Origin: Lachnospiraceae bacterium
GTDB taxonomy: Bacteria; Bacteroidota; Bacteroidia; Bacteroidales; Muribaculaceae
DNA: 64,000 bases
Reading direction: 5' to 3'
NCBI GenBank assembly: GCA_023663655.1
Contig: JAMPGZ010000001.1
Location: forward strand, 97,671-161,670
The position numbers and the translations under genes were made by a program. The notes below the pieces were generated by a model. It was not told the origin of the DNA and did no database searches. It saw nothing but the letters and a program-made list of their open reading frames with translations. This document shows positions 1-64,000 of this stretch, in pieces. Position 1 is the stretch's first letter, and the number at the start of each line of letters is the position of its first letter.

Positions 1-2312
1 CATGCAAGCAGGGGGATGGCAAATATCAGTATGGCATAGATGACTTTGGCGGTGAGGGTGAGATACCATGGTGCGGAGACCATCACTGTCACTTCAAGCG
101 GTTCCGATTCGAGGGTGTCCTCCTTTGCCTTGATTTGAATCGAATGTGTGCCGGGAGGGAGATGAGGAAGAGCCAAGGTGCTTATGCCGGAGGGTAGCTG
201 GGTCCAGGAATCATATATCCCCGGCATACACCACATATATGTGCGGTTTTCTCCGCGTGTGAAGTCTTTCCCTGCAAGCCTTATGGTGAGATTGCCGTTG
301 TCATGACTCAGGTTTATCTCTCCGCTCTTGGTCAAATAGGGTTTTCCGTCCCGCCGGAATGAATTTTTAGTTATGCGGTTTCCTTCAAGAAAAAGTCCCG
401 ATACCGATGGTTTGCTCGGAGCGTGTGGAGGGTTAAGACGGGCAGGGTCAAAAACCGTAACTCCTCGATTGCCGCTTAAAATCACCTTCGCTTGGTTGAT
501 TGTGGTGCATGAGAATCCAAAGTCGTCAATATTGCCTCTGAATTTATGGGTTCTGATGTGGAACGCTGAATCGACCTGAGCGATCTCTTCATGGCATCCT
601 ATCCAGGCATTGCCCTCCGTGTCAAATGCTATGGATGATAAAAACATATCGGGCAATCCGTCCTTAACCGACAGATGCCTGTAGCTCCAGTCATCGGGGT
701 TGATGATATACACTCCGTTGCTTGTGGCGCTCCACACATTGCCGTTGGCATCCTCTCCGATGGAATTGTGTACTCCTTTGCATAATTGGGGATATCGTTG
801 GCTCAGATGGATTATCTCCTTTGTTGCTGTGTCATATACCGCCAATGAGCCGTACATGCCTATCCAAAGGCGGTCACGGGAATCACAGAACAGCGAGGAC
901 ACCCATATCAGGTTGGAGCCCTTGTTGCCCAGCGGCAACATCTCGGCGGCACCGGTGTTTGAGTCCACTGCCGCCACACCTCCGCCAAGCACACCGAAAT
1001 AAATGTTGCCGTATGAATCGGAGGCTATCGAACTGCCCTGATATTTTCCCTCAGGGCGGAATATCAGCCTGTCTTTTCCTGATGAGGCGTTTATTTCGTA
1101 AAGCCCTTCGTGGTCTATTCCGGCGAGCAGTATGCCGTCGGCGGTGCGCAACAAGGAAGTGACCGCGTTGGAAAACCGGCGTGTTGACTTTAGATTGCCT
1201 TGCCGATCAATATTCAGCAGACGTCCGTCAGATAGTCCGCACCACAATGTTCCCTCATCGGCTACCGTCAATATGGGACCGGTGTACAGACTTCCGGTTA
1301 CTTCGGAAATATCAATATGTTCATAGTCAGGCTCTTCTTCCGCCGCCATGACCGCACCGTAGCGAGGGACTCCTATCCATAGGTTTTGTTCCGAGTCCTC
1401 ATATAGTGCCGATATATGGGCTTCACGGGTGCTTGCCGGTATTTTTATCTCTCTCTCCGGCTCCAGCCTTTTGCCGTTCTTGGCGAGTACAAAGATTCCT
1501 TGTTTTTCCGCTGCGGCGATGATGCTTCCATCTTTTCGTAGTGTAGCCGAGGTAAGCGTCGGAAAAATATTTCCGTCAATCTTAATCCGAGATATTGTGC
1601 CGTCGGAAGCTCGCCATTTCAATAGAGTTTCCGAGCAGAACACCAGTATGTCGCCATCCTTACGGGAGATCAGGAAGCGTATGTAGCCATCGGTGATTTT
1701 ATCGATCTTCACACTGCCGTCATCATCCACGGTCATCAATGTGCCTCCATGAGTGCCGCACACAAGTTTTCGTGAGGAGGATTCGACGATGGAATTTATA
1801 TTGGTTCCTCCGGGCAGCTCTATTTTTACTGCTGATAATATTGAGTCGGATGGCGAAACTTTATACACGCCTATTCCTGCCGCGACAAAAGCCACCGTCC
1901 CGTCGCTGCATTCGCAGAGGTCGGAAATGTAACCGTTGAACTCAATGCCGGGCAGGGACACACGGGTGAAGTCGTCACTGTCAGGATTGTACAGATTCAG
2001 CCCCTCACACGTTGCCACCCATAGCCGGGAGTGGCTGTCGTGCAGCAGTTTGTTGACCCTGTTGTCGCTGAGTGAACGGGGATTGGTGTCATCGTAGAAA
2101 AAGGAGTCAAAGTTGGAGCCGTCGAAGCGCAGAAGCCCTGTTCCGGTACCTATCCATACAAAGCCATCCTCGCCACGGCTGAAATCGGTGAGAGTGGTCG
2201 TGGCAAGCTGACGATTGGTGAAATTCCTGATTCTGCGTGGGTGTCCGTCAGCGATGACCGACAGACTGTTGGCGATGACCAGCAGGAGGAGAGTGAGGAA
2301 GCCGCGCATCAT
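1..2312 (-). CDS. two-component regulator propeller protein, likely hybrid sensor (HTCS), C-terminus cut by window edge
   Basis: The visible 770 residues match the periplasmic sensor half of Bacteroidetes hybrid two-component systems. They start with a signal peptide (MRGFLTLLLLVIANSLSVIA), followed by many Reg_prop repeats such as DGFVWIGTGTGLLRFDG, then a Y_Y_Y-type Ig-like domain with the LPPGTHSIQIKAKE motif. A hydrophobic membrane segment (about residues 750-770) begins as the window ends. Known full-length members continue into a histidine kinase, a receiver and an AraC-type DNA-binding domain that switch on polysaccharide loci; those parts lie outside the window, so a plain propeller protein is not excluded. 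Start is ATG at 2312 (or the adjacent ATG at 2309), only 10 bases after the stop of the U32 peptidase, so the two may be co-transcribed. No SusC/SusD pair adjoins it here, so its target locus is unknown. Confidence 0.85.
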   Translation of the reverse strand, partial: MMRGFLTLLLLVIANSLSVIADGHPRRIRNFTNRQLATTTLTDFSRGEDGFVWIGTGTGLLRFDGSNFDSFFYDDTNPRSLSDNRVNKLLHDSHSRLWVATCEGLNLYNPDSDDFTRVSLPGIEFNGYISDLCECSDGTVAFVAAGIGVYKVSPSDSILSAVKIELPGGTNINSIVESSSRKLVCGTHGGTLMTVDDDGSVKIDKITDGYIRFLISRKDGDILVFCSETLLKWRASDGTISRIKIDGNIFPTLTSATLRKDGSIIAAAEKQGIFVLAKNGKRLEPEREIKIPASTREAHISALYEDSEQNLWIGVPRYGAVMAAEEEPDYEHIDISEVTGSLYTGPILTVADEGTLWCGLSDGRLLNIDRQGNLKSTRRFSNAVTSLLRTADGILLAGIDHEGLYEINASSGKDRLIFRPEGKYQGSSIASDSYGNIYFGVLGGGVAAVDSNTGAAEMLPLGNKGSNLIWVSSLFCDSRDRLWIGMYGSLAVYDTATKEIIHLSQRYPQLCKGVHNSIGEDANGNVWSATSNGVYIINPDDWSYRHLSVKDGLPDMFLSSIAFDTEGNAWIGCHEEIAQVDSAFHIRTHKFRGNIDDFGFSCTTINQAKVILSGNRGVTVFDPARLNPPHAPSKPSVSGLFLEGNRITKNSFRRDGKPYLTKSGEINLSHDNGNLTIRLAGKDFTRGENRTYMWCMPGIYDSWTQLPSGISTLALPHLPPGTHSIQIKAKEDTLESEPLEVTVMVSAPWYLTLTAKVIYAILIFAIPLLA

Positions 2313-2322
2313 CAACCGGTAT

Positions 2323-3561
2323 CTATCGTTTCTCCCAGATAAACAGGCGGTCCGACGGACGTATCTTCTCTGACACTTTAATCGAGAAGTGGTCGCCCTT
2401 CACCGCTTTATCGACAGGCTTCAGGTCCACGCGTATCTCGTCGACGGTCATAAGGATGGCTCCGGTTGTCGGACCGGTGATGACGATCTCATCGCCGGTG
2501 TTGAGCTCGCCGCTCTCCATCAGGAACTCAGCGACACCGATGTTGCTGAAATAGCGTATCCCCTTGGCGGCATAGACCTTGGTGCGTGTTGCCGAGGAGC
2601 CATACTTTGCCGACCATTCTCCCAGACGTTGCCCCAGGTAGTAGCCGTCCCAGAATCCACGGTTGAAAATAGTGGCGAGGCGGGCATCCCACTGCGCGAT
2701 TTTTTCTTCGGTGAAGGTGCCGTCACACACGGCTGTGATAGCCTCGTTGTAGCACTCCACTGCTATTTTCACATATTCCGGTCCTCTTGCCCTGCCCTCG
2801 ATCTTGAACACCGACACTCCGGCATCAATCATCTTGTTGAGGAAATGAATTGTCTTGAGGTCTTTGGGCGACATGATATATTTGTTCTCCACGGCAAGCT
2901 CCTCACCGGTCTCGCGGTCGGTCACGGTATAGCCTCGGCGGCATATCTGTCCGCATGAGCCTCGGTTGGCGCTGCGGTTCATTTCGTGAAGGCTCAGGTA
3001 GCATTTGCCCGACACCGCCATGCACAGCGCGCCGTGGCAGAACATCTCGATGCGGGCGGGTTCGCCATGAGGTCCGCAGATGTTCTCCTCGCGGATGCGG
3101 CGTGATATCTCGCCCACCTGGTCGAGATTGAGCTCGCGGGCAAGCACCATCACATCAGCCCATTGCGAGTAGAACTTGACAGCTTCAATATTGGTCACGT
3201 TCACCTGGGTCGAGATATGCACCTCCACGCCTATGCTGCGGGCATACATGATGGCGGCTATGTCGCTTGCTATGATTGCCGACACTTGCGCCTCCTTGGC
3301 GGCATTGACTATCGAGTGCAGTGTCTCCATGTCGGAATCATAGACTATCGTGTTGACGGTAAGATAGGTCTTGACCCCATGTTCACGACAAATGTCGGCG
3401 ATCTTGTGCAGATCGTCGACATTGAAATTATTAGCTGAGCGGGCTCGCATATTCAGCCCCTCTATTCCGAAGTACACGGCATCGGTACCGGCATTTATCG
3501 CGGCGTAAAGTGACTCGTATGAGCCTACGGGCGCCATTATTTCGAAGTCAGATCGTTTCAT
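2323..3561 (-). CDS. U32 family peptidase / RNA-hydroxylation-type protein
   Basis: This 412-residue protein has the U32 (collagenase-like) fold signature. The N-terminus has EIMAPVGSYESLYAAINAGTDAVYFG, in the form used by U32 proteins, and the central cysteine block runs EMFCHGALCMAVSGKCYLS followed by NRGSCGQICRRGY. Characterised U32 members such as TrhP (YegQ) and RlhA (YdcP) take part in hydroxylation of tRNA or 23S rRNA rather than classical proteolysis. The length is closer to TrhP than to the two-domain RlhA, so a tRNA-modification role is likely but inferred. It is the first gene of a possible two-gene unit with the propeller protein. A perfect TAnnTTTG box lies four bases before the ATG, so its mRNA may have almost no leader. 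Confidence 0.85.
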   Translation of the reverse strand: MKRSDFEIMAPVGSYESLYAAINAGTDAVYFGIEGLNMRARSANNFNVDDLHKIADICREHGVKTYLTVNTIVYDSDMETLHSIVNAAKEAQVSAIIASDIAAIMYARSIGVEVHISTQVNVTNIEAVKFYSQWADVMVLARELNLDQVGEISRRIREENICGPHGEPARIEMFCHGALCMAVSGKCYLSLHEMNRSANRGSCGQICRRGYTVTDRETGEELAVENKYIMSPKDLKTIHFLNKMIDAGVSVFKIEGRARGPEYVKIAVECYNEAITAVCDGTFTEEKIAQWDARLATIFNRGFWDGYYLGQRLGEWSAKYGSSATRTKVYAAKGIRYFSNIGVAEFLMESGELNTGDEIVITGPTTGAILMTVDEIRVDLKPVDKAVKGDHFSIKVSEKIRPSDRLFIWEKR

Positions 3562-3565
3562 GTAG

Positions 3566-3573
3566 CAAATTTA
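3566..3573 (-). promoter_or_regulatory. Bacteroidetes -7 box (TAAATTTG) of the U32 peptidase gene
   Basis: Reads TAAATTTG on the minus strand, an exact match to TAnnTTTG, and ends four bases before the start codon. No clear TTTG is seen at -33. The distance implies a leaderless or nearly leaderless transcript. Confidence 0.55.
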
Positions 3574-3653
3574 GCGAAAAATCATGACACTCTCCGAGTT
3601 CTTTTCCCGATACTTTCTTATACCGGCTAAAGAGATGATGCTTTAAGCTCTCT

Positions 3654-4046
3654 TTAAAGCATATATTTCTTGCCCGCGATGATATATATGCCGTGAGTGA
3701 GAGGGAAAACATTGGTGCCGGGCAGCACACGCAGCATCTTGACTGTGGCGGTGCCGAGGCTGTACAGTGGAATGATCTGCTCGATGCTTGAATTAATCAC
3801 TATGTTGCCATTCTTAGGCGTTACCATGATTGATTTTTTGGAAGCCGCGCCATGCAGGTTATTATCCTTGTTTATGAAGTCGATGCCTGATATGTCGCTG
3901 TCAAAGCCCACATTGACATCGGGGTTGGGTTTTTCCCATTCCCCCTCGGTCACATCGATTTTAGTATCATCGTCATAGTTGAAATCATTCGCGAAGCTCA
4001 GTGCCGGACTCATCAGAAATATGAGTATGAAAAATATGTTACGCAT
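3654..4046 (-). CDS. small secreted protein with T9SS-like C-terminal sorting region
   Basis: This 130-residue protein begins with a signal peptide (MRNIFFILIFLMSPALSFA) and has an acidic N-terminal stretch (NDFNYDDDTKIDVTEGEWE). The last 55 residues look like a type IX secretion sorting domain: a strand with NGNIVINSS, then IPLYSLGTATVKMLRVLPG, then THGIYIIAGKKYML, resembling the usual 'lp.GiYIv..g.k' ending. It is the last gene of the fimbrillin-like operon, 49 bases after the metalloprotease lipoprotein. The mature part before the sorting region is only about 50 residues, unusually small for a T9SS cargo. PorV, the T9SS shuttle protein, is encoded at 50485. Function beyond export is unknown. 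A short inverted repeat overlaps the stop codon. Confidence 0.6.
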   Translation of the reverse strand: MRNIFFILIFLMSPALSFANDFNYDDDTKIDVTEGEWEKPNPDVNVGFDSDISGIDFINKDNNLHGAASKKSIMVTPKNGNIVINSSIEQIIPLYSLGTATVKMLRVLPGTNVFPLTHGIYIIAGKKYML

Positions 4047-4095
4047 ATTGATCTGTCTTTTTTAGCAGGTTATTTGAATACTTTTGTTCCGTTCA

Positions 4096-5934
4096 TCAGC
4101 GGTTGTAGGGGAGAGAAGTGACATCGGTGCGGTTAGGCACAGGAAGTTTGCCCTCTCGTCCCAGTTGAACGAATATTTTCGCGCAGAGCACCGTCCACTT
4201 GTCGCCGTAGGTCATGTTGGAGCTGTGGTTGTAGCCAAGGCAATGACCATACTCGTGGAACATAGCCTGTCTTGCATAGTTGTGGGGGTTGGCATTGGGG
4301 GCGGTAGCGTCATGATATACGCCGGTGTAGCAATAGTCGGCAAGACCGTAGGTCTGTCCGCCGCCGAGACCGCCCACTCCCACTACGCGTCCCAATTGCA
4401 AACCGCCGTGTGTACGGATTTTGTTGCGTAGGGCATCGAGGTTGATAGCGTTGCCTGCATTATCTTTCAGGATGCCGTCATACGTGTCAAGCTCGGCGCT
4501 GAACTCAGGTGATGCAAACATGAATGCCATGTTAAGCGCAAGCGCCACTCCATGACGGCAGAGCATCGGGTCCATGTGTCGCCAATTGGCATGACCGTTG
4601 TCGGCTCCGAACTTGCTGAATCGTATATACCACCGTGAATCGATTGTCGAGATTTTCTTCATGAATTCATCGTCAGTCTCGAATTTTATCTCGACATCTC
4701 CTGCCTTCAGGTCGGGTTGTGCCGGGATTCTGATATTTCTGCCCGATTCTGTTTTGAATACGCTCTCTTTTGTCACTACCGGTAGCTCAAACGATGCATC
4801 GATGAATGCCGGAATGGATTCGAAATAGGCGAGGTCGACCCATTCGCTGCTGATGTTTCTGAAACGTCCGAATACTTTTACGTTTTTAACATCCATGGGT
4901 GAATAGAGCTTCACGCCGAGTGAGCCGGTGGTTGATATTTGCATCTGAAGCGGAGCGTTGACGTAGAATGAGCGTAAAGAGGTGTTGTAGAACACTTCCC
5001 GTGGCTCATCGGACATGAACATGGTGTCGGTGTCAAATCGCCATAATTGATCCTTGGTTACATATAATCGTCCCGACTCGTTTTCCGGATGTCGGTATTG
5101 GATCTCAATCCGCGACACTTTCCCTTTCTGCAGGTTTAATCCGCTGAATGTGTAACGGGTGTGGAAATCCTCGCCACCTTCGATCGATGACACTACATCG
5201 ACCCATCCGCTCACAGGCTTTTCTGTCGGGAAAGTGGTGAATGTGAAGTTTCCTGACGCATCAGTGATGTCAAAATCCGCGATTTTATTGGTGCCTGAAT
5301 ATCCTCCGTCGGCATTGAGTGAGGAGGGGATATCTTCGGCTATCGACACGCTGACATTTTTTATATGGCGCCACAGTGACTTATTTTCCATCTTGAACGC
5401 CACATCTACCTTTGCCACAGCAAGATCAAGCTCTACCTGCTCGTTTATCGGTGACTGGTCGAAACCGATGGCGAAATCAAGTTTCTTGTAATAATAGATG
5501 CTGTTCACCGGGCTGTTCTCGCTTTCGCAGGTAAGCCACGGCTCCGATATTTCTGCGGGCGATTGAGCGTCGATCGGCTCGCTGCTTGAGCCGATGAACA
5601 TTATTGAATATCGTCCGCTTTTCAAGCCTTCGAGGGTCAGTTGGCTGAAATCATTCTCAAGACGGCAATAATGGTGGTCAAGGATATGCCCGTTTCCGTC
5701 GGCAAGGAGATATTTCAAGTCATATATCCCTTCAGGGGCAGTGGCACCCTCCTCGCCGGCTTCTGACTCCTGATCGTTGTCAGCTCGTGAAGATACGCTT
5801 ATCCCGTAGCGGTTGTGGACATTTATCTGAAATGTTGCAGAGCCTGTGCTGTCCACGTCGGGGCTGTTGGACTCCGAGTCGCAAGCTGTCAGCATAAGAC
5901 CTGCCGCAAGCCATAGTATATGAGTTCTTTTCAT
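4096..5934 (-). CDS. metzincin-type zinc metalloprotease lipoprotein of a fimbrillin operon
   Basis: This 612-residue protein is a lipoprotein (LMLTACDSE, lipidated Cys18). Residues about 30-280 resemble the fimbrillin/Mfa2-type beta-sandwich seen in Bacteroidales fimbrial proteins. The C-terminus carries a zinc site HEYGHCLGYNH (His560, Glu561, His564, His570), i.e. HExxHxxGxxH, followed at once by a Met-turn-like SSNMTYG (Met574). The Met-turn is very close to the third histidine compared with classical metzincins. It sits between a fimbrillin-like lipoprotein (42 bases upstream) and a small T9SS-like protein, so processing of fimbrial or surface proteins is a reasonable but unproven role. 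Family members are annotated as zinc-dependent metalloproteinase lipoproteins. Confidence 0.75.
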   Translation of the reverse strand: MKRTHILWLAAGLMLTACDSESNSPDVDSTGSATFQINVHNRYGISVSSRADNDQESEAGEEGATAPEGIYDLKYLLADGNGHILDHHYCRLENDFSQLTLEGLKSGRYSIMFIGSSSEPIDAQSPAEISEPWLTCESENSPVNSIYYYKKLDFAIGFDQSPINEQVELDLAVAKVDVAFKMENKSLWRHIKNVSVSIAEDIPSSLNADGGYSGTNKIADFDITDASGNFTFTTFPTEKPVSGWVDVVSSIEGGEDFHTRYTFSGLNLQKGKVSRIEIQYRHPENESGRLYVTKDQLWRFDTDTMFMSDEPREVFYNTSLRSFYVNAPLQMQISTTGSLGVKLYSPMDVKNVKVFGRFRNISSEWVDLAYFESIPAFIDASFELPVVTKESVFKTESGRNIRIPAQPDLKAGDVEIKFETDDEFMKKISTIDSRWYIRFSKFGADNGHANWRHMDPMLCRHGVALALNMAFMFASPEFSAELDTYDGILKDNAGNAINLDALRNKIRTHGGLQLGRVVGVGGLGGGQTYGLADYCYTGVYHDATAPNANPHNYARQAMFHEYGHCLGYNHSSNMTYGDKWTVLCAKIFVQLGREGKLPVPNRTDVTSLPYNR

Positions 5935-5976
5935 TGCAGTTGAATCATTTGGATATACACATAGTGTTGCTGTCGG

Positions 5977-7884
5977 TTAGTCCTTGATGCCTCTCACAGG
6001 GCAGAAGCCGTCGTAGTTCCAGTTGCTTTTTGATAGTTTGGCTCCGTCACCTCCATCGACATTCACCCAGTCAATGAGCCACACGCTGCGGTCGTTTGCC
6101 ACCCAGTAGGTGACACGGTTCTCATATTTGAAGCCGCCATGTCCGGGCACTTCATTCTTGCTGTTTGACTTGTTGGAACATATCGGCACAAACAGTTTGT
6201 TGCCTGAGTCAAGTGATTCAAAGAGCACGTAGCGCATTTTGAAATTCTGCTTGTTCACATTTGCGCTTGGTGTGGAAAGCGTTCCGGGGAGGGTCACTAC
6301 TGTAGCCTTTATGCGTTCACCGGTGCGGCACACATATTCCGAGGGGATGGTGGTTCCGGCAGGGATCAGGTCTTCCCACTCCGAGAATGAAGCCACGTGA
6401 TAGCCCTCGGGGAGCGGCATATTCTTGGGTTTGTTCCAGGGTATGTGTTCGGCGCGGAGAGCTGCGTCGGTGGGTAGCGGATTGGCGGTAGGATCGTTGG
6501 AGGTCCAGGGAGAGAACGGATTGGATCTGCCATACTGGAAGAAGTTTCCTACCGACTCGGCGAAGCGCTGTTTATACATCTCCTCTACGCTGTCAAGACC
6601 GTCGAGGATATATATCTGGTCTTCAAGGTCGGATGAGGTGGCATTGAAGCACATCCATTCGTGTCCGGCTATTTTCACCGTCTCTATCTGATAGGGTGAC
6701 GACTCCACTCTTACTTCGACAAAATCATAGCTTTGTGACAGCAGTGCATTGCGCAGGTGCATGATGACTGAATATCCGAGTCGTCCTTTGCCCTGGGGCT
6801 CCACGTTGATGTTGAATGATGACACATATCCCTTGTCGAGTGTGACGATCGGATTTTCTGTGATGCTTGTTGCTGCTGTCAGCCCATCGGTCGAAGACAG
6901 ATTTATTTTGGTTTCACCACGGAAAGCGAGTTTCAGTCCGTTCACACCGCTTGCGGGCACGGTCACCACTCGTTTCTCATAGTCCACGGTCACTCCGGCG
7001 GGAATTACCGAGTATTCGGGATCGATGCCCATGCCGTTGCCTACTTCAGTGCCGGCTCCCAAAGTGTCGCCGGTCACCCAGTCATTCACCTTGAATGTGG
7101 TTTCTACCTTTGAGCCTGCGTTTACCACCTGAAGGGTATACACCTTGTTGCGCTCCACGCGTGGCAAGGATGTGGTCATGTCCATGGGTATTTCGCCGTA
7201 TGAGCCGCGGATTCTCACATTCACCGGCTTGGTGCTCTCGAATAGGGTGAACAGTCCCTTTTCAACCCCCTTGAACGGTGTCGTAAAATTGTGGGAGAAG
7301 CTCACGGTGGGGCATTCAGCCACATCTTCGCCGGGGAAAACGAAAGTTGCCGAGGGGGTGTTCTCGATGATTATCTCGTTCACGTTTATATTGGAGTCAA
7401 CTTCATTGACAAGGTCGATACGGGCAACTGAACGCGTCATTTCTACGGTTAGTTCTCCGGCGGCATATACGTCATCATTCAGCGTGGCGCAGCCCGACAG
7501 GAACATAGGGGCGGAATTTGCTCCATTATCGCAATAAGCCATCATGCCGGTGAAGTCGGTCACTGTGGTTTTGCCTTCCGCGTCAAGGGCTATCCCTGAG
7601 GTGGTGAATACCATTCCCTCGCCCACATCCTTTATTTTTATCGGATCGTTTTGCGGATCATTAGAGTGAAGTGTCTTCACCAGATTCTCGCCACGGAATA
7701 TGTAAAGGTCCACATCGTTCAGATTTTCTTCTGTGGCGCTTTCTCCGCTGCGGGAAAAGGTCAGGACAACATCGGCGTTGTCGGAATTTTCGGGCTCGGT
7801 CGATCGGTCAGTGCAAGCTGTCATGCCGGTCATGATTAATGCGGCGGCTATGCCTGCAAATTTTTGCGGGTAAAAGTTGGTCAT
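5977..7884 (-). CDS. fimbrillin-family lipoprotein, probable fimbrial tip or accessory subunit
   Basis: This 635-residue lipoprotein (MTGMTACTD, Cys24) has the N-terminal fimbrillin pattern: ADVVLTFSRSGESATEENLNDVDLYIF, then LTVEMTRSVARIDLVN and TTSLPRVERNKVYTLQV, as in FimA/Mfa-type subunits of Bacteroidales. The C-terminal third differs: it holds a Trp- and Gly-rich domain ending VTYWVANDRSVWLIDW then GFCPVRGIKD, resembling FISUMP-type ends found on fimbrial tip proteins. It is first in the operon with the metzincin lipoprotein and the small T9SS-like protein. No major fimbrillin or separate anchor gene is visible, so it may form a minimal surface structure rather than a full fimbria. The 247 bases upstream show no convincing TAnnTTTG box. 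Confidence 0.75.
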   Translation of the reverse strand: MTNFYPQKFAGIAAALIMTGMTACTDRSTEPENSDNADVVLTFSRSGESATEENLNDVDLYIFRGENLVKTLHSNDPQNDPIKIKDVGEGMVFTTSGIALDAEGKTTVTDFTGMMAYCDNGANSAPMFLSGCATLNDDVYAAGELTVEMTRSVARIDLVNEVDSNINVNEIIIENTPSATFVFPGEDVAECPTVSFSHNFTTPFKGVEKGLFTLFESTKPVNVRIRGSYGEIPMDMTTSLPRVERNKVYTLQVVNAGSKVETTFKVNDWVTGDTLGAGTEVGNGMGIDPEYSVIPAGVTVDYEKRVVTVPASGVNGLKLAFRGETKINLSSTDGLTAATSITENPIVTLDKGYVSSFNINVEPQGKGRLGYSVIMHLRNALLSQSYDFVEVRVESSPYQIETVKIAGHEWMCFNATSSDLEDQIYILDGLDSVEEMYKQRFAESVGNFFQYGRSNPFSPWTSNDPTANPLPTDAALRAEHIPWNKPKNMPLPEGYHVASFSEWEDLIPAGTTIPSEYVCRTGERIKATVVTLPGTLSTPSANVNKQNFKMRYVLFESLDSGNKLFVPICSNKSNSKNEVPGHGGFKYENRVTYWVANDRSVWLIDWVNVDGGDGAKLSKSNWNYDGFCPVRGIKD

Positions 7885-8083
7885 AAAAGATATATGTTAA
7901 TAGCACTTTAAAAATCTCATCCTCAGTCGTATGTTACTGTAGACGACTCTATTTTTATCTAAATGAATGTTCCGAATCGGAAAAATTTGGCTGCGAAATT
8001 ATAAAAAGATTGCGATAACTCCAAATTTGGGTTCTGTGAATATGCTGCCGCCTGTTTTTGTTGTCTGATGCGAATGAATTTAT

Positions 8084-8091
8084 TATCTTTG
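8084..8091 (+). promoter_or_regulatory. -7 box (TATCTTTG) for the DUF4230 operon
   Basis: Exact TAnnTTTG match 40 bases before the start codon of the first DUF4230-like gene. A TTTG lies 24 bases upstream, a little further than the usual 19-21. Confidence 0.5.
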
Positions 8092-8131
8092 TCGGTGAGA
8101 TGGTTAGGCTTTATGCCTGACATCCGATAAC

Positions 8132-8722
8132 ATGAACATAATTATGAAGATGATAAATAGGTCAATGATCTTGTCAGCGGCAGTGTCAATGTTGCTTGTT
8201 GCTTGCGGCAGATCGTACAATACCGAGCTTTACCAAGAAATAAAGTCGGTCGACAAAATGGTGTTTGCGACCATGAGCATCACCAAGGTGCCGCGACTTG
8301 TGGATAGGGGCGATTTATGGAGGCTGGAATGGGGAAAACGCATCGCCGCCTACTCTTACAATACATATCTGCGCGCTTACATCGACCTGTCGGAATTGCA
8401 GATGGATGACTTGGCATTTGATGAAAAAGCCAAGACCGTCAAAGTGCTGTTGCCGCCCGTTGTCACCGAGATTGCCGGAAGGGACATGGAGATGAAGAAG
8501 ATATATGAGAATTTCACCGGAATGCGCTCATTGGAGATTACAGAGGAGGAGCTTGCCGCTATGAAGGAGAAAGCCAATGCCTCGCTGCTTGAGGAGCTTG
8601 ACCGGAACCCCATGTTCAAGAAGCAGCTTGCCGATGAGGCTAAACGGAAGGCAAGGGAATATTTTGAGGAGATTTTCCTCGATAACGGTTATGCCGCAAG
8701 CATCGATTTCAAGGAGGAGTGA
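8132..8722 (+). CDS. DUF4230-like lipoprotein
   Basis: This 196-residue protein carries a lipobox (LLVACGRS, Cys25), so it should be membrane-anchored outside the cytoplasm. The middle shows the DUF4230 pattern: AAYSYNTYLRAYIDLSELQ, then TVKVLLPPVVTEIAG, i.e. an amphipathic strand, 'IDLS.L', then a 'v.LPpp' turn. The C-terminus is a charged helix (EELAAMKEKANASLLEEL). DUF4230 has no assigned biochemical role. The next gene, 21 bases downstream, is a diverged copy of the same domain, and a membrane protein follows, so the three form one operon. Alternative starts are Met5 and Met7. Confidence 0.65.
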   Translation: MNIIMKMINRSMILSAAVSMLLVACGRSYNTELYQEIKSVDKMVFATMSITKVPRLVDRGDLWRLEWGKRIAAYSYNTYLRAYIDLSELQMDDLAFDEKAKTVKVLLPPVVTEIAGRDMEMKKIYENFTGMRSLEITEEELAAMKEKANASLLEELDRNPMFKKQLADEAKRKAREYFEEIFLDNGYAASIDFKEE

Positions 8723-8743
8723 CTTTTTAACAATATCTGAATT

Positions 8744-9370
8744 ATGACTGAAAAAAATATGAGAAAGAAGCTCTTCATAGGCATTCTGCTTAAAACTGCC
8801 GGATTATGCCTGTTGGTAATGGTGGCGATATTTGCCGTGAAAGCGCTCCTTCCGAAGGAGAAGGATGATATATCGGTCGACAAGGGGCGCATTGACGGAA
8901 TCGAGACCATGGTCAGGCTTTGCGCCATTGACTTCTACAATGAAGTGCCGGTGTGCGACACCATATACCCTAAAGTGTTTTTCGCCATCCAGAAGCAACG
9001 CGGAAGCATCTCATTTGATATTGAAAAACTGCAGGTGGATGCCGAGGGCGATACTGTCAAGATCACCCTTCCGCCGGAAGTGATCGAGGTGTTTGAAGCG
9101 ACCGACAAGGATTCGTGGCAACCTATCGACTCAAAGGATATGCGATGGTATAACCGCTGGGCTGAGGCTACTCCGCAGGAATGGAACCGAGTGAAAGCGA
9201 GAGTGAAGGCACGTTCCAAACGAGCGCTCTATGAAAATGGGACCGTGGCTAACGCCCGATTGGAGGGCGCCCGCAATCTTGAGGCGCTCATGAGCAATGT
9301 GTATCGCAAGCCTGTGAAAATATATGACCCAACGCCGCAAGGCGCTTACTTTAAAAAATATAAATTATGA
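8744..9370 (+). CDS. DUF4230-like membrane-anchored protein
   Basis: This 208-residue protein starts with a single hydrophobic segment (KLFIGILLKTAGLCLLVMV, about residues 9-28) that should anchor it in the inner membrane. The rest matches the preceding gene in layout: GSISFDIEKLQVDAEGDTVK followed by ITLPPEVIEV, the DUF4230 'D..kl...gdtv.i.LPppei' pattern, and a basic C-terminal helix. Unlike its neighbour it has no lipobox, so the pair may place the same domain on two membranes. Its stop overlaps the next start (ATGA). Function is unknown. Confidence 0.65.
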   Translation: MTEKNMRKKLFIGILLKTAGLCLLVMVAIFAVKALLPKEKDDISVDKGRIDGIETMVRLCAIDFYNEVPVCDTIYPKVFFAIQKQRGSISFDIEKLQVDAEGDTVKITLPPEVIEVFEATDKDSWQPIDSKDMRWYNRWAEATPQEWNRVKARVKARSKRALYENGTVANARLEGARNLEALMSNVYRKPVKIYDPTPQGAYFKKYKL

Positions 9371-9984
9371 AGTATCCGAGACTTATGAGCCGTCTGGGAA
9401 CGGCTATGTACTACGTTCCCTCGGTAGTGCTTTTTCTGGTAAGTATTATCTGTTTCTTTTTTTATAACGATTGCCGATGGCAATTTTTTCAAGGCAATCG
9501 TTGGCAGGAAAATATGATTTTGTGTTTGATCATGATTTTTGCCACTTTGCCGCATAAAGCTCAGAATATATACACGGCGCCGTTGTTTGTTGCGTTGGCG
9601 GCGGTTGTTCACTACATGGTCGGCGACCTGTCCGATATGGCGGAATTAGTCACATTCTCTGCTGTGAAGATTCTTTTGTGTGTTTCTGTGGCTGTGCAAG
9701 TGTATAATCTTATCGAAATAGTGGGTGATGAATACAAGCCCTACATGTGGATTACTCCGGCGGTTATTGCCGCCATGGCGGCACTTGTTCTCTTAATGTG
9801 GGATGACGAATTATTCTTTAATCACTGGTATACTATTATTAAGGTCTATTATGTTAACTATCCCATGGGTGTGGTGGCATTGTTTGCCGGGATGGCTTCC
9901 TTCTTGATCGTGAAATTAGACAGCTGGATGTTTGTATATTACGTAGTAGATGAGGATGATGAAGAGTATGAGGAGGAAGATTAA
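9367..9984 (+). CDS. multi-pass inner membrane protein with acidic C-terminal tail
   Basis: This 205-residue protein overlaps the preceding gene by four bases, which suggests translational coupling. It has about five or six predicted membrane segments (for example VPSVVLFLVSIICFFFY, MILCLIMIFATLP, AVIAAMAALVLLMW and MGVVALFAGMASFLIV) and ends in a strongly acidic tail, DEDDEEYEEED. I do not recognise a family. Context points to a partner for the two DUF4230-like proteins. It looks more A/T-rich than its neighbours. Confidence 0.6.
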   Translation: MKYPRLMSRLGTAMYYVPSVVLFLVSIICFFFYNDCRWQFFQGNRWQENMILCLIMIFATLPHKAQNIYTAPLFVALAAVVHYMVGDLSDMAELVTFSAVKILLCVSVAVQVYNLIEIVGDEYKPYMWITPAVIAAMAALVLLMWDDELFFNHWYTIIKVYYVNYPMGVVALFAGMASFLIVKLDSWMFVYYVVDEDDEEYEEED

Positions 9985-10010
9985 AAGTCGGGAACAGGTT
10001 GTATCAGGGA

Positions 10011-10988
10011 TCAGAATCTGATCACCATTTCCACGACAGCTTTGTCCCGTTCTCCCTGCACACCTGTGGCGTTGTGACGGTATAGGTATTTTTCGTAGTT
10101 CACACGCAGGTCGGCAAATACTTTTGTTCGGGAGTAGGTGAGGGTAGTGCCGAGGGTGACGCGGTTTCTGCCGGCATCCTCCACGTGGCGGGTCATGCCG
10201 TCGACACGTCCTTGAAATGACAGGCGGTTGAATATTCCGGCTTGCACAGGCATTGCGTAGTTGGCAAAAAGGTTGTAGGCATGGCAAGCCTTATAGGCTT
10301 TGTTGGTGAAATGTTCATGCATATACTCCCCCTCCACAGTCCAACGGTCGTGGCTCCAGCCTATTGAGCCGTCGATGAGGTTTGCCCTCACGTCGTTGAC
10401 CATCACGCTTTGAAGTCCGGTCACGACCTTTATGTCGCCCTTTTTGAATATCACCTGTCCGGCGGCGGTCACTTTCTTGCTCCATGTCTCATGGTCGCTG
10501 ATGGTGTTGGGGTTGAATACTCCGGCTTCAACGGTGAAAAAGGAGAAAGCGCAGCTCGCTTTGGCGCCCACGGCGCGGTAGTTGCACACTTGCTTACCTA
10601 TGAATGAGCGGTTGGCGAAATAGTAGTTGTGGGGCGCGCGAAACGGATCAACGCCGAATGGCATCCTGAACTGACCCGCCTGCAATGCGGCTCCGCCACC
10701 GAGCTCTATGCGTCCCCAAGCGTCAAGAATCTTCATTTTTCCTCGGTCGCAGAGATCGGTGTTCAGAAAATAGCTGATTTCCGGTGCGATGTTGCCCGTA
10801 AGTGACAGGCGCGCGTTTCTCACCTGAAAACGGCTTTCCCCCTCCTGGGTCTCCATCTCCCAGCGTGTGCGGATGGTGCCGTTTACTTTCGGCGCGTATG
10901 AAAATGCGTCGGTGTTGTCATCGGCGATTGCGGAAAATGCGGATAAAAGGGTCAGAAATGTGAAAATGACGGTGTTGCGGGGATTCAT
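10011..10988 (-). CDS. OprO/OprP-like phosphate-selective porin family protein
   Basis: This 325-residue protein (ATG at 10988 preferred over an upstream GTG) has a signal peptide and alternating beta-strands typical of a barrel, ending in the outer-membrane signature VVEMVIRF. Family features are visible: GTIRTRWEMETQEGESRFQV, RNARLSLTGNIAPEISYFLN, then GQFRMPFGVDPFRAPHNYYF, the 'G.f..PfG.d' motif of OprP-type porins. At this length it is somewhat shorter than OprP. Substrate is not deducible; phosphate or another anion is the family default. It is transcribed divergently from asnA. Confidence 0.8.
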   Translation of the reverse strand: MNPRNTVIFTFLTLLSAFSAIADDNTDAFSYAPKVNGTIRTRWEMETQEGESRFQVRNARLSLTGNIAPEISYFLNTDLCDRGKMKILDAWGRIELGGGAALQAGQFRMPFGVDPFRAPHNYYFANRSFIGKQVCNYRAVGAKASCAFSFFTVEAGVFNPNTISDHETWSKKVTAAGQVIFKKGDIKVVTGLQSVMVNDVRANLIDGSIGWSHDRWTVEGEYMHEHFTNKAYKACHAYNLFANYAMPVQAGIFNRLSFQGRVDGMTRHVEDAGRNRVTLGTTLTYSRTKVFADLRVNYEKYLYRHNATGVQGERDKAVVEMVIRF

Positions 10989-11023
10989 AAGCGGCACTTA
11001 TTATTAAAAGCACTAAATTTTCG

Positions 11024-11031
11024 CAAAGTTA
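11024..11031 (-). promoter_or_regulatory. -7 box (TAACTTTG) of the porin gene
   Basis: Exact TAnnTTTG match on the minus strand, giving a leader of about 30 bases before the ATG at 10988. Confidence 0.55.
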
Positions 11032-11119
11032 CAAAACACCTCAATTACTCGCAACTCAGTGCTTTTATTTCGCGGAGGATGAAAATATTGATATTTTATA
11101 TTCAAAATGCAACGAAATA

Positions 11120-11151
11120 TTTGTTTATCTCAGAAAAATGATGCATCTTTG
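11120..11151 (+). promoter_or_regulatory. asnA promoter: TTTG (-33), 20-base spacer, CATCTTTG (-7)
   Basis: TTTG at 11120-11123 and CATCTTTG at 11144-11151 are 20 bases apart, the expected Bacteroidetes spacing. The -7 box differs from TAnnTTTG at one base. The start codon follows 27 bases later. Confidence 0.6.
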
Positions 11152-11178
11152 CGGTAGTTTAATTTCAATTTGATAATT

Positions 11179-12213
11179 ATGGCATTGATAATACCTCCAC
11201 GTTACAAGCAAAAACTGCTTCCTGAAACCACTGAAATAGCGATTAAGACCATTAAAGAAGGGTTTCAGACTGAATTGGCGTCGGCTCTCAACCTGCGTCG
11301 TGTCACTGCGCCGCTGTTCGTCCTGTCGGGCACCGGTATAAATGACGACCTTAACGGCGTGGAGCACGCGGTGAGTTTTCCCATCGACGCTATGGACGGG
11401 GCACGTGCCGAGGTGGTTCATTCGCTCGCGAAATGGAAAAGAATGAAACTTGGCGCTTATGGCATCGCTCCCGGCTACGGACTTTACACCGATATGAATG
11501 CCATACGCACATTTGAGGAGCTTGACAACCTCCACTCGCTCTATGTCGATCAATGGGACTGGGAAAAGACCATCAATGAGAGCGACCGCAATCTCGACTA
11601 TCTGAAGGAAACAGCCTCAAAGATATATGATGTGGTGCGTGAGATAGAACGACGCATCTACAAGCAATTCCCCCACATCACTCCGGTGCTGCCTGATAAG
11701 ATGACATTCATCCATTCCGAAGAGCTGCTGCGGCGATACCCCGATCTCACAGTCAAAGAGCGTGAGGCGAAGGTGGCTAAGGAGTATGGCGCCGTGTTCA
11801 TCATCGGTATCGGCGACAATCTGAGCAACGGCGAGCCGCATGACGGACGTGCCCCCGACTATGACGACTGGATCACTGAGAACTCCGATGGCTTCACCGG
11901 TCTTAACGGCGACATTGTGCTATGGAACCACGTGCTCCAGTGCCCCTTTGAATTGTCGTCGATGGGTATCCGCGTGAGTCCAGAGTCGCTGAAACGCCAG
12001 TTGGAGCAGAGGGGTTGCCCCGAACGGTCGTCGCTCAATTTCCATAAAGCGTTGCTTGCCGGCGAGCTTCCTTACTCCATCGGCGGTGGTATAGGGCAGA
12101 GCCGTCTATGTATGTTCCTGTTGCAGAAAGCCCACATCGGCGAGGTCCAGGCATCTATATGGCCTGAGAAGCAGATTGCCGATTGTCATGCGGCGGGAAT
12201 AACATTGCTTTGA
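11179..12213 (+). CDS. asnA: aspartate--ammonia ligase (asparagine synthetase A)
   Basis: AsnA makes asparagine from aspartate, ammonia and ATP in the cytoplasm. The 344-residue product fits the family (about 330 residues in E. coli) and shows its class II tRNA-synthetase-like fold: GVEHAVSFPIDAMDGARAEV near the N-terminus, HSLYVDQWDWEK, and the ATP-site end SIGGGIGQSRLCMFLLQK. ATG at 11179 is chosen over an upstream in-frame TTG because the family begins at ALIIPPRYKQKL. The M64 peptidase gene starts 10 bases after the stop, so both are probably on one transcript. AsnS is encoded at 48142 and an ammonium transporter at 38072, but not in the same operon. Confidence 0.95.
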   Translation: MALIIPPRYKQKLLPETTEIAIKTIKEGFQTELASALNLRRVTAPLFVLSGTGINDDLNGVEHAVSFPIDAMDGARAEVVHSLAKWKRMKLGAYGIAPGYGLYTDMNAIRTFEELDNLHSLYVDQWDWEKTINESDRNLDYLKETASKIYDVVREIERRIYKQFPHITPVLPDKMTFIHSEELLRRYPDLTVKEREAKVAKEYGAVFIIGIGDNLSNGEPHDGRAPDYDDWITENSDGFTGLNGDIVLWNHVLQCPFELSSMGIRVSPESLKRQLEQRGCPERSSLNFHKALLAGELPYSIGGGIGQSRLCMFLLQKAHIGEVQASIWPEKQIADCHAAGITLL

Positions 12214-12223
12214 TGACAGGCTG

Positions 12224-13510
12224 ATGAAACGCATTCTCTTTTTGTTTATTGCCGTGATTATTGTTTCGGCGGTATATGCGGTCGACTTCACTTCGGTGTT
12301 TGCCGACCGCACTCTGCGTGTTGACTATATTTTTTCCGGACTGCCCGATGCCGACACCATGCGGTGTGAGACCTCCGTGGCATCTGTCTCCTCCTTGCCC
12401 CATTGGGCGGGACGGCGCCACAATCTCGACAAGTTGCCGCTGAAAGGCAACGGAAATGTCACCATGACATCCCTTTCGGGCGACACGCTCTACCGTGCGT
12501 CGTTCTCATCGCTATTCAGCGAGTGGCTGGCATTGAATGATAGCCGCCCCTCCTCGTTTGAGCATTCCGTGCTGATGCCATTCCCCAAGGATAGCGTCAA
12601 TGTCATTCTCTCGCTCACCGATGCGCGGCATCGAGAGATATCGCGGTGCAGCTTCGTGGTTGATCCTGCCGATGAGCTTATCGCCGCAAAAGGCAAGTCG
12701 CACATCACTCCCCACCGCTACATCCATTGTGGAGCCGTTCCCGAGCGGGCGGTCGATGTGGCTATTCTTGCCGAGGGCTACACTGCCGAAGAGATGGATT
12801 CGTTCTATCGTCATGCCGAGGTGGCTGTCGAGGCTATATTCTCCCACGAGCCATTCAAGTCGATGAAGGACCGCTTCAACTTTGTGGCTGTCGCAGCCCC
12901 GTCGCTCGACAGCGGAGTGAGTGTGCCGCGTCTCGGCGACTGGAAGTCAACGGCGGTATCCTCGCATTTCAGCACATTCCATTCCGACCGCTACCTCACC
13001 ACCGGCAGCATCTTTGCCCTCAACGACCTTCTCGCCGGAATACCCTACGAGCATATCATAGTCCTCGCCAACACCGATGAGTATGGCGGAGGAGGAATCT
13101 ACAACTCCTACACATTGACCGCAGCCCGACACCCGTTGTTCCGTCCGGTCGTGGTGCATGAGTTCGGACATAGCTTCGGAGGTCTCGCCGACGAATATTT
13201 CTACGAGCAGGATGTCATGACCGACACCTATCCTCTCGATGTCGAACCGTGGGAACCCAACATCACCACGCTCGTCGATTTCGACAGCAAGTGGAAATCT
13301 TTGATTCCGCAAGGAGTGCCGCAGCCCACATCGCCGGAGGATGCCGTGAAATATCCCGTCGGGCTTTACGAGGGTGGGGGATACTCATTCAAGGGCATAT
13401 ACCGTCCTGCCGACGAGTGCCGTATGCGCAACAACACCTATCCCACCTTCTGCCCCGCCTGCCGCACCGCCATCATCACCCTCATCAACTTCTACACCGT
13501 CCCGCACTGA
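12224..13510 (+). CDS. secreted M64 family (IgA peptidase-like) metallopeptidase
   Basis: This 428-residue protein has a signal peptide (MKRILFLFIAVIIVSAVYA), an N-terminal beta-rich M64_N-like domain (FTSVFADRTLRVDYIFSG), and a catalytic domain with VDVAILAEGYTAEEMDSF and the zinc motif HEFGHSFGGLADEY (His312, Glu313, His316). M64 peptidases were named from a Clostridium IgA protease, but Bacteroidetes members have mostly unknown substrates, so IgA cleavage should not be assumed. The C-terminal Cys pair in AFCPAC-type context (TFCPACRTA) is typical of the family. It follows asnA by 10 bases, an odd pairing that may only reflect shared transcription. Confidence 0.85.
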   Translation: MKRILFLFIAVIIVSAVYAVDFTSVFADRTLRVDYIFSGLPDADTMRCETSVASVSSLPHWAGRRHNLDKLPLKGNGNVTMTSLSGDTLYRASFSSLFSEWLALNDSRPSSFEHSVLMPFPKDSVNVILSLTDARHREISRCSFVVDPADELIAAKGKSHITPHRYIHCGAVPERAVDVAILAEGYTAEEMDSFYRHAEVAVEAIFSHEPFKSMKDRFNFVAVAAPSLDSGVSVPRLGDWKSTAVSSHFSTFHSDRYLTTGSIFALNDLLAGIPYEHIIVLANTDEYGGGGIYNSYTLTAARHPLFRPVVVHEFGHSFGGLADEYFYEQDVMTDTYPLDVEPWEPNITTLVDFDSKWKSLIPQGVPQPTSPEDAVKYPVGLYEGGGYSFKGIYRPADECRMRNNTYPTFCPACRTAIITLINFYTVPH

Positions 13511-13553
13511 TCACCCTCCAGAGAGTTTAGTGTAAAATGCGGGCGGTTTTTTG
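13501..13553 (+). terminator. possible terminator after the M64 peptidase gene
   Basis: CCCGCA overlapping the end of the gene can pair with TGCGGG at 13538-13543, followed by CGG and six T. The loop is long (31 bases), so this is a weak call. Confidence 0.35.
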
Positions 13554-13581
13554 CTCTTTACAAAAGAATGAGCTATTTTTG
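13550..13581 (+). promoter_or_regulatory. promoter of the Septu-like pair: TTTG, 20-base spacer, TATTTTTG
   Basis: TTTG at 13550-13553 and TATTTTTG at 13574-13581 have the ideal spacing of 20 bases. Transcription should begin near 13585-13588, almost at the ATG at 13590, so the true start may be that ATG or the in-frame ATGs at 13602 or 13611. Confidence 0.65.
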
Positions 13582-13589
13582 TGAAATAT

Positions 13590-14786
13590 ATGACAAAAGT
13601 TATGAGTAGCATGAAGTTCCGTTCGGTCTCGCTCAAAAATTATAAATGTTTCGATGACGTTGCATTGAATTTTGAGCGGAAAGATTCCTCAATATATCAA
13701 TGGACCATATTGTTGGGCAACAACAATACCGGAAAGACCAATCTGCTTAAAGCGATAGCCAATTTGAGACCTGCAGGTTTTAAATTCAAGGAAAAACAAG
13801 GCTATGTTCCGGCAGGATTCCTTGATAAAGCAAGAGACAGAAAAGGATTGTCGGTAAGTTGTATTACGACTGAGCGGTCATTGAGGAATTGGAGATATAC
13901 TGATAATTCTGCGTCGGGATGGAGTGAGTTTATTGAAAAACCGTTCCATATATTCGCTTACGGTGTCACTCGCTACCCGTCAAACACAAGTTTGTCTGAA
14001 AGTAAGGTCGGTCCTTGCGACACTCTTTTCCATACCGACAAGCGATTGGTGAATATTGAGGAGTGGTTAATGCAGCTCGACTATGCGTCAAAAAATAATA
14101 ACGTCAATGCCGCTTCACGTCTTGTCAAGATAAAGGAGCTTATAAACGGAACTCTTTTCCCTGAAATATTGGATTTCAAGTTTGAAAGTTCCGATTCGCT
14201 GCATAATTATGTGCTGTTCAAAACCAAGGACGGGTGGTTTCGATATAACGAGCTCGGATTTGGCTATCAGTCTTCGCTGTCATGGATTATAGATTTAAGC
14301 AAGAGGCTTTTTGAAGCTTATCCGGAGTCAGAAAATCCGTTGGCTGAGAGTGCGGTGGTTCTGATTGATGAGATTGACCTTCACCTTCATCCGCGTTGGC
14401 AGCGCGATATTGTGGGCTACCTGTCAAAGGCATTCCCCGGCATTCAATTCATAGCCTCCACTCATAGTCCGTCAGTGCTTCAGTCCATGTCAGATGTGAA
14501 TCTATATGTGATGACTCGCAAAGATGGAAAGGTGATGGTTAAGCGCTCGCCTCTCACTGATTTCAATGGTTGGTCGGTTGAAGAGATTCTGCGTGACGTG
14601 ATGGAGATGAACGATGATATTTACTCTGATGCTTTTCAAGAGTATATGAGGCTGTTTGATGCCGGGCTTGACCAAGACGATAAGAATAAGGCTAAAGTGG
14701 CTTATGAGGAACTGTTGAAAATACTACATCCGGATAATCCGTTGAGAAGAATGCTTGAGATTCAATATAAGATGCTTATAAAATGA
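13590..14786 (+). CDS. AAA/SMC-like ATPase, PtuA-like component of a Septu-type defence system
   Basis: This protein of about 398 residues is an ABC/SMC-type ATPase. It begins FRSVSLKNYKCFDDVALNF, the RecF/OLD-like N-terminal strand, then Walker A GNNNTGKT (about residues 43-50). A degenerate signature (ELGFGYQSSLSWI) is followed by Walker B with the D-loop and His switch (VVLIDEIDLHLHPRWQ, then IASTHSPSVLQSM). No TOPRIM domain follows, so it is not an OLD nuclease. Its stop overlaps the start of an HNH nuclease gene by four bases (ATGA). An AAA ATPase fused in operon with this HNH type is the PtuA-PtuB layout of Septu; retron Ec78 uses the same pair, but no reverse transcriptase is present here. 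The pair is visibly more A/T-rich than the flanking genes, consistent with transfer. Upstream GTG and downstream ATGs are alternative starts. Confidence 0.75.
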   Translation: MTKVMSSMKFRSVSLKNYKCFDDVALNFERKDSSIYQWTILLGNNNTGKTNLLKAIANLRPAGFKFKEKQGYVPAGFLDKARDRKGLSVSCITTERSLRNWRYTDNSASGWSEFIEKPFHIFAYGVTRYPSNTSLSESKVGPCDTLFHTDKRLVNIEEWLMQLDYASKNNNVNAASRLVKIKELINGTLFPEILDFKFESSDSLHNYVLFKTKDGWFRYNELGFGYQSSLSWIIDLSKRLFEAYPESENPLAESAVVLIDEIDLHLHPRWQRDIVGYLSKAFPGIQFIASTHSPSVLQSMSDVNLYVMTRKDGKVMVKRSPLTDFNGWSVEEILRDVMEMNDDIYSDAFQEYMRLFDAGLDQDDKNKAKVAYEELLKILHPDNPLRRMLEIQYKMLIK

Positions 14787-15520
14787 TTAAACTTACTCTC
14801 CCCGATAAGCCTAAGGAACTAACGCCTGAGGTTGAAAAGCGTCTTACCGATGAATTTAAAAGTAATCCCAAAAAGACCGTATGGAAGCAGGATTACATTG
14901 AGACGGCTTTGTTGAATATGTCCCATGGGAAATGTGCTTATTCTGAGAAAAAGCTGAATCAAGGAAGTGTCTATCTTGAGATAGAGCATTTTCGCCACAA
15001 GGATCTCTATAAAGACGATGTGGTGAAATGGGGTAATCTTTTGCCTGCGTGTAAAAAGTGTAATACTACCAAGGGTGCTTGGGATGTTGAGGAGCACCCA
15101 ATAGTCAATCCGCTTGTCGATACCCCTAAAAATCATCTTTTTGTCAGGGGATTCCGGTTCTATAAGCATGATGATAAAGGACGTGATACGATAATGGCGG
15201 TAGCATTGAATGACCGCACACATTTCGTGAATCCTCGTGGTGAGATGGCTATAAGAATCGTGGACGAAATAGAAAGTACATTTAACCATTTGAAGGAACT
15301 TGTTTCTCCGCATCACCGGCGAATTGCGTCTCAGAAGATCAAGTCTTTGATGGAGGAATGCGGTCCTGAATACGAATATTCTGCCGTGATTTCGACCTAT
15401 TTGTTGTATGAGTGGGCGATATTCCCTGAGATGGAGAGCTATCTCAGGGAATCGGGATTATGGGATGATGAATTTGATGAGATTAAGGCTAATCTGGCAG
15501 AAATAGCCATGCCGGGTTAG
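14783..15520 (+). CDS. HNH endonuclease, PtuB-like component of a Septu-type defence system
   Basis: This 245-residue protein has the HNH/McrA-type core found in PtuB: KCAYSEKKL (Cys51), YLEIEHFRHKD (catalytic His69), WGNLLPACKKCNTTKG (Asn85, Cys90, Cys93). In most relatives the first knuckle is CxYC; here the second position is Ser54, leaving only three obvious zinc cysteines. The protein is otherwise full length with the usual helical C-terminal half. In Septu the ATPase and HNH assemble into a complex that degrades DNA on phage infection. Its stop TAG shares two bases with the stop of the convergent lipoprotein gene of the phage-head cassette. Antiphage activity is inferred from gene order and motifs only. 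Confidence 0.75.
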   Translation: MIKLTLPDKPKELTPEVEKRLTDEFKSNPKKTVWKQDYIETALLNMSHGKCAYSEKKLNQGSVYLEIEHFRHKDLYKDDVVKWGNLLPACKKCNTTKGAWDVEEHPIVNPLVDTPKNHLFVRGFRFYKHDDKGRDTIMAVALNDRTHFVNPRGEMAIRIVDEIESTFNHLKELVSPHHRRIASQKIKSLMEECGPEYEYSAVISTYLLYEWAIFPEMESYLRESGLWDDEFDEIKANLAEIAMPG

Positions 15521-15774
15521 AGTTTCTTTATTGCGAATAGAATCAGGAGGATGCCGATGAGGATGCCGGTGGCGTAGCGTCCTATGGTGGTGAGGGTTGA
15601 TTGGCTGTCGCTTGGCGGTTTCTCGACCTCGACGATTGTGGTTACGGTGTCGGTTGTGGCTGAGCGTTCATGCCTCACGTCGCTGTGCCATGTCGGGGCG
15701 GCTACCGGTATCTGCCGGGTGCATCCTGCGGTTGCCATCATTGCCACAAGGGGGAGTATTATTCCGGTTTTCAT
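15517..15774 (-). CDS. small lipoprotein with C-terminal membrane segment, last gene of the phage-head cassette
   Basis: This 85-residue protein has a lipobox (MATAGCTRQ, Cys18), a polar middle (RHERSATTDTVTTIVEVEKP) and a C-terminal hydrophobic segment (IGRYATGILIGILLILFAI) ending in KKL. The start overlaps the portal stop by four bases (ATGA), so it is translationally coupled to a phage gene although it looks like a host envelope protein. A spanin-like or membrane-docking role is possible; no family is recognised. Its own stop overlaps that of the convergent HNH gene. Confidence 0.6.
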   Translation of the reverse strand: MKTGIILPLVAMMATAGCTRQIPVAAPTWHSDVRHERSATTDTVTTIVEVEKPPSDSQSTLTTIGRYATGILIGILLILFAIKKL

Positions 15775-17126
15775 GTCGATAGGTGTTTTAGCACGTTGTC
15801 ACGGCGTGCGATGAATGATTCAAATGATTCAAAGAGATCCGCTAAGGCGGTAAGCGAATTTTCGTGCTGGCTATCATAATAGGATGCCGCTTTTGCCGAT
15901 GACGGGGTGGTTCCCTTCAAGGCTCCGCTCACTCCCGAGATCTCCTCGATGAGCCTCAGTTGCTGCTCCACCATGCCGTTGATGCCAAGGTCGGCGGTCG
16001 ACGACACCACCTGTTGCGGTCCCGGCAGTCCCGGAATCGCCCGGTATATTACCACTCCGTCGGGCGCCGCCCAGTTCTGAGCAGTGTCGCTGAGGGTCAT
16101 GTGAGGCGATTTCTGATTGTCGGGGAACAGCAGCACGCCCTTTGCGGCGGTCGACAGCACTCTGTCATTGAGTGTCAGCAGGCGGTTGATGTTGCGTTGA
16201 TGCTCGATCAGGTCCTCTACAAATGAATGTATCTCGCCGTCGATGAGCGGATAGAACTTGTAGATATAAGGATGGCTCTCGGCGGTGTACTCGTCGATCA
16301 CCTCCCCCGTGGGGGCGAGAAACCGGCATTGCCACTCTCCGGTCATCTCCCAGCGTGTCTTGATTTCGGGACGCTTCATTTTGGCGCGGCGCTTGTTTTC
16401 GGCGTTTATCCGCTGCGCTTCATGAAGTCCGGCATAGAAGAACTGTCCCGAGTGGGTGTCGTGGCATCTGAGACGTTCGCGGGTCTCGAAGCTCCATGTC
16501 TCGATCAGCCTTTGCCGTCCGTGGGGAGCCTGAAGAAACGCCACCGAGTCGTTCATCGATTCACCGAGCATGGCGCTTGCACCATAATCGGCTCTTGCCC
16601 CGATCCCTTCATATATCCGCTTTATGCGGGCGGCTTTTTGGCGGTTGCCGTGGCTGTGGCGCATCACTATCTGTCGCAGGGTCACGTCGTGCAGTTCGCC
16701 TAAGAATTCCGTCAGCCCGTCATCGTCAAGGTCGATGAAGAATCGCGCCGGGTTCACTTGCTCCACATGAAGCGTGTCGCCCGTCTCGTCGACGTGTCGC
16801 GACACCCGGTGGATCGCGCACCCTGAGATAAGAAACTCCTCAAATGTGCGCGCGTCCAGCTCCGAGTGTTTCCGGCAGGAATCATCCCGGCTCCTCATGC
16901 GGTAGCACCCCACCACGGTTTTCACAAGCTGGCGTATTATGTTGTTGGTCGCCGGATGGTGGTTGATTCTCAGCAGCAGTTCCCGCTCCTGTAGCGGGAT
17001 GCCGTTGCTGTCGACTACTATGTCGCCCCATTGGTCGCCGAATGTGTAGCGCTTGAATCTCATGCGGCGGCTTCGCAGGCAGGCTCCTCGGTTCCAGGTC
17101 TCTCGTGCGTGATTAAGATGGTTCAT
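15771..17126 (-). CDS. phage portal protein-like
   Basis: This 451-residue protein resembles P22/podovirus-type portals, the dodecameric ring at the capsid vertex. Features: an N-terminal stretch with INHHPATNNIIRQLVKTVVG, a wing-like region with EFLISGCAIHRVSRHVDE and VNPARFFIDLDDDGLTEF, a stem region HSFVEDLIEHQRNINRLLTL, and a crown-side GINGMVEQQLRLIEEISGVS followed by TPSSAKAASYYDSQHENSL. The ATG at 17126 is chosen because it lies just after the adaptor stop; a longer frame would overlap the adaptor. At 451 residues it is shorter than P22 gp1 (725). No terminase gene is nearby, which a working packaging machine would need. Confidence 0.7.
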   Translation of the reverse strand: MNHLNHARETWNRGACLRSRRMRFKRYTFGDQWGDIVVDSNGIPLQERELLLRINHHPATNNIIRQLVKTVVGCYRMRSRDDSCRKHSELDARTFEEFLISGCAIHRVSRHVDETGDTLHVEQVNPARFFIDLDDDGLTEFLGELHDVTLRQIVMRHSHGNRQKAARIKRIYEGIGARADYGASAMLGESMNDSVAFLQAPHGRQRLIETWSFETRERLRCHDTHSGQFFYAGLHEAQRINAENKRRAKMKRPEIKTRWEMTGEWQCRFLAPTGEVIDEYTAESHPYIYKFYPLIDGEIHSFVEDLIEHQRNINRLLTLNDRVLSTAAKGVLLFPDNQKSPHMTLSDTAQNWAAPDGVVIYRAIPGLPGPQQVVSSTADLGINGMVEQQLRLIEEISGVSGALKGTTPSSAKAASYYDSQHENSLTALADLFESFESFIARRDNVLKHLST

Positions 17127-17145
17127 GGTATTAAGAATTTGATTG

Positions 17146-17664
17146 TTAAGGTATGATTGTTGCCAGTGCGGCTGAATCGAGAGCGTAGACTCCCGGAACA
17201 TCCACCACCGCTGTCAGAGTAAGCAGCTTGCCGGCGGCAGGGTAAAGGTCGATGCGGTTGCCGCTCACTACCGCCACCGGCGACCCGGCGGTGCCGCGTG
17301 TGTAGGGCGATTTTTGCAACCGGGCAGTCCGGGAATTGAGGTCGCAGGTTATCACCGGCGCTCCTCTCCATCCCTCCATCTCGATTCCCGTTATCCGGAG
17401 AGTGCCTTCGGGCAGGACTATGTATCCGCTTCCATCCTCCCGGGCTGTCACGTTGCATTTGCCCGATATGTCGGTCGGATTCAGGAGATGCAGCTCTCCG
17501 TAGTGGAGGAGGTTTCGGTACCAGTCCTCCATGCGGGCTTTCAGAATAGCTTCCGCGTCGATGCCGTCCACGCGTTCCATTGTGTAGTCGGCGGCGGTGT
17601 TTTCGGGGAAGAACCGCAACTGCCACTCATGCAGCAGTTGCGATTCGGTCAACAGTAGTTTCAT
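17146..17664 (-). CDS. probable head-tail adaptor / connector-like protein
   Basis: This 172-residue protein (ATG at 17664; an upstream in-frame TTG exists) is mostly alpha-helical at the N-terminus (LTESQLLHEWQLRFFPE, DAEAILKARMEDWYRNLLHY) and beta-rich after residue 60, with GSGYIVLPEGTLRITGIEME. The size, position between capsid and portal genes and this layout fit a P22-gp4-like adaptor or head-completion protein; sequence alone does not prove it. It is separated from the capsid gene by 17 bases and from the portal start by 19. Confidence 0.5.
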   Translation of the reverse strand: MKLLLTESQLLHEWQLRFFPENTAADYTMERVDGIDAEAILKARMEDWYRNLLHYGELHLLNPTDISGKCNVTAREDGSGYIVLPEGTLRITGIEMEGWRGAPVITCDLNSRTARLQKSPYTRGTAGSPVAVVSGNRIDLYPAAGKLLTLTAVVDVPGVYALDSAALATIIP

Positions 17665-17681
17665 GGTATCAGATGTCAAAA

Positions 17682-18986
17682 TTATCCTTCACCGCCTTCG
17701 TCGCCGTCATCACCCCCGCCTGTCGCCGGTGGCGTCACCGGAGTTTCCGGCTGATTCTGCTTTCCCTCGGCGACTATGCGCAGATGGGCTCCCGGATATC
17801 TCAGCACCAGGCACGATGCTTCGGTGAGCACCACCGCCTCCGAATTGCGCTGCCCCGATTTCAGCAAGTCGATAGGCATAGCCTTGAACGGGATGTGGGT
17901 GTACTTCTGAAGATACTCCGGGTCGATCACCATCGCATCGTCCTCGTGCCCGCAAGCGTCAAAGATTTCGCTCAGCACCACATAGAGCCGTCCGAACTTC
18001 GTGTGTATCTCCGTGAAGTCGATGCCCCAGCGGGTCACGGTCTCGGTGGCGCCTATCACCTTCACGCTGTCGAGGGTGCTGAGGGCTTCGATGAATCCCG
18101 AGCCGGCGATGAGTATCTTGCGTGAAGAGCCCGCATTTCCCGTGAATGCCTGACGCGAGAGCTTCACCATGTCGGTGCTGCTGAAGCTCCCTCGGGTGTA
18201 GCGGAATTCATTGTCGGTCTGATTCCATATACCCTGCGTCATGAACACGGCGCCCTCCGAAGGGCCCTTCTCAAAGCGGTGCATGGTGCCGAAAAGGAAA
18301 TTTTTCTCCATGCCCAGCCTCATGTCGATGAGCGCCACCTCCTGCTGGTCGGTCAGTGTCCAGCCCACCTCTTTCGACGATTGACGCTGAAGCATCGACT
18401 GCTCAACTTGGGCTTTAAAAATTTGGCAGAAATTTTTTTGCTTCACCGGCATCGCCTGAGCGTGAGTGGTTTGCACGTCCATCTCCGCAGCCGCTCGCCC
18501 CATTCTCACCACTTTGCTTCCGGCAAAAATGTAGATCGTGTCGGAACTGTCACCAAGTCCGATAGGCTTTAGGTGCAACGAGCCGTCGACACTGTTCACA
18601 TAGAACATTATTCCCTTTCTGCCTCCACATTCCGCTTCCGGAATAAGCACGGTGTCAGTGTCGCTGAAACAATTCGGATTGTTCACCTCGAGCCTCACCT
18701 CTGCGGCTGAAGAGCTTGCCGTGACATCCCTCGCCACCTCGGTTTCGCTCGGCGTGGTGTCCACCGAATAATACTCCGTCACCATGCTCTTGCTGTGGCG
18801 CGCTTTGCCCATGCGGGATATCTGGTCGATGGGTGTCGACATAGGGCGTATCTTCACTATGCGGCTGTCAATCTCGTTGGTGAGCAAGTCGGCGCTCACC
18901 TGTTCTGAAATGTTGGTTGTAATAGGTGCGTTGAGCACGTGGGCGCCACCGTTGGCACCGGTTGTAATAACTGGTTTCATGGTCAT
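17682..18986 (-). CDS. phage major capsid protein-like (HK97-fold, SU10/DUF5309-like)
   Basis: This 434-residue protein has the outline of a tailed-phage major capsid protein. The N-terminus, IDSRIVKIRPMSTPIDQISR then GKARHSKSMVTEYYSVDT, matches the 'problem solved by position' start of SU10/DUF5309-type capsids (a region listing the sample position and fixing the N-arm). The middle has NFCQIFKAQVEQSMLQRQSS and MEKNFLFGTMHRFEKG, the helix-rich P-domain, then RKILIAGSGFIEALSTLDSV and FGRLYVVLSEIFDACGHEDD near the A-domain. It ends in a Gly/Pro/Asp-rich tail (TGGGDDGDEGGEG). Family choice is tentative, but a capsid identity is supported by the neighbouring portal. ATG at 18980 is an alternative start. 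Confidence 0.7.
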   Translation of the reverse strand: MTMKPVITTGANGGAHVLNAPITTNISEQVSADLLTNEIDSRIVKIRPMSTPIDQISRMGKARHSKSMVTEYYSVDTTPSETEVARDVTASSSAAEVRLEVNNPNCFSDTDTVLIPEAECGGRKGIMFYVNSVDGSLHLKPIGLGDSSDTIYIFAGSKVVRMGRAAAEMDVQTTHAQAMPVKQKNFCQIFKAQVEQSMLQRQSSKEVGWTLTDQQEVALIDMRLGMEKNFLFGTMHRFEKGPSEGAVFMTQGIWNQTDNEFRYTRGSFSSTDMVKLSRQAFTGNAGSSRKILIAGSGFIEALSTLDSVKVIGATETVTRWGIDFTEIHTKFGRLYVVLSEIFDACGHEDDAMVIDPEYLQKYTHIPFKAMPIDLLKSGQRNSEAVVLTEASCLVLRYPGAHLRIVAEGKQNQPETPVTPPATGGGDDGDEGGEG

Positions 18987-19054
18987 TAAAAATTAAATGT
19001 GGTTAATAGAAAAAATGAATTAAAATGTTGATAAACTCCTGTGCTTGATTCCCG

Positions 19055-19420
19055 TCACTCCTCATCCCAGATGCTCCTGCGCGCTTCCGGGAAAAAATCG
19101 GGGGTAGGGGAGAGATTGTCACCGCCCGCTGACGGCGGTGACTGCGACGGCGGCAGCTGCTCATACAGTGCCGGAGCGTTCAGCCGCTGCTCAGCCGCCT
19201 CGTTCAATCCCCTCAGATAGCCTCTCTGCTCAGCCTCTTGCAGCATCGTGTCATCAGCCTGCCTTCCGAAATATTTGTCGGCAGCCGCCGTCGCATCGCT
19301 TCCCGCAAGAATCTCGACCAAAAAATGTCCGGCTCTCACATCACGCTCCACGATAGCGTTGAGCGACACCGATTCCTGAGGCGTTTCCATAACTTGTGTT
19401 TTCATAGTTGATGTTTCCAT
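19055..19420 (-). CDS. small protein upstream of the capsid gene, possible scaffold
   Basis: This 121-residue protein starts at the ATG at 19420 (METSTMKTQ); a longer frame to 19612 would run through low-complexity repeats and is not credible. It is acidic and Gln/Ala-rich with a likely helical centre (TMLQEAEQRGYLRGLNEAAE) and a Pro/Ser-rich stretch (QLPPSQSPPSAGGDNL). Position directly before a capsid gene and helical content fit a scaffolding protein, as in many head modules, but no family is recognised. The stop lies 68 bases before the capsid start. Confidence 0.45.
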   Translation of the reverse strand: METSTMKTQVMETPQESVSLNAIVERDVRAGHFLVEILAGSDATAAADKYFGRQADDTMLQEAEQRGYLRGLNEAAEQRLNAPALYEQLPPSQSPPSAGGDNLSPTPDFFPEARRSIWDEE

Positions 19421-19449
19421 AATGATTACGTGTTTAAAACTTGATGATG

Positions 19450-19457
19450 CAAAGTTA
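19450..19457 (-). promoter_or_regulatory. -7 box (TAACTTTG) of the phage-head cassette
   Basis: Exact host-type TAnnTTTG match on the minus strand, about 30 bases before the ATG at 19420. It suggests the cassette is read by the host vegetative sigma factor. No TTTG is seen at the right spacing. Confidence 0.55.
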
Positions 19458-19510
19458 AGCCACGCCAACCCCAAAAATACCCACTTTTTATCCCACCCCC
19501 TAAAAAAAAT

Positions 19511-19566
19511 AAAGTCCTTAAGGTCGTTAAAGTCGTTAAAGTCCTTAAAGTCCTTAACGACCTTAT
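19511..19566. repeat. tandem 9-bp repeats (GTCNTTAAG family)
   Basis: About six imperfect copies of a 9-base unit, such as AAAGTCCTTAAGGTCGTTAA, between the divergent phage cassette and susC promoters. The same unit occurs after queF and before maeB. Confidence 0.7.
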
Positions 19567-19690
19567 TAAAAACCTCAATTAACAATGTTAACACCCCCAT
19601 TTCGCTGAACAATCAATTCCTCCTGAGCGTAATATTAATGACTGTCATAAAATTTTTTCACTTTTTTAGTAAAACTTCATAAAAAATAAT

Positions 19691-19698
19691 TATATTTG
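19691..19698 (+). promoter_or_regulatory. -7 box (TATATTTG) of the first susC gene
   Basis: Exact TAnnTTTG match giving a long leader of about 235 bases before the ATG at 19940. Confidence 0.6.
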
Positions 19699-19812
19699 CA
19701 ACCGTTACTTGCTGCAACGAGCTTTTTTGAGAGTTTTTGCCGCTGAGTGATTTAGAAAGATAGTTAACAATAATTTAAGTACCAAGAGATTGATTAGCCG
19801 GAATAGCCGCCT

Positions 19813-19850
19813 GTGAAAAGCCCCTCGTAGGCTTCAATGGGAGTATTCAC
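19813..19850 (+). promoter_or_regulatory. nested hairpin in the susC leader
   Basis: GTGAA (19813-19817) pairs with TTCAC (19846-19850), enclosing a second stem AAGCC/GGCTT (19818-19822, 19830-19834). It lies inside the long untranslated leader. Function is unknown. Confidence 0.35.
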
Positions 19851-19939
19851 GCGTCCTCATTCACCTGTCGCTTCGATTATAGCTGATTTTAAAGAAATTT
19901 TGAGTTAAATATAAATTGTAAAACTAAACAAACTCTTGC

Positions 19940-22900
19940 ATGAAGAACATTTGTTTTCTAATGTCCCGGAAAGCATGGATCGTCTCTGTGATGCTCCTTT
20001 GCCTTTCTTTCCCGGCGTTGGCGCAGAAGATTACCGTGAGCGGTACTGTCGTTGACAAGTCCGGTGAGCCCCTGATTGGAGCGAGTGTCATGGCGAAAGG
20101 TACCTCTTCAGGTACTGCCACCGACTTTGACGGTAACTACCGTATCGACACCGAGTCCAATGCCGTGCTGGTATTCTCCTATGTCGGTTACGACACCAAG
20201 GAAGTTCCCGTCAACGGTCAGTCAACAATCAACGTGACTCTTGATGAGAATGCCGTGATGCTCAACGAAGTTGTGGCTATCGGTTACGGTACTGTAAAGA
20301 AAAGCGATGCCACCGGTTCGGTAGGCGTTGTGAAGCCAAGCGAAATCCAGGCAGGTCTTGCGACTTCAGCCCAGGATCTTCTCGTAGGACGCAGCCCCGG
20401 TGTGGTTGTTACCACAAGCGGCGGTCAGCCCGAAGGCGGTGCCAACATCCAGATTCGTGGTGGCGCCTCTCTGTCAGCTTCCAATGAGCCTCTTATCGTG
20501 ATCGACGGTGTGCCTATGGACACCAAGGGAACTCTCGGTTCTTCCAACCCCATGTCGCTCGTCAACCCCGAGAACATCGAGTCAATGACTATCCTTAAAG
20601 ATGCTTCTGCTACAGCTATTTACGGTAGCCGCGCATCCAACGGTGTCATCATCATCACTACCAAGAAAGGTTCTTCAGGCAAGCCTCAGGTGAACTTCGC
20701 CGCCAATATGTACATCAACACTCCGCGTAACTACGTGGACATGATGGGCGCAGGCGAATTCTCACGCTTCATCATCGACCGCTACGGAGAAGGCTCTTCT
20801 CAGGCTAAGGCGCTCGGCACTGCCGACACCGACTGGCAGAAGAAAGTGCTCCGCACAACTGTGTCAAGCGACTACAACCTCAGCGTCGGAGGCACTTATA
20901 AGTTCCTCCCTTACCGAGTATCGGTAAGTTATACCAATAATAATGGTATTATACGTACTACTAAGATGGACCGCGTCACCGTGGGCATCAACCTCTCGCC
21001 GAAATTCTTCGACGGTCTTCTATCGATTAACGCCAATGTGCGCGGAGCCTACCTCAAGAACCGCTACCACAAGGCTGAAGCTCTTGGCAACGCCGTAAGT
21101 TTCAACCCCACGCTTCCGGTTCACAACCCCGACGGAAACGTGTTCAATAACTACACCACCTATGTAGGCACAGGTGTTGCGGGTCCCAACTCTAAGGGAG
21201 AGGCTATCAACACCCTTAAAGCGCTCAACCCCGTTTCGTTGCTCAATGACTACCGCTCTATCTCCGACGTATATCAGAGCATCGGTAACATCCAGTTTGA
21301 CCTCGCTATGCCGTTCCTCCGCGACTTGCACGCCAACTTGAACCTCGGTTACGACATCAGCAAGTCAAATGTAAACAATAACACATTTGCCAACTCTCCC
21401 CAGGCTTGGAAAGATGGCGCCGACCTCCCTTATATCAAGGGTACCGATGCCGATGGCAAGGAGATTGACATTCTTGTGGCTCCCAACGATATCGCAGGCG
21501 CCAACTACTTCATCAAGAACACCAAGACCGGTGCCGGCAAGTACAGCCACGAGCATCAGGTGAAGGCTAACCTTCTTCTTGATTTTTACCTCAACTACAA
21601 GCATGATTTCGAGGAGGCTTACTCTAACCTCGACGTGACAGCCGGTTATTCTTGGCAGTCTTTCCGCTGGCAAGGCAACAACTACTCCAACATCAATTCA
21701 GGTGAGTATGAAGGCTTCCAGGCTTATCCGTTGTCAAAGTACCGCAATGACCTCGCGCTTGTGTCATTCTTCGGACGTGTCAACTACACATTCATGGGCA
21801 AATACCTTGCCACTGTGACTGTGCGTGGCGACGGTACTTCACGTTTCTCCAAAGATCACCGTTGGGGTACATTCCCGTCAGTAGCTCTCGGATGGCGCAT
21901 CATCGACGAGGACTTCATGGAACCGACCCGCGGCATCCTCAATGACCTTAAACTTCGCCTCGGTTGGGGTATCACCGGTCAGCAGGATCTTGGCGACAAC
22001 TATTTCCCCTATCTGCCTATCTACACCGTGGGTAACAACGGTAACGCTACTCCCAACACCACTGCTTATCCGAGCCTGCGTCCCGGAACCAGCGGTTTCA
22101 TCAACGTGATCAAGCCCAACGGCTACAACTCTGATCTTAAATGGGAGGAGACTACTACATGGAATGCCGGTCTTGACTTCGCATTCCTCAACAACCGCAT
22201 CACCGGTAGCTTCGACTTCTACAAGCGTAAGACTAAAGACCTTCTCACTTGGGCTACTGTTGCAGCAGGTTCCAACTTGACCAACGCCATGAACACCAAT
22301 ATCGGTGACCTTGAGAACACCGGTATCGAGTTCAACATCAGCGCCCGTCCAGTAGTGACTCAGGACTTCACTTGGACCACTGACTTCAACATCTCTTGGA
22401 ACAAGAACAAGATCACCAAGCTCACCGCAGGTGACGACCCCGACTATTATATCGCTACAGGTGGCATCTCAGCCGGTACCGGTACCAACATCCAGGCTCA
22501 TAAAGTGGGACACTCGGCTTACAGCTTCTACGTTTACCAGCAGGTTTACGACAAGAACGGCGACCCCATCGAAGGAGCTTACGTTGACCGCAACGGTGAC
22601 GGACAGATCACTGAAGCCGATAAATATATGTACCACAGCCGCGACCCGAAAGTGGTGTTCTCTTGGAACAATACTTTCAACTACAAGAACTGGGATTTCG
22701 GTATCGTGCTCCGCGCCAACATCGGCAACTGGGTTTACAACGATTTCGAAGCCTCCAACACTTCTATCTCATCAACCGCATCAGCTCCTCTGAGCAACTT
22801 GATGAGCGGCCGCTTCCTCTTCCAGGATCTCGGCGTGCAGGGTGTGCAGAGCGACTACTTCGTGCGCAATGCCAGCTTCCTCCGCTGCGACAATATCACC

Positions 22901-23083
22901 GTCGGCTACACCTGGCCTTCACTCTTGAACGACAACCTCCGTCTGCGTCTTTACGGAGCCGTGCAGAATCCGTTCGTGATCACCAAGTACAATGGTCTTG
23001 ATCCTGAGGTATTCTCCGGCATCGACCGCGAGGTTTACCCGCGTCCTGTGACTGTATCATTCGGTATTGTAGCTCAGTTCTAA
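19940..23083 (+). CDS. SusC/RagA family TonB-linked outer membrane transporter
   Basis: This 1047-residue protein is a complete SusC-type nutrient transporter: signal peptide ending SFPALAQ, a carboxypeptidase-D regulatory-like domain (VSGTVVDKSGEPLIGASV, about residues 32-110), a plug domain (residues about 120-240, with IQIRGGASLSASNEPLIVID and ILKDASATAIYGSRASNGVI), and a 22-strand barrel ending PRPVTVSFGIVAQF. It works with the SusD partner as a lidded importer powered by TonB. It heads a four-gene SusCDEF-like operon with no glycoside hydrolase, so substrate cannot be read from context. Codons are biased to the highly expressed set, suggesting strong expression. Confidence 0.95.
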   Translation: MKNICFLMSRKAWIVSVMLLCLSFPALAQKITVSGTVVDKSGEPLIGASVMAKGTSSGTATDFDGNYRIDTESNAVLVFSYVGYDTKEVPVNGQSTINVTLDENAVMLNEVVAIGYGTVKKSDATGSVGVVKPSEIQAGLATSAQDLLVGRSPGVVVTTSGGQPEGGANIQIRGGASLSASNEPLIVIDGVPMDTKGTLGSSNPMSLVNPENIESMTILKDASATAIYGSRASNGVIIITTKKGSSGKPQVNFAANMYINTPRNYVDMMGAGEFSRFIIDRYGEGSSQAKALGTADTDWQKKVLRTTVSSDYNLSVGGTYKFLPYRVSVSYTNNNGIIRTTKMDRVTVGINLSPKFFDGLLSINANVRGAYLKNRYHKAEALGNAVSFNPTLPVHNPDGNVFNNYTTYVGTGVAGPNSKGEAINTLKALNPVSLLNDYRSISDVYQSIGNIQFDLAMPFLRDLHANLNLGYDISKSNVNNNTFANSPQAWKDGADLPYIKGTDADGKEIDILVAPNDIAGANYFIKNTKTGAGKYSHEHQVKANLLLDFYLNYKHDFEEAYSNLDVTAGYSWQSFRWQGNNYSNINSGEYEGFQAYPLSKYRNDLALVSFFGRVNYTFMGKYLATVTVRGDGTSRFSKDHRWGTFPSVALGWRIIDEDFMEPTRGILNDLKLRLGWGITGQQDLGDNYFPYLPIYTVGNNGNATPNTTAYPSLRPGTSGFINVIKPNGYNSDLKWEETTTWNAGLDFAFLNNRITGSFDFYKRKTKDLLTWATVAAGSNLTNAMNTNIGDLENTGIEFNISARPVVTQDFTWTTDFNISWNKNKITKLTAGDDPDYYIATGGISAGTGTNIQAHKVGHSAYSFYVYQQVYDKNGDPIEGAYVDRNGDGQITEADKYMYHSRDPKVVFSWNNTFNYKNWDFGIVLRANIGNWVYNDFEASNTSISSTASAPLSNLMSGRFLFQDLGVQGVQSDYFVRNASFLRCDNITVGYTWPSLLNDNLRLRLYGAVQNPFVITKYNGLDPEVFSGIDREVYPRPVTVSFGIVAQF

Positions 23084-23103
23084 CCCATTAAGATTATACT
23101 GCA

Positions 23104-24681
23104 ATGTTTATAAATAAATTGAAATCCCTATCTGTTGCTTGCGCGGCAACATTAGCTTTGGGTGTGTCGGTCACTTCGTGTGTTGATGACCTTGACGTGA
23201 AACCCAAGGATCCAAGCAACCTCACTGACTTGACAACGGGCGACCAATATTATCAGTTCCTCGCCCAGGTTTACGGCGGTCTCACGCTTTCAGGTGTGAA
23301 CGGTGGTTCCGACATCACAGTGGACGACCCCGGTGCAGGTGTCTACACCCGTCAGTTGTGGAACCTTCAGGAACTTTGCACCGATGAGGCTTTCATCGGT
23401 AAGAACTGGAACGATGCCGGTCTTGACGAGCTCGACTATGCCACATGGTCTGCCGACAACCACTGGTTGTATGAAGCAATGTCGCGTTTCACTTTCCAGG
23501 TGAACATCTGCAACGAGTTCCTTCGTGAGATCGACAAAGCCGCTTCAGTGAAAGACCCGGTTTCCGACGAGGAGATCGCCCGCATGAAGTGTGAGGCGCG
23601 CACTCTCCGCGCTCTGTCCTACTATCACATCATGGACTGCTTCGGCGTGGGTCCTTACGTGACTGAGGATCACACCATCGGTACCGTGCCCCCCACCATG
23701 ACTCGTGAGGAGATGTTCCCTCTCGTGGTTGAGGATTTGAAAGAAGCCGTGAAGGGTCTTCCCCTTGCCGCCGACCAGGTTTACGGACGTGTGTCACGCG
23801 AAGCCGGCTATATGCTTCTCGCCAAGCTTTATCTTAACGCAGGTGTCTACACCGGCACCCCCATGTGGAGCGAATGCGCCGAGGCTTGCAAGGAGATTCT
23901 GAAAACCAACAACACTCTTGCTCCCACCTATAAGTATCTCTTCTGCGGCAGCAACGACAAGTATGTGGGCACAGGTGAAATCCTTTGGGGTGTTCCTCAG
24001 GACAACTCCTACACTCAAAGCTACGGTGGTACCACCTACCTCGGAATGGGCGCCTACAACGTGAGCATCAGCGAGGACTTGCAGAAGCGTCTCGGTATCA
24101 GCGGAACCGGTTGGGGTGGACCGCGTGTGCGTCCCGAACTTGCCAATATGCTTGCCAAGACTGATGCGCGCTATCTGTTCTACACCGATGGTCTTTCCAA
24201 TGACTTGACCAACATCGGCGACTGGGAGCTCCCCGGCGGATCAGGATATATGTGTATCAAGTATGTCTACACCAACGAGGATGACTACGAGAACACTTCA
24301 GGCAACGTGAGCCTCAATACATTCAACAATGCCGACTGGCCTCTCTTCCGTCTTGCCGACACATTCCTCATGCTTGCCGAGTGTCAGCTCAACGGCGTTG
24401 AGTGCAACGGTGAGTTCTATTTCAACGAGGTGCGTGGACGTGCAGGTCTTGATCCCGAGGTTCTCACCAAGGATAATCTTCTTGACGAGCGTTGCCGCGA
24501 GCTTTACTGGGAAGGACACCGCCGCAGCGACCTTATCCGCTTCGGCAAGTTCACCGGCAGCAACTACGTGTGGAGCTGGAAGGGCGGTATCGAAGCCGGT
24601 CAGGGCATCGGCGCTCACCGCAATCTCTATGCTGTGCCTACTCAGTATGTGAACACCCTCGGTCAAAACACCGGTTATTAA
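23104..24681 (+). CDS. SusD/RagB family nutrient-binding outer membrane lipoprotein
   Basis: This 525-residue lipoprotein (VSVTSCVDDLD, Cys26) has the SusD pattern: QLWNLQELCTDEAFIGKNW, ARTLRALSYYHIMDCFGVG in the TPR-like helices, and the C-terminal LLDERCRELYWEGHRRSDLI then RFGKFTG. It forms the lid over the SusC barrel. It lies 20 bases after susC. The acidic VDD after the Cys fits surface export. Confidence 0.95.
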   Translation: MFINKLKSLSVACAATLALGVSVTSCVDDLDVKPKDPSNLTDLTTGDQYYQFLAQVYGGLTLSGVNGGSDITVDDPGAGVYTRQLWNLQELCTDEAFIGKNWNDAGLDELDYATWSADNHWLYEAMSRFTFQVNICNEFLREIDKAASVKDPVSDEEIARMKCEARTLRALSYYHIMDCFGVGPYVTEDHTIGTVPPTMTREEMFPLVVEDLKEAVKGLPLAADQVYGRVSREAGYMLLAKLYLNAGVYTGTPMWSECAEACKEILKTNNTLAPTYKYLFCGSNDKYVGTGEILWGVPQDNSYTQSYGGTTYLGMGAYNVSISEDLQKRLGISGTGWGGPRVRPELANMLAKTDARYLFYTDGLSNDLTNIGDWELPGGSGYMCIKYVYTNEDDYENTSGNVSLNTFNNADWPLFRLADTFLMLAECQLNGVECNGEFYFNEVRGRAGLDPEVLTKDNLLDERCRELYWEGHRRSDLIRFGKFTGSNYVWSWKGGIEAGQGIGAHRNLYAVPTQYVNTLGQNTGY

Positions 24682-24725
24682 TGTGTAATTGAAAAATCAA
24701 CTTTAATACTAAAAGTATCTGATTT

Positions 24726-25670
24726 ATGAAAAAAATATTAATGCTATTTGCCACCCTTCTGAGTGTAGCGGCATTCACCGGATGTTCCGACGACGAGGAT
24801 CCCAAGGCAAAGCAGCCCACCGATAAAAATTTCTTGAACGTGCCGCCGCTGTCGCAGCAGACCTACGACCTGAAGACCGCCGGTACCGTGCAGCTCACTT
24901 GCTCTCAGCCCGACTATGGTGTGGGCACCAACCCCACCTACGCCGTGCAGGTGTCATTGAGCGAGGATTTCGCTACGATGCCCACCGGTCCCGACGTGTT
25001 TGACCCCGCCAATGCCATGCCATATTGCGAGCTTCCTTACACTACCACCAATACCAAGCTCGAAGTGCCGGCTAAGGATATCGCCAACGGTATCAGCTCC
25101 ATTTTCGGTTACACCGACATCAGCCAGTATGAGGGTCGCACCGCCTACAGCGGTCCCATCTATCTGCGTGTGCGCTCTTATTTCCCGAAACTCGACGGTG
25201 AACTCGCCGAATACTATTCTATCGAGTCCAACCCCGTGAAGCTCGTCGATGTGATAAGCTACCCGACAGTGCGTCAGCCCGCTTGGATTTACCTCGTAGG
25301 TATGCCTACAGGATTTAAGGATCCGTTTGAAATAAATGCCGATTTCTATCAGGACTGGATGCTCTACGAGCCTGACAACGGCATCGGTAAGGATGTGTAC
25401 TACGGTACATTCTTCATCCCCGACGGTCAGTTCGAACTCCGTTTCTATTCAGCTCTCGGAAGCTGGGATGAGAACTCATGGGGACCACAGAAGGATGACG
25501 ATAATGTGGACATCGAGTTTGAGGATGGCGCTTATGACGGTCCTATTGTAGAGGGTAAGGGTAAATTCCGTGTACCCAACTGGACTGCAAACTGGGTTAA
25601 GTTCACTGTCAACCTCAAGGCTAAGTCAGTGACATTTGAGATTGTCGACGATCCCGCCAATGCTCAATAA
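24726..25670 (+). CDS. SusE-like outer membrane lipoprotein
   Basis: This 314-residue lipoprotein (AAFTGCSDDEDP, Cys20) carries the acidic SDDE tract of a Bacteroidetes surface lipoprotein export signal. The body fits SusE-type Ig-like domains: TYAVQVSLSEDFATMPTG is typical of the N-terminal SusE domain, and a C-terminal carbohydrate-binding-like domain holds YLVGMPTGFKDPFE and VYYGTFFIPDGQFELRFY. In the starch system SusE binds sugar at the cell surface. It lies 44 bases after susD. Confidence 0.8.
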   Translation: MKKILMLFATLLSVAAFTGCSDDEDPKAKQPTDKNFLNVPPLSQQTYDLKTAGTVQLTCSQPDYGVGTNPTYAVQVSLSEDFATMPTGPDVFDPANAMPYCELPYTTTNTKLEVPAKDIANGISSIFGYTDISQYEGRTAYSGPIYLRVRSYFPKLDGELAEYYSIESNPVKLVDVISYPTVRQPAWIYLVGMPTGFKDPFEINADFYQDWMLYEPDNGIGKDVYYGTFFIPDGQFELRFYSALGSWDENSWGPQKDDDNVDIEFEDGAYDGPIVEGKGKFRVPNWTANWVKFTVNLKAKSVTFEIVDDPANAQ

Positions 25671-25704
25671 ATAAGAATTTATAAACGCGTAATTCTTTAG
25701 AATA

Positions 25705-27150
25705 ATGAAATTCAAATTTAATATAGCTATTTTCGCGGCTCTCGCTATCTCGCTCGCCGCGTGCAGCGATGACGAATTTACCGGCACTCCGCAGGTGACC
25801 CCTGCCGAGCCCACAATGCCCGCCGACGGCATCACCGGTGCCGACGCTGTCGCCAACGGCGCTTCGGTGAACCTTAACGACGGCTCTCCGCGTGTCATCA
25901 ACATCACTGACCTGAAGGATTTCCCTTCAGGCAGTGAACTCCAGGTGGTGATGAAGGTTGCCAAGGACCAGTCTATGACCGGAGCCAAGAATGTGGTGCT
26001 CGAAACCATCCCCGGTGTTGACGGCGCAATTTATTCCTGCAATGCTCCGGCAGTGGCGTTCAACGACACCATCAAGTCGCTCTTCGGCAAGAACCCCTCG
26101 CCCAAGACTGTGTTTGTGAACTATACCGCTTATGCTGTCGACGGCACCTCTTCAGTGATCCTCGGCGCTATCGGCGCTGCTCAGTCATTTGTTGTTACTC
26201 CGTTTGCTCTTGACTATGTGGTTGAGGATGAGTATTACCTTGTGAACACTCTCAACAACACTACCATCAAGTTTAACCATTCCGATAAGGATGTGTACGA
26301 CGATCCCTCATTCTCTGTGATCTTCACGGTTGAGCAGGATGGTTTCGCATGGAAGATCGCTCCCAAGTCGGCACTCAACTCGCTCGGCGACGCTTCCAAG
26401 CTTTACGGAAATGCCGAAGCTGATGCTGCTGTTTTGGAAGGAGCTTTGGCTCTCGGCGCTCAGGCAGGTAATGTCGAAGAGGTGGGTCCCTATCAGTTTG
26501 TGATCAACATGGAGACTCTTGAGTTCTCTTACAAGCAAGCTTACGAGGCACTTTACGTGATTGGAAACGGACAGTCATGGAACGGTGGCAACGCTGCTCA
26601 GATGACCACCAAGGATTATGTGAAGTATGGTGCGTTTGTTCCGGTCGATGGTGGATTTAAGATTTTAACCACTCCGGGCTGGACCAAGCCTGAAATAGGC
26701 GGTTGCTCATTCGCATTGGATCCGAAGGATAACCTCTACAAGGCTGAAGCTGTAATGAGCATGACCGGCACAAGCGATATGAGCGGTCTTGACAAGGGTG
26801 TATGGGCTATCGTATTTGACATGAACACCAAGAAGCTCACCGCATCTTCAGTGACTTCGCTCGAATTCATCGGCGATGCTACCGGTGGTTGGAACGATGA
26901 TCAGGTTCAGCCTCTTCAGCCCGCATCTACCGATGGCGTTGCCACTATATGGACCGGCAACATCACCTTCAGCGGAAGCGGTGAATATAAGGTGCGCGCC
27001 AACCACGGTTGGGCTTACAGCCTCGGTGGCGCTGCCGACCAGCTCATCTGGGACGCAGGCAACATCAAGTCGCCGGCTGCGGGCACCTACAAAGTGACCC
27101 TCAACCTGAACGATCCCGTCGTTCATTTGCAGCTCGACCCGCTGAACTAA
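25705..27150 (+). CDS. SusF/SusE family outer membrane lipoprotein
   Basis: This 481-residue lipoprotein (SLAACSDDEFT, Cys20) has the surface-export SDDE tract. It contains an N-terminal SusE-like Ig domain (LQVVMKVAKDQSMTGAKN) and at least two C-terminal SusF-type glycan-binding modules, with the pattern 'LYVIGNGQSWNGGNAAQM' and 'LEFIGDATGGWNDDQVQP'. SusF in B. thetaiotaomicron has three starch-binding modules; these two could hold another glycan. It is last in the operon, followed by a clear terminator. Confidence 0.75.
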   Translation: MKFKFNIAIFAALAISLAACSDDEFTGTPQVTPAEPTMPADGITGADAVANGASVNLNDGSPRVINITDLKDFPSGSELQVVMKVAKDQSMTGAKNVVLETIPGVDGAIYSCNAPAVAFNDTIKSLFGKNPSPKTVFVNYTAYAVDGTSSVILGAIGAAQSFVVTPFALDYVVEDEYYLVNTLNNTTIKFNHSDKDVYDDPSFSVIFTVEQDGFAWKIAPKSALNSLGDASKLYGNAEADAAVLEGALALGAQAGNVEEVGPYQFVINMETLEFSYKQAYEALYVIGNGQSWNGGNAAQMTTKDYVKYGAFVPVDGGFKILTTPGWTKPEIGGCSFALDPKDNLYKAEAVMSMTGTSDMSGLDKGVWAIVFDMNTKKLTASSVTSLEFIGDATGGWNDDQVQPLQPASTDGVATIWTGNITFSGSGEYKVRANHGWAYSLGGAADQLIWDAGNIKSPAAGTYKVTLNLNDPVVHLQLDPLN

Positions 27151-27196
27151 AGAAATTGGAATTAATTCCAAATTGTGATTAGATTTTAGACAGGTG

Positions 27197-27229
27197 ACCC
27201 CGGTGCGTGAGCATCGGGGCATTTTTTTT
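27197..27229 (+). terminator. intrinsic terminator of the SusCDEF-like operon
   Basis: CCCCGGTGC pairs with GCATCGGGG around a GTGA loop, followed by eight T. Confidence 0.8.
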
Positions 27230-27230
27230 A

Positions 27231-27270
27231 TTGGGCTAATTAGTCCAATGGGTCCAATTAGTCTAATAGG
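27231..27270. repeat. 9-bp repeats of the GGACTAATT family
   Basis: Four to five imperfect units such as GGGCTAATTAGTCCAATGGG, just before a paired REP element. The same family occurs at 33931, 34197 and 43264. Confidence 0.6.
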
Positions 27271-27280
27271 AGCACGATCG

Positions 27281-27494
27281 TTTCCGCAAGGAAACATCAA
27301 TGGGTAGCCGAGGGCCGAGCGTCAGCGAGACCCTCGGAAGATGTGGAAAAAATAATTGAATCTGAAAGATTCATCCCTAAATCAAGACGATTCTTTCAGA
27401 ATCGAAATAAAAACCGATCCTTTTTCCGGGGGTCTCGCCTTTGGCTCGGCCCCCGGCTACCGATGGATGAATCTCTGCAAAGCAGAGCGGCTAA
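27281..27494. repeat. gene-less paired REP (BIME-like) element A
   Basis: Two inverted REP modules face each other with no gene between. The left module holds TGGGTAGCCGAGGGCCGAGC; the right holds the inverse GGCCCCCGGCTACCGAT-type end. The middle has GAATCTGAAAGATTCATC and its near-inverse GATTCTTTCAGAATC. These parts match the ends flanking the transposase at 49753. About 300 bases of the 27151-27973 gap are this element and the arrays beside it. Confidence 0.7.
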
Positions 27495-27540
27495 CGCCGA
27501 TGACCTTGCGGATTCACGGTTGCATTGAACACATATATTA

Positions 27541-27696
27541 ATTACACCATCCATTGATTACACCATCTATTGATTACACTATCTATTGATTACACCATCC
27601 ATTAATTAACCATCCATTAATTGCACCATTATAAATTACGCCACCATTATAAATTGCGCCATCCATTAATTGTGCCATTATAAATTACGCCACAAT
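27541..27696. repeat. 16-bp tandem repeat array
   Basis: About ten imperfect tandem copies of ATTACACCATCYATTG. Copies drift toward the right end (ATTACGCCACCATTATAA, ATTGCGCCATCCATTA). No open frame is maintained. Confidence 0.7.
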
Positions 27697-27797
27697 TCCG
27701 GGGGATGGCATTGGCTTTGGGGAGTGGTGGTTGCTTACAAAAGTGTTAAAATTTGTGGTTATTTGCGTAAATTTGTTGTTTTATACGGAATTTTACA

Positions 27798-27805
27798 TAA
27801 CTTTG
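27798..27805 (+). promoter_or_regulatory. -7 box (TAACTTTG) of the second susC gene
   Basis: Exact TAnnTTTG match with a TTTG 22 bases upstream. The leader is about 160 bases and holds a hairpin (GGCTTA/TAAGCC, 27836-27852). Confidence 0.55.
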
Positions 27806-27902
27806 CAACCAATTGCGCGTAGAGATGCGTGATGTGGCTTATGCGATAAGCCGTGATTGAAATAATAAATTATTCTTTTCCATACAGACTTTAATAATGT
27901 AT

Positions 27903-27911
27903 GGGGGGGGG
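27903..27911 (+). repeat. homopolymer tract of nine G in the second susC leader
   Basis: Nine G in the context AT-Gn-TAAT, about 60 bases before the ATG. A similar ten-base tract precedes another outer membrane protein gene (45092-45101). Confidence 0.85.
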
Positions 27912-27973
27912 TAATTTACTGATAAATAGTAATTTAGTCTTCGACCCTATACTTTTTAATTAAAATAGTTTGT

Positions 27974-30900
27974 ATGAAAAAAGTAATCATGTTTCTACTC
28001 GCGCTTGTAGTGGTGGCAACAGCATCGGCTCAGATGCGCACGGTCACCGGTACAGTGCTGAACGCCGATGACGGCGAGCCTCTTGTAGGGGCTTCGGTCC
28101 TCCCGGTGGGAGGAGGCAATGGTATTGCCACCGACGTCGATGGAAAGTTTTCAATTAAAGTACCTCAATCGGTAAAGTCACTCCGCGTGAGCTACGTGGG
28201 CATGGTGACTCAGGAAGTCCCTGTGACCGATGCTCCCATGACTATCAGCCTCAGCACCGGCAATAAGCTCGATGAGGTGATGGTGGTCGCTTTCGGTACC
28301 ACCACCAAGCAGGCATTTACCGGTGCCGCCGCCGTGGTCGACGCTGAGGAGCTTTCAAAACACATCACTACCAACGTGGCTGACGCTCTGGTGGGATCGG
28401 TTCCCGGTTTCCAGATGCGTTCAAGCTCAGGTGCTCCGGGTTCCGGTTCGGGAGAAATCAGCATCCGTGGTATCTCATCTCTTTACTCCAACACCGAGCC
28501 TCTCGTGATTGTGGACGGCGCTCCCTACGAGGCAAGCCTTTCCAACATTCCCCAGAGCGACATCGAGTCAATCTCAGTGCTCAAGGACGCCGCCTCGGCA
28601 GCTCTTTACGGTGCCCGTGGTGCGGGTGGTGTGATCATCGTCACCACCAAACGCGGCAAAACCAAGGAAGCCGTGGTGAGCGTGGATGCGAAGTGGGGTG
28701 TGAACTCACGCGCCATCCAGCAGTATGACGTAATCAAGTCTCCGGCTAAATACTATGAGACTTACTACGATATGCTCTACAACTTCAACCTTTACGGTCA
28801 GGGTATGTCGGCAGCAGCAGCCAATGCCGCCGCCAATCAGCAGATGTTCACTTCGGGTAGCTGGCCGGGTCTCGGTTACAATGTGTTCACCGTTCCCACC
28901 GGCGAGAATCTTATAGGTCTTGACGGCAAAATCAATCCCAACGCCACTCTCGGCCGCGAAATCGAAGGTCCCAACGGACAGAAGATGTGGCTTCAGCCCG
29001 ACGACTGGGACAAGGAGGCTTATCACAATTCATTCCGTCAGGAGTACAGCGTGAGCGTAAACGGCGGAACCGACCGCGCTTCCTACTACACCAGCATCAA
29101 CTATCTTGACGACGAGGGTGTCATGGACCACTCTTCCTATGACAGACTTTCTGCTCGTGTGCGTGCCGACTATCAGGCTAAGAAGTGGCTGAAGCTCGGT
29201 GCCAACATAGGCTATGTCCACTCCAAGCAGGTGTCAGTGCCTAACTTCGGTACTGCTCTCAACTCAACCAACATCATGTATTTCACCTCGATGATGGCTC
29301 CTATCTATCCGGTGTATCTTCGCGGTGTAGATGAGAACGGCAAGCCCTACATCATGCGCAACGATGCCGGCGAGAAGCGTTACGACTATGGTGTCGCCGG
29401 AACCAACTACGGTCTTGCACGTCCGTTCACATCCAACGCCAACCCGCTCGGTACCAACAACTACGATAACACTTACAATATCGGCAACCAGTTAAACGCT
29501 ACTTTGACCGCCGATATCAACATCACCGACTATCTCAAGTTCTCGGCTCAGAGCACTTTGACATGGAGTAACACCATCTATTCAAGCTACGGCTCAATCT
29601 ACAACCCCAACAAGTCGTCAATCAACGGTGACATCACCAAATACCAGCAGAATGCAACCCGCACCAACAACGTGCAGACCCTTTCATTCTTCAAGAACTT
29701 CGGTCCCAAGGATGAGCATTATGTGAATGTGATGGCAGGTCACGAATACTACCGCACCAACAGCCGTTACCTCACCGCTACGGCACAGGGAGGATTCTCG
29801 CCCGACATCCAGGAGATCTACGCTTTCGCCAAGAAGGCATCATCATCTTCACGCGCAATGAACTACAATGTGGAGGGATACTTCGGAAGCGCCCAGTACA
29901 ACTATCAGGAAAAATACTTCGCATCGGCATCCTACCGTCTTGACGGATCGTCATTCTTCGGCAAGGGACATCGTTGGGGTAGCTTCTGGTCGGTAGGCGG
30001 CGCATGGCTTATCTCCAAGGAGGAGTTCATGAAGCCCTATTCATGGATCGATATGTTGAAACTTAAGATTTCTATCGGTCAGCAGGGTAACGACGGTGTG
30101 GGTTATGACGACCACTCTTATCTTCCCAACTACTTCTACTGGACCGACCTCTATCAGTTGACCCCTTCAGGCGAATATGCCATGTCGCCCACCTTCTCAA
30201 ATCTTGGTAACAAGGACATAACTTGGGAAACTACCACCAACTTCAATGTGGGCGCCGAGTTCGGATTCTTCAACAACCGTCTTTCAGGTAACATCGACTT
30301 CTACGTGAAGCGTGTGAGCGACCTCCTCTTCTGGATGTCAGTGCCTGAATCGGCAGGTGCCCGAGGCTACTACGGCAACATGGGTACCATCCGCAACCAA
30401 GGTTTCGAGTTGACTCTCTCGGGTCATGTGATCCGCACCCGCGACTTTGAATGGCAGCTCAGCGGCAACATCTCTCACAACGTGACCAAGATTGTTGACC
30501 TTCCCAAGGCTAAGACCGGCGAAAACGGCGGTTTCTACGAAGACAGCAAGTGGTTCCAGGAGGGCAAGCCCCTTTACAACTATATGACTCTTGCTTACGC
30601 AGGTGTCAACGAACATGGCGAAGCACTTTACTACTATGACCCCAACCTGCTTGTCGACGGAGCGATGAATACTTCCAAGCCGGGTAAGATCAAGTCAAAA
30701 GACTATGTGACCACCACTCCGGGTAACGCTTCACGCTACACCGTGGGTTCAATCCTTCCGAAAGTGTTCGGCGGTTTCAGCACCTACGTGCGCATCAAGG
30801 ACTTTGACTTGACCGCAACATTTGACTATCAGATAGGCGGCAAGGTGTACGACAGCCAGTATGCTATGTTGATGACCGTTCCTTCAGGATCAAACGACGC

Positions 30901-31252
30901 AGGACACGCCATCCACAAGGATATCCTCAAGTCATGGAGCCCCAACAATACCAACTCCAACATTCCCGCATGGATCTATGGACAGGGCAACAGCGATGCC
31001 AACACCGCATCTGACCGCTGGCTCACCAACGCAAGCTATCTCAACTTCCAGTCATTCACCGTGGGCTACACCTTGCCTAAGGGCTTGATCAAGGATATCA
31101 CCAAGCTGCGCTTCTATGTAGCCGGAGAGAACCTCTGCTTCTGGTCGGCACGCAAGGGCTTTGACCCCCGCTACTCATTCCAGGAAAATGAGACTGTAGG
31201 CGTTTATTCACCCGTACGCAACATCTCAGGCGGTGTGCAAGTAACATTCTAA
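27974..31252 (+). CDS. SusC/RagA family TonB-linked outer membrane transporter (second locus)
   Basis: This 1092-residue protein has a signal peptide (LALVVVATASAQ), a carboxypeptidase-D regulatory-like domain (VTGTVLNADDGEPLVGASV), a plug domain (ISIRGISSLYSNTEPLVIVD, VLKDAASAALYGARGAGGV) and a C-terminal barrel ending VRNISGGVQVTF. It lies 23 bases before its SusD partner. A G9 tract sits in its leader, so its expression may vary. The substrate is unknown; the locus has no carbohydrate-active enzyme. Confidence 0.95.
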   Translation: MKKVIMFLLALVVVATASAQMRTVTGTVLNADDGEPLVGASVLPVGGGNGIATDVDGKFSIKVPQSVKSLRVSYVGMVTQEVPVTDAPMTISLSTGNKLDEVMVVAFGTTTKQAFTGAAAVVDAEELSKHITTNVADALVGSVPGFQMRSSSGAPGSGSGEISIRGISSLYSNTEPLVIVDGAPYEASLSNIPQSDIESISVLKDAASAALYGARGAGGVIIVTTKRGKTKEAVVSVDAKWGVNSRAIQQYDVIKSPAKYYETYYDMLYNFNLYGQGMSAAAANAAANQQMFTSGSWPGLGYNVFTVPTGENLIGLDGKINPNATLGREIEGPNGQKMWLQPDDWDKEAYHNSFRQEYSVSVNGGTDRASYYTSINYLDDEGVMDHSSYDRLSARVRADYQAKKWLKLGANIGYVHSKQVSVPNFGTALNSTNIMYFTSMMAPIYPVYLRGVDENGKPYIMRNDAGEKRYDYGVAGTNYGLARPFTSNANPLGTNNYDNTYNIGNQLNATLTADINITDYLKFSAQSTLTWSNTIYSSYGSIYNPNKSSINGDITKYQQNATRTNNVQTLSFFKNFGPKDEHYVNVMAGHEYYRTNSRYLTATAQGGFSPDIQEIYAFAKKASSSSRAMNYNVEGYFGSAQYNYQEKYFASASYRLDGSSFFGKGHRWGSFWSVGGAWLISKEEFMKPYSWIDMLKLKISIGQQGNDGVGYDDHSYLPNYFYWTDLYQLTPSGEYAMSPTFSNLGNKDITWETTTNFNVGAEFGFFNNRLSGNIDFYVKRVSDLLFWMSVPESAGARGYYGNMGTIRNQGFELTLSGHVIRTRDFEWQLSGNISHNVTKIVDLPKAKTGENGGFYEDSKWFQEGKPLYNYMTLAYAGVNEHGEALYYYDPNLLVDGAMNTSKPGKIKSKDYVTTTPGNASRYTVGSILPKVFGGFSTYVRIKDFDLTATFDYQIGGKVYDSQYAMLMTVPSGSNDAGHAIHKDILKSWSPNNTNSNIPAWIYGQGNSDANTASDRWLTNASYLNFQSFTVGYTLPKGLIKDITKLRFYVAGENLCFWSARKGFDPRYSFQENETVGVYSPVRNISGGVQVTF

Positions 31253-31274
31253 TCAATTAAAAAAGAATCATTCA

Positions 31275-32957
31275 ATGAACAAAATATTTTCATCAATACT
31301 TGTCGGCGCGGCATCGATGATGCTTTTCACCGGCTGTCTTGAGGAGTTTGAGCCGGAAGCAAGCTTCGTGACCGGAGATCAGGCTGCGAATGCTCCGGGT
31401 TCGTATGACAATTTCGTGGGAGGTATTACCTCTTCGCTTTCCGGCAGCTTCCTTTACAGCCCGTCCAATGAATATCCGTGGGACTTCGGCTACTCCACTT
31501 TCTACCTGATGCGCGATGTGCAGGGACAGGACTTAGTGCTTGAATCTGACGGCAGCTGGTATTCGACCTGGTATCAGTGCGGACGTGCTCTTGCTCCTAT
31601 CTATCGTGATTGCCAGATACCCTGGACTCTCTACTATTCATGGATCAAGAACTGCAACAACGTGATATCGCTTGCAGGACCTCAGCCCGCCGACGACAAG
31701 AAAGTGGGCGCCGGTATCGCCCATGTGATGCGCGCCCTTTTCTACAGTGAACTCGCTCAGATGTTTGCCCAGAAGACTTACGCCGCTGACCTCGACGCGA
31801 TCACTGTGCCTATCGTGACCGAATCGACAACTGTGGCTGATCTTGCCAACAACCCTCGTGCCACTAATGAAAAGATGTGGGAATTCATCGTCGGCGACCT
31901 TGACAAGGCTGAGACCTATCTTCAGGGTTATACCCGTCCTGACAAATATACCCCCGACCTCTCGGTGGTTTACGGAATGAAGGCTCGCGCTTATCTGGTG
32001 ATGCAGGACTGGGTGAATGCCGAGAAGTATGCCAAGCTCGCTCAGACAGGCTACTCCGCTCTTGACAATGACTACTACACCAGCCGCGATAACGGTTTCA
32101 ACAGTGCCAACAACTCTTCATGGATGTTTGCCACCCGCTTCAAATCGGATGACAAGAACATCCTGAACAATGACGGTGACTCAAGCTGGGCAAGCCAGAT
32201 GTGTCTTGAGATGCGTTTTGATCCGTTGACCGGAGGTTACGCTTCCAACTACGGTGACCCGAAATACATCGACCGCCACTTGTATGAGACAATCCCGGCA
32301 ACCGACATCCGCAAGAAGTGCTTCGTGGACTTCGCTGTCGATGATGCTCAGACTGATGCTGACGCTATCGCGATATTCAGCAACTATTCCGAATTCCCGG
32401 AACGCTTGTTCTATACTGCCTACGAGCAGGGTGACGTGAACTCAGGCGGTGGTCTTGCCTGCAAGTTCCGTGTTGCCGGAGGAACCGCAGGACGCAACAA
32501 CCAGTACATAGGTTACGTGGTCGATGTGCCGATGATGCGTGTAGAGGAGATGATGCTTATCGAGGCTGAGGCTGCCGGAATGCAAGACGAGGGCAGAGGT
32601 CAGGCATTGCTTACCACTTTCGCCCAGTTGCGTGACCCCAACTATGTATATGGCACCCACAACGAGGCTTACAACAACACCTCCACTTCCAAGTTCCAGA
32701 ACGAAGTGTGGTGGCAGCGCCGCGTGGAGCTTTGGGGCGAAGGTTTCGCGACTTTCGACATCAAGCGTCTGCAGAAGGGTATCATCCGCAGCTATGCCGG
32801 AACCAACCACATCGACGGTTTCCAGTGGAACACCACCACTCCTCCCGACTGGATGAACTGGTGTATCGTGCAGACCGAGACCAACTACAACTCGGCTTGC
32901 GTGAACAACCCCACTCCGATCGCTCCTGACGGAAACTCACCCGAGTATGCATGGTAA
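31275..32957 (+). CDS. SusD/RagB family nutrient-binding outer membrane lipoprotein (second locus)
   Basis: This 560-residue lipoprotein (LFTGCLEEFEPE, Cys21) has SusD-type helices: IAHVMRALFYSELAQMF, YGMKARAYLVMQDWVNAEKY and a C-terminal VWWQRRVELWGEGFATFDI followed by KRLQKG. It pairs with the upstream SusC. The acidic EEFEPE after the Cys fits surface export. Confidence 0.9.
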   Translation: MNKIFSSILVGAASMMLFTGCLEEFEPEASFVTGDQAANAPGSYDNFVGGITSSLSGSFLYSPSNEYPWDFGYSTFYLMRDVQGQDLVLESDGSWYSTWYQCGRALAPIYRDCQIPWTLYYSWIKNCNNVISLAGPQPADDKKVGAGIAHVMRALFYSELAQMFAQKTYAADLDAITVPIVTESTTVADLANNPRATNEKMWEFIVGDLDKAETYLQGYTRPDKYTPDLSVVYGMKARAYLVMQDWVNAEKYAKLAQTGYSALDNDYYTSRDNGFNSANNSSWMFATRFKSDDKNILNNDGDSSWASQMCLEMRFDPLTGGYASNYGDPKYIDRHLYETIPATDIRKKCFVDFAVDDAQTDADAIAIFSNYSEFPERLFYTAYEQGDVNSGGGLACKFRVAGGTAGRNNQYIGYVVDVPMMRVEEMMLIEAEAAGMQDEGRGQALLTTFAQLRDPNYVYGTHNEAYNNTSTSKFQNEVWWQRRVELWGEGFATFDIKRLQKGIIRSYAGTNHIDGFQWNTTTPPDWMNWCIVQTETNYNSACVNNPTPIAPDGNSPEYAW

Positions 32958-32985
32958 TAAATGTCAAACAATCAATTAAGACACA

Positions 32986-33855
32986 ATGAATAAAGCAAAA
33001 TATCTATTGGGGCTTTTCGCCGGCATGGCGATGGTGATGACCTCATGCTCGGCTGATGAGGGCACCGAACCGGGTTCCGATTCAAAACCGGTGGTGACAA
33101 TCTACTCCTACGATCCCTCATCGGAGTATAATGCCGACAATGACGTTGCAGTGCGTTTCGTGCCCAACAATAAAGTTGAGGAGATCTATTATCTCAATGA
33201 ACCGGCAGCCGATGTCACCGCTTTTATCGAAGCTAACGGTGAAGAGGCATACGCTCAGCGTGTGCTCGACAACGGCACCAAGGCTACTGTTGGTGAAGGC
33301 GGATATGCCGATGTCACATTGACCGATATGTTTGGTCTCTACACCATCTCGGCTGTAGGCGTGAAGGGTGGCAAGCACCATCTCAGCACTATCTCGTTCC
33401 TCGGTATTCAGTGGGAGCACGTGGTGGACGGTGTGTATTACTTCGGTATCCCCGAGACTCTTCGCAACAATCTCGGTTGCCCGGCATCTAATCTTACCGA
33501 ACTTCAGGTGTGCACGACCGATCCTACCCTGTATCGCTTCAAGGATGTATATGGCGCAGGCTACTCGCTGAAAATCAATCTTATCGACAAGACCGGCGAA
33601 GATCAGGACGGCAAGTACACATTCTTCCGTGTGTATCGCCAGAACACTCCGTTCACCTTCGGACAACACGGCACCGTGTTTGTTCAGGACGTGGGTGTAT
33701 GGCAGGGTAACGAGCAGTATGTGACCGATGGCGGTTATGAGAGCGGAATGTATGAGGACTACAGTTGCTTCGTGGTGCTCAACTGGTCGGTGGCAGCAGG
33801 AAATCTTGCAAGCCCCGGTTTCTTCGCTGACAATTTCATCCCCAATCAGCAATAA
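32986..33855 (+). CDS. uncharacterised lipoprotein of the second SusCD locus
   Basis: This 289-residue lipoprotein (VMTSCSADEGTE, Cys21) follows susD by 28 bases and ends the operon before a strong terminator. The sequence is beta-rich: VVTIYSYDPSSEYNADNDVA, VRFVPNNKVEEIYYL, and a C-terminal module with VVDGVYYFGIPE and YRFKDVYGAGYSLKINLI. I do not recognise a family. Its place suggests a surface glycan- or peptide-binding accessory protein, the usual third gene in SusCD loci, but this is inference. Confidence 0.6.
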   Translation: MNKAKYLLGLFAGMAMVMTSCSADEGTEPGSDSKPVVTIYSYDPSSEYNADNDVAVRFVPNNKVEEIYYLNEPAADVTAFIEANGEEAYAQRVLDNGTKATVGEGGYADVTLTDMFGLYTISAVGVKGGKHHLSTISFLGIQWEHVVDGVYYFGIPETLRNNLGCPASNLTELQVCTTDPTLYRFKDVYGAGYSLKINLIDKTGEDQDGKYTFFRVYRQNTPFTFGQHGTVFVQDVGVWQGNEQYVTDGGYESGMYEDYSCFVVLNWSVAAGNLASPGFFADNFIPNQQ

Positions 33856-33886
33856 ACGAAATTACATACACAACTTTTAAATACTT

Positions 33887-33929
33887 TAAGGGCGATGCTC
33901 TCCGTGAGGAGCGCATCGCTCGCCTTTTG
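33887..33929 (+). terminator. intrinsic terminator of the second SusCD locus
   Basis: A strong stem AAGGGCGATGC with TCTCC/GGAG and GCATCGCTCGCCTT, followed by TTG. The stem is long and GC-rich. Confidence 0.75.
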
Positions 33930-33930
33930 T

Positions 33931-33980
33931 AATGGGACTAATTAGTCTAATTGGACCAATTGGACTAATTGGACAAATGG
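33931..33980. repeat. 9-bp repeats of the GGACTAATT family (left of element B)
   Basis: Five to six copies of the unit, including GGACTAATTAGTCTAATTGG. It directly abuts paired REP element B. Confidence 0.65.
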
Positions 33981-33991
33981 GGTGGGAATTT

Positions 33992-34196
33992 GATTCCGTG
34001 AGGAATCATCTCTGGGTAGCCGGGTGCGGAGCGTCAGCGACACCCCCGGGAAGGGGCGAAAAAATTAATTGAATCTGAAAGATTCATCTCTATATCAAGA
34101 CGATTCTTTCAGAATCGAAATAAAAACGATCTAATTTCCGGGGGTCTCGCCTTTGGCTCGGCCCCCGGCTACCCATTGATGAATCCTTGCGGATTC
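33992..34196. repeat. gene-less paired REP (BIME-like) element B
   Basis: Ordered as element A: GATTCCGTGAGGAATC, then CTGGGTAGCCGGG, GAATCTGAAAGATTCATC, GATTCTTTCAGAATC, then CCCCCGGCTACCCATTGATG and GAATCCTTGCGGATTC. The two ends are inverted copies of each other. It matches the modules that flank the transposase gene at 49753. Confidence 0.75.
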
Positions 34197-34250
34197 TCTA
34201 ATTGGACTAATTGGGCTAATAGGACCAATTGGACTAATTGGGTTAATTGG
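34197..34250. repeat. 9-bp repeats of the GGACTAATT family (right of element B)
   Basis: Six copies including GGACTAATTGGGCTAATAGG. They end 10 bases before the promoter box of the dipeptidase gene, so they may overlap its -33 region. Confidence 0.65.
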
Positions 34251-34260
34251 AAAAAATTTG

Positions 34261-34268
34261 TATCTTTG
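34261..34268 (+). promoter_or_regulatory. -7 box (TATCTTTG) of the C69 dipeptidase gene
   Basis: Exact TAnnTTTG match ending four bases before the ATG at 34273 and seven before the ATG at 34276, implying a leaderless or near-leaderless mRNA. Confidence 0.6.
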
Positions 34269-34272
34269 CGTT

Positions 34273-35913
34273 ATGATGAATAAACGCAATCTTATTACGA
34301 TATTTGCGGGGGCGGCTGCTGCTTCCGCAATGGCTTGCACAAGCCTTATAGCGACTCCCGGCGCGACTGCCGACAATAGTGTGATGATCACGTATGCCGC
34401 CGACTCTCACAGTCTTTACGGCGAGCTGTATTCCAAACCTGCCGCAGTGCATCCCAAGGGTGCGATGCGCAAGGTGCATGACTGGGACACGGGCGTGTAT
34501 TTGGGTGAGATTCCGGAACCGCGCAACACCTATGCCACCATCGGTAACATGAATGAGCACGGGCTTGCCATCAGCGAGAGCACATGGGGCGGCAGGGAAG
34601 AGCTTGTGGACACGACCGGAGTGATAGACTACGGTTCGCTGATATATATAACTCTTGAACGAGCCAAGACCGCCCGCGAGGCTATAAAGGTGATGACCGA
34701 CCTCGTTGCCGAGCACGGCTACTACAGCAGCGGCGAGTCGTTTTCGATAGCCGATGGCAAGGAGGCATGGATCATGGAGATGATAGGCAAGGGTGGCAAG
34801 AGCAAGGGCGCCGTGTGGGTGGCTCGCCGTATTCCCGACGGAATGATTTCGGGTCATGCCAACCATTCCCGCATCCACACTTTCCCGCTGAATGATCCTG
34901 AGACGCTTTATTCGCCCGATGTGATCACGTTTGCCCGCAGTCAGGGCTATTTCGACGGCAAGGATGAGGATTTCGATTTCTCGAAGGCTTACGCCGTGAC
35001 CGATTTCGGTGCTTTGCGAGGCTGTGATGCCCGTGTGTGGAGCTTCTTCACTCACAATGCCGAGGGGATGGATGAGTATCTGCCCTGGATCAATGAGGCA
35101 GCTGATCCGATCATGCCGCTTTGGGTGAAACCGTCCAAGCCGCTTAGTGTGCGCGATATGCAGTGGGCTATGCGTGACCATTTTGAGGACACGCCGTTTG
35201 ACATGACAAAGGATGTGGGCGCGGGACCGTTCAAGGTGCCTTACCGCTGGCGTCCGATGGGCTTCACCGTCGACAGCGTGAACTATACCCACGAGCGTGC
35301 CATCGCCACGCAGCAGACGGCGTTTACCTTCGTGGCGCAGTTGCGCGATGAGGTTCCGGCGGCAATGAAGGGTGTGCTGTGGTTTGGCGTTGACGATACC
35401 AACACTTGCGTGTATGTGCCGGTGTACAGTTGTGTCACCAAGGTGCCTTACTGCTATGCTCCGGGCAACGGCGATATGCTCACGCTGTCGTGGGACGCGG
35501 CTTTCTGGGTACACAATTATGTCGCCAACCAGGCTTATAACCGCTATTCGCAGATGATACCTGACATACGCCGCGTGCAAAACGCTCTTGAGGACTCGAT
35601 GGAGATAGCCGTGAAGGAGACCGAGGCACGGGTGATGTCGCTGCCGGAGACGCATCAGCGCATGGAGCTTGCGGCGTTGACCGACCGTTGGGCTAATCAC
35701 TCTACCCGCGAGTTCAAGAAGCTGGGCGACTATCTGTTTGTGAAGTTCCTTGATGGAAATATCAAGCGCGAGACCGAGCCTGGTGTGTTCAAACGCACCG
35801 AGCAGGGACAGTGTGCGTCGCCTCAATTCGGCGGCTACGACGAGCGTTATTTCCGCTCGATAGTTGAGGATGCCGGTGACAGATTGAAGGAAAAAGAGAT
35901 GAATTTTAAGTAA
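34273..35913 (+). CDS. C69 family dipeptidase
   Basis: This protein of about 546 residues is a peptidase C69 (Ntn-hydrolase) that releases dipeptides. The N-terminus has a signal-like segment ([14 protein letters not shown]) followed directly by Cys-Thr-Ser ([19 protein letters not shown]). The Cys would become the N-terminal nucleophile after cleavage, as in family members. Other conserved blocks: [51 protein letters not shown]. Start is ATG at 34273 or 34276. queF starts five bases after its stop, so they form an operon. A secretion signal with the Cys at the processing site means it acts in the periplasm. Confidence 0.9.
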
Positions 35914-35918
35914 AGGCC

Positions 35919-36392
35919 ATGTCACGTACAGCTGAAGAGATGCCGGGAGTGACCCTGCTTGGCAACACCGCAACGCGTTACCCCGACCAATATGCCCCCG
36001 AGGTGCTTGAGACATTTGACAACAAGCACCCCGACAATGAGTATCTTGTGACATTCACCTGTCCTGAGTTCACATCGCTCTGCCCGAAGACGGGTCAGCC
36101 CGATTTTGCCAAGATCATCATCAACTATATTCCGCGCGAGAAGATGGTTGAGAGCAAGAGCCTGAAGCTGTATCTGTTCAGCTTCCGCAATCATGGCGAT
36201 TTTCACGAGGATTGCGTGAATATCATCATGAAGGATCTTGTGAAGCTGATGGATCCGAAGTATCTTGAGGTGATAGGACTGTTCACTCCGCGCGGCGGAA
36301 TATCGATATATCCGTTTGCCAATTATGGCGACGCCGGGCATCAGGATCTTGTGAAGGCAAGGATGCTCGCCGCGTTCCGCAATGACTTTTAA
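35919..36392 (+). CDS. queF: NADPH-dependent 7-cyano-7-deazaguanine reductase (preQ0 to preQ1)
   Basis: This 157-residue protein is the short, unimodular form of QueF, which reduces the nitrile of preQ0 to the amine of preQ1 in queuosine synthesis. The catalytic block [19 protein letters not shown] contains the nucleophile Cys55 and Asp62, and [20 protein letters not shown] is the NADPH-binding motif. It is cotranscribed with the C69 dipeptidase, which is metabolically unrelated. No preQ1 riboswitch is seen in the five-base gap or upstream of the operon. Other queuosine genes are not in the window. Confidence 0.95.
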
Positions 36393-36440
36393 GGTCGATA
36401 GGGTCGTTAAAGTCATTAAGGTCGTTAAGGTCATTAAGAC
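36391..36440. repeat. tandem 9-bp repeats (GTCNTTAAG family) after queF
   Basis: Five copies such as GTCGTTAAAGTCATTAAGGT immediately after the queF stop codon, between two convergent genes. Confidence 0.65.
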
Positions 36441-36457
36441 CGAGGGGTTGATGGGGC

Positions 36458-37837
36458 TTATTTTTGGAGGCGGAAGTGGCGCGGTGCTCGCTTGGTGTAG
36501 AAGCTGTGGCGCGAGAAGAGGGTGACTGTGGCGTAGGATATCGCCGCGGTTATCAGCACCGGGAAGAACAGCACGTAGGCTCCGGTCATCTCCACGGTGA
36601 GGAATATCGCCATGAGCGGGGCGCGTATCGCTCCTGCCATGACTCCCGACATGCCGAGGAATGCGAATTTTCCGGCGGGCAGGTTGAGCCCGAAGGTCAT
36701 GTTGATTATTTCCGCGAAGAGATATCCGGCAAATGCTCCGGCAAAGAGTGTGGGCGCGAAATCGCCTCCCACGCCGCCGCTGCTGTTGGTGGATGATGTG
36801 GCGAAGCATTTACTGAGCATCACCCCTGCCGCCATCAGGGCTATGACCCATGTCTTGTCGGCATCGGCAGCCCAGAAGCTCCCGTTGAGCATAGAAGCCG
36901 CGTCGCCGTTTATGATTTTCCCGATTGTGGCGTAGCCTTCGCCGTATAGAGCCGGGAATGTGAATATGAGAATTGAGATTATCGCGCCGCCGGTGATATT
37001 TTTGATCCAGGGATTTTTCAGCTTAGCGAAGAATCCCTCCATTTTTTCCATAATGGTGGAGTAGTAGGCTGAGTATATGCCGCAGAATAGCCCGAGCGCT
37101 ACCACGAAGAGCAGAAGCTCATTGTCGATGGGCGTGTAGTGCAGATAATCGAGGTCGATGGTGAATCCCGACAGCACGTATGCCGTCATGGCGGCGGTTA
37201 TGCACGCCACAATCAAGGCTATGACCGAGAGGGTGGTCAATTCGAGTTTCAGCACCTCGAGTGTGAAGAGGACGCCGCCTATGGGAGCCTTGAATATTCC
37301 GGCGATGCCCGCTCCGGCACCGCACCCGATGAGAATCATGAGCATCTGCGGCGACATCTTGAACCAGCGTCCTATGTTGCTGCCTATCGCGGCTCCGGTG
37401 TAGGCTATAGGATCCTCGGCTCCCGCCGAACCGCCAAATCCGATGGTGATGGAGCTTGCCACGATGGATGAGTACATGAGGTTGCCTTTCAAGGCGTAGT
37501 TGCGCGCCGAGAGGTCTTGCTGAAGGTGAGCCGTGCCGTTGGCGATGTTTTCGCGCAGGATGTAGCGTGTGAAAATTCCGGTGAGGAGTATTCCGGCTAT
37601 AGGCAGGAGAAGCAGTATGTAATTGGGGCTGTCGATGGAGAATGACGACGTGAGAGTGGAGCTTATGAGCATTATGATGTGTTTCAGCAGGTAGGCTCCG
37701 GCACCGGAGAGCAGCCCCACCACCACGGCAAGAATGAGCAGAAACGATTTTTCGGTGAAATGGTGTTTTTTCCATCCCACTACCGCTTCCATAGGTGAAT
37801 GTCGGTGAGTGCGTTTATTGCTTTCGTTGTCGTTCAT
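36458..37837 (-). CDS. CLC family chloride channel or H+/Cl- exchanger
   Basis: This 459-residue membrane protein has CLC motifs: GFGGSAGAEDPIAY (residues about 134-146; the gating glutamate is Glu141, in place of the usual GREGP), GAGAGIAGIFKAPIGGVLFT, and GGVGGDFAPTLFAGAFAG, equivalent to the GxFxP filter. About ten to twelve membrane helices are visible. No cytoplasmic CBS domains follow. The altered filter spelling (GAEDP) is shared by a Bacteroidetes branch. It converges on the queF unit. A TAnnTTTG-like box is at 37865. Confidence 0.85.
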   Translation of the reverse strand: MNDNESNKRTHRHSPMEAVVGWKKHHFTEKSFLLILAVVVGLLSGAGAYLLKHIIMLISSTLTSSFSIDSPNYILLLLPIAGILLTGIFTRYILRENIANGTAHLQQDLSARNYALKGNLMYSSIVASSITIGFGGSAGAEDPIAYTGAAIGSNIGRWFKMSPQMLMILIGCGAGAGIAGIFKAPIGGVLFTLEVLKLELTTLSVIALIVACITAAMTAYVLSGFTIDLDYLHYTPIDNELLLFVVALGLFCGIYSAYYSTIMEKMEGFFAKLKNPWIKNITGGAIISILIFTFPALYGEGYATIGKIINGDAASMLNGSFWAADADKTWVIALMAAGVMLSKCFATSSTNSSGGVGGDFAPTLFAGAFAGYLFAEIINMTFGLNLPAGKFAFLGMSGVMAGAIRAPLMAIFLTVEMTGAYVLFFPVLITAAISYATVTLFSRHSFYTKRAPRHFRLQK

Positions 37838-37864
37838 AATCGCTTTCGGCGTGGATTGCCGTCA

Positions 37865-37872
37865 TAAAGATA
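37865..37872 (-). promoter_or_regulatory. possible -7 box (TATCTTTA) of the CLC gene
   Basis: One mismatch to TAnnTTTG (last base), about 27 bases before the ATG. Weak call. Confidence 0.35.
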
Positions 37873-37940
37873 GAACACGGTGGAGATTGAAAAGTTTTTG
37901 TCAAGCTAATTTGATATTCTGAAAGAAAATTGTTAAAATA

Positions 37941-37972
37941 TTTGCAATTTAGCTATACAATGTTTACATTTG
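37941..37972 (+). promoter_or_regulatory. ammonium transporter promoter: TTTG, 20-base spacer, TACATTTG
   Basis: TTTG at 37941-37944 and TACATTTG at 37965-37972 have ideal spacing. The leader is about 95 bases; it contains a 13-codon open frame (ATG at 38047, TAG at 38086) that overlaps the transporter start in another frame. Confidence 0.65.
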
Positions 37973-38071
37973 CAGTGGAAAGAAAATCAAAAAGTTTAGC
38001 AAAGTTGCTTGTTGAATATCATTTTGTTTTTATGGGAAGTTACTGTATGAATAATTATATTTCTAAAGATT

Positions 38072-39505
38072 ATGACATTAAAAGGTAGAAAGATTAAGGT
38101 AGGATGGCTTGTTGCTTTTATCATCATGTTTGCCGTCAGTGTTTCAGGTTTGTTTGTAAGTCCCCGAGAGGGTTTGTATGAGATGCCCAATGACCATCTT
38201 TTCGCGAATGTCGCATGGATGATAACCGCCACGATTTTTGTGTTGATGATGACTCCGGGTCTCTCATTTTTTTATGGGGGTATGGTCAGGGCAAAGAATG
38301 TGATTTCAACGATGTTGCAGAGTTTCATTGTGATGGGTTTCATCAGTGTCATCTGGGTTCTGTTTGGCTTCGGGCTTGCTTTTGGCAATGACATCGGTCA
38401 TGTGATAGGCAATCCTTTGGATTTTCTGATGTTTGACGGCGTTGGTATGGATAATGTGGTTAACCGTCAGGAGTCGGCACTGTCAGAGATAGGTATTGCC
38501 ACGACCACTATTCCGCTTGCGTTGTTTGCCCTGTTTCAGATGAAATTTGCTATCATCACCCCGTCGTTGATTACCGGGTCGTTTGCCGAGCGTGTTCGTT
38601 TTTCGGGCTATCTGTTGTTCATGGTTCTGTGGGTTGTGCTCGTGTATTGTCCGCTTGCCCATTGCACGTGGCATCCTGAGGGGCTGTTCGGGATGCTTGA
38701 TGTGCATGATTATGCCGGCGGCATCGTGGTCCATGCCGCCTCGGGTGTAGCAGCTCTTGCCGGAGCCATATTTCTTGGCAAGAGGACCTCGTCGGATGAT
38801 GCGGCAAAGCCTGCCAATGTGCCATTTGTGCTGCTTGGCGCCGCAATGCTGTGGCTTGGATGGTTTGGATTCAACGGTGGCAGTTCGCTTGCCGCCGATG
38901 GGGTAGCGGTGCTCGCCTTTCTCAACACCAACACTGCTGCGGCTACGGCGATGGTGACCTGGGTGGTTTTTGATGCTCTTCGCGGTCGTAAGCCATCGGC
39001 AATGGGTGCGGCTATCGGAGCGGTTGTAGGACTGGTTGCCATTACTCCATGTGCCGGTTGGGTGACAGTGGGGCAGAGCATCTTTATCTCATTTGTCATC
39101 ACGTTGTGCTGTAATGTGGCAGTGTCATGGAAGGGCTATTCGCAGATGCTTGACGACGCTCTCGACGTGTTTCCCACGCATGGACTCGGAGGTATTCTCG
39201 GTACCGTTGCCACGGGAATCTTTGCATACGGTTTCTTTGCAAAAGGTAATCCTGATATCATCTCCCGCTCCGAGTTTTTCTGGAATCATATATTGGTGCT
39301 TCTGATAGTCGCGATTTACACCTTTGCGGTCAGCTACGGTCTTTATTGGCTCACCAACAAGATTGTGCCGTTGAGAGTGTCGCGTCATAATGAAGAGATC
39401 GGGCTTGACCGTTCGCAGCACGGTGAGGAGTATGCCGTCGAGACCGGCACGGGTATCGTGGAGGATGTGCCGAGCGATGCCGAGTGGTTTAGCGGCATGG
39501 AGTGA
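38072..39505 (+). CDS. amtB: ammonium transporter (Amt/AmtB family)
   Basis: This 477-residue protein has 11-12 membrane segments and the twin-histidine pore (His221 in VVHAASG and His370 in VFPTHGLGG). TPGLSFFYGGMVRAKNVIST is the signature after helix 1, and the C-terminal helix starts GLDRSQHGEEY, the GlnK-docking end in other members. A PII (glnK) gene normally follows amtB; none is present here. It carries a hydrophobic N-terminal segment that could be a signal or first helix. A terminator follows. It may supply ammonia for AsnA and glutamine synthesis. Confidence 0.9.
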   Translation: MTLKGRKIKVGWLVAFIIMFAVSVSGLFVSPREGLYEMPNDHLFANVAWMITATIFVLMMTPGLSFFYGGMVRAKNVISTMLQSFIVMGFISVIWVLFGFGLAFGNDIGHVIGNPLDFLMFDGVGMDNVVNRQESALSEIGIATTTIPLALFALFQMKFAIITPSLITGSFAERVRFSGYLLFMVLWVVLVYCPLAHCTWHPEGLFGMLDVHDYAGGIVVHAASGVAALAGAIFLGKRTSSDDAAKPANVPFVLLGAAMLWLGWFGFNGGSSLAADGVAVLAFLNTNTAAATAMVTWVVFDALRGRKPSAMGAAIGAVVGLVAITPCAGWVTVGQSIFISFVITLCCNVAVSWKGYSQMLDDALDVFPTHGLGGILGTVATGIFAYGFFAKGNPDIISRSEFFWNHILVLLIVAIYTFAVSYGLYWLTNKIVPLRVSRHNEEIGLDRSQHGEEYAVETGTGIVEDVPSDAEWFSGME

Positions 39506-39531
39506 CATTGTCAGCTCGTTATGATATAAGC

Positions 39532-39570
39532 CGCCCCGGTTGCAATGAGTGCAGCCGGGGCGTTGTTATG
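39532..39570 (+). terminator. terminator after the ammonium transporter gene
   Basis: CGCCCCGG pairs with CCGGGGCG, then TTGTT. The stem could also serve the convergent protease gene. Confidence 0.6.
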
Positions 39571-39574
39571 CAGG

Positions 39575-40441
39575 TCAGAGGGAGTCGTAGGAGGGGGAGA
39601 AGGTGTCGCCACGTGAGATGTCGCCGGTGGTGAGTCCTTTCTTGAGCCAACGCATACGCTGGTCGGATCGTCCGTGGTTGAATGATTCCGGGACGGCATA
39701 TCCCTGTGCTTGCTTCTGCAGATAGTCGTCGCCGATGACTGAGGCGGTGGTTATCGCTTCTTCGAGGTCTCCGTCCTCCAGCGAACGGAAAATGCGGTTT
39801 TCGTGATATCCCCACACTCCGGCAAGGAAGTCGGCTTGCAGCTCGATGCGCACGCTTGTGCGGTTGGCTTCGGTCTGTGATTGCCGTGCCATGAGGGTGT
39901 GTGCTTTGTCGAGCGTGCCGAGCAGGTGCTGCACATGGTGCCCTACTTCATGGGCTATCACGTAGGCGTAGGCGAAGTCGCCGTCGGCTCCGAGGTTCTG
40001 CCGCATCTGGCTGAAGAATGAGAGGTCGATGTAGAGCTTTTCATCGGCAGAGCAGTAGAATGGTCCGGTCTGCGCTGAGGCGTTTCCGCATCCGCTCTGT
40101 ACCGATCCGGTGAATAGGACGAGTGTGGGCGGACGGTAGGTGGCTCCCATTTCGTTGAACACTTCGGTCCACACGTCTTCGGTGGATGCGAGCACTTGGC
40201 GGGAAAATTCGGCGAGCTCCTCTTCTTGCTGTGTGGGAACATATTCGGTCGTTTCTTCGCCGCCCATTATTCCGGCGCCGCCGGTGAGCACGCTGAGCGG
40301 ATTGCCGCCCATGATCCAGGTGATAATGCCTAATACGATTAATCCTCCGATGCCCATGCTTCCCGCTTTGAGCGGAAATGCTCCGCGTCGTCCGCGTCGG
40401 TCATCTACGTTTGAACTTTGGCGACGTCCGTCCAGTCTCAT
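39575..40441 (-). CDS. YpfJ-type neutral zinc metallopeptidase
   Basis: This 288-residue protein has an N-terminal cytoplasmic stretch (MRLDGRRQSSNVDDRRG), one membrane helix (GIGGLIVLGIITWIMGG) and a periplasmic domain with the zinc motif HEVGHHVQHLLG and an upstream GCGNASAQTGPFYCSADEKL. These are the marks of the YpfJ/KPN_02809 family. The downstream AVPESFNHGRSDQRMRWLKK is also conserved. Its role is unknown. It is convergent with the ammonium transporter and faces away from a large repeat region. Confidence 0.85.
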   Translation of the reverse strand: MRLDGRRQSSNVDDRRGRRGAFPLKAGSMGIGGLIVLGIITWIMGGNPLSVLTGGAGIMGGEETTEYVPTQQEEELAEFSRQVLASTEDVWTEVFNEMGATYRPPTLVLFTGSVQSGCGNASAQTGPFYCSADEKLYIDLSFFSQMRQNLGADGDFAYAYVIAHEVGHHVQHLLGTLDKAHTLMARQSQTEANRTSVRIELQADFLAGVWGYHENRIFRSLEDGDLEEAITTASVIGDDYLQKQAQGYAVPESFNHGRSDQRMRWLKKGLTTGDISRGDTFSPSYDSL

Positions 40442-40499
40442 AATAAATTGTGTTTTGAGTTATTGATTGCTTATATTTTCAACGATGGAGGAGGGGGAA

Positions 40500-40858
40500 A
40501 GGTTGAGTTGAGAGTCGAGAGTTGAGAATGGAGAGTTGAGAATGGAGAATTGAGAATGGAGAGTTGAGAATTGAGAATTTAAAATTTAAAATTTAAAATT
40601 TAAAATGGAGAATGGAGCTAAGTTAGTTTCTCCATTCTCCATTTTTTTTAAGGGCTTTAAGGTCGATAATGCCGTTAAGGGCTTTAGAGTCATTTGAGTC
40701 GAGGGTCATTAGAGTCGTTAAGGACTTTAAGGTCATTAAGGATTCTCGACTCTCAATTCACGACTCACGACTCTCAATTCTCAATTTTCAATTCTCGACT
40801 CTCAATTCTCGACTCTCCATTCTCAATTCTCCATTCTCCATTCTCCATTCTCAACTCT
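40500..40858. repeat. large imperfect inverted repeat with a central 9-bp repeat array
   Basis: The left arm (about 40500-40636) is built of units like GAGAATGGAGAGTTGAGAAT; the right arm (about 40742-40858) of the complementary units CTCAATTCTCGACTCTCCAT. Between them lie GTCNTTAAG-type 9-bp repeats (40650-40745). The arms could fold into a long imperfect stem. This fills the 415-base gap between the protease and maeB genes; no gene is seen. Confidence 0.65.
40650..40745. repeat. tandem 9-bp repeats (GTCNTTAAG family) before maeB
   Basis: Eight or so drifted copies such as AGAGTCGTTAAGGACTTTAA between the two arms of the larger inverted repeat. Confidence 0.6.
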
Positions 40859-43148
40859 ACTTATCGTAGTCGTTGCCGACTTTTTCTTGTACGGCGGCGT
40901 CGAGGACGGCGATTGTGGTGAGGTTTACGATGTCGCGCACCGAGCTGTCGACATTGATGAAGTGAACCGGCTTGTTCAATCCCATCTGGATCGGTCCGAT
41001 CACCTCGCCTACGCCCATTGACAACAGCATCTTGTAGGCGGTGTTTGCCGAGCTAAGGTTGGGGAATATGAGGGTGTTCACATCCTTGTCCTTGATGCGG
41101 TTGAACGGATAGTTGGTGTCGCGCAGCTTCTTGTTGAGCGCGTAGTCGATCTGCATTTCACCATCGACCGGCAGGTCGGGATAGGTTTCATGCAATTTTG
41201 CCACCACGTTGTGTACTATGCGAGAGCCGTGGAGCTTGTTGCCACCGAAGTTGGAGTAGGATACAAGCGCCATAACGGGGTCATGAGCGAAGTATTCCAC
41301 CGAGTTGCGTGCGAGACGCGCGATGTCAAACAGGGTGTCTTCGTCGGGATGACTGTTGATGGTTGTGTCGGCGATGAAGTAGACTCCGCGTTGAGTCTGC
41401 AGGATGTGCATAGATGCGAAATGGTTGAAAGTGGGGCGTATGCCTATCACTTCACGGGCGATTTCGGTGGGGCGGAGGTTGCCTGAGTATGTTCCGGCGA
41501 TTATTGCGTCGGCTTCGCCGCTTTCCACGAGCATCATGCCGAAGTAGTTGCGGTCGAACATCAGCTCGAGAGCAGCGGGATAGGTCATGCCCTCGCGTTC
41601 AAGTTTCTTGGCAAATTTTGCGGCAAACTTGGCGCGGCGGTCGGCTTCGCGGTCGTGGCGCAGATTTATGATTTCGATTCCGTCGATGTTTATTCCGAGT
41701 CGGTTGGCGCGTTTCTCGATCATCTCTTCGTTGCCGAGGAGCACCGGAGTACATATACCCTCCTGGTGCGCGTTGACGGCAGCGCGCAGCATATTGTCGG
41801 TGTTTGCTTCGGGGAATACCACGCGTTTCGGGTTCTGACGCGCTGTGTCGCTCAAGCGGCGCATGAGCTGGTCGTCATATCCCATGAGTTTGCGCAGCTT
41901 CTCGTTGTAGGCTTCCCAGTCGGTGATGGGGCGTGTGGCAACGCCTGATTCCATCGCTCCGCGAGCCACTGCCGGAGCCACGCAAGTGATGAGGCGCGGG
42001 TCGAGCGGCTTGGGCAGGATGTAGTCTTTTCCGAACTGGAGGTTGCCCATTTCGTATGCAGCGTTCACGACTGAAGGCACCGGTTCCTTGGTGAGGGCGG
42101 CAATCGCTTTTACGGCAGCGAGCTTCATCTCCTCGTTGATCGCTGTGGCGCCGCAGTCGAGGGCTCCACGGAATATGTAGGGGAATCCGAGCACATTGTT
42201 GATCTGGTTGGGGTAGTCGGAACGTCCGGTTGCGAAAATCAGGTCGGGGCGAGAGCTGATAGCTGTGTCGTAGGCGATTTCCGGATCGGGGTTGGCGAGA
42301 GCAAACACGATGGGGTTGGGAGCCATCGACTGCACCATTTCGGCAGTCACGACATCCTTGACTGATAGACCCAGGAACACGTCGGCATCGACCATCGCTT
42401 CTTTCAGGGTGGTTATGTCGCGTGATGTTGCAAACTGCGCTTTCTGCGGGTTGAGGTCGGTGCGTTTTGTGTTGATTACACCGCGCGAGTCGCACATCAC
42501 CACGTTTTCGGGCTTAATGCCGAGCGCGATGTAGAGCTTGGTGCAGCTCACGGCAGCCGCTCCGGCGCCATTGACCACGAGACGAGCCTCCTCGATTTTC
42601 TTGCCTTGTATTTCCAGGGCGTTAAGAAGACCCGCACCCGAGATTATCGCTGTTCCGTGCTGGTCGTCGTGCATCACGGGAATGTCGCACTCTTCCTTCA
42701 GACGCTGCTCGATCTCGAAGCATTCGGGAGCTTTTATGTCCTCAAGGTTTATTCCTCCGAAAGTGGGAGCGAGAGCTTTCACGATTTCGATGAACTTTTT
42801 GGGATCCTTCTCGTTGACTTCGATGTCGAAACAGTCAAGACCGGCGAAAATCTTGAACAGGAGCGCTTTTCCTTCCATGACCGGCTTTCCGGCAAGCGCG
42901 CCTATGTCGCCAAGACCGAGCACAGCTGTGCCGTTGCTGATGACAGCCACGAGGTTGCCCTTGTTGGTATATTCGTATGCGTCCTGCGGTTTCTGCTCTA
43001 TTTCGAGACATGGATATGCTACACCCGGAGAATATGCAAGAGCAAGGTCTTGTTGTGTCGAATATGGCACGGTGGGCACTACTTCAATTTTGCCCGGTTT
43101 TCCCTCGCGATGGTAGTCGAGGGCCATTTCTTTAGTTACTTTTGACAT
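40857..43148 (-). CDS. maeB: NADP-dependent malic enzyme fused to a phosphotransacetylase-like domain (MaeB)
   Basis: This 763-residue protein is the long, MaeB-type malic enzyme. Residues about 1-430 hold the catalytic part ([53 protein letters not shown]), converting malate to pyruvate with NADP. Residues about 440-763 hold a PTA/PTB-like domain ([32 protein letters not shown]), which in family members binds acetyl-CoA as a regulator rather than making acetyl phosphate. A perfect -7 box lies 28 bases upstream. The 3' end runs directly into the large inverted repeat. Confidence 0.95.
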
Positions 43149-43175
43149 TTTGTTCTACTGTTGTTAGAATATCCG

Positions 43176-43183
43176 CAAATTTA
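43176..43183 (-). promoter_or_regulatory. -7 box (TAAATTTG) of maeB
   Basis: Exact TAnnTTTG match on the minus strand, about 27 bases before the start codon. Confidence 0.6.
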
Positions 43184-43263
43184 AGAAAAATAATCTAAAA
43201 TGTAGTCGACCGGCTGAATTTAGTTGCGGAATTCTTTATTTTGGCAATCTTTGTTGAATAATT

Positions 43264-43333
43264 ATTAGTCGAATTAGTCTAATGGGGCTAATTAGTCAAA
43301 TTGGACTAATTGGGCTAATGGGACTAATTGGAT
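43264..43333. repeat. 9-bp repeats of the GGACTAATT family
   Basis: Seven to eight copies including GGGCTAATTAGTCAAATTGG between maeB and a lipoprotein gene. No paired REP element is next to them here. Confidence 0.65.
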
Positions 43334-43334
43334 C

Positions 43335-43373
43335 AAAGAAAAAGGGGCGCGTGGAGTTTAAACCGCGCGCCCC
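43335..43373 (-). terminator. terminator of the 313-residue lipoprotein gene
   Basis: GGGGCGCG and CGCGCCCC pair around an 14-base loop; on the minus strand TTTTTCTTT follows. It lies about 33 bases after the stop codon. Confidence 0.75.
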
Positions 43374-43405
43374 GAGGGAAATGTATGATTCAGATGGTGA
43401 AGTCG

Positions 43406-44347
43406 TTATTGCGTGATGTAGCTGAAATACATTGTTGAGTAGCCACCTCCGCTGTTGGTGGATGAGATTGAGTTGATGCGGTTGTCAGCGTTGAGCGAGT
43501 AGGAGATTTTATAGAGATCTGTCTCGCTATATTCCGGATCCTCTTTGTCGATATACTTGTAGGTGAGCTTGGTGGGGAGCTGAGCTGAAGCGTTGCCCAG
43601 GTAACCGGCAGTGGCAAATATGTAGGCGATGGGGCTGTACATAGCCATTCCCGCTCCAAGATGGGGAGTGACGATGTTGTAAGTGTTGTCAGGAGCTGCC
43701 GAGTAGTCGAAAGTATAAGAGTTGGAACCTTCGGGATCATCCACAATAGAGCTGATGAGGTTGTCGCCAGAATAGTTGTATTTTACTTTCGCTTTGCCTT
43801 TTTCCCTGTATTTGCCCTCGTCTTCGTCATATCCTTCGTAGGTGCCTGAAATGCTCATGGTGCTGATGCGTCCGGCATTGTTGTAGTCTACCGAAATGTC
43901 AAATGAGGTTCTTTCCCACCAGTCGCCTTTGCGGCCTTCCTCGCTTGTCTCGTAATATGCCACGATGAAGCCGTCGGAGTTGAACTTGAAGTTGGTTGCC
44001 TCCCATTTTTCGTAGTCGCCTTCGTCTGCGAAAGTGTTGTCGACTGCAACGATTCTCACGAGCTTGCGTCCTGTGGATGCTGCGGCGCGAGATCCTTCGT
44101 ATTCAAACTTATAGGTTGTGCCATTGTAAGTGGCGTCCTTTATCGAACCGTCGGCGTTGTAGCTGATTGATGCCGAGCCTTGGATGTCGGATACGCGTAC
44201 ACCATCGACTACCGATGAGGGGATGGGCATATCTACGGGAGTTCCTGATGCGGGTCCGTCGTTGTCATCGTCGTCGCTTGAGCATGATGTCGCAAAGAAT
44301 CCCAATGCTACAGTGAGGATGGGATAGATAAGAAATTTTTTGTTCAT
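43406..44347 (-). CDS. DUF4595-like surface lipoprotein
   Basis: This 313-residue lipoprotein (FFATSCSSDDDDND, Cys22) carries a classic acidic surface-export tract SSDDDD. The body is made of repeated short strands with turns, such as SASISYNADGSIKDATYNGT, RISTMSISGTYEG, KLTYKYIDKEDPEYSETDLY and RINSISSTNSGGG, resembling the RHS-like DUF4595/YD-repeat-type beta structure of Bacteroidales lipoproteins. Function is unknown. It is followed by a terminator, and a GC-rich hairpin separates it from the upstream outer membrane protein gene. Confidence 0.65.
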   Translation of the reverse strand: MNKKFLIYPILTVALGFFATSCSSDDDDNDGPASGTPVDMPIPSSVVDGVRVSDIQGSASISYNADGSIKDATYNGTTYKFEYEGSRAAASTGRKLVRIVAVDNTFADEGDYEKWEATNFKFNSDGFIVAYYETSEEGRKGDWWERTSFDISVDYNNAGRISTMSISGTYEGYDEDEGKYREKGKAKVKYNYSGDNLISSIVDDPEGSNSYTFDYSAAPDNTYNIVTPHLGAGMAMYSPIAYIFATAGYLGNASAQLPTKLTYKYIDKEDPEYSETDLYKISYSLNADNRINSISSTNSGGGYSTMYFSYITQ

Positions 44348-44384
44348 TGTTTTGTTGGTTTGTATTTAGGTATTTTACATAGTA

Positions 44385-44419
44385 ATGCGGAGAGCCTGTG
44401 GGAATCAGGCGCTCCGCAT
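44385..44419 (-). terminator. strong hairpin between the outer membrane protein and lipoprotein genes
   Basis: ATGCGGAGAGCCTG pairs with CAGGCGCTCCGCAT with one mismatch. Only a weak T run follows on the minus strand, so it may act as a partial terminator or as an mRNA 3'-end stabiliser. Confidence 0.55.
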
Positions 44420-44439
44420 TTGCGTATTAATCTGATAGC

Positions 44440-45006
44440 TTAGAAGTTGTATCCAACTGATATTGCGAGGTTGTTGTATTTAGCATTGAGGTCCTCGTGG
44501 CAGTCGGTCAATCCGAATTGGTATTGCAGACCTACGAAGAACTTGCTGAAAGTGTAGCCTGCGCCAACGCCAAGACCCATCTGGAAGCGTTTTCCTTCGA
44601 TACCGCCGTCATCGTAGTCTTTGAAAGCATCGCCGCCTACACCGAAGTCAAGATAGGGACCGAAGTTTACCTGAAGCTGAGAAGCCTCGGCGAAGTTCAG
44701 ACGATAAGATGCATAGATGGGAATTTCGATGAAGTTAGCCGAGAAATCCTTAGCGCCCTTGCCGGTGTAGAAGATACCTGAGTTCACCGAGAAGCTGTTT
44801 ACGATATTCCAATCGGCTGAAACGCCGGCGTGGAAATTGGCTTTTGATTTAGCGTCAACATCATCTCCGCTCATGTCGGCGATGTTAAGACCTGCACGCA
44901 CACCAAGTGTGAATTTCTTTTCGGCAGTCTCTCCGTCCCAGAAAGTCTGGGCTGATACTCCTAACGCACATATTGCAGCAATTGCGGCAATGAATAACTT
45001 TTTCAT
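44440..45006 (-). CDS. small outer membrane beta-barrel protein (PorT/OMP_b-brl-like)
   Basis: This 188-residue protein (ATG at 45006) has a signal peptide (KLFIAAIAAICALGVSAQ) and a small barrel pattern: FTLGVRAGLNIADMSGDD, FHAGVSADWNIVNSFSVNSG, IPIYASYRLNFAEASQLQVN, MGLGVGAGYTFSKFFVGLQ, ending NLAISVGYNF with a terminal Phe. This fits the outer-membrane beta-barrel family widespread in Bacteroidetes. A G10 tract occupies the -33 region of its promoter, so expression could be phase variable. Role is unknown. Confidence 0.8.
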   Translation of the reverse strand: MKKLFIAAIAAICALGVSAQTFWDGETAEKKFTLGVRAGLNIADMSGDDVDAKSKANFHAGVSADWNIVNSFSVNSGIFYTGKGAKDFSANFIEIPIYASYRLNFAEASQLQVNFGPYLDFGVGGDAFKDYDDGGIEGKRFQMGLGVGAGYTFSKFFVGLQYQFGLTDCHEDLNAKYNNLAISVGYNF

Positions 45007-45064
45007 AAAAAACAAGAATTAAATGATTATATAGTAAGATTGGTTTTTTACGAATTTCTTGCCG

Positions 45065-45072
45065 CAAATGTA
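45065..45072 (-). promoter_or_regulatory. -7 box (TACATTTG) of the outer membrane protein gene
   Basis: Exact TAnnTTTG match on the minus strand. The ten-base G tract at 45092-45101 lies exactly 19 bases upstream, where the TTTG element should be. Confidence 0.65.
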
Positions 45073-45091
45073 GGGAAAGTTAGGCAGATTA

Positions 45092-45101
45092 CCCCCCCCC
45101 C
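45092..45101 (-). repeat. homopolymer tract of ten G at the -33 position
   Basis: Reads AT-G10-TAAT on the minus strand and is read as C10 on the plus strand. It can slip during replication. Confidence 0.85.
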
Positions 45102-45139
45102 ATTAGTTAAATATTGTTAATGGAAATGTTAATTGATTA

Positions 45140-46246
45140 TCAGTATGGTGTGTTGTCGAAGTCGAGCAGCAGTTGGCGCCAGTTGGATGAATCTCTTTGC
45201 GGTGCCGGTTGATGGAGGTCATGGGGGTTGGACACCGTAAGTCCCATGAGCCTCACCGGGCGGGAATGGTAGTCGACCCCGGCGATCAGAGTGTCGGCAA
45301 ACGGGCGTATCAGCTCGAATGTGTTGAAGTTGAAGTCTTTTGTTATGCTGCGTGTGATTTGGGAAAAATCATGAAACTTGACTTTCAGGGTCAACGTGGA
45401 GCCGAGAAATTGCTTGCGCGACAGCCTTCCGATCAATTCGTTGGTGAGGTCGGTGAGAGCTTCATCGATCTCCTCGGGTGAAGAAAGGTCGTGGTCGTAG
45501 GTACATTCACATCCTATGGACTTTCTTATGCGCTGTGTCTCTACCGGACGTTCGTCGATGCCTCGCGAGAAGTCATAATATACCTTCCCCACCTTGCCAA
45601 ACTCCCTGATGAGCAGGTCGAGAGGCCAGTTGCGCAGTTCGATGCCGGTGTGTATGCCGAGTGAGTGCATTTTCTGTGCTGTCTTAGGACCCACGCCCCA
45701 GAAATATTCGATGGGGATGCGTGCTATGAAGTCGAGCGCCTGAGAGGGGTGGATGGTGCACAGCCCGTCGGGCTTGCGGTAGTCGGAAGCTATCTTGGCG
45801 AGAAATTTATTATAGGATATTCCTGCCGACGCGATAAGATTAAGCCGCTCTTTTATCTTTGCCTTTATCTCCCGGGCTATGTCGACGCCCAGTTCTATGC
45901 CGGGTTTGTTGACCGTGACATCAAGAAACGCCTCGTCGAGCGATATCGGCTCGATTATGTCGGTGTATTCATGGAATATCTCGTGGATCTGCGCCGACAC
46001 CTCTTTATAATGGCTCATTCTGCCGTTGACGAATATCAGCTCGGGGCAGAGCCTTTTGGCTTTCTGTGACGACATTGCCGATTTCACGCCGAAACGCCGC
46101 GCTTCGTAGCTTGATGCCGCCACCACGCCACGCGCGTCGGCATGGCCCACCGCTACCGGCTTGCCTCGCAATTCGGGATTGTCGCGCTGCTCTACCGAAG
46201 CGTAGAACGCGTCCATGTCGATATGTATGATTTTTCGGAGGGGCAT
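45140..46246 (-). CDS. dinB: DNA polymerase IV (Y-family)
   Basis: This 368-residue translesion polymerase has the family marks: HIDMDAFYASVEQRDNPELR, the catalytic SLDEAFLDVT pair of acidic residues, SYEARRFGVKSAMSS, GISYNKFLAKIASDYRKPDG, and a little-finger domain up to residue 340. The C-terminal QLLLDFDNTPY is short; a beta-clamp motif is plausible there (QLLLDF). A -7 box lies seven bases before the ATG, so the mRNA may be leaderless. No LexA site was seen. Confidence 0.95.
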   Translation of the reverse strand: MPLRKIIHIDMDAFYASVEQRDNPELRGKPVAVGHADARGVVAASSYEARRFGVKSAMSSQKAKRLCPELIFVNGRMSHYKEVSAQIHEIFHEYTDIIEPISLDEAFLDVTVNKPGIELGVDIAREIKAKIKERLNLIASAGISYNKFLAKIASDYRKPDGLCTIHPSQALDFIARIPIEYFWGVGPKTAQKMHSLGIHTGIELRNWPLDLLIREFGKVGKVYYDFSRGIDERPVETQRIRKSIGCECTYDHDLSSPEEIDEALTDLTNELIGRLSRKQFLGSTLTLKVKFHDFSQITRSITKDFNFNTFELIRPFADTLIAGVDYHSRPVRLMGLTVSNPHDLHQPAPQRDSSNWRQLLLDFDNTPY

Positions 46247-46253
46247 ATATGTG

Positions 46254-46261
46254 CAAATTTA
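46254..46261 (-). promoter_or_regulatory. -7 box (TAAATTTG) of dinB
   Basis: Exact TAnnTTTG match on the minus strand, ending seven bases before the ATG. Confidence 0.55.
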
Positions 46262-46367
46262 CGTTTTTTCACCCATGTGGATGGTTGGGAGAGGGCAAAA
46301 ATGCTGTTTTTAAGATTTTTTTGAAAAAGTTTTAATCGGATTATATCCTTATATTAAGGAAAAAACT

Positions 46368-46375
46368 TAAATTTG
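46368..46375 (+). promoter_or_regulatory. -7 box (TAAATTTG) of the pseudouridine synthase gene
   Basis: Exact TAnnTTTG match with a leader of about 185 bases. The rest of the 318-base gap is A/T-rich with no other feature seen. Confidence 0.45.
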
Positions 46376-46564
46376 CGAAAATTATAGGCAGTTGGGGATG
46401 TAATTGTGCCCTTAAATGTATATAATTAGTAGGAAGTGGTAAAACTTGTATTCCTATTCTTAAATTTTTATTTTAAAGAGTCAACAATTTAATTACTTAC
46501 ACTTTTTAATAGTTTATTAACGCCGCGAGGCAGTAACAAAAACAGCACTTTAATTCAGGTAATC

Positions 46565-48124
46565 ATGGACACCAGCGAAGAAAAGAAACCAAGACGTCCC
46601 CGCATCGGGGAAAACCGTATCGCCGCATCATCGGCGGGAGAGGGTTCGTTCAGTAATGCAGAGCGTACAGCTACACCGGGAGATGACGCATCTTCCGACG
46701 CGCCACGCCGGGAGTATTCATCCTATGACCGCCCCTATCAGCCGCGTCCCTACGCGCAGAGAGGCTATAACAATGGCAGATCGGGCTATAATAACCAAGG
46801 CGGCTACAACAACAACCGCCAGCAGGGTGGATATAACCGTTACAACAATAACCAGGGCGGCTATCAACCACGCCAGTATCAGCAGCCGGTAGAGGGCGCT
46901 GAGAACGCATCGGCAGATGCAGCTTCAGGCGACAATGCAACTTCAACCGGATACAACCAGCAAGGCGGTTACAACAACAACCGTCAGGGTGGCTACAATA
47001 ACAACCGATACAATAATAACCGCCAACATAATGGCTATAATAACAATCGTCAGCAGGGCGGTTACAATAATTATCAGCAAGGCGGCTACAATAATAACCG
47101 TCAGCAGGGCGGTTACAACAACAACCGTCAGGGCGGCTACAATAATAACCGTCAGCAAGGCGGCTATAACAACAATCGCCAGGGCGGCTACAATAACAAC
47201 AACCGTCAGCAGGGCGGTTACAACAACAATCGTCAGGGCGGCTACAATAACAACAACCGTCAAGGCGGCTATAACAACAATCGTCAGGGTGGCTACAACA
47301 ACCGTCAGCAGGGCAATCGTCAGCAGCAGGGATTCCAGCGTCCGGGCAAGAGCTTCGTGCCGCGTCCCAAGCGTATCGAGTATGAAATGCCGATACCCGA
47401 TCCTAATGAACAGATCCGCCTCAACAAGTTCATGGCTAATGCCGGAATATGCTCACGCCGTGAAGCTGATGAATTCATCACTCAGGGTCTTGTGAAGGTG
47501 AACGGCGAGGTTGTGACCGAACTCGGAACAAAAATCTCTCACAGCGATGTTGTGGAGTATGATGAAAAGGTGGTGACACTGGAGAGCAAGTGCTACATCC
47601 TGCTCAACAAGCCGAAGGATTGCGTGACTACAAGCGATGACCCCAACGGACGCACCACTGTGATGGACCTTGTGAAGGGCGCTTGCAACGAACGCATCTA
47701 TCCTGTGGGTCGTCTTGACCGCAACACCACCGGTGTGCTTCTCCTTACCAACGACGGCGATCTCGCTTCTAAGCTCACACATCCGAAATATGTGAAGAAA
47801 AAGATCTATCACGTGTGGACTGATAAGGATATCTCAGAAGAGGATATGCAGGCTATCGCCGACGGTATCGAACTTGAGGACGGACCGATCCATGCCGATG
47901 CCATCAGCTATGCTACCGAGACTGACCGCAACCAGGCGGGTATCGAGATCCACTCAGGACGTAACCGTATCGTGCGCCGTATCTTTGAGAGCCTTGGCTA
48001 TCACGTGACCAAGCTCGACCGTGTGTATTTCGCAGGTCTCACCAAGAAGAATCTGCCTCGCGGAAGATGGCGTTATCTCACTCAGGAAGAGGTTAATTTC
48101 CTGAAAATGGGTTCTTTTGAATAA
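46565..48124 (+). CDS. RluB/RsuA family rRNA pseudouridine synthase with a long Gly-Tyr-Asn-Arg-Gln repeat region
   Basis: This 519-residue protein joins a disordered N-terminus to a normal enzyme. Residues 1-66 are charged and low-complexity; residues 67-258 are built of about 18 copies of GGYNNNRQ-type units ([17 protein letters not shown]). From about residue 284 comes an S4 RNA-binding domain ([19 protein letters not shown]) and a RluA/RsuA-type catalytic domain with the catalytic Asp385 in [18 protein letters not shown], and the C-terminal [20 protein letters not shown]. It modifies uridine in large-subunit rRNA. The repeats are encoded by near-identical DNA units, so length may change by recombination. 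asnS lies 17 bases downstream. Family members in Bacteroidetes often have Asn/Gln-rich extensions. Confidence 0.9.
46763..47338 (+). repeat. in-frame tandem repeat coding GGYNNNRQ units
   Basis: DNA units such as GGCGGCTACAATAACAACCG recur about 18 times, in frame, with small length changes (24 or 27 bases). This is coding DNA, not a CRISPR array. Confidence 0.9.
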
Positions 48125-48141
48125 TAAGTAAAACAAAGAGA

Positions 48142-49533
48142 ATGAAACGTACCAAAATAAAAGATTTATTCATCTCTCCCGAGCTTCTCGGTAAGGAAGT
48201 GTGTGTGATGGGCTGGGTGCGCACGCGCCGTGGCAACAAGCACGTGCAGTTTGTGGCATTGAACGACGGTTCTTCCGTCAAGAATGTGCAGATTGTGTTT
48301 GACCTTGAAAAATTCTCGGAAGAGGAGCTTAAGGCTATCACCACCGGTTCCTCATTGAAGGTCGACGGTATCCTTGTGGAGTCGATGGGTAAAGGACAGT
48401 CGGTGGAAGTGCAGGCAAACAAGCTTGAGATCTTCGGCGCCGCCGATCCTAATCTTTATCCTCTTCAGAAGAAGGGGCACACCCTTGAATTCCTCCGTGA
48501 GAAAGCTCACTTGCGTCCCCGCACCAACACTTTCGGGGCTATCCTGCGAGTGCGCAGCGCATTGGCGTTTGCCATCCACAAGTTCTTCCAGGAGAAAGGA
48601 TATTTCTATCTCAACACTCCTCTCATCACCGCGAGTGACTGTGAGGGTGCCGGAGCTATGTTTCAGGTGACTACGCTCGACCTTAACAATCTTCCCCGCC
48701 TTGAGGACGGAAAGGTGGATTTCTCTGCCGACTTCTTCGGCAAGCCTACGGCATTGACCGTGTCGGGTCAGCTTGAAGGCGAGCTCGGAGCCACCGCCCT
48801 TGGTGCTATCTACACATTCGGTCCCACATTCCGTGCCGAGAACTCCAACACTCCGCGCCACTTGTCGGAATTCTGGATGGTTGAGCCTGAGGTGGCTTTC
48901 TTTGACATCACCGACAATATGGACCTCGCTGAGGAATTCATTAAATATTGTATCAGATATGCTCTCGATAATTGTCCAGACGATATCGCTTTCCTTGCCG
49001 AACATTATGATTCGGAACTCGTGGAGCGATTGAAGTTTGTGATCGACAATGAGTTTGTTCGCCTCACTTATACCGAGGGCGTGAAGATTCTTGAGGAATC
49101 AGGACATAAATTTGAATTCCCTGTTTACTGGGGTGCTGACCTTCAGAGCGAGCATGAACGCTTCCTCGTGGAAGAGCATTTCAAGAAACCTGTGATCCTC
49201 ACCGATTATCCCAAGGAGATCAAGGCATTCTACATGAAACTCAATGAAGATGGAAAGACAGTGCGTGCCATGGATGTACTTTTCCCGAAAATCGGAGAGA
49301 TCATCGGCGGCTCGGAGCGTGAGGAGAACTATGAGAAGCTCGAGACACGCATCAATGAGCTGGGCATTCCGATGAAGGATATGTGGTGGTATCTTGACAC
49401 CCGTCGTTTCGGAACCGTGCCTCATGCCGGATTCGGTCTCGGATTTGAGCGTCTTGTGCTGTTTGTGACAGGCATGACCAATATCCGCGACGTGATACCG
49501 TTCCCCCGCACTCCCAACAATGCGGAATTCTAA
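48142..49533 (+). CDS. asnS: asparaginyl-tRNA synthetase
   Basis: This 463-residue class II synthetase attaches asparagine to its tRNA. It has the N-terminal OB-fold anticodon domain ([20 protein letters not shown]), the motif 1/2 region ([47 protein letters not shown]), and motif 3 ([20 protein letters not shown] then DVIPFPR). Family length is matched. It is 17 bases after the pseudouridine synthase gene and ends before a perfect terminator, so both are probably one transcript. Confidence 0.95.
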
Positions 49534-49542
49534 ATAATCTAT

Positions 49543-49574
49543 AACAAAGGCGGCTCTGCGGTGCCGCCTTTGTT
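49543..49574 (+). terminator. intrinsic terminator of asnS
   Basis: AACAAAGGCGGC pairs with GCCGCCTTTGTT, a 12-base perfect stem around an 8-base loop. Confidence 0.75.
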
Positions 49575-49594
49575 CGTTATTGAACAGAATTAGC

Positions 49595-49689
49595 GAATCC
49601 GTAAGGATTCATCTCTGGGTAGCCGGGCACCGAGCGCAGCGAGATGCCCGGAAAGGTGTGAATGTGATTTTGAATCTGAAAGATTCATC
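49595..49689 (+). repeat. left REP module of the transposase unit
   Basis: GAATCCGTAAGGATTCATC, CTGGGTAGCCGGG, GAGCGCAGCGAGATGCCCGG and GAATCTGAAAGATTCATC, in this order. The right module (50215-50310) is its inverted copy. Confidence 0.8.
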
Positions 49690-49752
49690 GTTATATGATA
49701 TAATCTTTTTTAATTTCATATAAAATAACTACCTTTATCTAAAATCAATTCT

Positions 49753-50199
49753 ATGAGCTTTATTCAACTTAATTATCACATCGTATTCGCAACAAAACGA
49801 CGCGAACCAACTATCGACATTGACAGCGAAAGACGCGTTTATCTCCTGCTGTTTTCGATTATGAAGAAATATGGAGCAACTGTCCATCGAATAGACGGTA
49901 TGCCTGATCATATCCACATTTGCACGGCAATTCCATCAACAATTGCTGTCTCGGATTTCATCAAATATGTTAAACGAGAATCGAGCTTGGCGATTAAACA
50001 ACATTCAATATTGACAAATTGGCGCGGTTGGCAAGAGGGCTCCGGGTGCTTTTCCTATTCTAAAAATGAGGTGGAAAATATCATAAATTACATAAAGAGA
50101 CAGAAAGAACACCACCGCAAAAGAACATTTATCGAGGAATACAGAGCATGGTTGATTGAGAATGGAGTAAGCCCCGATGAACCATATTTCCCGAAATGA
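49753..50199 (+). CDS. REP-associated tyrosine transposase (RAYT; IS200/IS605-like Y1 transposase)
   Basis: This 148-residue protein is a Y1-type HUH transposase. The HUH motif is DHIHI (His53, His55) and the catalytic tyrosine is most likely Tyr113 (NIINYIKRQKEHH). FQLNYHIVFATKRRE-type opening (FIQLNYHIVFATKRREP) is typical for TnpA of the IS200/IS605 group. The gene sits between two inverted REP modules, the classic REPtron layout, in which the transposase acts on single-stranded REP hairpins. It is more A/T-rich than its neighbours. Whether it is active is not known; the frame is intact. Confidence 0.85.
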   Translation: MSFIQLNYHIVFATKRREPTIDIDSERRVYLLLFSIMKKYGATVHRIDGMPDHIHICTAIPSTIAVSDFIKYVKRESSLAIKQHSILTNWRGWQEGSGCFSYSKNEVENIINYIKRQKEHHRKRTFIEEYRAWLIENGVSPDEPYFPK

Positions 50200-50214
50200 A
50201 TTCCGGCTGATAAA

Positions 50215-50310
50215 GATGAATCTTTCAGATTCATTGATTTTTTGATCGCTTTCCGGGGGTGTCGCTGACGCTCCGCCCCCGGCTACCCAGAGATGAATCC
50301 ATTCGGATTC
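50215..50310 (-). repeat. right REP module of the transposase unit (inverted copy)
   Basis: Reads GATGAATCTTTCAGATTC, then CCGGGGGTGTCGCTGACGCT, CCCCCGGCTACCCAGAGATG and GAATCCATTCGGATTC on the plus strand, i.e. the left module inverted. The 174 bases from here to porV show nothing further. Confidence 0.8.
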
Positions 50311-50484
50311 GTTGATTTCCGGGTTTCGCTTAATGTTTTGTGGGCATGAGATAATCGGTGCTCAAAGATGATTCTTTGCAGTGTCAGGCTGTTGTAGATG
50401 TTCAATAAGCCTAATTGGTGGGGGGCGGCGCAATAAATCGCGGAATTTGGGGTTATATACAATATAATTATTGTTTTTCCGACG

Positions 50485-51675
50485 ATGACAATCAAGCATT
50501 ATTACATAGTCTTGGGGCTTGTATTGGCAAGTTTCTCAAGCGTTGCCGCCCAAAATAAGAACGAGTTCAACCCGGTGCAGACCGGTGTGACATCGCTTTC
50601 GATCGCTCCCGATGCCCGAGGCGCGTCGATGGGCGACCTTGGCGCCGCCACCGATCCCGACGTGAATTCGCAGTTTTGGAATCCGTCAAAATACGCATTT
50701 GCCTACAGCGGCGGCGGGGTGTCGCTCAGCTACACTCCGTGGTTGCGCAAAATCGTGAACGACATATTTCTTGCCAATCTTTCGGGTTACTGGAAGCTCG
50801 GTCAGGATGACAATCAGGCGGTGAGCGCGTCGCTCAGGTATTTCTCGCTCGGAGAGGTGAATACGAGCACTGACCTTGGCGGGCAGTCGATAAACCCCTA
50901 CGAGATGTCGATCGACGTGGGATATTCCCGTAAACTTTCCGAGAAATTCTCAATGGGAGTGGTGCTGCGCTACATTTATTCTGCACTTGGATTCTCGCCG
51001 TCCAACTCAGGCGACCAGATGTCGGGCGCATCGGCTTTCTCCGCCGACCTTTCAGGTTACTACACCACTTATCCCATCATAGGCAGAAACGAGTGCCAGT
51101 GGTCATGGGGATGGAACATCTCAAATATCGGTTCAAAGGTGAGCTATAACGATGGCGAGAGCCCCGCTTTCTTGCCAACCAATCTGCGTATAGGCACTAC
51201 CTTCATGTTTCCGGTTGCCGATTACCACAATGTCGCCGTGTCGCTCGACTTGAACAAGCTGTTGGTGCCCACCAAGCCCCGTCAGAGCGACTATGCCGAC
51301 ACCCCCGAGGGGCAGCAGGAATATCTTGATGCCGAGGAGGAGTGGGAAAATATGTCGCCCATCACCGGAATCTTCAAGTCGTTCAGCGATGCTCCCGGCG
51401 GTTTCAAGGAGGAGCTGAGGGAGATCACCTGGTCGCTCGGTGCTGAGTATAGCTATAACCAGCAGTTTTTCCTCCGTGCCGGATATTATTATGAAAATGA
51501 ATTCAAGGGTGGCAGAAAGTATTTCGGTGTCGGCGCGGGTTTCTCGCTCAATGTGTTGCGTCTTGACGCATCCTATATGATGGCGGCGGCTCAGACTTCG
51601 CCGCTCGACCAGACGCTCAGATTCACGCTGTCATTCGACATGGACGGAATCAGGGAAATGTTTGGACGGAGATAA
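50485..51675 (+). CDS. porV: type IX secretion outer membrane protein PorV (LptO)
   Basis: This 396-residue protein has a signal peptide (VLASFSSVAAQ) and a barrel with the PorV start NPVQTGVTSLSIAPDARGAS then MGDLGAATDPDVNSQFWNPS, and an end LRFTLSFDMDGIREMFGRR. PorV shuttles cargo from the translocon to the sortase complex of the T9SS. No other T9SS genes (porU, sov/sprA, porK-N) are in the window; they are usually unlinked. No good TAnnTTTG box is seen within 100 bases upstream. The next genes (ispF) follow 63 bases later. Confidence 0.85.
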   Translation: MTIKHYYIVLGLVLASFSSVAAQNKNEFNPVQTGVTSLSIAPDARGASMGDLGAATDPDVNSQFWNPSKYAFAYSGGGVSLSYTPWLRKIVNDIFLANLSGYWKLGQDDNQAVSASLRYFSLGEVNTSTDLGGQSINPYEMSIDVGYSRKLSEKFSMGVVLRYIYSALGFSPSNSGDQMSGASAFSADLSGYYTTYPIIGRNECQWSWGWNISNIGSKVSYNDGESPAFLPTNLRIGTTFMFPVADYHNVAVSLDLNKLLVPTKPRQSDYADTPEGQQEYLDAEEEWENMSPITGIFKSFSDAPGGFKEELREITWSLGAEYSYNQQFFLRAGYYYENEFKGGRKYFGVGAGFSLNVLRLDASYMMAAAQTSPLDQTLRFTLSFDMDGIREMFGRR

Positions 51676-51738
51676 CTTTTTTGTCTTCGCGGGCGTTTCA
51701 TCACTGTGATATTATAACGCAAGCTCTAAAATCGTATT

Positions 51739-52227
51739 ATGGAAATTTCATCTATAAGAGTCGGCAACGGTTTTGATGTTCACCGGCTTGTTGAGGAACG
51801 CGAGCTGTGGCTCGGAGGAGTAAAGGTGCCTTATCATCTGGGATTGCTTGGACACAGCGATGCCGATGTGGCTCTTCATGCATTGAGCGACGCTCTTCTC
51901 GGTGCCGCTTCTTTGCGCGACATAGGGTATCATTTTCCCGACACCGATCCTCGGTTCAAAGGCGCCGATTCACGCGTGCTCCTGCGGCGTGTGAGGGAGA
52001 TACTTGATGAAAACGGCTACAAGGTGGGAAATGTCGACCTCACAATCATGGCTCAGGCTCCAAAACTTCTTGAACATATCCCCGTGATGAGAGAACGCAT
52101 AGCCGCCGATCTCATGATTGACATCGACGCGGTGTCGGTAAAAGCCACAACGACCGAAAAGCTCGGGTTCACCGGCAGGGGAGAGGGTATCGCTGCTCTT
52201 GCCACCGCATTAATCTATAAACTCTGA
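51739..52227 (+). CDS. ispF: 2-C-methyl-D-erythritol 2,4-cyclodiphosphate synthase
   Basis: This 162-residue enzyme of the MEP isoprenoid pathway cyclises CDP-ME-2-phosphate. [12 protein letters not shown] holds the metal ligands, [20 protein letters not shown] is the active-site motif, then [17 protein letters not shown] at the C-terminus. Length matches the family. The next gene's ATG overlaps its stop (TGATG). Confidence 0.95.
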
Positions 52228-53177
52228 TGAGAAAGGGAGCTGTTGCCCTGCTGCCTGTCCTCATAACCGCTTTTTGCGCGAGCGGGCAGGTGCAGCTAAT
52301 AAAATACGGCGACTTTGAAAACTGGGTGACCCGCAATATCAAGGAGTCCAAAATAATAGGCGGCAATCTCAGGCAGGTATATGAGATAGCCCCGACGGCT
52401 GTGATCGACAAAAAGGCTCCTTATCATAACATGGGCGGTTCGCCATGGGCTACCTCCAATGTCTATGCCGACGTGATGGGCGTTGTGAAGACGAGCAACA
52501 CGGTTTACCCCGACAATAATCCCGCCGGCGGCAAATGCTGCAAGATGATGACCGAGATCGAGACAGTCAAAGTGTTGGGGATGCTTGACCTGAAGGTGCT
52601 GGTGTCGGGCTCGATCTATTTAGGGTATAATCTTGAACCTATACGCAACACGAGCAATCCTTATTCCAAGATGGAGATGGGAATCCCTTTCACGCGTCGC
52701 CCAAAGGCGTTGCAATATGACTACCGGGTGTTTGTGCCGGAAGGAACGCAACGCATCCGCGCCACCGGCACTTCGACCCGCACATTGCCGGGCCGCGACT
52801 ATGCCGAGGTCTATATCCTGCTTCAGCGCCGCTGGGAGGATGAGGACGGAAATATCTATGCCAAGCGTGTGGGAACCGGGCGTGAACGCTTCCGCCGCAC
52901 CTCGCCGTGGGTTCAGGGGCATAGGCTCGAGGTGATGTATGGTGACATTTCCAAGCAAGCCGGTTATGCCGACCACATGGGGCTTATACCTGAAAGCCGT
53001 TCCTACTATGCTAAAAACTCCAAAGGGAAGATGGTGCCCGTGAAAGAAGTGGGCTGGGACGACCCCTCGGCGACCCCCACGCATCTGCTTGTGATGGCAT
53101 CGTCAGGATGTGGAGTCGCATACGAAGGCACCCCCGGGATGACGTTGTGGATTGACAATATATCGCTTGTGTATTAA
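52227..53177 (+). CDS. secreted PCMD-like (putative carbohydrate-related) domain protein
   Basis: This 316-residue protein has a signal peptide (LLPVLITAFCASG) and a beta-sandwich pattern fitting the PCMD domain of Bacteroidetes: QLIKYGDFENWVTRNIKES near the N-terminus, GSIYLGYNLEPIRNTSNP, a middle block YDYRVFVPEGTQRIRATGTS, and an end TPGMTLWIDNISLVY. PCMD proteins are often found with SusCD or other surface systems, and their activity is not settled. It overlaps ispF by one base, so it is in the ispF operon. Confidence 0.65.
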   Translation: MRKGAVALLPVLITAFCASGQVQLIKYGDFENWVTRNIKESKIIGGNLRQVYEIAPTAVIDKKAPYHNMGGSPWATSNVYADVMGVVKTSNTVYPDNNPAGGKCCKMMTEIETVKVLGMLDLKVLVSGSIYLGYNLEPIRNTSNPYSKMEMGIPFTRRPKALQYDYRVFVPEGTQRIRATGTSTRTLPGRDYAEVYILLQRRWEDEDGNIYAKRVGTGRERFRRTSPWVQGHRLEVMYGDISKQAGYADHMGLIPESRSYYAKNSKGKMVPVKEVGWDDPSATPTHLLVMASSGCGVAYEGTPGMTLWIDNISLVY

Positions 53178-53192
53178 AATTATAGCTGCAAG

Positions 53193-53225
53193 TTTCGGCT
53201 AAAAGGAAAAAAAACACTATATTTG
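53193..53225 (+). promoter_or_regulatory. secDF promoter: TTTC, 21-base spacer, TATATTTG
   Basis: TTTC at 53193-53196 and TATATTTG at 53218-53225 are 21 bases apart. The leader is about 55 bases. The box overlaps a hairpin TTGCACG/CGTGCAA (53223-53245) at the start of the message. Confidence 0.55.
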
Positions 53226-53283
53226 CACGCTGAAATAACGTGCAATTATATTTAATAACTTAATATCATATCACTAACAACAC

Positions 53284-56166
53284 ATGCAAAGCAAAGGTAC
53301 TACCGGAAGTGTAATCTCCGGTGTGATAGCAATCTTCTTGGTGCTCGTGTGTCTGTTTTACCTCTCGTTTAGCTGGGTAACAAGCCGTTACGAGAAGAAA
53401 GCAGAGTCTTACGCATTGGTTGTCGCTAATGGCGATGCCAATTCCGACGCTTACCAGAAGGCTTACAAAAGTTACATCGATTCAATCGGTAAAGAGGAAG
53501 TTTATCCCGTATTTGGCTACACCTTCAACCAGGTGCAGAAAATGGGTGTGGGTCTCGGACTTGACCTAAAGGGAGGTATGAACGTGATTCTTCAGGTGTC
53601 GGTTCCCGACATTTTGCGTTCTATGGCTAATGCCGAAGACAATAAGACTTTCAACCGTGTTATCGCCGCAACTGACTCGGTAGTGAAGAAAACCAAGACA
53701 AGCGACTACGTTGCCGCTTTCTTCAAAGAATATCAGCGCATCGACCCGACCGCCGACATGGCTGTGGTGTTCAAGAACATCGCCAAGCGCGGTGAGGACC
53801 GCACTCAGGTTGAGGCTCAGGTGAAGCAGGAGGTAAAGGACCGTGTGTCAAGCTCTACCAACGTGCTCCGCAACCGTATCGACCAGTTTGGCGTTGTGGC
53901 TCCGAATATCCAGGAACTTGAAAAGGATGGTCAGATCCTTCTCGAACTTCCGGGTGTGAAAGAGCATGACCGTGTGCGTGAGCTTCTCAAGGCTTCGGCT
54001 AACCTGGAATTCTACGAAGTGTACACTCTTGATGAAATCCAGTCACAGTTGATGGCTCTTGAAACTGCCCTCCGTGGCGACTCAGCCGGTGTGGCAAAGA
54101 CATTCTTCGGATATTTCGACGGCAGCGGCTATCAGGGCAGCCCGGTAATCGGTATGGCTACTCAGCGTCACCGCGAAGTCATCGACTCAATCCTCGGCAC
54201 TGCCACAGCAGCCCGCATCCTTCCGTCCAACCTCAAATTGCGTTGGGAAGTGAAGCCTCAGGAGGTGCAGTACACCGACACTGCCACCAACGCTTTGCGC
54301 AAGGCTGAGCTCTACACATTGATCGCTCTTAAATCAAATAACGGCAAACCCGCTCTTGCAGGTGACGTTGTGGTATCGGCAACAAGCGACTTCGACAACA
54401 TGCAAGGTAACTATGTGTCGATGGACATGAACAGCGAGGGTGCCAAGGCATGGGCTCGCGTGACTCAGAACAACCTCGGCAAGCCGGTGGCAATCGTGCT
54501 TGACGAACACGTATATTCTTATCCGCGCATCAACAGCGTGATCGAGGGTGGACGTTCGCAGATCACCGGTAACTTCTCGGTAGAGGATGCCAAGGACCTT
54601 GCCAACGTGCTCAAGTCAGGTAAGATGGCGGCTAAGGTCGACATCGTGAGCGACACCGTGATCGGTCCGTCGCTTGGTAAGCAGGCTATCCATGACGGAT
54701 TCCTGTCGTTTGTCATCGCTCTCGTGCTTCTCATGATCTTCATGATGGCTGTCTACGGTTTCATCCCGGGTCTTATCGCCAACATGGGTCTTGTGTGCAA
54801 CCTCTTCTTCACTATGGGTATTCTCGCATCGTTCCAGGCAGTGCTTACCCTTTCGGGTATCGCCGGTATCGTGCTTGCCCTCGGTATGGCGGTTGACGCC
54901 AACGTGCTCATCTTCGAGCGTACCAAGGAAGAGCTTCGTGCAGGAAAGAACATCCATCAGGCTATCGCCGACGGTTACAGCAACGCTTTCTCTGCGATCT
55001 TCGACTCTAACTTGACTTCAATCATCACAGCAGTCATCCTGCTTCTTTACGGCACCGGACCTATCAAGGGATTTGCCACCACGCTTATCATCGGTATCGT
55101 TTGCTCGTTCTTCACCGCAGTGTTCTTGACACGTCTTGTGTTCATCGCATTCGGAAAGACCAAACCGTTCCTCAATCTTACCTTCACCACCAAGCTTGCC
55201 GGACACATGTTCCAGAATGCCAAGTTTGACTTCTTGAGCAAGCGTAAGGTGTCGTTTGGTGTATGCGGAATCTTCGCGTTGATTGTTGTCGTTTCATTGT
55301 TTGCCCGCGGTATGAATCAGGGTATCGACTTCTCGGGAGGTCGCAACTACATCGTTCAATTCGATCATCCGGTGAAGACTGCCGAACTTCAGAGCAAGCT
55401 CGCTCCGAGCTTCCCCAACTCATCACTTTCAGTGATTACCATCGACAATGACACCAAGGTGCGTATCTCTACCAACTATAAGATTGAAGAGGAGACCGAC
55501 GGCGTTGATGCCGAGATCACCAAGATTCTTTACGAAGGATTGAGCTCGGAACTCGGCGGAATGTCGCTTGAAGACTTCTCTACCACCAATGAGAATGTGG
55601 GTATCCAGAGCTCGCAGAAGGTAGGTCCTACCATCGCAGCCGACATGAAGAAGGACGCATATATTGCAGTCATCCTTTCATTGATCGCGATGTTCCTTTA
55701 CATCCTTCTCCGTTTCCACAATGTGGCATTCTCAGTGGGCGCTCTTGCCGCTGTAGCGTTTACCGCATTCACCATCATCGGTTTCTACTCGCTGTTCTGG
55801 GGCGTGCTTCCGTTCTCAATGGAGATCGACCAGTCGTTTATCGCGGCTATCTTGACCGTGATCGGTTACCAGATCAACGATACCGTGGTTGTGTTTGACC
55901 GTGTGCGTGAGAACATCGGACTTAACCCCAAGATGAACTTCTACAACACTGTCAACCAGTCAATCAACAGCACATTGGGACGTACCATCATGACTTCGGC
56001 TTCTACATTGCTCGTGTTGCTCTGTATCTTCATCCTCGGTGGTGAATCAATCCGCAGCTTCACATTCGCAATGCTCTTCGGTGTCATCACCGGTACTCTC
56101 GCAACTATCTTTGTTGCAGCTCCGGTTGCTTACCTTACCGACAAGCGCCGTGCAGCCAAGAAATAA
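53284..56166 (+). CDS. secDF: fused protein translocase subunit SecDF
   Basis: This 960-residue protein joins SecD and SecF, which pull preproteins across the inner membrane with the proton gradient. The N-terminal membrane segment is followed by GLGLDLKGGMNVILQV, a periplasmic P1 domain, and RND-type helices with the D-E-rich motif in MAVDANVLIFERTKEELRAG. The SecF half starts near residue 650 (GIDFSGGRNYIVQFDHPVKT), repeats the pattern (YQINDTVVVFDRVRENIG), and the C-terminus is basic. Fusion is common in Bacteroidetes. A strong terminator follows. Confidence 0.95.
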   Translation: MQSKGTTGSVISGVIAIFLVLVCLFYLSFSWVTSRYEKKAESYALVVANGDANSDAYQKAYKSYIDSIGKEEVYPVFGYTFNQVQKMGVGLGLDLKGGMNVILQVSVPDILRSMANAEDNKTFNRVIAATDSVVKKTKTSDYVAAFFKEYQRIDPTADMAVVFKNIAKRGEDRTQVEAQVKQEVKDRVSSSTNVLRNRIDQFGVVAPNIQELEKDGQILLELPGVKEHDRVRELLKASANLEFYEVYTLDEIQSQLMALETALRGDSAGVAKTFFGYFDGSGYQGSPVIGMATQRHREVIDSILGTATAARILPSNLKLRWEVKPQEVQYTDTATNALRKAELYTLIALKSNNGKPALAGDVVVSATSDFDNMQGNYVSMDMNSEGAKAWARVTQNNLGKPVAIVLDEHVYSYPRINSVIEGGRSQITGNFSVEDAKDLANVLKSGKMAAKVDIVSDTVIGPSLGKQAIHDGFLSFVIALVLLMIFMMAVYGFIPGLIANMGLVCNLFFTMGILASFQAVLTLSGIAGIVLALGMAVDANVLIFERTKEELRAGKNIHQAIADGYSNAFSAIFDSNLTSIITAVILLLYGTGPIKGFATTLIIGIVCSFFTAVFLTRLVFIAFGKTKPFLNLTFTTKLAGHMFQNAKFDFLSKRKVSFGVCGIFALIVVVSLFARGMNQGIDFSGGRNYIVQFDHPVKTAELQSKLAPSFPNSSLSVITIDNDTKVRISTNYKIEEETDGVDAEITKILYEGLSSELGGMSLEDFSTTNENVGIQSSQKVGPTIAADMKKDAYIAVILSLIAMFLYILLRFHNVAFSVGALAAVAFTAFTIIGFYSLFWGVLPFSMEIDQSFIAAILTVIGYQINDTVVVFDRVRENIGLNPKMNFYNTVNQSINSTLGRTIMTSASTLLVLLCIFILGGESIRSFTFAMLFGVITGTLATIFVAAPVAYLTDKRRAAKK

Positions 56167-56187
56167 TAAAACATCTATATATCGAGT

Positions 56188-56225
56188 GAATAGGGTCGCC
56201 ATGCAGGTGACCCTATTCCGTTTTA
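56188..56225 (+). terminator. intrinsic terminator of secDF
   Basis: GAATAGGGTC pairs with GACCCTATTC, followed by CGTTTTA. Confidence 0.75.
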
Positions 56226-56236
56226 TTAGGGCATTG

Positions 56237-56267
56237 TTTGAAAATTGGGCGATTCTAAGTATCTTTG
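56237..56267 (+). promoter_or_regulatory. rlmN promoter: TTTG, 19-base spacer, TATCTTTG
   Basis: TTTG at 56237-56240 and TATCTTTG at 56260-56267 have ideal spacing. The box ends four bases before the ATG at 56272, implying a leaderless mRNA and ruling out the upstream in-frame TTG as the start. Confidence 0.75.
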
Positions 56268-56271
56268 TGGC

Positions 56272-57309
56272 ATGGAAGAAAAGGAAAAGACCCCGCTTGT
56301 GGGGATGACGCTTGATGATTTTGCCACTGTGGCTGAGGAGTGCCGTTTGCCGCGATTTGCCGCGAAGCAGATTGCTGATTGGATTTATGTGAAACGTGTG
56401 GATTCGATCGATGCGATGACCAACTTGTCGATAAAGGGACGTGAGCAGCTTAAATCGCGTTACCGCATAGGGCTTGTCGCACCCAAGGAGTCGGCTCGCT
56501 CTAAGGACGGCACTGTGAAATATCTGTTTGACGGACGAGGCGGGCGTGACATCGAGGCGGTGTATATACCTGACCGCGACCGAGCCACTCTGTGCGTGTC
56601 GTCGCAAGCCGGCTGCCGCATGGGTTGCCGCTTCTGCATGACTGGACGGCAAGGCTTCCATGGCAATCTCGACGCTTACGATATTCTCAATCAGATTCTC
56701 GCTATACCGGAGAGCCTGTCGCTCACCAACATCGTGTTCATGGGCATGGGAGAGCCGATGGATAATCTTCCTGCCGTGTTGAAAGCGATAGAGATTCTTA
56801 CCGCTCCGTGGGGGCTTGCGTGGAGCCCCAAGCGCATCACCGTTTCATCCATCGGCAAGCTCGATTCTCTCAAAGAGCTTCTTGACAAGACCAAAGTCCA
56901 TGTGGCGATCAGCGTGCACTCGCCTGTCGCCGCTCAGCGCGAGTCGTTGATGCCGGTCGAGAAGGCTTATCCGCTGAAAAGCGTGATAGAGCTGCTTCGC
57001 GGTTATGATTTCTCCAAGCAGCGCCGTCTGTCGGTGGAATATATAATGTGGCGTGGCGTGAACGACAATCTCCGCTCGGCACAGTCGCTCGCCCGCCTGC
57101 TCAAAGGGCTTGACTGTCGCGTGAACCTCATACGCTTCCATGCCATCCCCGACACGCCGCTTGAAACTGCCGACGATGGCACCATGGTGGCGTTCCGCGA
57201 CCGCCTGAACGAGCTCGGAATCACAGCCACCATCAGGACTTCGCGCGGCGAGGACATAGCTGCGGCGTGCGGTATGCTTGCCGGTAAAAACAATGAAGCC
57301 GCTCTATGA
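56272..57309 (+). CDS. rlmN: 23S rRNA (adenine-C2)-methyltransferase RlmN
   Basis: This 345-residue radical SAM enzyme methylates A2503 of 23S rRNA and A37 of some tRNAs. CRMGCRFCMTGRQGF is the CxxxCxxC iron-sulfur motif, SLTNIVFMGMGEPMDNLPAV is the SAM-binding GxGE region, and TSRGEDIAAACGML near the C-terminus holds the methyl-carrying cysteine. Start is ATG at 56272, set by the promoter. The recF start overlaps its stop by four bases (ATGA). Confidence 0.95.
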   Translation: MEEKEKTPLVGMTLDDFATVAEECRLPRFAAKQIADWIYVKRVDSIDAMTNLSIKGREQLKSRYRIGLVAPKESARSKDGTVKYLFDGRGGRDIEAVYIPDRDRATLCVSSQAGCRMGCRFCMTGRQGFHGNLDAYDILNQILAIPESLSLTNIVFMGMGEPMDNLPAVLKAIEILTAPWGLAWSPKRITVSSIGKLDSLKELLDKTKVHVAISVHSPVAAQRESLMPVEKAYPLKSVIELLRGYDFSKQRRLSVEYIMWRGVNDNLRSAQSLARLLKGLDCRVNLIRFHAIPDTPLETADDGTMVAFRDRLNELGITATIRTSRGEDIAAACGMLAGKNNEAAL

Positions 57310-58412
57310 AGATAAATCACATAAAAATCTGCAACTTCAAGAATATCGCGGATGCCGATCTTGACTTTTCACCCAAGGTCAACTGCTTTCTCGGCAATAA
57401 CGGCATGGGGAAGAGCAACCTTCTCGACTCCATCTACTACATGAGCTTTTGCAAAAGTTTCTCGGGAATGACCGACACGATGCTCATAAAGCGCGATGAG
57501 GAGTTTTCTATGATCGACGCCACCTACAGCCGGCGAGGAGTGGAGGAGCATCTGCAGTTTGGCATAACACGCGGACACCGCAAGAGCCTCAAACGCGGAG
57601 GGAAGAGCTATCAGCGGCTGTCGCAGCACATAGGCGCGTTTCCGCTCGTGCTGTCGTCGCCCCACGACATCGACCTGATAAGGGGTGCCGGCGAGGAGCG
57701 CCGTCGTTGGCTTGACATGATAATCTCGCAAGCCGATCCGGTGTATCTTGATGAACTGATACGATACAGCCGTTGCCTGGAACAGCGCAACAAACTGCTT
57801 CGCGATCATGTGGCTGATGTGTCACTTTACATCGCGTTGGAGATACAGATGGACCGTGCTGCCGCTTATATCACTTCGTGCCGTGAGCGGTATGTGAAGG
57901 AGATTGCCGGAATCTTCAACCGCTATTATGCCGACATAGCCGGTGACGGCGAGTCGGTGACGCTCGCTTACCGCCGTGGTGCCGACGAGCCTGAAATGCC
58001 GCTCATGGAGCTGTTTGAGCGGAATCGTCGTCGCGACGAGCTGATAGGGCACACGACCGTGGGGCCGCACCGCGACGACATAGAGATGCTTATCGACGGT
58101 ATGCCCATGAGGCGCGTTGCCTCGCAGGGTCAGTGCAAAACGTATGTCATCACGCTTCGTCTCGCCCAGTATGAGTTTCTGCGAGGCATAAGCGGCATGA
58201 TGCCCCTGTTGCTTCTTGACGACATCTTCGACAAGCTCGACGCGTCGAGGGTGGAGAAGATCATGGAGATAGTGACCCACGATGATTTCGGACAGATATT
58301 TGTCACCGATACCAACCGTCTGCACCTTGATGAGATAATGCGTCGCACCCGTGGCGACTACCGTATGTGGTTTGTGGAATCAGGACGGTTGACCGCAATA
58401 GAGGAGTCATGA
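57306..58412 (+). CDS. recF: DNA replication and repair protein RecF
   Basis: This 368-residue SMC-like ATPase loads RecA at gaps and helps stalled forks. FKNIADADLDFSPKVNCFL then GNNGMGKSNLLDSIYYMSF is Walker A; SQGQCKTYVITLRLAQYEFL is the signature; PLLLLDDIFDKLDASRVEKI is Walker B and D-loop. The ABC-type ends are complete. It is coupled to rlmN and to the DUF721 gene by ATGA overlaps. recF next to a DUF721 gene is a common bacterial arrangement. Confidence 0.95.
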   Translation: MKINHIKICNFKNIADADLDFSPKVNCFLGNNGMGKSNLLDSIYYMSFCKSFSGMTDTMLIKRDEEFSMIDATYSRRGVEEHLQFGITRGHRKSLKRGGKSYQRLSQHIGAFPLVLSSPHDIDLIRGAGEERRRWLDMIISQADPVYLDELIRYSRCLEQRNKLLRDHVADVSLYIALEIQMDRAAAYITSCRERYVKEIAGIFNRYYADIAGDGESVTLAYRRGADEPEMPLMELFERNRRRDELIGHTTVGPHRDDIEMLIDGMPMRRVASQGQCKTYVITLRLAQYEFLRGISGMMPLLLLDDIFDKLDASRVEKIMEIVTHDDFGQIFVTDTNRLHLDEIMRRTRGDYRMWFVESGRLTAIEES

Positions 58413-58699
58413 AGAGGACCGAACCGAAACTGCTTGGCGACATCATCCGCGAGAGCCTTCAACGCGACGGAATCGAGACGCGTTTCGATGAACAACGTGC
58501 GGCATATATGTGGGGCGACATAGTGGGTCCCGGTGTGAACCGCTACACCACGCGCCGCTACATAGAGCGCGGTGTGCTCCATGTGTTTCTTTCTTCGGCG
58601 GCGCTTAAACAGGAGCTCACTTTCATGCGGCAGTCGATAATAAAAGCGCTTAATGAAGCTGTTGGCAGCGGTGTTGTGAAGGATATAGTGCTGCATTGA
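58409..58699 (+). CDS. DUF721 (DciA-like) protein
   Basis: This 96-residue protein (ATG at 58409, sharing ATGA with the recF stop) matches DUF721, small basic proteins that include DciA, the replicative helicase operator of many bacteria lacking DnaC. Its core is MWGDIVGPGVNRYTTRRYIE, then GVLHVFLSSAALKQELTFMR and the C-terminal IKALNEAVGSGVV. It fits the recF neighbourhood. Direct DciA function is inference. Confidence 0.8.
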   Translation: MKRTEPKLLGDIIRESLQRDGIETRFDEQRAAYMWGDIVGPGVNRYTTRRYIERGVLHVFLSSAALKQELTFMRQSIIKALNEAVGSGVVKDIVLH

Positions 58700-58797
58700 T
58701 ACTAAATTCCTTTACTTTTCCTATAAATATACTTAATTTTTTAGTCGGATACGCACATTTGTGTAACATAGTGCAATTATATCCGATTTTTTTTGCA

Positions 58798-58805
58798 TAT
58801 CTTTG
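58798..58805 (+). promoter_or_regulatory. -7 box (TATCTTTG) of the DUF5117 metalloprotease gene
   Basis: Exact TAnnTTTG match, with a leader of about 70 bases to the ATG at 58882. Confidence 0.55.
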
Positions 58806-58881
58806 CGAAATGGAACAGTGTGTTCCGATTTGCTATCAGGAGCAAATTAGTAATTTGTGTATAACTGCTTAAATTTGACCA

Positions 58882-61485
58882 ATGAAGTGTAATATTATCA
58901 CTTTCTTGCCGATTGCTATGATTTTGGTGTCTTCACTTGTGGCTCCAAGTGAATTGTCGGCAAAGAAAAAGAAGGCTGCTCTTCCCAAGATAGAGCTTAA
59001 GGGCGCCGCGAAGGATAGTGCTGATTTCCACAAAAATCTCGGCGAGTGCAAGGCGTATAAAGGGATGTTCAACGCCTACGTCGACAAAAAGGGTAAACTG
59101 ACGTTTGAAATTCCCGACAGCGCGTTTAACCACACTTATCTTCTCGTGAACCGCGTCAACAGCCTTTCACGCACTGATGATTATGTTGCCGGTCAGATGG
59201 CTACTTCACCGTTGCTCATCAACTTCACTCATGACGACAACACCGTCTACATGAATCTTATCCCCTCGACCAATATCGTGGAGGATGATGACCCCATCAA
59301 GGCTTCCTACGACCGCAATTTCCTGAATCCGGTGCTCAAGGGCTTCAAGATAGCCCACAAGGAAGCCGGCAAGGTGTTCATCGACGTGACTTCATTCTTT
59401 GCCGGAAACGAGAAGGTGATTTCTCCCATCAAGGATTCCAACCCGCTGTTGAAGATGCTTGGTGGAAAGGATGGAATCAAAGGCACATTCTATGCCGACG
59501 GTTCTTCGGTAACCTCGGTCAAGTCATTCCCTGAAAATGTGGAGATCGAGAGCCGCCTTGCCTATACCACCCCCACAGCTACGCTTCCTTATACAGTGGT
59601 GATGTCACGCTCCATCGTTCGTCTTCCCGACGATCCCATGCCGGTGCGTCTTCATGACAAGCGTGTGGGCTACTTCACTGAGTTGAAGAATCTTTATTCG
59701 TCGAAGCTCGATGGAAACAAGAATTATGAAATCATAAACCGTCACCGTCTTGAACCGCGCGACGAGGACCGCGAGGCTTATTTCGCAGGAAAACTCGTGG
59801 AGCCTAAAAAGAAGATAGTGTTCTATGTCGACTCGGCATTCCCCGAAAAATGGCGCGGAGCCGTGAAGGAGGGTATCGAATACTGGAACACCGCTTTTGA
59901 AGCTGCCGGATTCAAAAATGCAATCGAGGCTCGCGATTATCCGAAGAATGACCCCGATTTCGATCCTGACGACATCCGCTATTCATGTGTGCGCTATTGT
60001 GTGACCCCTACCGCCAACGCGATGGGTCCCTCCTATACCGATCCCCGCACCGGCGAGATTCTTGGCGCCGACGTGATATGGTATCACAACATTCTTCGCC
60101 TCGTTCACAACTGGCGTTTCGCGCAGACTGCCGCCGTGGATCCCCGTGTGCGCACCCAGGTGTTTGCCGATTCAGTGATGTATGAGTCGCTCACATACGT
60201 TGCCGCCCATGAGATAGGCCACTGTCTCGGACTCATGCACAACATGGGCGCATCCCATGCTTTCACTCTTGACAATCTCCGCGACCCGGCGTTCACCCAG
60301 AAGCACGGCACCACGCCGAGTATCATGGACTATGCCCGCAACAACTACGTGGCTCAGCCCGGCGACCTTGAACGTGGTGTGCGTCTCACTCCGCCTCCGG
60401 TGGGTGTCTATGACATCTATGCCATCAACTGGGGTTACCGTCTAATTCCGGGTGTTAAGACTCCTGATGATGAGAAAGCCACCCTCGACCGCTGGATACG
60501 CGAGAAGGCGGGTGACAAGATGTATGAATTCGGCGCCCAGCAGTTCATGGGGCTTGTCGATCCCACCGACCAGACAGAGGACCTCGGTAACGACCATGTA
60601 GCCGCAGGTGACATGGCTATCTCCAATATGAAGATAATCATGGACAATTTCGAGGACTGGGCAGGCGACAAGGGAGAGACCTACGAATCTCTCGAAGAGA
60701 CCTACAAGGCTCTCGTAAGCCAGTACCTGCGTCATGTGGGACACGTCTATCCCTACATAGGCGGTGTCGAGTTCAAGGAGATACGTCAGGGTATGAACGA
60801 CGGCAACGCCCGCAACTTCATCCCCAAGGATAAGCAGAAAAAGGCTATGAACTGGCTTCTTGACCAGGCTCGCACTTGCGACTGGCTCGCACCCAAGGAC
60901 CTCCTCGCCAAGTGGGAAGAGCCCTACGAATGGAAAACCAAGATGCAACGCAACATTGTGGCTTGCCTTTATTTCGCCACCAATCTCCAGCGTATCAAGG
61001 AGAGCGGCGAGGTTGACCCCAAGAACAATTATAAGCTCGACGATTATATCAACGATGCTTTCCGTGGCATTTTCGATGCTACCTACAAGGGTAAGGCTCT
61101 GAACGCCACCGAACGCAATCTTCAGGCTATGGCTATCGACGTTTACACACTTTACTCCGGATTGCAGCCCAAGGAATCGAAGAGCAGCAAGGCGGTGTCG
61201 ATCATGGATGAATTTGCCATGACAATCGCCGACAACACCATGCCCGCCCTTCCATGTAGCGTGACCCCCACGGCTTACGCCGACGACGATCACCGCTCAT
61301 TCTTCCGCATCCTCATGGCTCAGCCGTCGCTCCCCGCTATCGAGCTTCGCCCATTGATGGCTGCGCAGCTTCGCAAGGTGCTCGCGCTCTACAAGTCAAA
61401 GCGCGCCACCACTGCCGATGCCACCACACGTGACTTCTACGACTATCAGATTCACGTGATCAATAAGACACTTACCAATAAATAA
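58882..61485 (+). CDS. secreted zinc-dependent metalloprotease (DUF5117/DUF5118 type)
   Basis: This 867-residue protein starts with a signal-like segment (ILVSSLVAPSELSA) and has the Bacteroidetes DUF5117-type layout: an N-terminal DUF5118-like part (KAYKGMFNAYVDKKGKLTFE), a middle domain with RLPDDPMPVRLHDKRVGYFT, and a metalloprotease domain with HEIGHCLGLMH (His443, Glu444, His447, His453) followed by a Met-turn-like SIMDYARNNYVAQPG. The C-terminal helical part ends KTLTNK. It is followed six bases later by a SusC-like receptor, so peptide or glycoprotein capture is possible. Members are annotated only as zinc-dependent metalloproteases. Confidence 0.85.
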   Translation: MKCNIITFLPIAMILVSSLVAPSELSAKKKKAALPKIELKGAAKDSADFHKNLGECKAYKGMFNAYVDKKGKLTFEIPDSAFNHTYLLVNRVNSLSRTDDYVAGQMATSPLLINFTHDDNTVYMNLIPSTNIVEDDDPIKASYDRNFLNPVLKGFKIAHKEAGKVFIDVTSFFAGNEKVISPIKDSNPLLKMLGGKDGIKGTFYADGSSVTSVKSFPENVEIESRLAYTTPTATLPYTVVMSRSIVRLPDDPMPVRLHDKRVGYFTELKNLYSSKLDGNKNYEIINRHRLEPRDEDREAYFAGKLVEPKKKIVFYVDSAFPEKWRGAVKEGIEYWNTAFEAAGFKNAIEARDYPKNDPDFDPDDIRYSCVRYCVTPTANAMGPSYTDPRTGEILGADVIWYHNILRLVHNWRFAQTAAVDPRVRTQVFADSVMYESLTYVAAHEIGHCLGLMHNMGASHAFTLDNLRDPAFTQKHGTTPSIMDYARNNYVAQPGDLERGVRLTPPPVGVYDIYAINWGYRLIPGVKTPDDEKATLDRWIREKAGDKMYEFGAQQFMGLVDPTDQTEDLGNDHVAAGDMAISNMKIIMDNFEDWAGDKGETYESLEETYKALVSQYLRHVGHVYPYIGGVEFKEIRQGMNDGNARNFIPKDKQKKAMNWLLDQARTCDWLAPKDLLAKWEEPYEWKTKMQRNIVACLYFATNLQRIKESGEVDPKNNYKLDDYINDAFRGIFDATYKGKALNATERNLQAMAIDVYTLYSGLQPKESKSSKAVSIMDEFAMTIADNTMPALPCSVTPTAYADDDHRSFFRILMAQPSLPAIELRPLMAAQLRKVLALYKSKRATTADATTRDFYDYQIHVINKTLTNK

Positions 61486-61491
61486 ACCAAT

Positions 61492-64000
61492 ATGAAGTAT
61501 TTCCTGTTATCCATAATTCTTGCAATCTCCTCGTTGGATGGCTGGGCACAGGCGGCTGACACGCGCTTGTTGCAAGGCACTGTTCTCGACGAGACAGGCG
61601 AGCCGCTTATCGGCGCGACTGTCAAGGAGGAGGGGACAGTCAACGCGACTGCCACCAATATTGAAGGAAAGTACACATTGAAGCTCCCTGCCGGCAAGGC
61701 TGTGAAGCTCTCGATAACCTACGTGGGCTATACTCCGGCTATGGTCGAGGTGGCTCCGTCGCAGAACAACATCAAGACCACGCTTTCTGTCAGCGCCAAC
61801 AACATTGACGAGATAGTGGTGATCGGTTACGGCGCGGCAAAGAAAAGTTCGCTCACATCATCGGTAGAGGTTATCTCCGGCGATGAGCTTATCCGTATCC
61901 CGGCGATGAATGTTGACGAGACTCTTGCCGGACAGGTTGCCGGCGTGGGCGTAATAAACACCTCAGGCGACCCCTCTTCGCCCAAGGAAGCAGCGATAAG
62001 TATTCGTGGTAATGTTGATCCTCTGCTTGTGATAGATGGAGTGCCGCGTCTCGGCACCAACACTTCCGATGGCGAGATGCGACTCAGCGACTTGAACCCC
62101 GACGACATCGAGAGCATCTCGATTCTGAAGGACGCGGCTGCAGCCGCCGTTTACGGCGCACGCGCCGCAAACGGTGTGATTCTTGTACAAACCAAGCGCG
62201 GCAACAACGAGGGTCGTGCCCGCGTGAGCTTCCGCGGACAGTATAACCTCCAGGAAGCCACTTATCTGCCTAAATTCCTCGACGCATATAAGTTTGCCGA
62301 GCTTTACAACCGTGCGGTTGAGGCTGACGGTACCGATGTGTACAAGCCCTACGACTTGTCGCTGATAGGCTCCAACCCCAATGTGTATGGCAATGAAAAT
62401 ATGCTTGACCACCTTGACAAGTGGGGTCACTCGCAGCGTTATTCATTATCAATCTCCGGTGGTGTCAAAACGATCAAATACTATATTTCGGGCGGTTATA
62501 CCAATGCAAAGGGACTTTATGCCAATGTGAGCCGCGACCGTTACAACTACTCGGTGAAACTCGATGCCGAGATCTTCAAGGGTTTGACCGCACAGGTCGA
62601 TTTGAGTGGAACAATTTCGGCAAACAAGACTCCGAGCTACGCCACCATTGACGCTGCATATAATTTCTCTCCGCTTCAGGTGCTTCAGTTCACCGATGGC
62701 AATCTTGCGAGTATCGATGGAAAGAATCCGCTTATCAATGTCTATGGCATGGGCGGTTACCAGAAGATCGACACCGACATGCACACTCTCAATGCAATTC
62801 TTCGCTATCAGATTCCCGGCATTGACGGTCTTCAGGTGTACTTGAAGGGTACTATGGACCTGAACCATCAGAATACTACCAAGTTCAGCAAGCCTGTTCC
62901 TTTGTACATATATGATGAGGCTACCGGAACCACTTCTGTCGACTCGAAAACGGTGTATCCGAAAGCCAAGATTACAATGTCGGATTATCATCAGAACATT
63001 AACAACAAGCTGATCGAGGCGGGCATCAGTTACAACCACACATTTGCTGAAAAGCATGATGTGTCGGCAATGGCGGTTGTAAACTATCAGGATTACCATT
63101 TCAAGAAGCTTGAAGGTGAGAATAATAATCTGCCGGGTGCGTTTCCTGAAATTATGGGCAGCTCTTCGTCCAATGTGCGTGTTGTCGGTAATGAATACTA
63201 CAGCGAACGTGCTTCGATTGTTGGACGTGCTACATACGGTTTTGATTCCCGCTATTTCGCTGAATTCAGCTTCCGTGTCGACGGTTCAACCCGTTTCCAT
63301 CCCGACAACCGCTGGGGCTTCTTCCCCACAGTTTCGGCATCATGGGTGCTCTCTAATGAGCATTTCTTCAAGAATATAGTTTCTTCCGATGCCGTTTCGT
63401 TTGCCAAGGTCCGCGGATCATTCGGTATCCTCGGAGATGACGGCGGTATCGGTGATTTCAGCTATCTTCGCCAGTATATGTTTGCCCCCGGATCCGGTTA
63501 TCAGATTGGCGGCAACTACGCTCCGGGTATCGTGAATAACACCGGTACTTATCCCAATCCCGACCTTGAGTGGGGTAAATCAAAAGACTACAACCTCGGT
63601 CTTGACCTCGGTTTCTGGAATAACCGCTTCTCTGTGACCGGTGAAATATTCCGTCGTTACCGTACCAATATGGTTGTTGATGCTCCCGCCTATCTGTTCC
63701 CGCCCTCCGTGGGAGTCGGCGGTACCGTTCCTGCGGTTAATATCGGCGAGGTGCGTTACCAAGGATGGGATATTTCACTCAAGCATCTCAACACAGTCGG
63801 AAACTTCAAGTATCACGTGACGTTGAATGTGTCGCGTACCACCGACAAGGTGCTTGACTGGGGTGATGAATCGGCTTATCTGCCCAATCTCCGCAGGAAA
63901 GGCAAATCTTACTCTGTTGTTGCAATGTATCGCTCGGCTGGATTATTCCAGAGCTATGAGGAGATTGCCGCTTGGCCGGTGGATCAGGACGGTATGGGCA
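61492..64000 (+). CDS. SusC/RagA family TonB-linked outer membrane transporter (third), cut by window edge
   Basis: The 836 visible residues form a SusC-type receptor: signal peptide (LAISSLDGWAQ), a regulatory-like domain (LLQGTVLDETGEPLIGATV), a plug domain (ISIRGNVDPLLVIDGVPRLG, ILKDAAAAAVYGARAANGVI) and most of the barrel. The C-terminus lies beyond the window. It is in an operon with the upstream metalloprotease (six-base gap), so a SusD partner is expected after it but cannot be seen. A protease plus SusC pair recalls the RagAB peptide importer of Porphyromonas, but this is inference. Confidence 0.9.
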   Translation, partial: MKYFLLSIILAISSLDGWAQAADTRLLQGTVLDETGEPLIGATVKEEGTVNATATNIEGKYTLKLPAGKAVKLSITYVGYTPAMVEVAPSQNNIKTTLSVSANNIDEIVVIGYGAAKKSSLTSSVEVISGDELIRIPAMNVDETLAGQVAGVGVINTSGDPSSPKEAAISIRGNVDPLLVIDGVPRLGTNTSDGEMRLSDLNPDDIESISILKDAAAAAVYGARAANGVILVQTKRGNNEGRARVSFRGQYNLQEATYLPKFLDAYKFAELYNRAVEADGTDVYKPYDLSLIGSNPNVYGNENMLDHLDKWGHSQRYSLSISGGVKTIKYYISGGYTNAKGLYANVSRDRYNYSVKLDAEIFKGLTAQVDLSGTISANKTPSYATIDAAYNFSPLQVLQFTDGNLASIDGKNPLINVYGMGGYQKIDTDMHTLNAILRYQIPGIDGLQVYLKGTMDLNHQNTTKFSKPVPLYIYDEATGTTSVDSKTVYPKAKITMSDYHQNINNKLIEAGISYNHTFAEKHDVSAMAVVNYQDYHFKKLEGENNNLPGAFPEIMGSSSSNVRVVGNEYYSERASIVGRATYGFDSRYFAEFSFRVDGSTRFHPDNRWGFFPTVSASWVLSNEHFFKNIVSSDAVSFAKVRGSFGILGDDGGIGDFSYLRQYMFAPGSGYQIGGNYAPGIVNNTGTYPNPDLEWGKSKDYNLGLDLGFWNNRFSVTGEIFRRYRTNMVVDAPAYLFPPSVGVGGTVPAVNIGEVRYQGWDISLKHLNTVGNFKYHVTLNVSRTTDKVLDWGDESAYLPNLRRKGKSYSVVAMYRSAGLFQSYEEIAAWPVDQDGMG

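Follow-up and report, generated by a model that had tools for sequence, protein, structure and literature searches.

The cassette of five genes on the minus strand at positions 15517-19420 of the window (the whole stretch of 64,000 nucleotides that was analysed) is probably the head module of a podovirus that underwent domestication, with its virion genes scattered over the chromosome as host genes that would together encode a gene-transfer-agent-like, DNA-packaging particle. With somewhat more reserve, we consider it likely that this is the first gene transfer agent (GTA) lineage of Bacteroidota, domesticated before several families of Bacteroidales diverged and still under selection in most Muribaculaceae, its virion genes dispersed singly and its portal and scaffold trimmed.

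The head-gene cassette

The frames of all five genes were intact. The genes were separated by gaps of 68, 17 and 19 bases, followed by a four-base ATGA overlap, and the ORF list and the sequence agreed exactly with the initial annotation in this respect. The host-type box that had been reported before the first gene was also found: the minus strand at 19450..19457 carries TAACTTTG (read from 19457 to 19450), a Bacteroidota TAnnTTTG promoter box located 37 bases before the first start codon. The longer form of the box, TAnnTTTGCA, precedes three loci of the window genome, at distances of 27-42 bases from the start codon, namely the cassette, the terminase gene (-27) and a two-gene unit on contig C22 (-42). 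Tandem repeats of 9 bp ahead of the first gene were considered as a shared regulatory repeat and rejected as unspecific, since the window has them at several further intergenic sites.

The second gene (17682..18986, minus strand) encodes a protein of 434 residues, which the profile and the predicted fold identify as an SU10-type major capsid protein. It matched the Pfam family SU10_MCP (PF17236) at 1.4e-54 and 186 bits, against a curated cut-off of 24.1, as well as the PHROG major head protein. Its AlphaFold model (mean pLDDT 74.7) had the HK97 fold. The best structural match was 9in6 (phage VP1), with a Foldseek value of 1.6e-21 and a VIA-align Z of 19.4 (rmsd 7.6 over 354 residues), and the model also aligned with the capsid proteins of SU10 (Z 18.1) and RcGTA (Z 15.8). 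The capsid call of the initial annotation was therefore borne out; a non-HK97 fold had been named beforehand as the outcome that would speak against it, and structure prediction gave the HK97 fold instead.

The first gene (19055..19420, minus strand), previously listed only as a small protein, was indeed present, and it can be named more exactly. Its product of 121 aa is the C-terminal piece of a phage scaffolding protein: the C-terminal region (...AEQRGYLRGLNE...RRSIWDEE) corresponds to the C-terminus of the longer scaffolds (~255 aa) in related phages, with which it has the ending R(R/K)S(I/V)WD in common, and profile-profile comparison linked the 121-aa form to the long one (Prob 96.6, E 4.8e-10). 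The third gene (17146..17664, minus strand) encodes a putative head-tail adaptor of 172 aa, an identity supported by a weak PHROG match (phrog_22135, 9.3e-5), by its place in the cassette and by the true phages of the lineage, which have homologues of the same family after the capsid gene. The portal call for the 451-aa product of the fourth gene (15771..17126, minus strand) held, with matches to phrog_156 (4.8e-21) and to P22_portal of Pfam (5.4e-8); in the alignment, this protein was devoid of a C-terminal region of ~170 aa that phage portals carry. The last gene (15517..15774, minus strand) encodes a small lipoprotein of 85 aa that has a lipobox at its N-terminus and a membrane helix at its C-terminus, a layout that would suit a one-protein spanin. 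Members of its family are encoded after the endolysin in the lysis cassette of a phage (L061) and likewise in genomes G109 and G115. The earlier statement that lysis genes were missing was thus only partly right, as this protein resembles the lipoproteins of phage lysis cassettes.

In the true phages of the lineage, the genes are arranged in the order portal, terminase, rhomboid protein, cl5, scaffold, capsid, cl10 and adaptor, and the scaffold and portal measure ~255-260 aa and ~650-660 aa, respectively. Homologues of the capsid, scaffold, adaptor, portal, terminase, cl5 and nozzle proteins were present in Bacteroides phages BF1-TP2, BKO1-TP3 and BS-TP4 and in IMG/VR phages of ~50-65 kb; unlike the window system, these phages are complete, with all genes in one genome, and carry replication genes. 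The capsids of the true phages were only 33-38% identical to the window capsid (44% for one ambiguous contig). A closely identical cassette inside complete prophages, which the initial annotation had set as an outcome reducing its proposal to a plain remnant, was consequently not seen.

Virion genes elsewhere in the genome

The ~10 kb flanking the cassette contained no terminase, tail or integrase gene, and to that extent the original description of a head cassette without terminase and tail was accurate. At the genome scale it was not, as targeted searches for further parts in the window genome and its relatives located a terminase elsewhere and a tail nozzle in relatives. Profile A1 retrieved exactly one terminase from the window genome; it is encoded 146 kb away from the cassette on the contig that carries both. 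The Walker A, Walker B and nuclease residues of this large subunit were intact. Terminase occurred about once per genome in the family and was unlinked to the capsid gene in most genera. The ATPase and nuclease residues were conserved in 72 of 74 terminase sequences, a count that leaves out one variable Walker A glycine; the exceptions were G061, in which the nuclease end was lost, and G086, in which the alignment stopped before the last motif. An encapsulin, i.e., a non-packaging HK97 shell without portal and terminase, does not fit the co-conservation of the capsid with the portal and the catalytically intact terminase.

In 13 of 20 genomes, a gene upstream of the terminase encodes a protein of ~820 aa, which matched a phage virion protein at a profile E of 1.6e-25. 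The structural model was that of the phage homologue (897 aa), which profile comparison connected with the bacterial proteins at about 1e-23 to 1e-25. Its pLDDT was 82.9, and its 15 best PDB matches were podovirus-type tail proteins, mostly nozzles, including those of SU10, the phicrAss001 muzzle, P22 gp10, VP1 and Pa223 (Z 20-23). The sequence itself had no match in the PDB, and the identification came from the fold, by which the ~820-aa protein is predicted to be a podovirus tail nozzle.

The nozzle gene of the window genome was cut to its first ~73 codons and joined directly to the terminase gene, which was devoid of its first ~30 codons and kept all catalytic motifs. Comparison with G010 indicated a single deletion of ~2.3 kb that removed both the nozzle and the start of the terminase. 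Because of this loss, DNA delivery may already have failed in the window strain; either delivery was lost in this strain or the assembly collapsed at this point. Decay was also observed in some relatives, with the portal in pieces and the terminase absent in G063 and a terminase without its nuclease end in G061. Taken together with the nozzle loss, these cases indicate that the upkeep of the system is not universal.

Further candidate parts were found at other loci. The ~150-aa protein cl5 is a neighbour of the terminase in phages, and we suspect that it is a small terminase subunit. In the window genome, cl5 and cl16 form the two-gene unit on contig C22, which is syntenic in G010. An M15 peptidase with a phage-endolysin match was present in a single copy on contig C20, and the window genus had it in 12 of its 14 genomes; in genera g17 and g18, this endolysin gene directly adjoins the portal gene. 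The designation of the cassette as an orphan was therefore abandoned, given the terminase at 146 kb, the terminase-partner pair on C22 and the endolysin on C20 in the same genome. No holin was identified in the window genome. The search for a receptor-binding fibre used a profile of two sequences, taken from neighbours of the adaptor gene in other families, and returned nothing credible in Muribaculaceae; fibres may evolve too fast for such a profile.

The loss of the nozzle in a genome in which the capsid, portal and terminase frames are open, together with the family-wide failure to find a fibre and the fact that some genomes with the system also harbour complete phages whose capsids are 33-38% identical, lends some weight to the view that a domesticated head and motor are kept for another purpose, as a cargo shell, a phage-interference device that would hijack or poison the assembly of incoming phages, or a killing particle released by lysis. 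We regard this as unlikely. A cargo shell could do without a portal, a terminase nuclease and a nozzle, all of which are nevertheless conserved across the family, with catalytic residues intact. Interference devices tend to evolve quickly and to spread horizontally, whereas the window system follows the host genus.

Distribution, inheritance and selection

The search for the capsid protein covered 148 relatives, most of which appear to be metagenome assemblies and 89 of which belong to the window's own family (f1). It was found in 80 of the 89 family genomes, nearly always in one copy and at roughly 45-82% identity. The portal was found in 82, the nozzle in 81 and cl5 in 77 of these genomes; capsid, portal, terminase and nozzle each occurred about once per genome in 78-82 of the 89 members. 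All four were present in 58 of the 69 family genomes that were at least 90% complete. In other Muribaculaceae, the order scaffold-capsid-adaptor-portal was kept in most genera, with host genes on the outside. Within the window's genus, the host genes flanking the cassette were common to its members. Among 393 genomes of the order, high-scoring capsids were detected in five other families (f22, f28, f60, f67 and f100), and all 15 further capsid-bearing genomes tested outside the family had a terminase, which was distant or on another contig in nearly all of them.

In well-assembled genomes, the genes were spread over one to five places within Muribaculaceae and over six in G109, and the window genome had at least four loci. 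Five places were counted in G070 (capsid; portal with endolysin; terminase; nozzle; cl5), and the nearly closed G012 had four on one 3.3-Mb contig; the parts were hundreds of kilobases apart in G012 and G020. The small groups varied by genus (cl5-nozzle-terminase, portal-cl5 or endolysin-portal). The IMG/VR contigs L278 and L277 jointly displayed a compact arrangement of nozzle-terminase-scaffold-capsid-adaptor-portal-cl5-cl16, in which one contig was contiguous from nozzle to portal and the cl5-cl16 end lay on the sister contig. The varied small groups and this one contiguous cluster indicate that the genes form one functional set.

Quick trees were built for the capsid and terminase genes, which are mostly unlinked. 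In the capsid tree, 18 of the 19 genera with two or more genomes were monophyletic, and 23 genus changes were required, the minimum for 24 genera, as opposed to at least 52 with shuffled labels. The terminase tree had 14 of 17 genera monophyletic and 24 genus changes versus a minimum of 22. The two trees had 33 of 56 splits in common, and shuffled taxa gave at most 3. The genus labels and the agreement of the two gene trees point to mostly vertical inheritance. These trees bear directly on the proposal that the cassette is a mobile satellite or prophage fragment that borrows its other parts from helper phages. Full phages of the lineage do coexist with the cassette in some genomes (G065, G040, G015 and G074). 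The window genome nevertheless has its own terminase, the genes lie alone or in small groups among host genes, syntenic within the genus, and the trees follow the host genus. With host genes flanking each part, the features of a phage satellite or capsid-forming chromosomal island were not observed, and we consider this the least probable of the readings weighed.

Pairwise dN/dS values, calculated by the Nei-Gojobori method with dS near saturation in some pairs, were 0.03-0.22 for the capsid, 0.08-0.25 for the portal, 0.05-0.18 for the terminase, 0.15-0.33 for the scaffold and 0.07-0.37 for the nozzle. These genes are under strong purifying selection, and the dN/dS check proposed with the initial annotation came out well below 1 for the capsid. 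The capsid frame was open in all 80 sequences collected (73 of the domesticated type and 7 from phages), so that broken frames in close relatives, the other outcome named in advance as pointing to a remnant, were not seen for this gene. The same data make it very improbable that the cassette is a plain decayed prophage, i.e., leftover phage genes without use. That interpretation draws on the absence of integration, replication and tail genes near the cassette, on the 2.3-kb deletion that takes the nozzle in the window genome and on the broken parts of a few relatives (G063 and G061). It is opposed by the uniformly open capsid frames and the strong selection, by the near-universal presence in the family and by the co-retention of unlinked parts across 24 genera, with the same system in five further families. 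The initial annotation had favoured retention for a use and had offered a gene-transfer-agent-like system as one option; both are well supported by the family-wide single-copy conservation, purifying selection and agreement with the host genus.

According to the published definition, a GTA consists of tailed-phage proteins encoded by an endogenised, often multi-locus genome that is not fully packageable and is inherited mostly vertically; it encapsidates mostly random host DNA and delivers it to other cells (PMC9662315). The window system comprises tailed-phage-derived proteins (capsid, portal, adaptor, scaffold, terminase, nozzle and endolysin), is fully endogenised at multiple loci (at least four in the window genome), is too spread for one particle, judged from its span alone (146 kb and other contigs), and has co-diversified with its host, judged from genus monophyly in the capsid and terminase trees. 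As these are the four features that can be tested on sequence, packaging and delivery being experimental, we call the system gene-transfer-agent-like and not a proven gene transfer agent.

Proposed function, related systems and significance

If the particle is of the gene-transfer-agent type, the shortened portal would be the platform on which scaffold and capsid protein build a small procapsid. Cell DNA would be pumped in and cut by the terminase large subunit, whose small partner would not be strictly sequence-selective, and the adaptor and nozzle would close the head and make a short tail. The M15 endolysin and the spanin-like lipoprotein would lyse some cells and free the particles, which would bring DNA to kin.

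RcGTA of Rhodobacter capsulatus has a long-tailed (siphovirus-like) ancestry and one main cluster of ~15 kb. The window system differs from it in its podovirus-type parts and in that the main cluster is gone in most genera; RcGTA and its alphaproteobacterial relatives resemble the window system in having phage genes endogenised at several loci, inheritance with the host and an HK97-fold capsid (PMC9662315). The nearest working analogue is FpGTA of Faecalibacterium prausnitzii, for which particles and ~9 kb of packaged DNA were shown; its two operons lie ~125 kb apart, one with terminase, portal, scaffold and capsid and the other with structural and lysis genes, and the first is present across the genus (PMC12946183). 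Both systems involve a gut anaerobe, a podovirus-like particle, predicted in the present case, and split loci. FpGTA differs in belonging to Bacillota and in having two operons, in contrast to the one to five places, often of single genes, that are found family-wide here. PBSX of Bacillus subtilis is a defective-phage particle that packages random 13-kb pieces of host DNA (PMC7667829). It is a defective prophage without transfer of that DNA, in contrast to the scattered, family-wide conserved genes of the window system.

The published GTAs that recent work lists come from Alphaproteobacteria, Desulfovibrio, Brachyspira, Methanococcus and Faecalibacterium, and Bacteroidota are absent from this list (PMC12946183, PMC11841831). 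Searches of PubMed Central on GTAs in Bacteroidota, Bacteroides and Bacteroidales yielded no description of the system. If the proposal is true, this would add an independent instance of phage domestication, in a phylum for which the literature searched reports no GTA. Virion genes dispersed one by one would escape prophage finders, and the same kind of dispersal may hide other gene transfer agents. The frequency of GTAs outside Alphaproteobacteria, a long-standing question, could then be addressed by direct experiment in gut commensals that can be cultured. In the mouse gut, Muribaculaceae are one of the major families, and if nearly all of them carry such a particle, it would serve as a permanent channel for gene exchange there.

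Surroundings of the cassette in the window

The plus-strand PtuA/PtuB pair of the Septu anti-phage system (window 13581-15520; PADLOC, 1.4e-100 and 5.1e-79) overlaps the 3' end of the minus-strand lipoprotein gene (15517-15774), with the end of the pair lying four bases inside it. The relative G010 (locus L043) lacks the pair at the equivalent position, so the two genes appear to have been inserted next to the cassette. Tandem repeats with a 9-bp unit, such as TAAAGTCCT and CTAATTGGA, form arrays at 19510-19565, 33930-33978, 34198-34251, 36389-36438 and 43264-43332, mostly in intergenic positions; these arrays are a habit of the genome and not specific to the cassette. A long array, with units of 24, 27 and 51 bases, lies within a coding region (47033-47314).

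Lesions in the gene-transfer-agent-like system

In the window's own genome, a single deletion of approximately 2.3 kb at the nozzle-terminase locus (L088; G000:C11:263510-263716 and 261760-263508) removed the nozzle gene together with the start of the terminase gene. In genome G001, the nozzle-terminase pair is split by a 304-aa ORF (L090:8131-9045), which, judged by eye, looks like an inserted transposase. In genome G063 the portal is fragmented (G063:C11) and there is no terminase, and the compact cluster of G061:C19 (L074) is retained with a terminase that has lost its nuclease end; these states are signs of decay, each in a single species.

Viral contigs and phages of the ancestral lineage

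Four IMG/VR contigs (L277, L278, L279 and L031) are filed as viral, yet what they hold is not a phage genome but the gene-transfer-agent-like cluster of bacteria, recognisable by its shortened form of the scaffold or portal. The 27.5-kb contig L280 (IMGVR_UViG_2681813420_000001) encodes a terminase, cl5, a long scaffold, an adaptor and a capsid 44% identical to that of the window, nearer than the capsids of other phages; it may be either a phage or a domesticated relative belonging to another family. The product of gp60 of Bacteroides phage BF1-TP2 (L108:40117-42144) is wrongly annotated as a tail spike protein, as its 30 terminase matches identify it as the terminase large subunit. The ancestral lineage is also represented by true prophages, whose portals are approximately 660 aa long, in G065:C15, G040:C69, G015:C3 and G074:C56, and each of these four genomes holds the true prophage and the domesticated system together.
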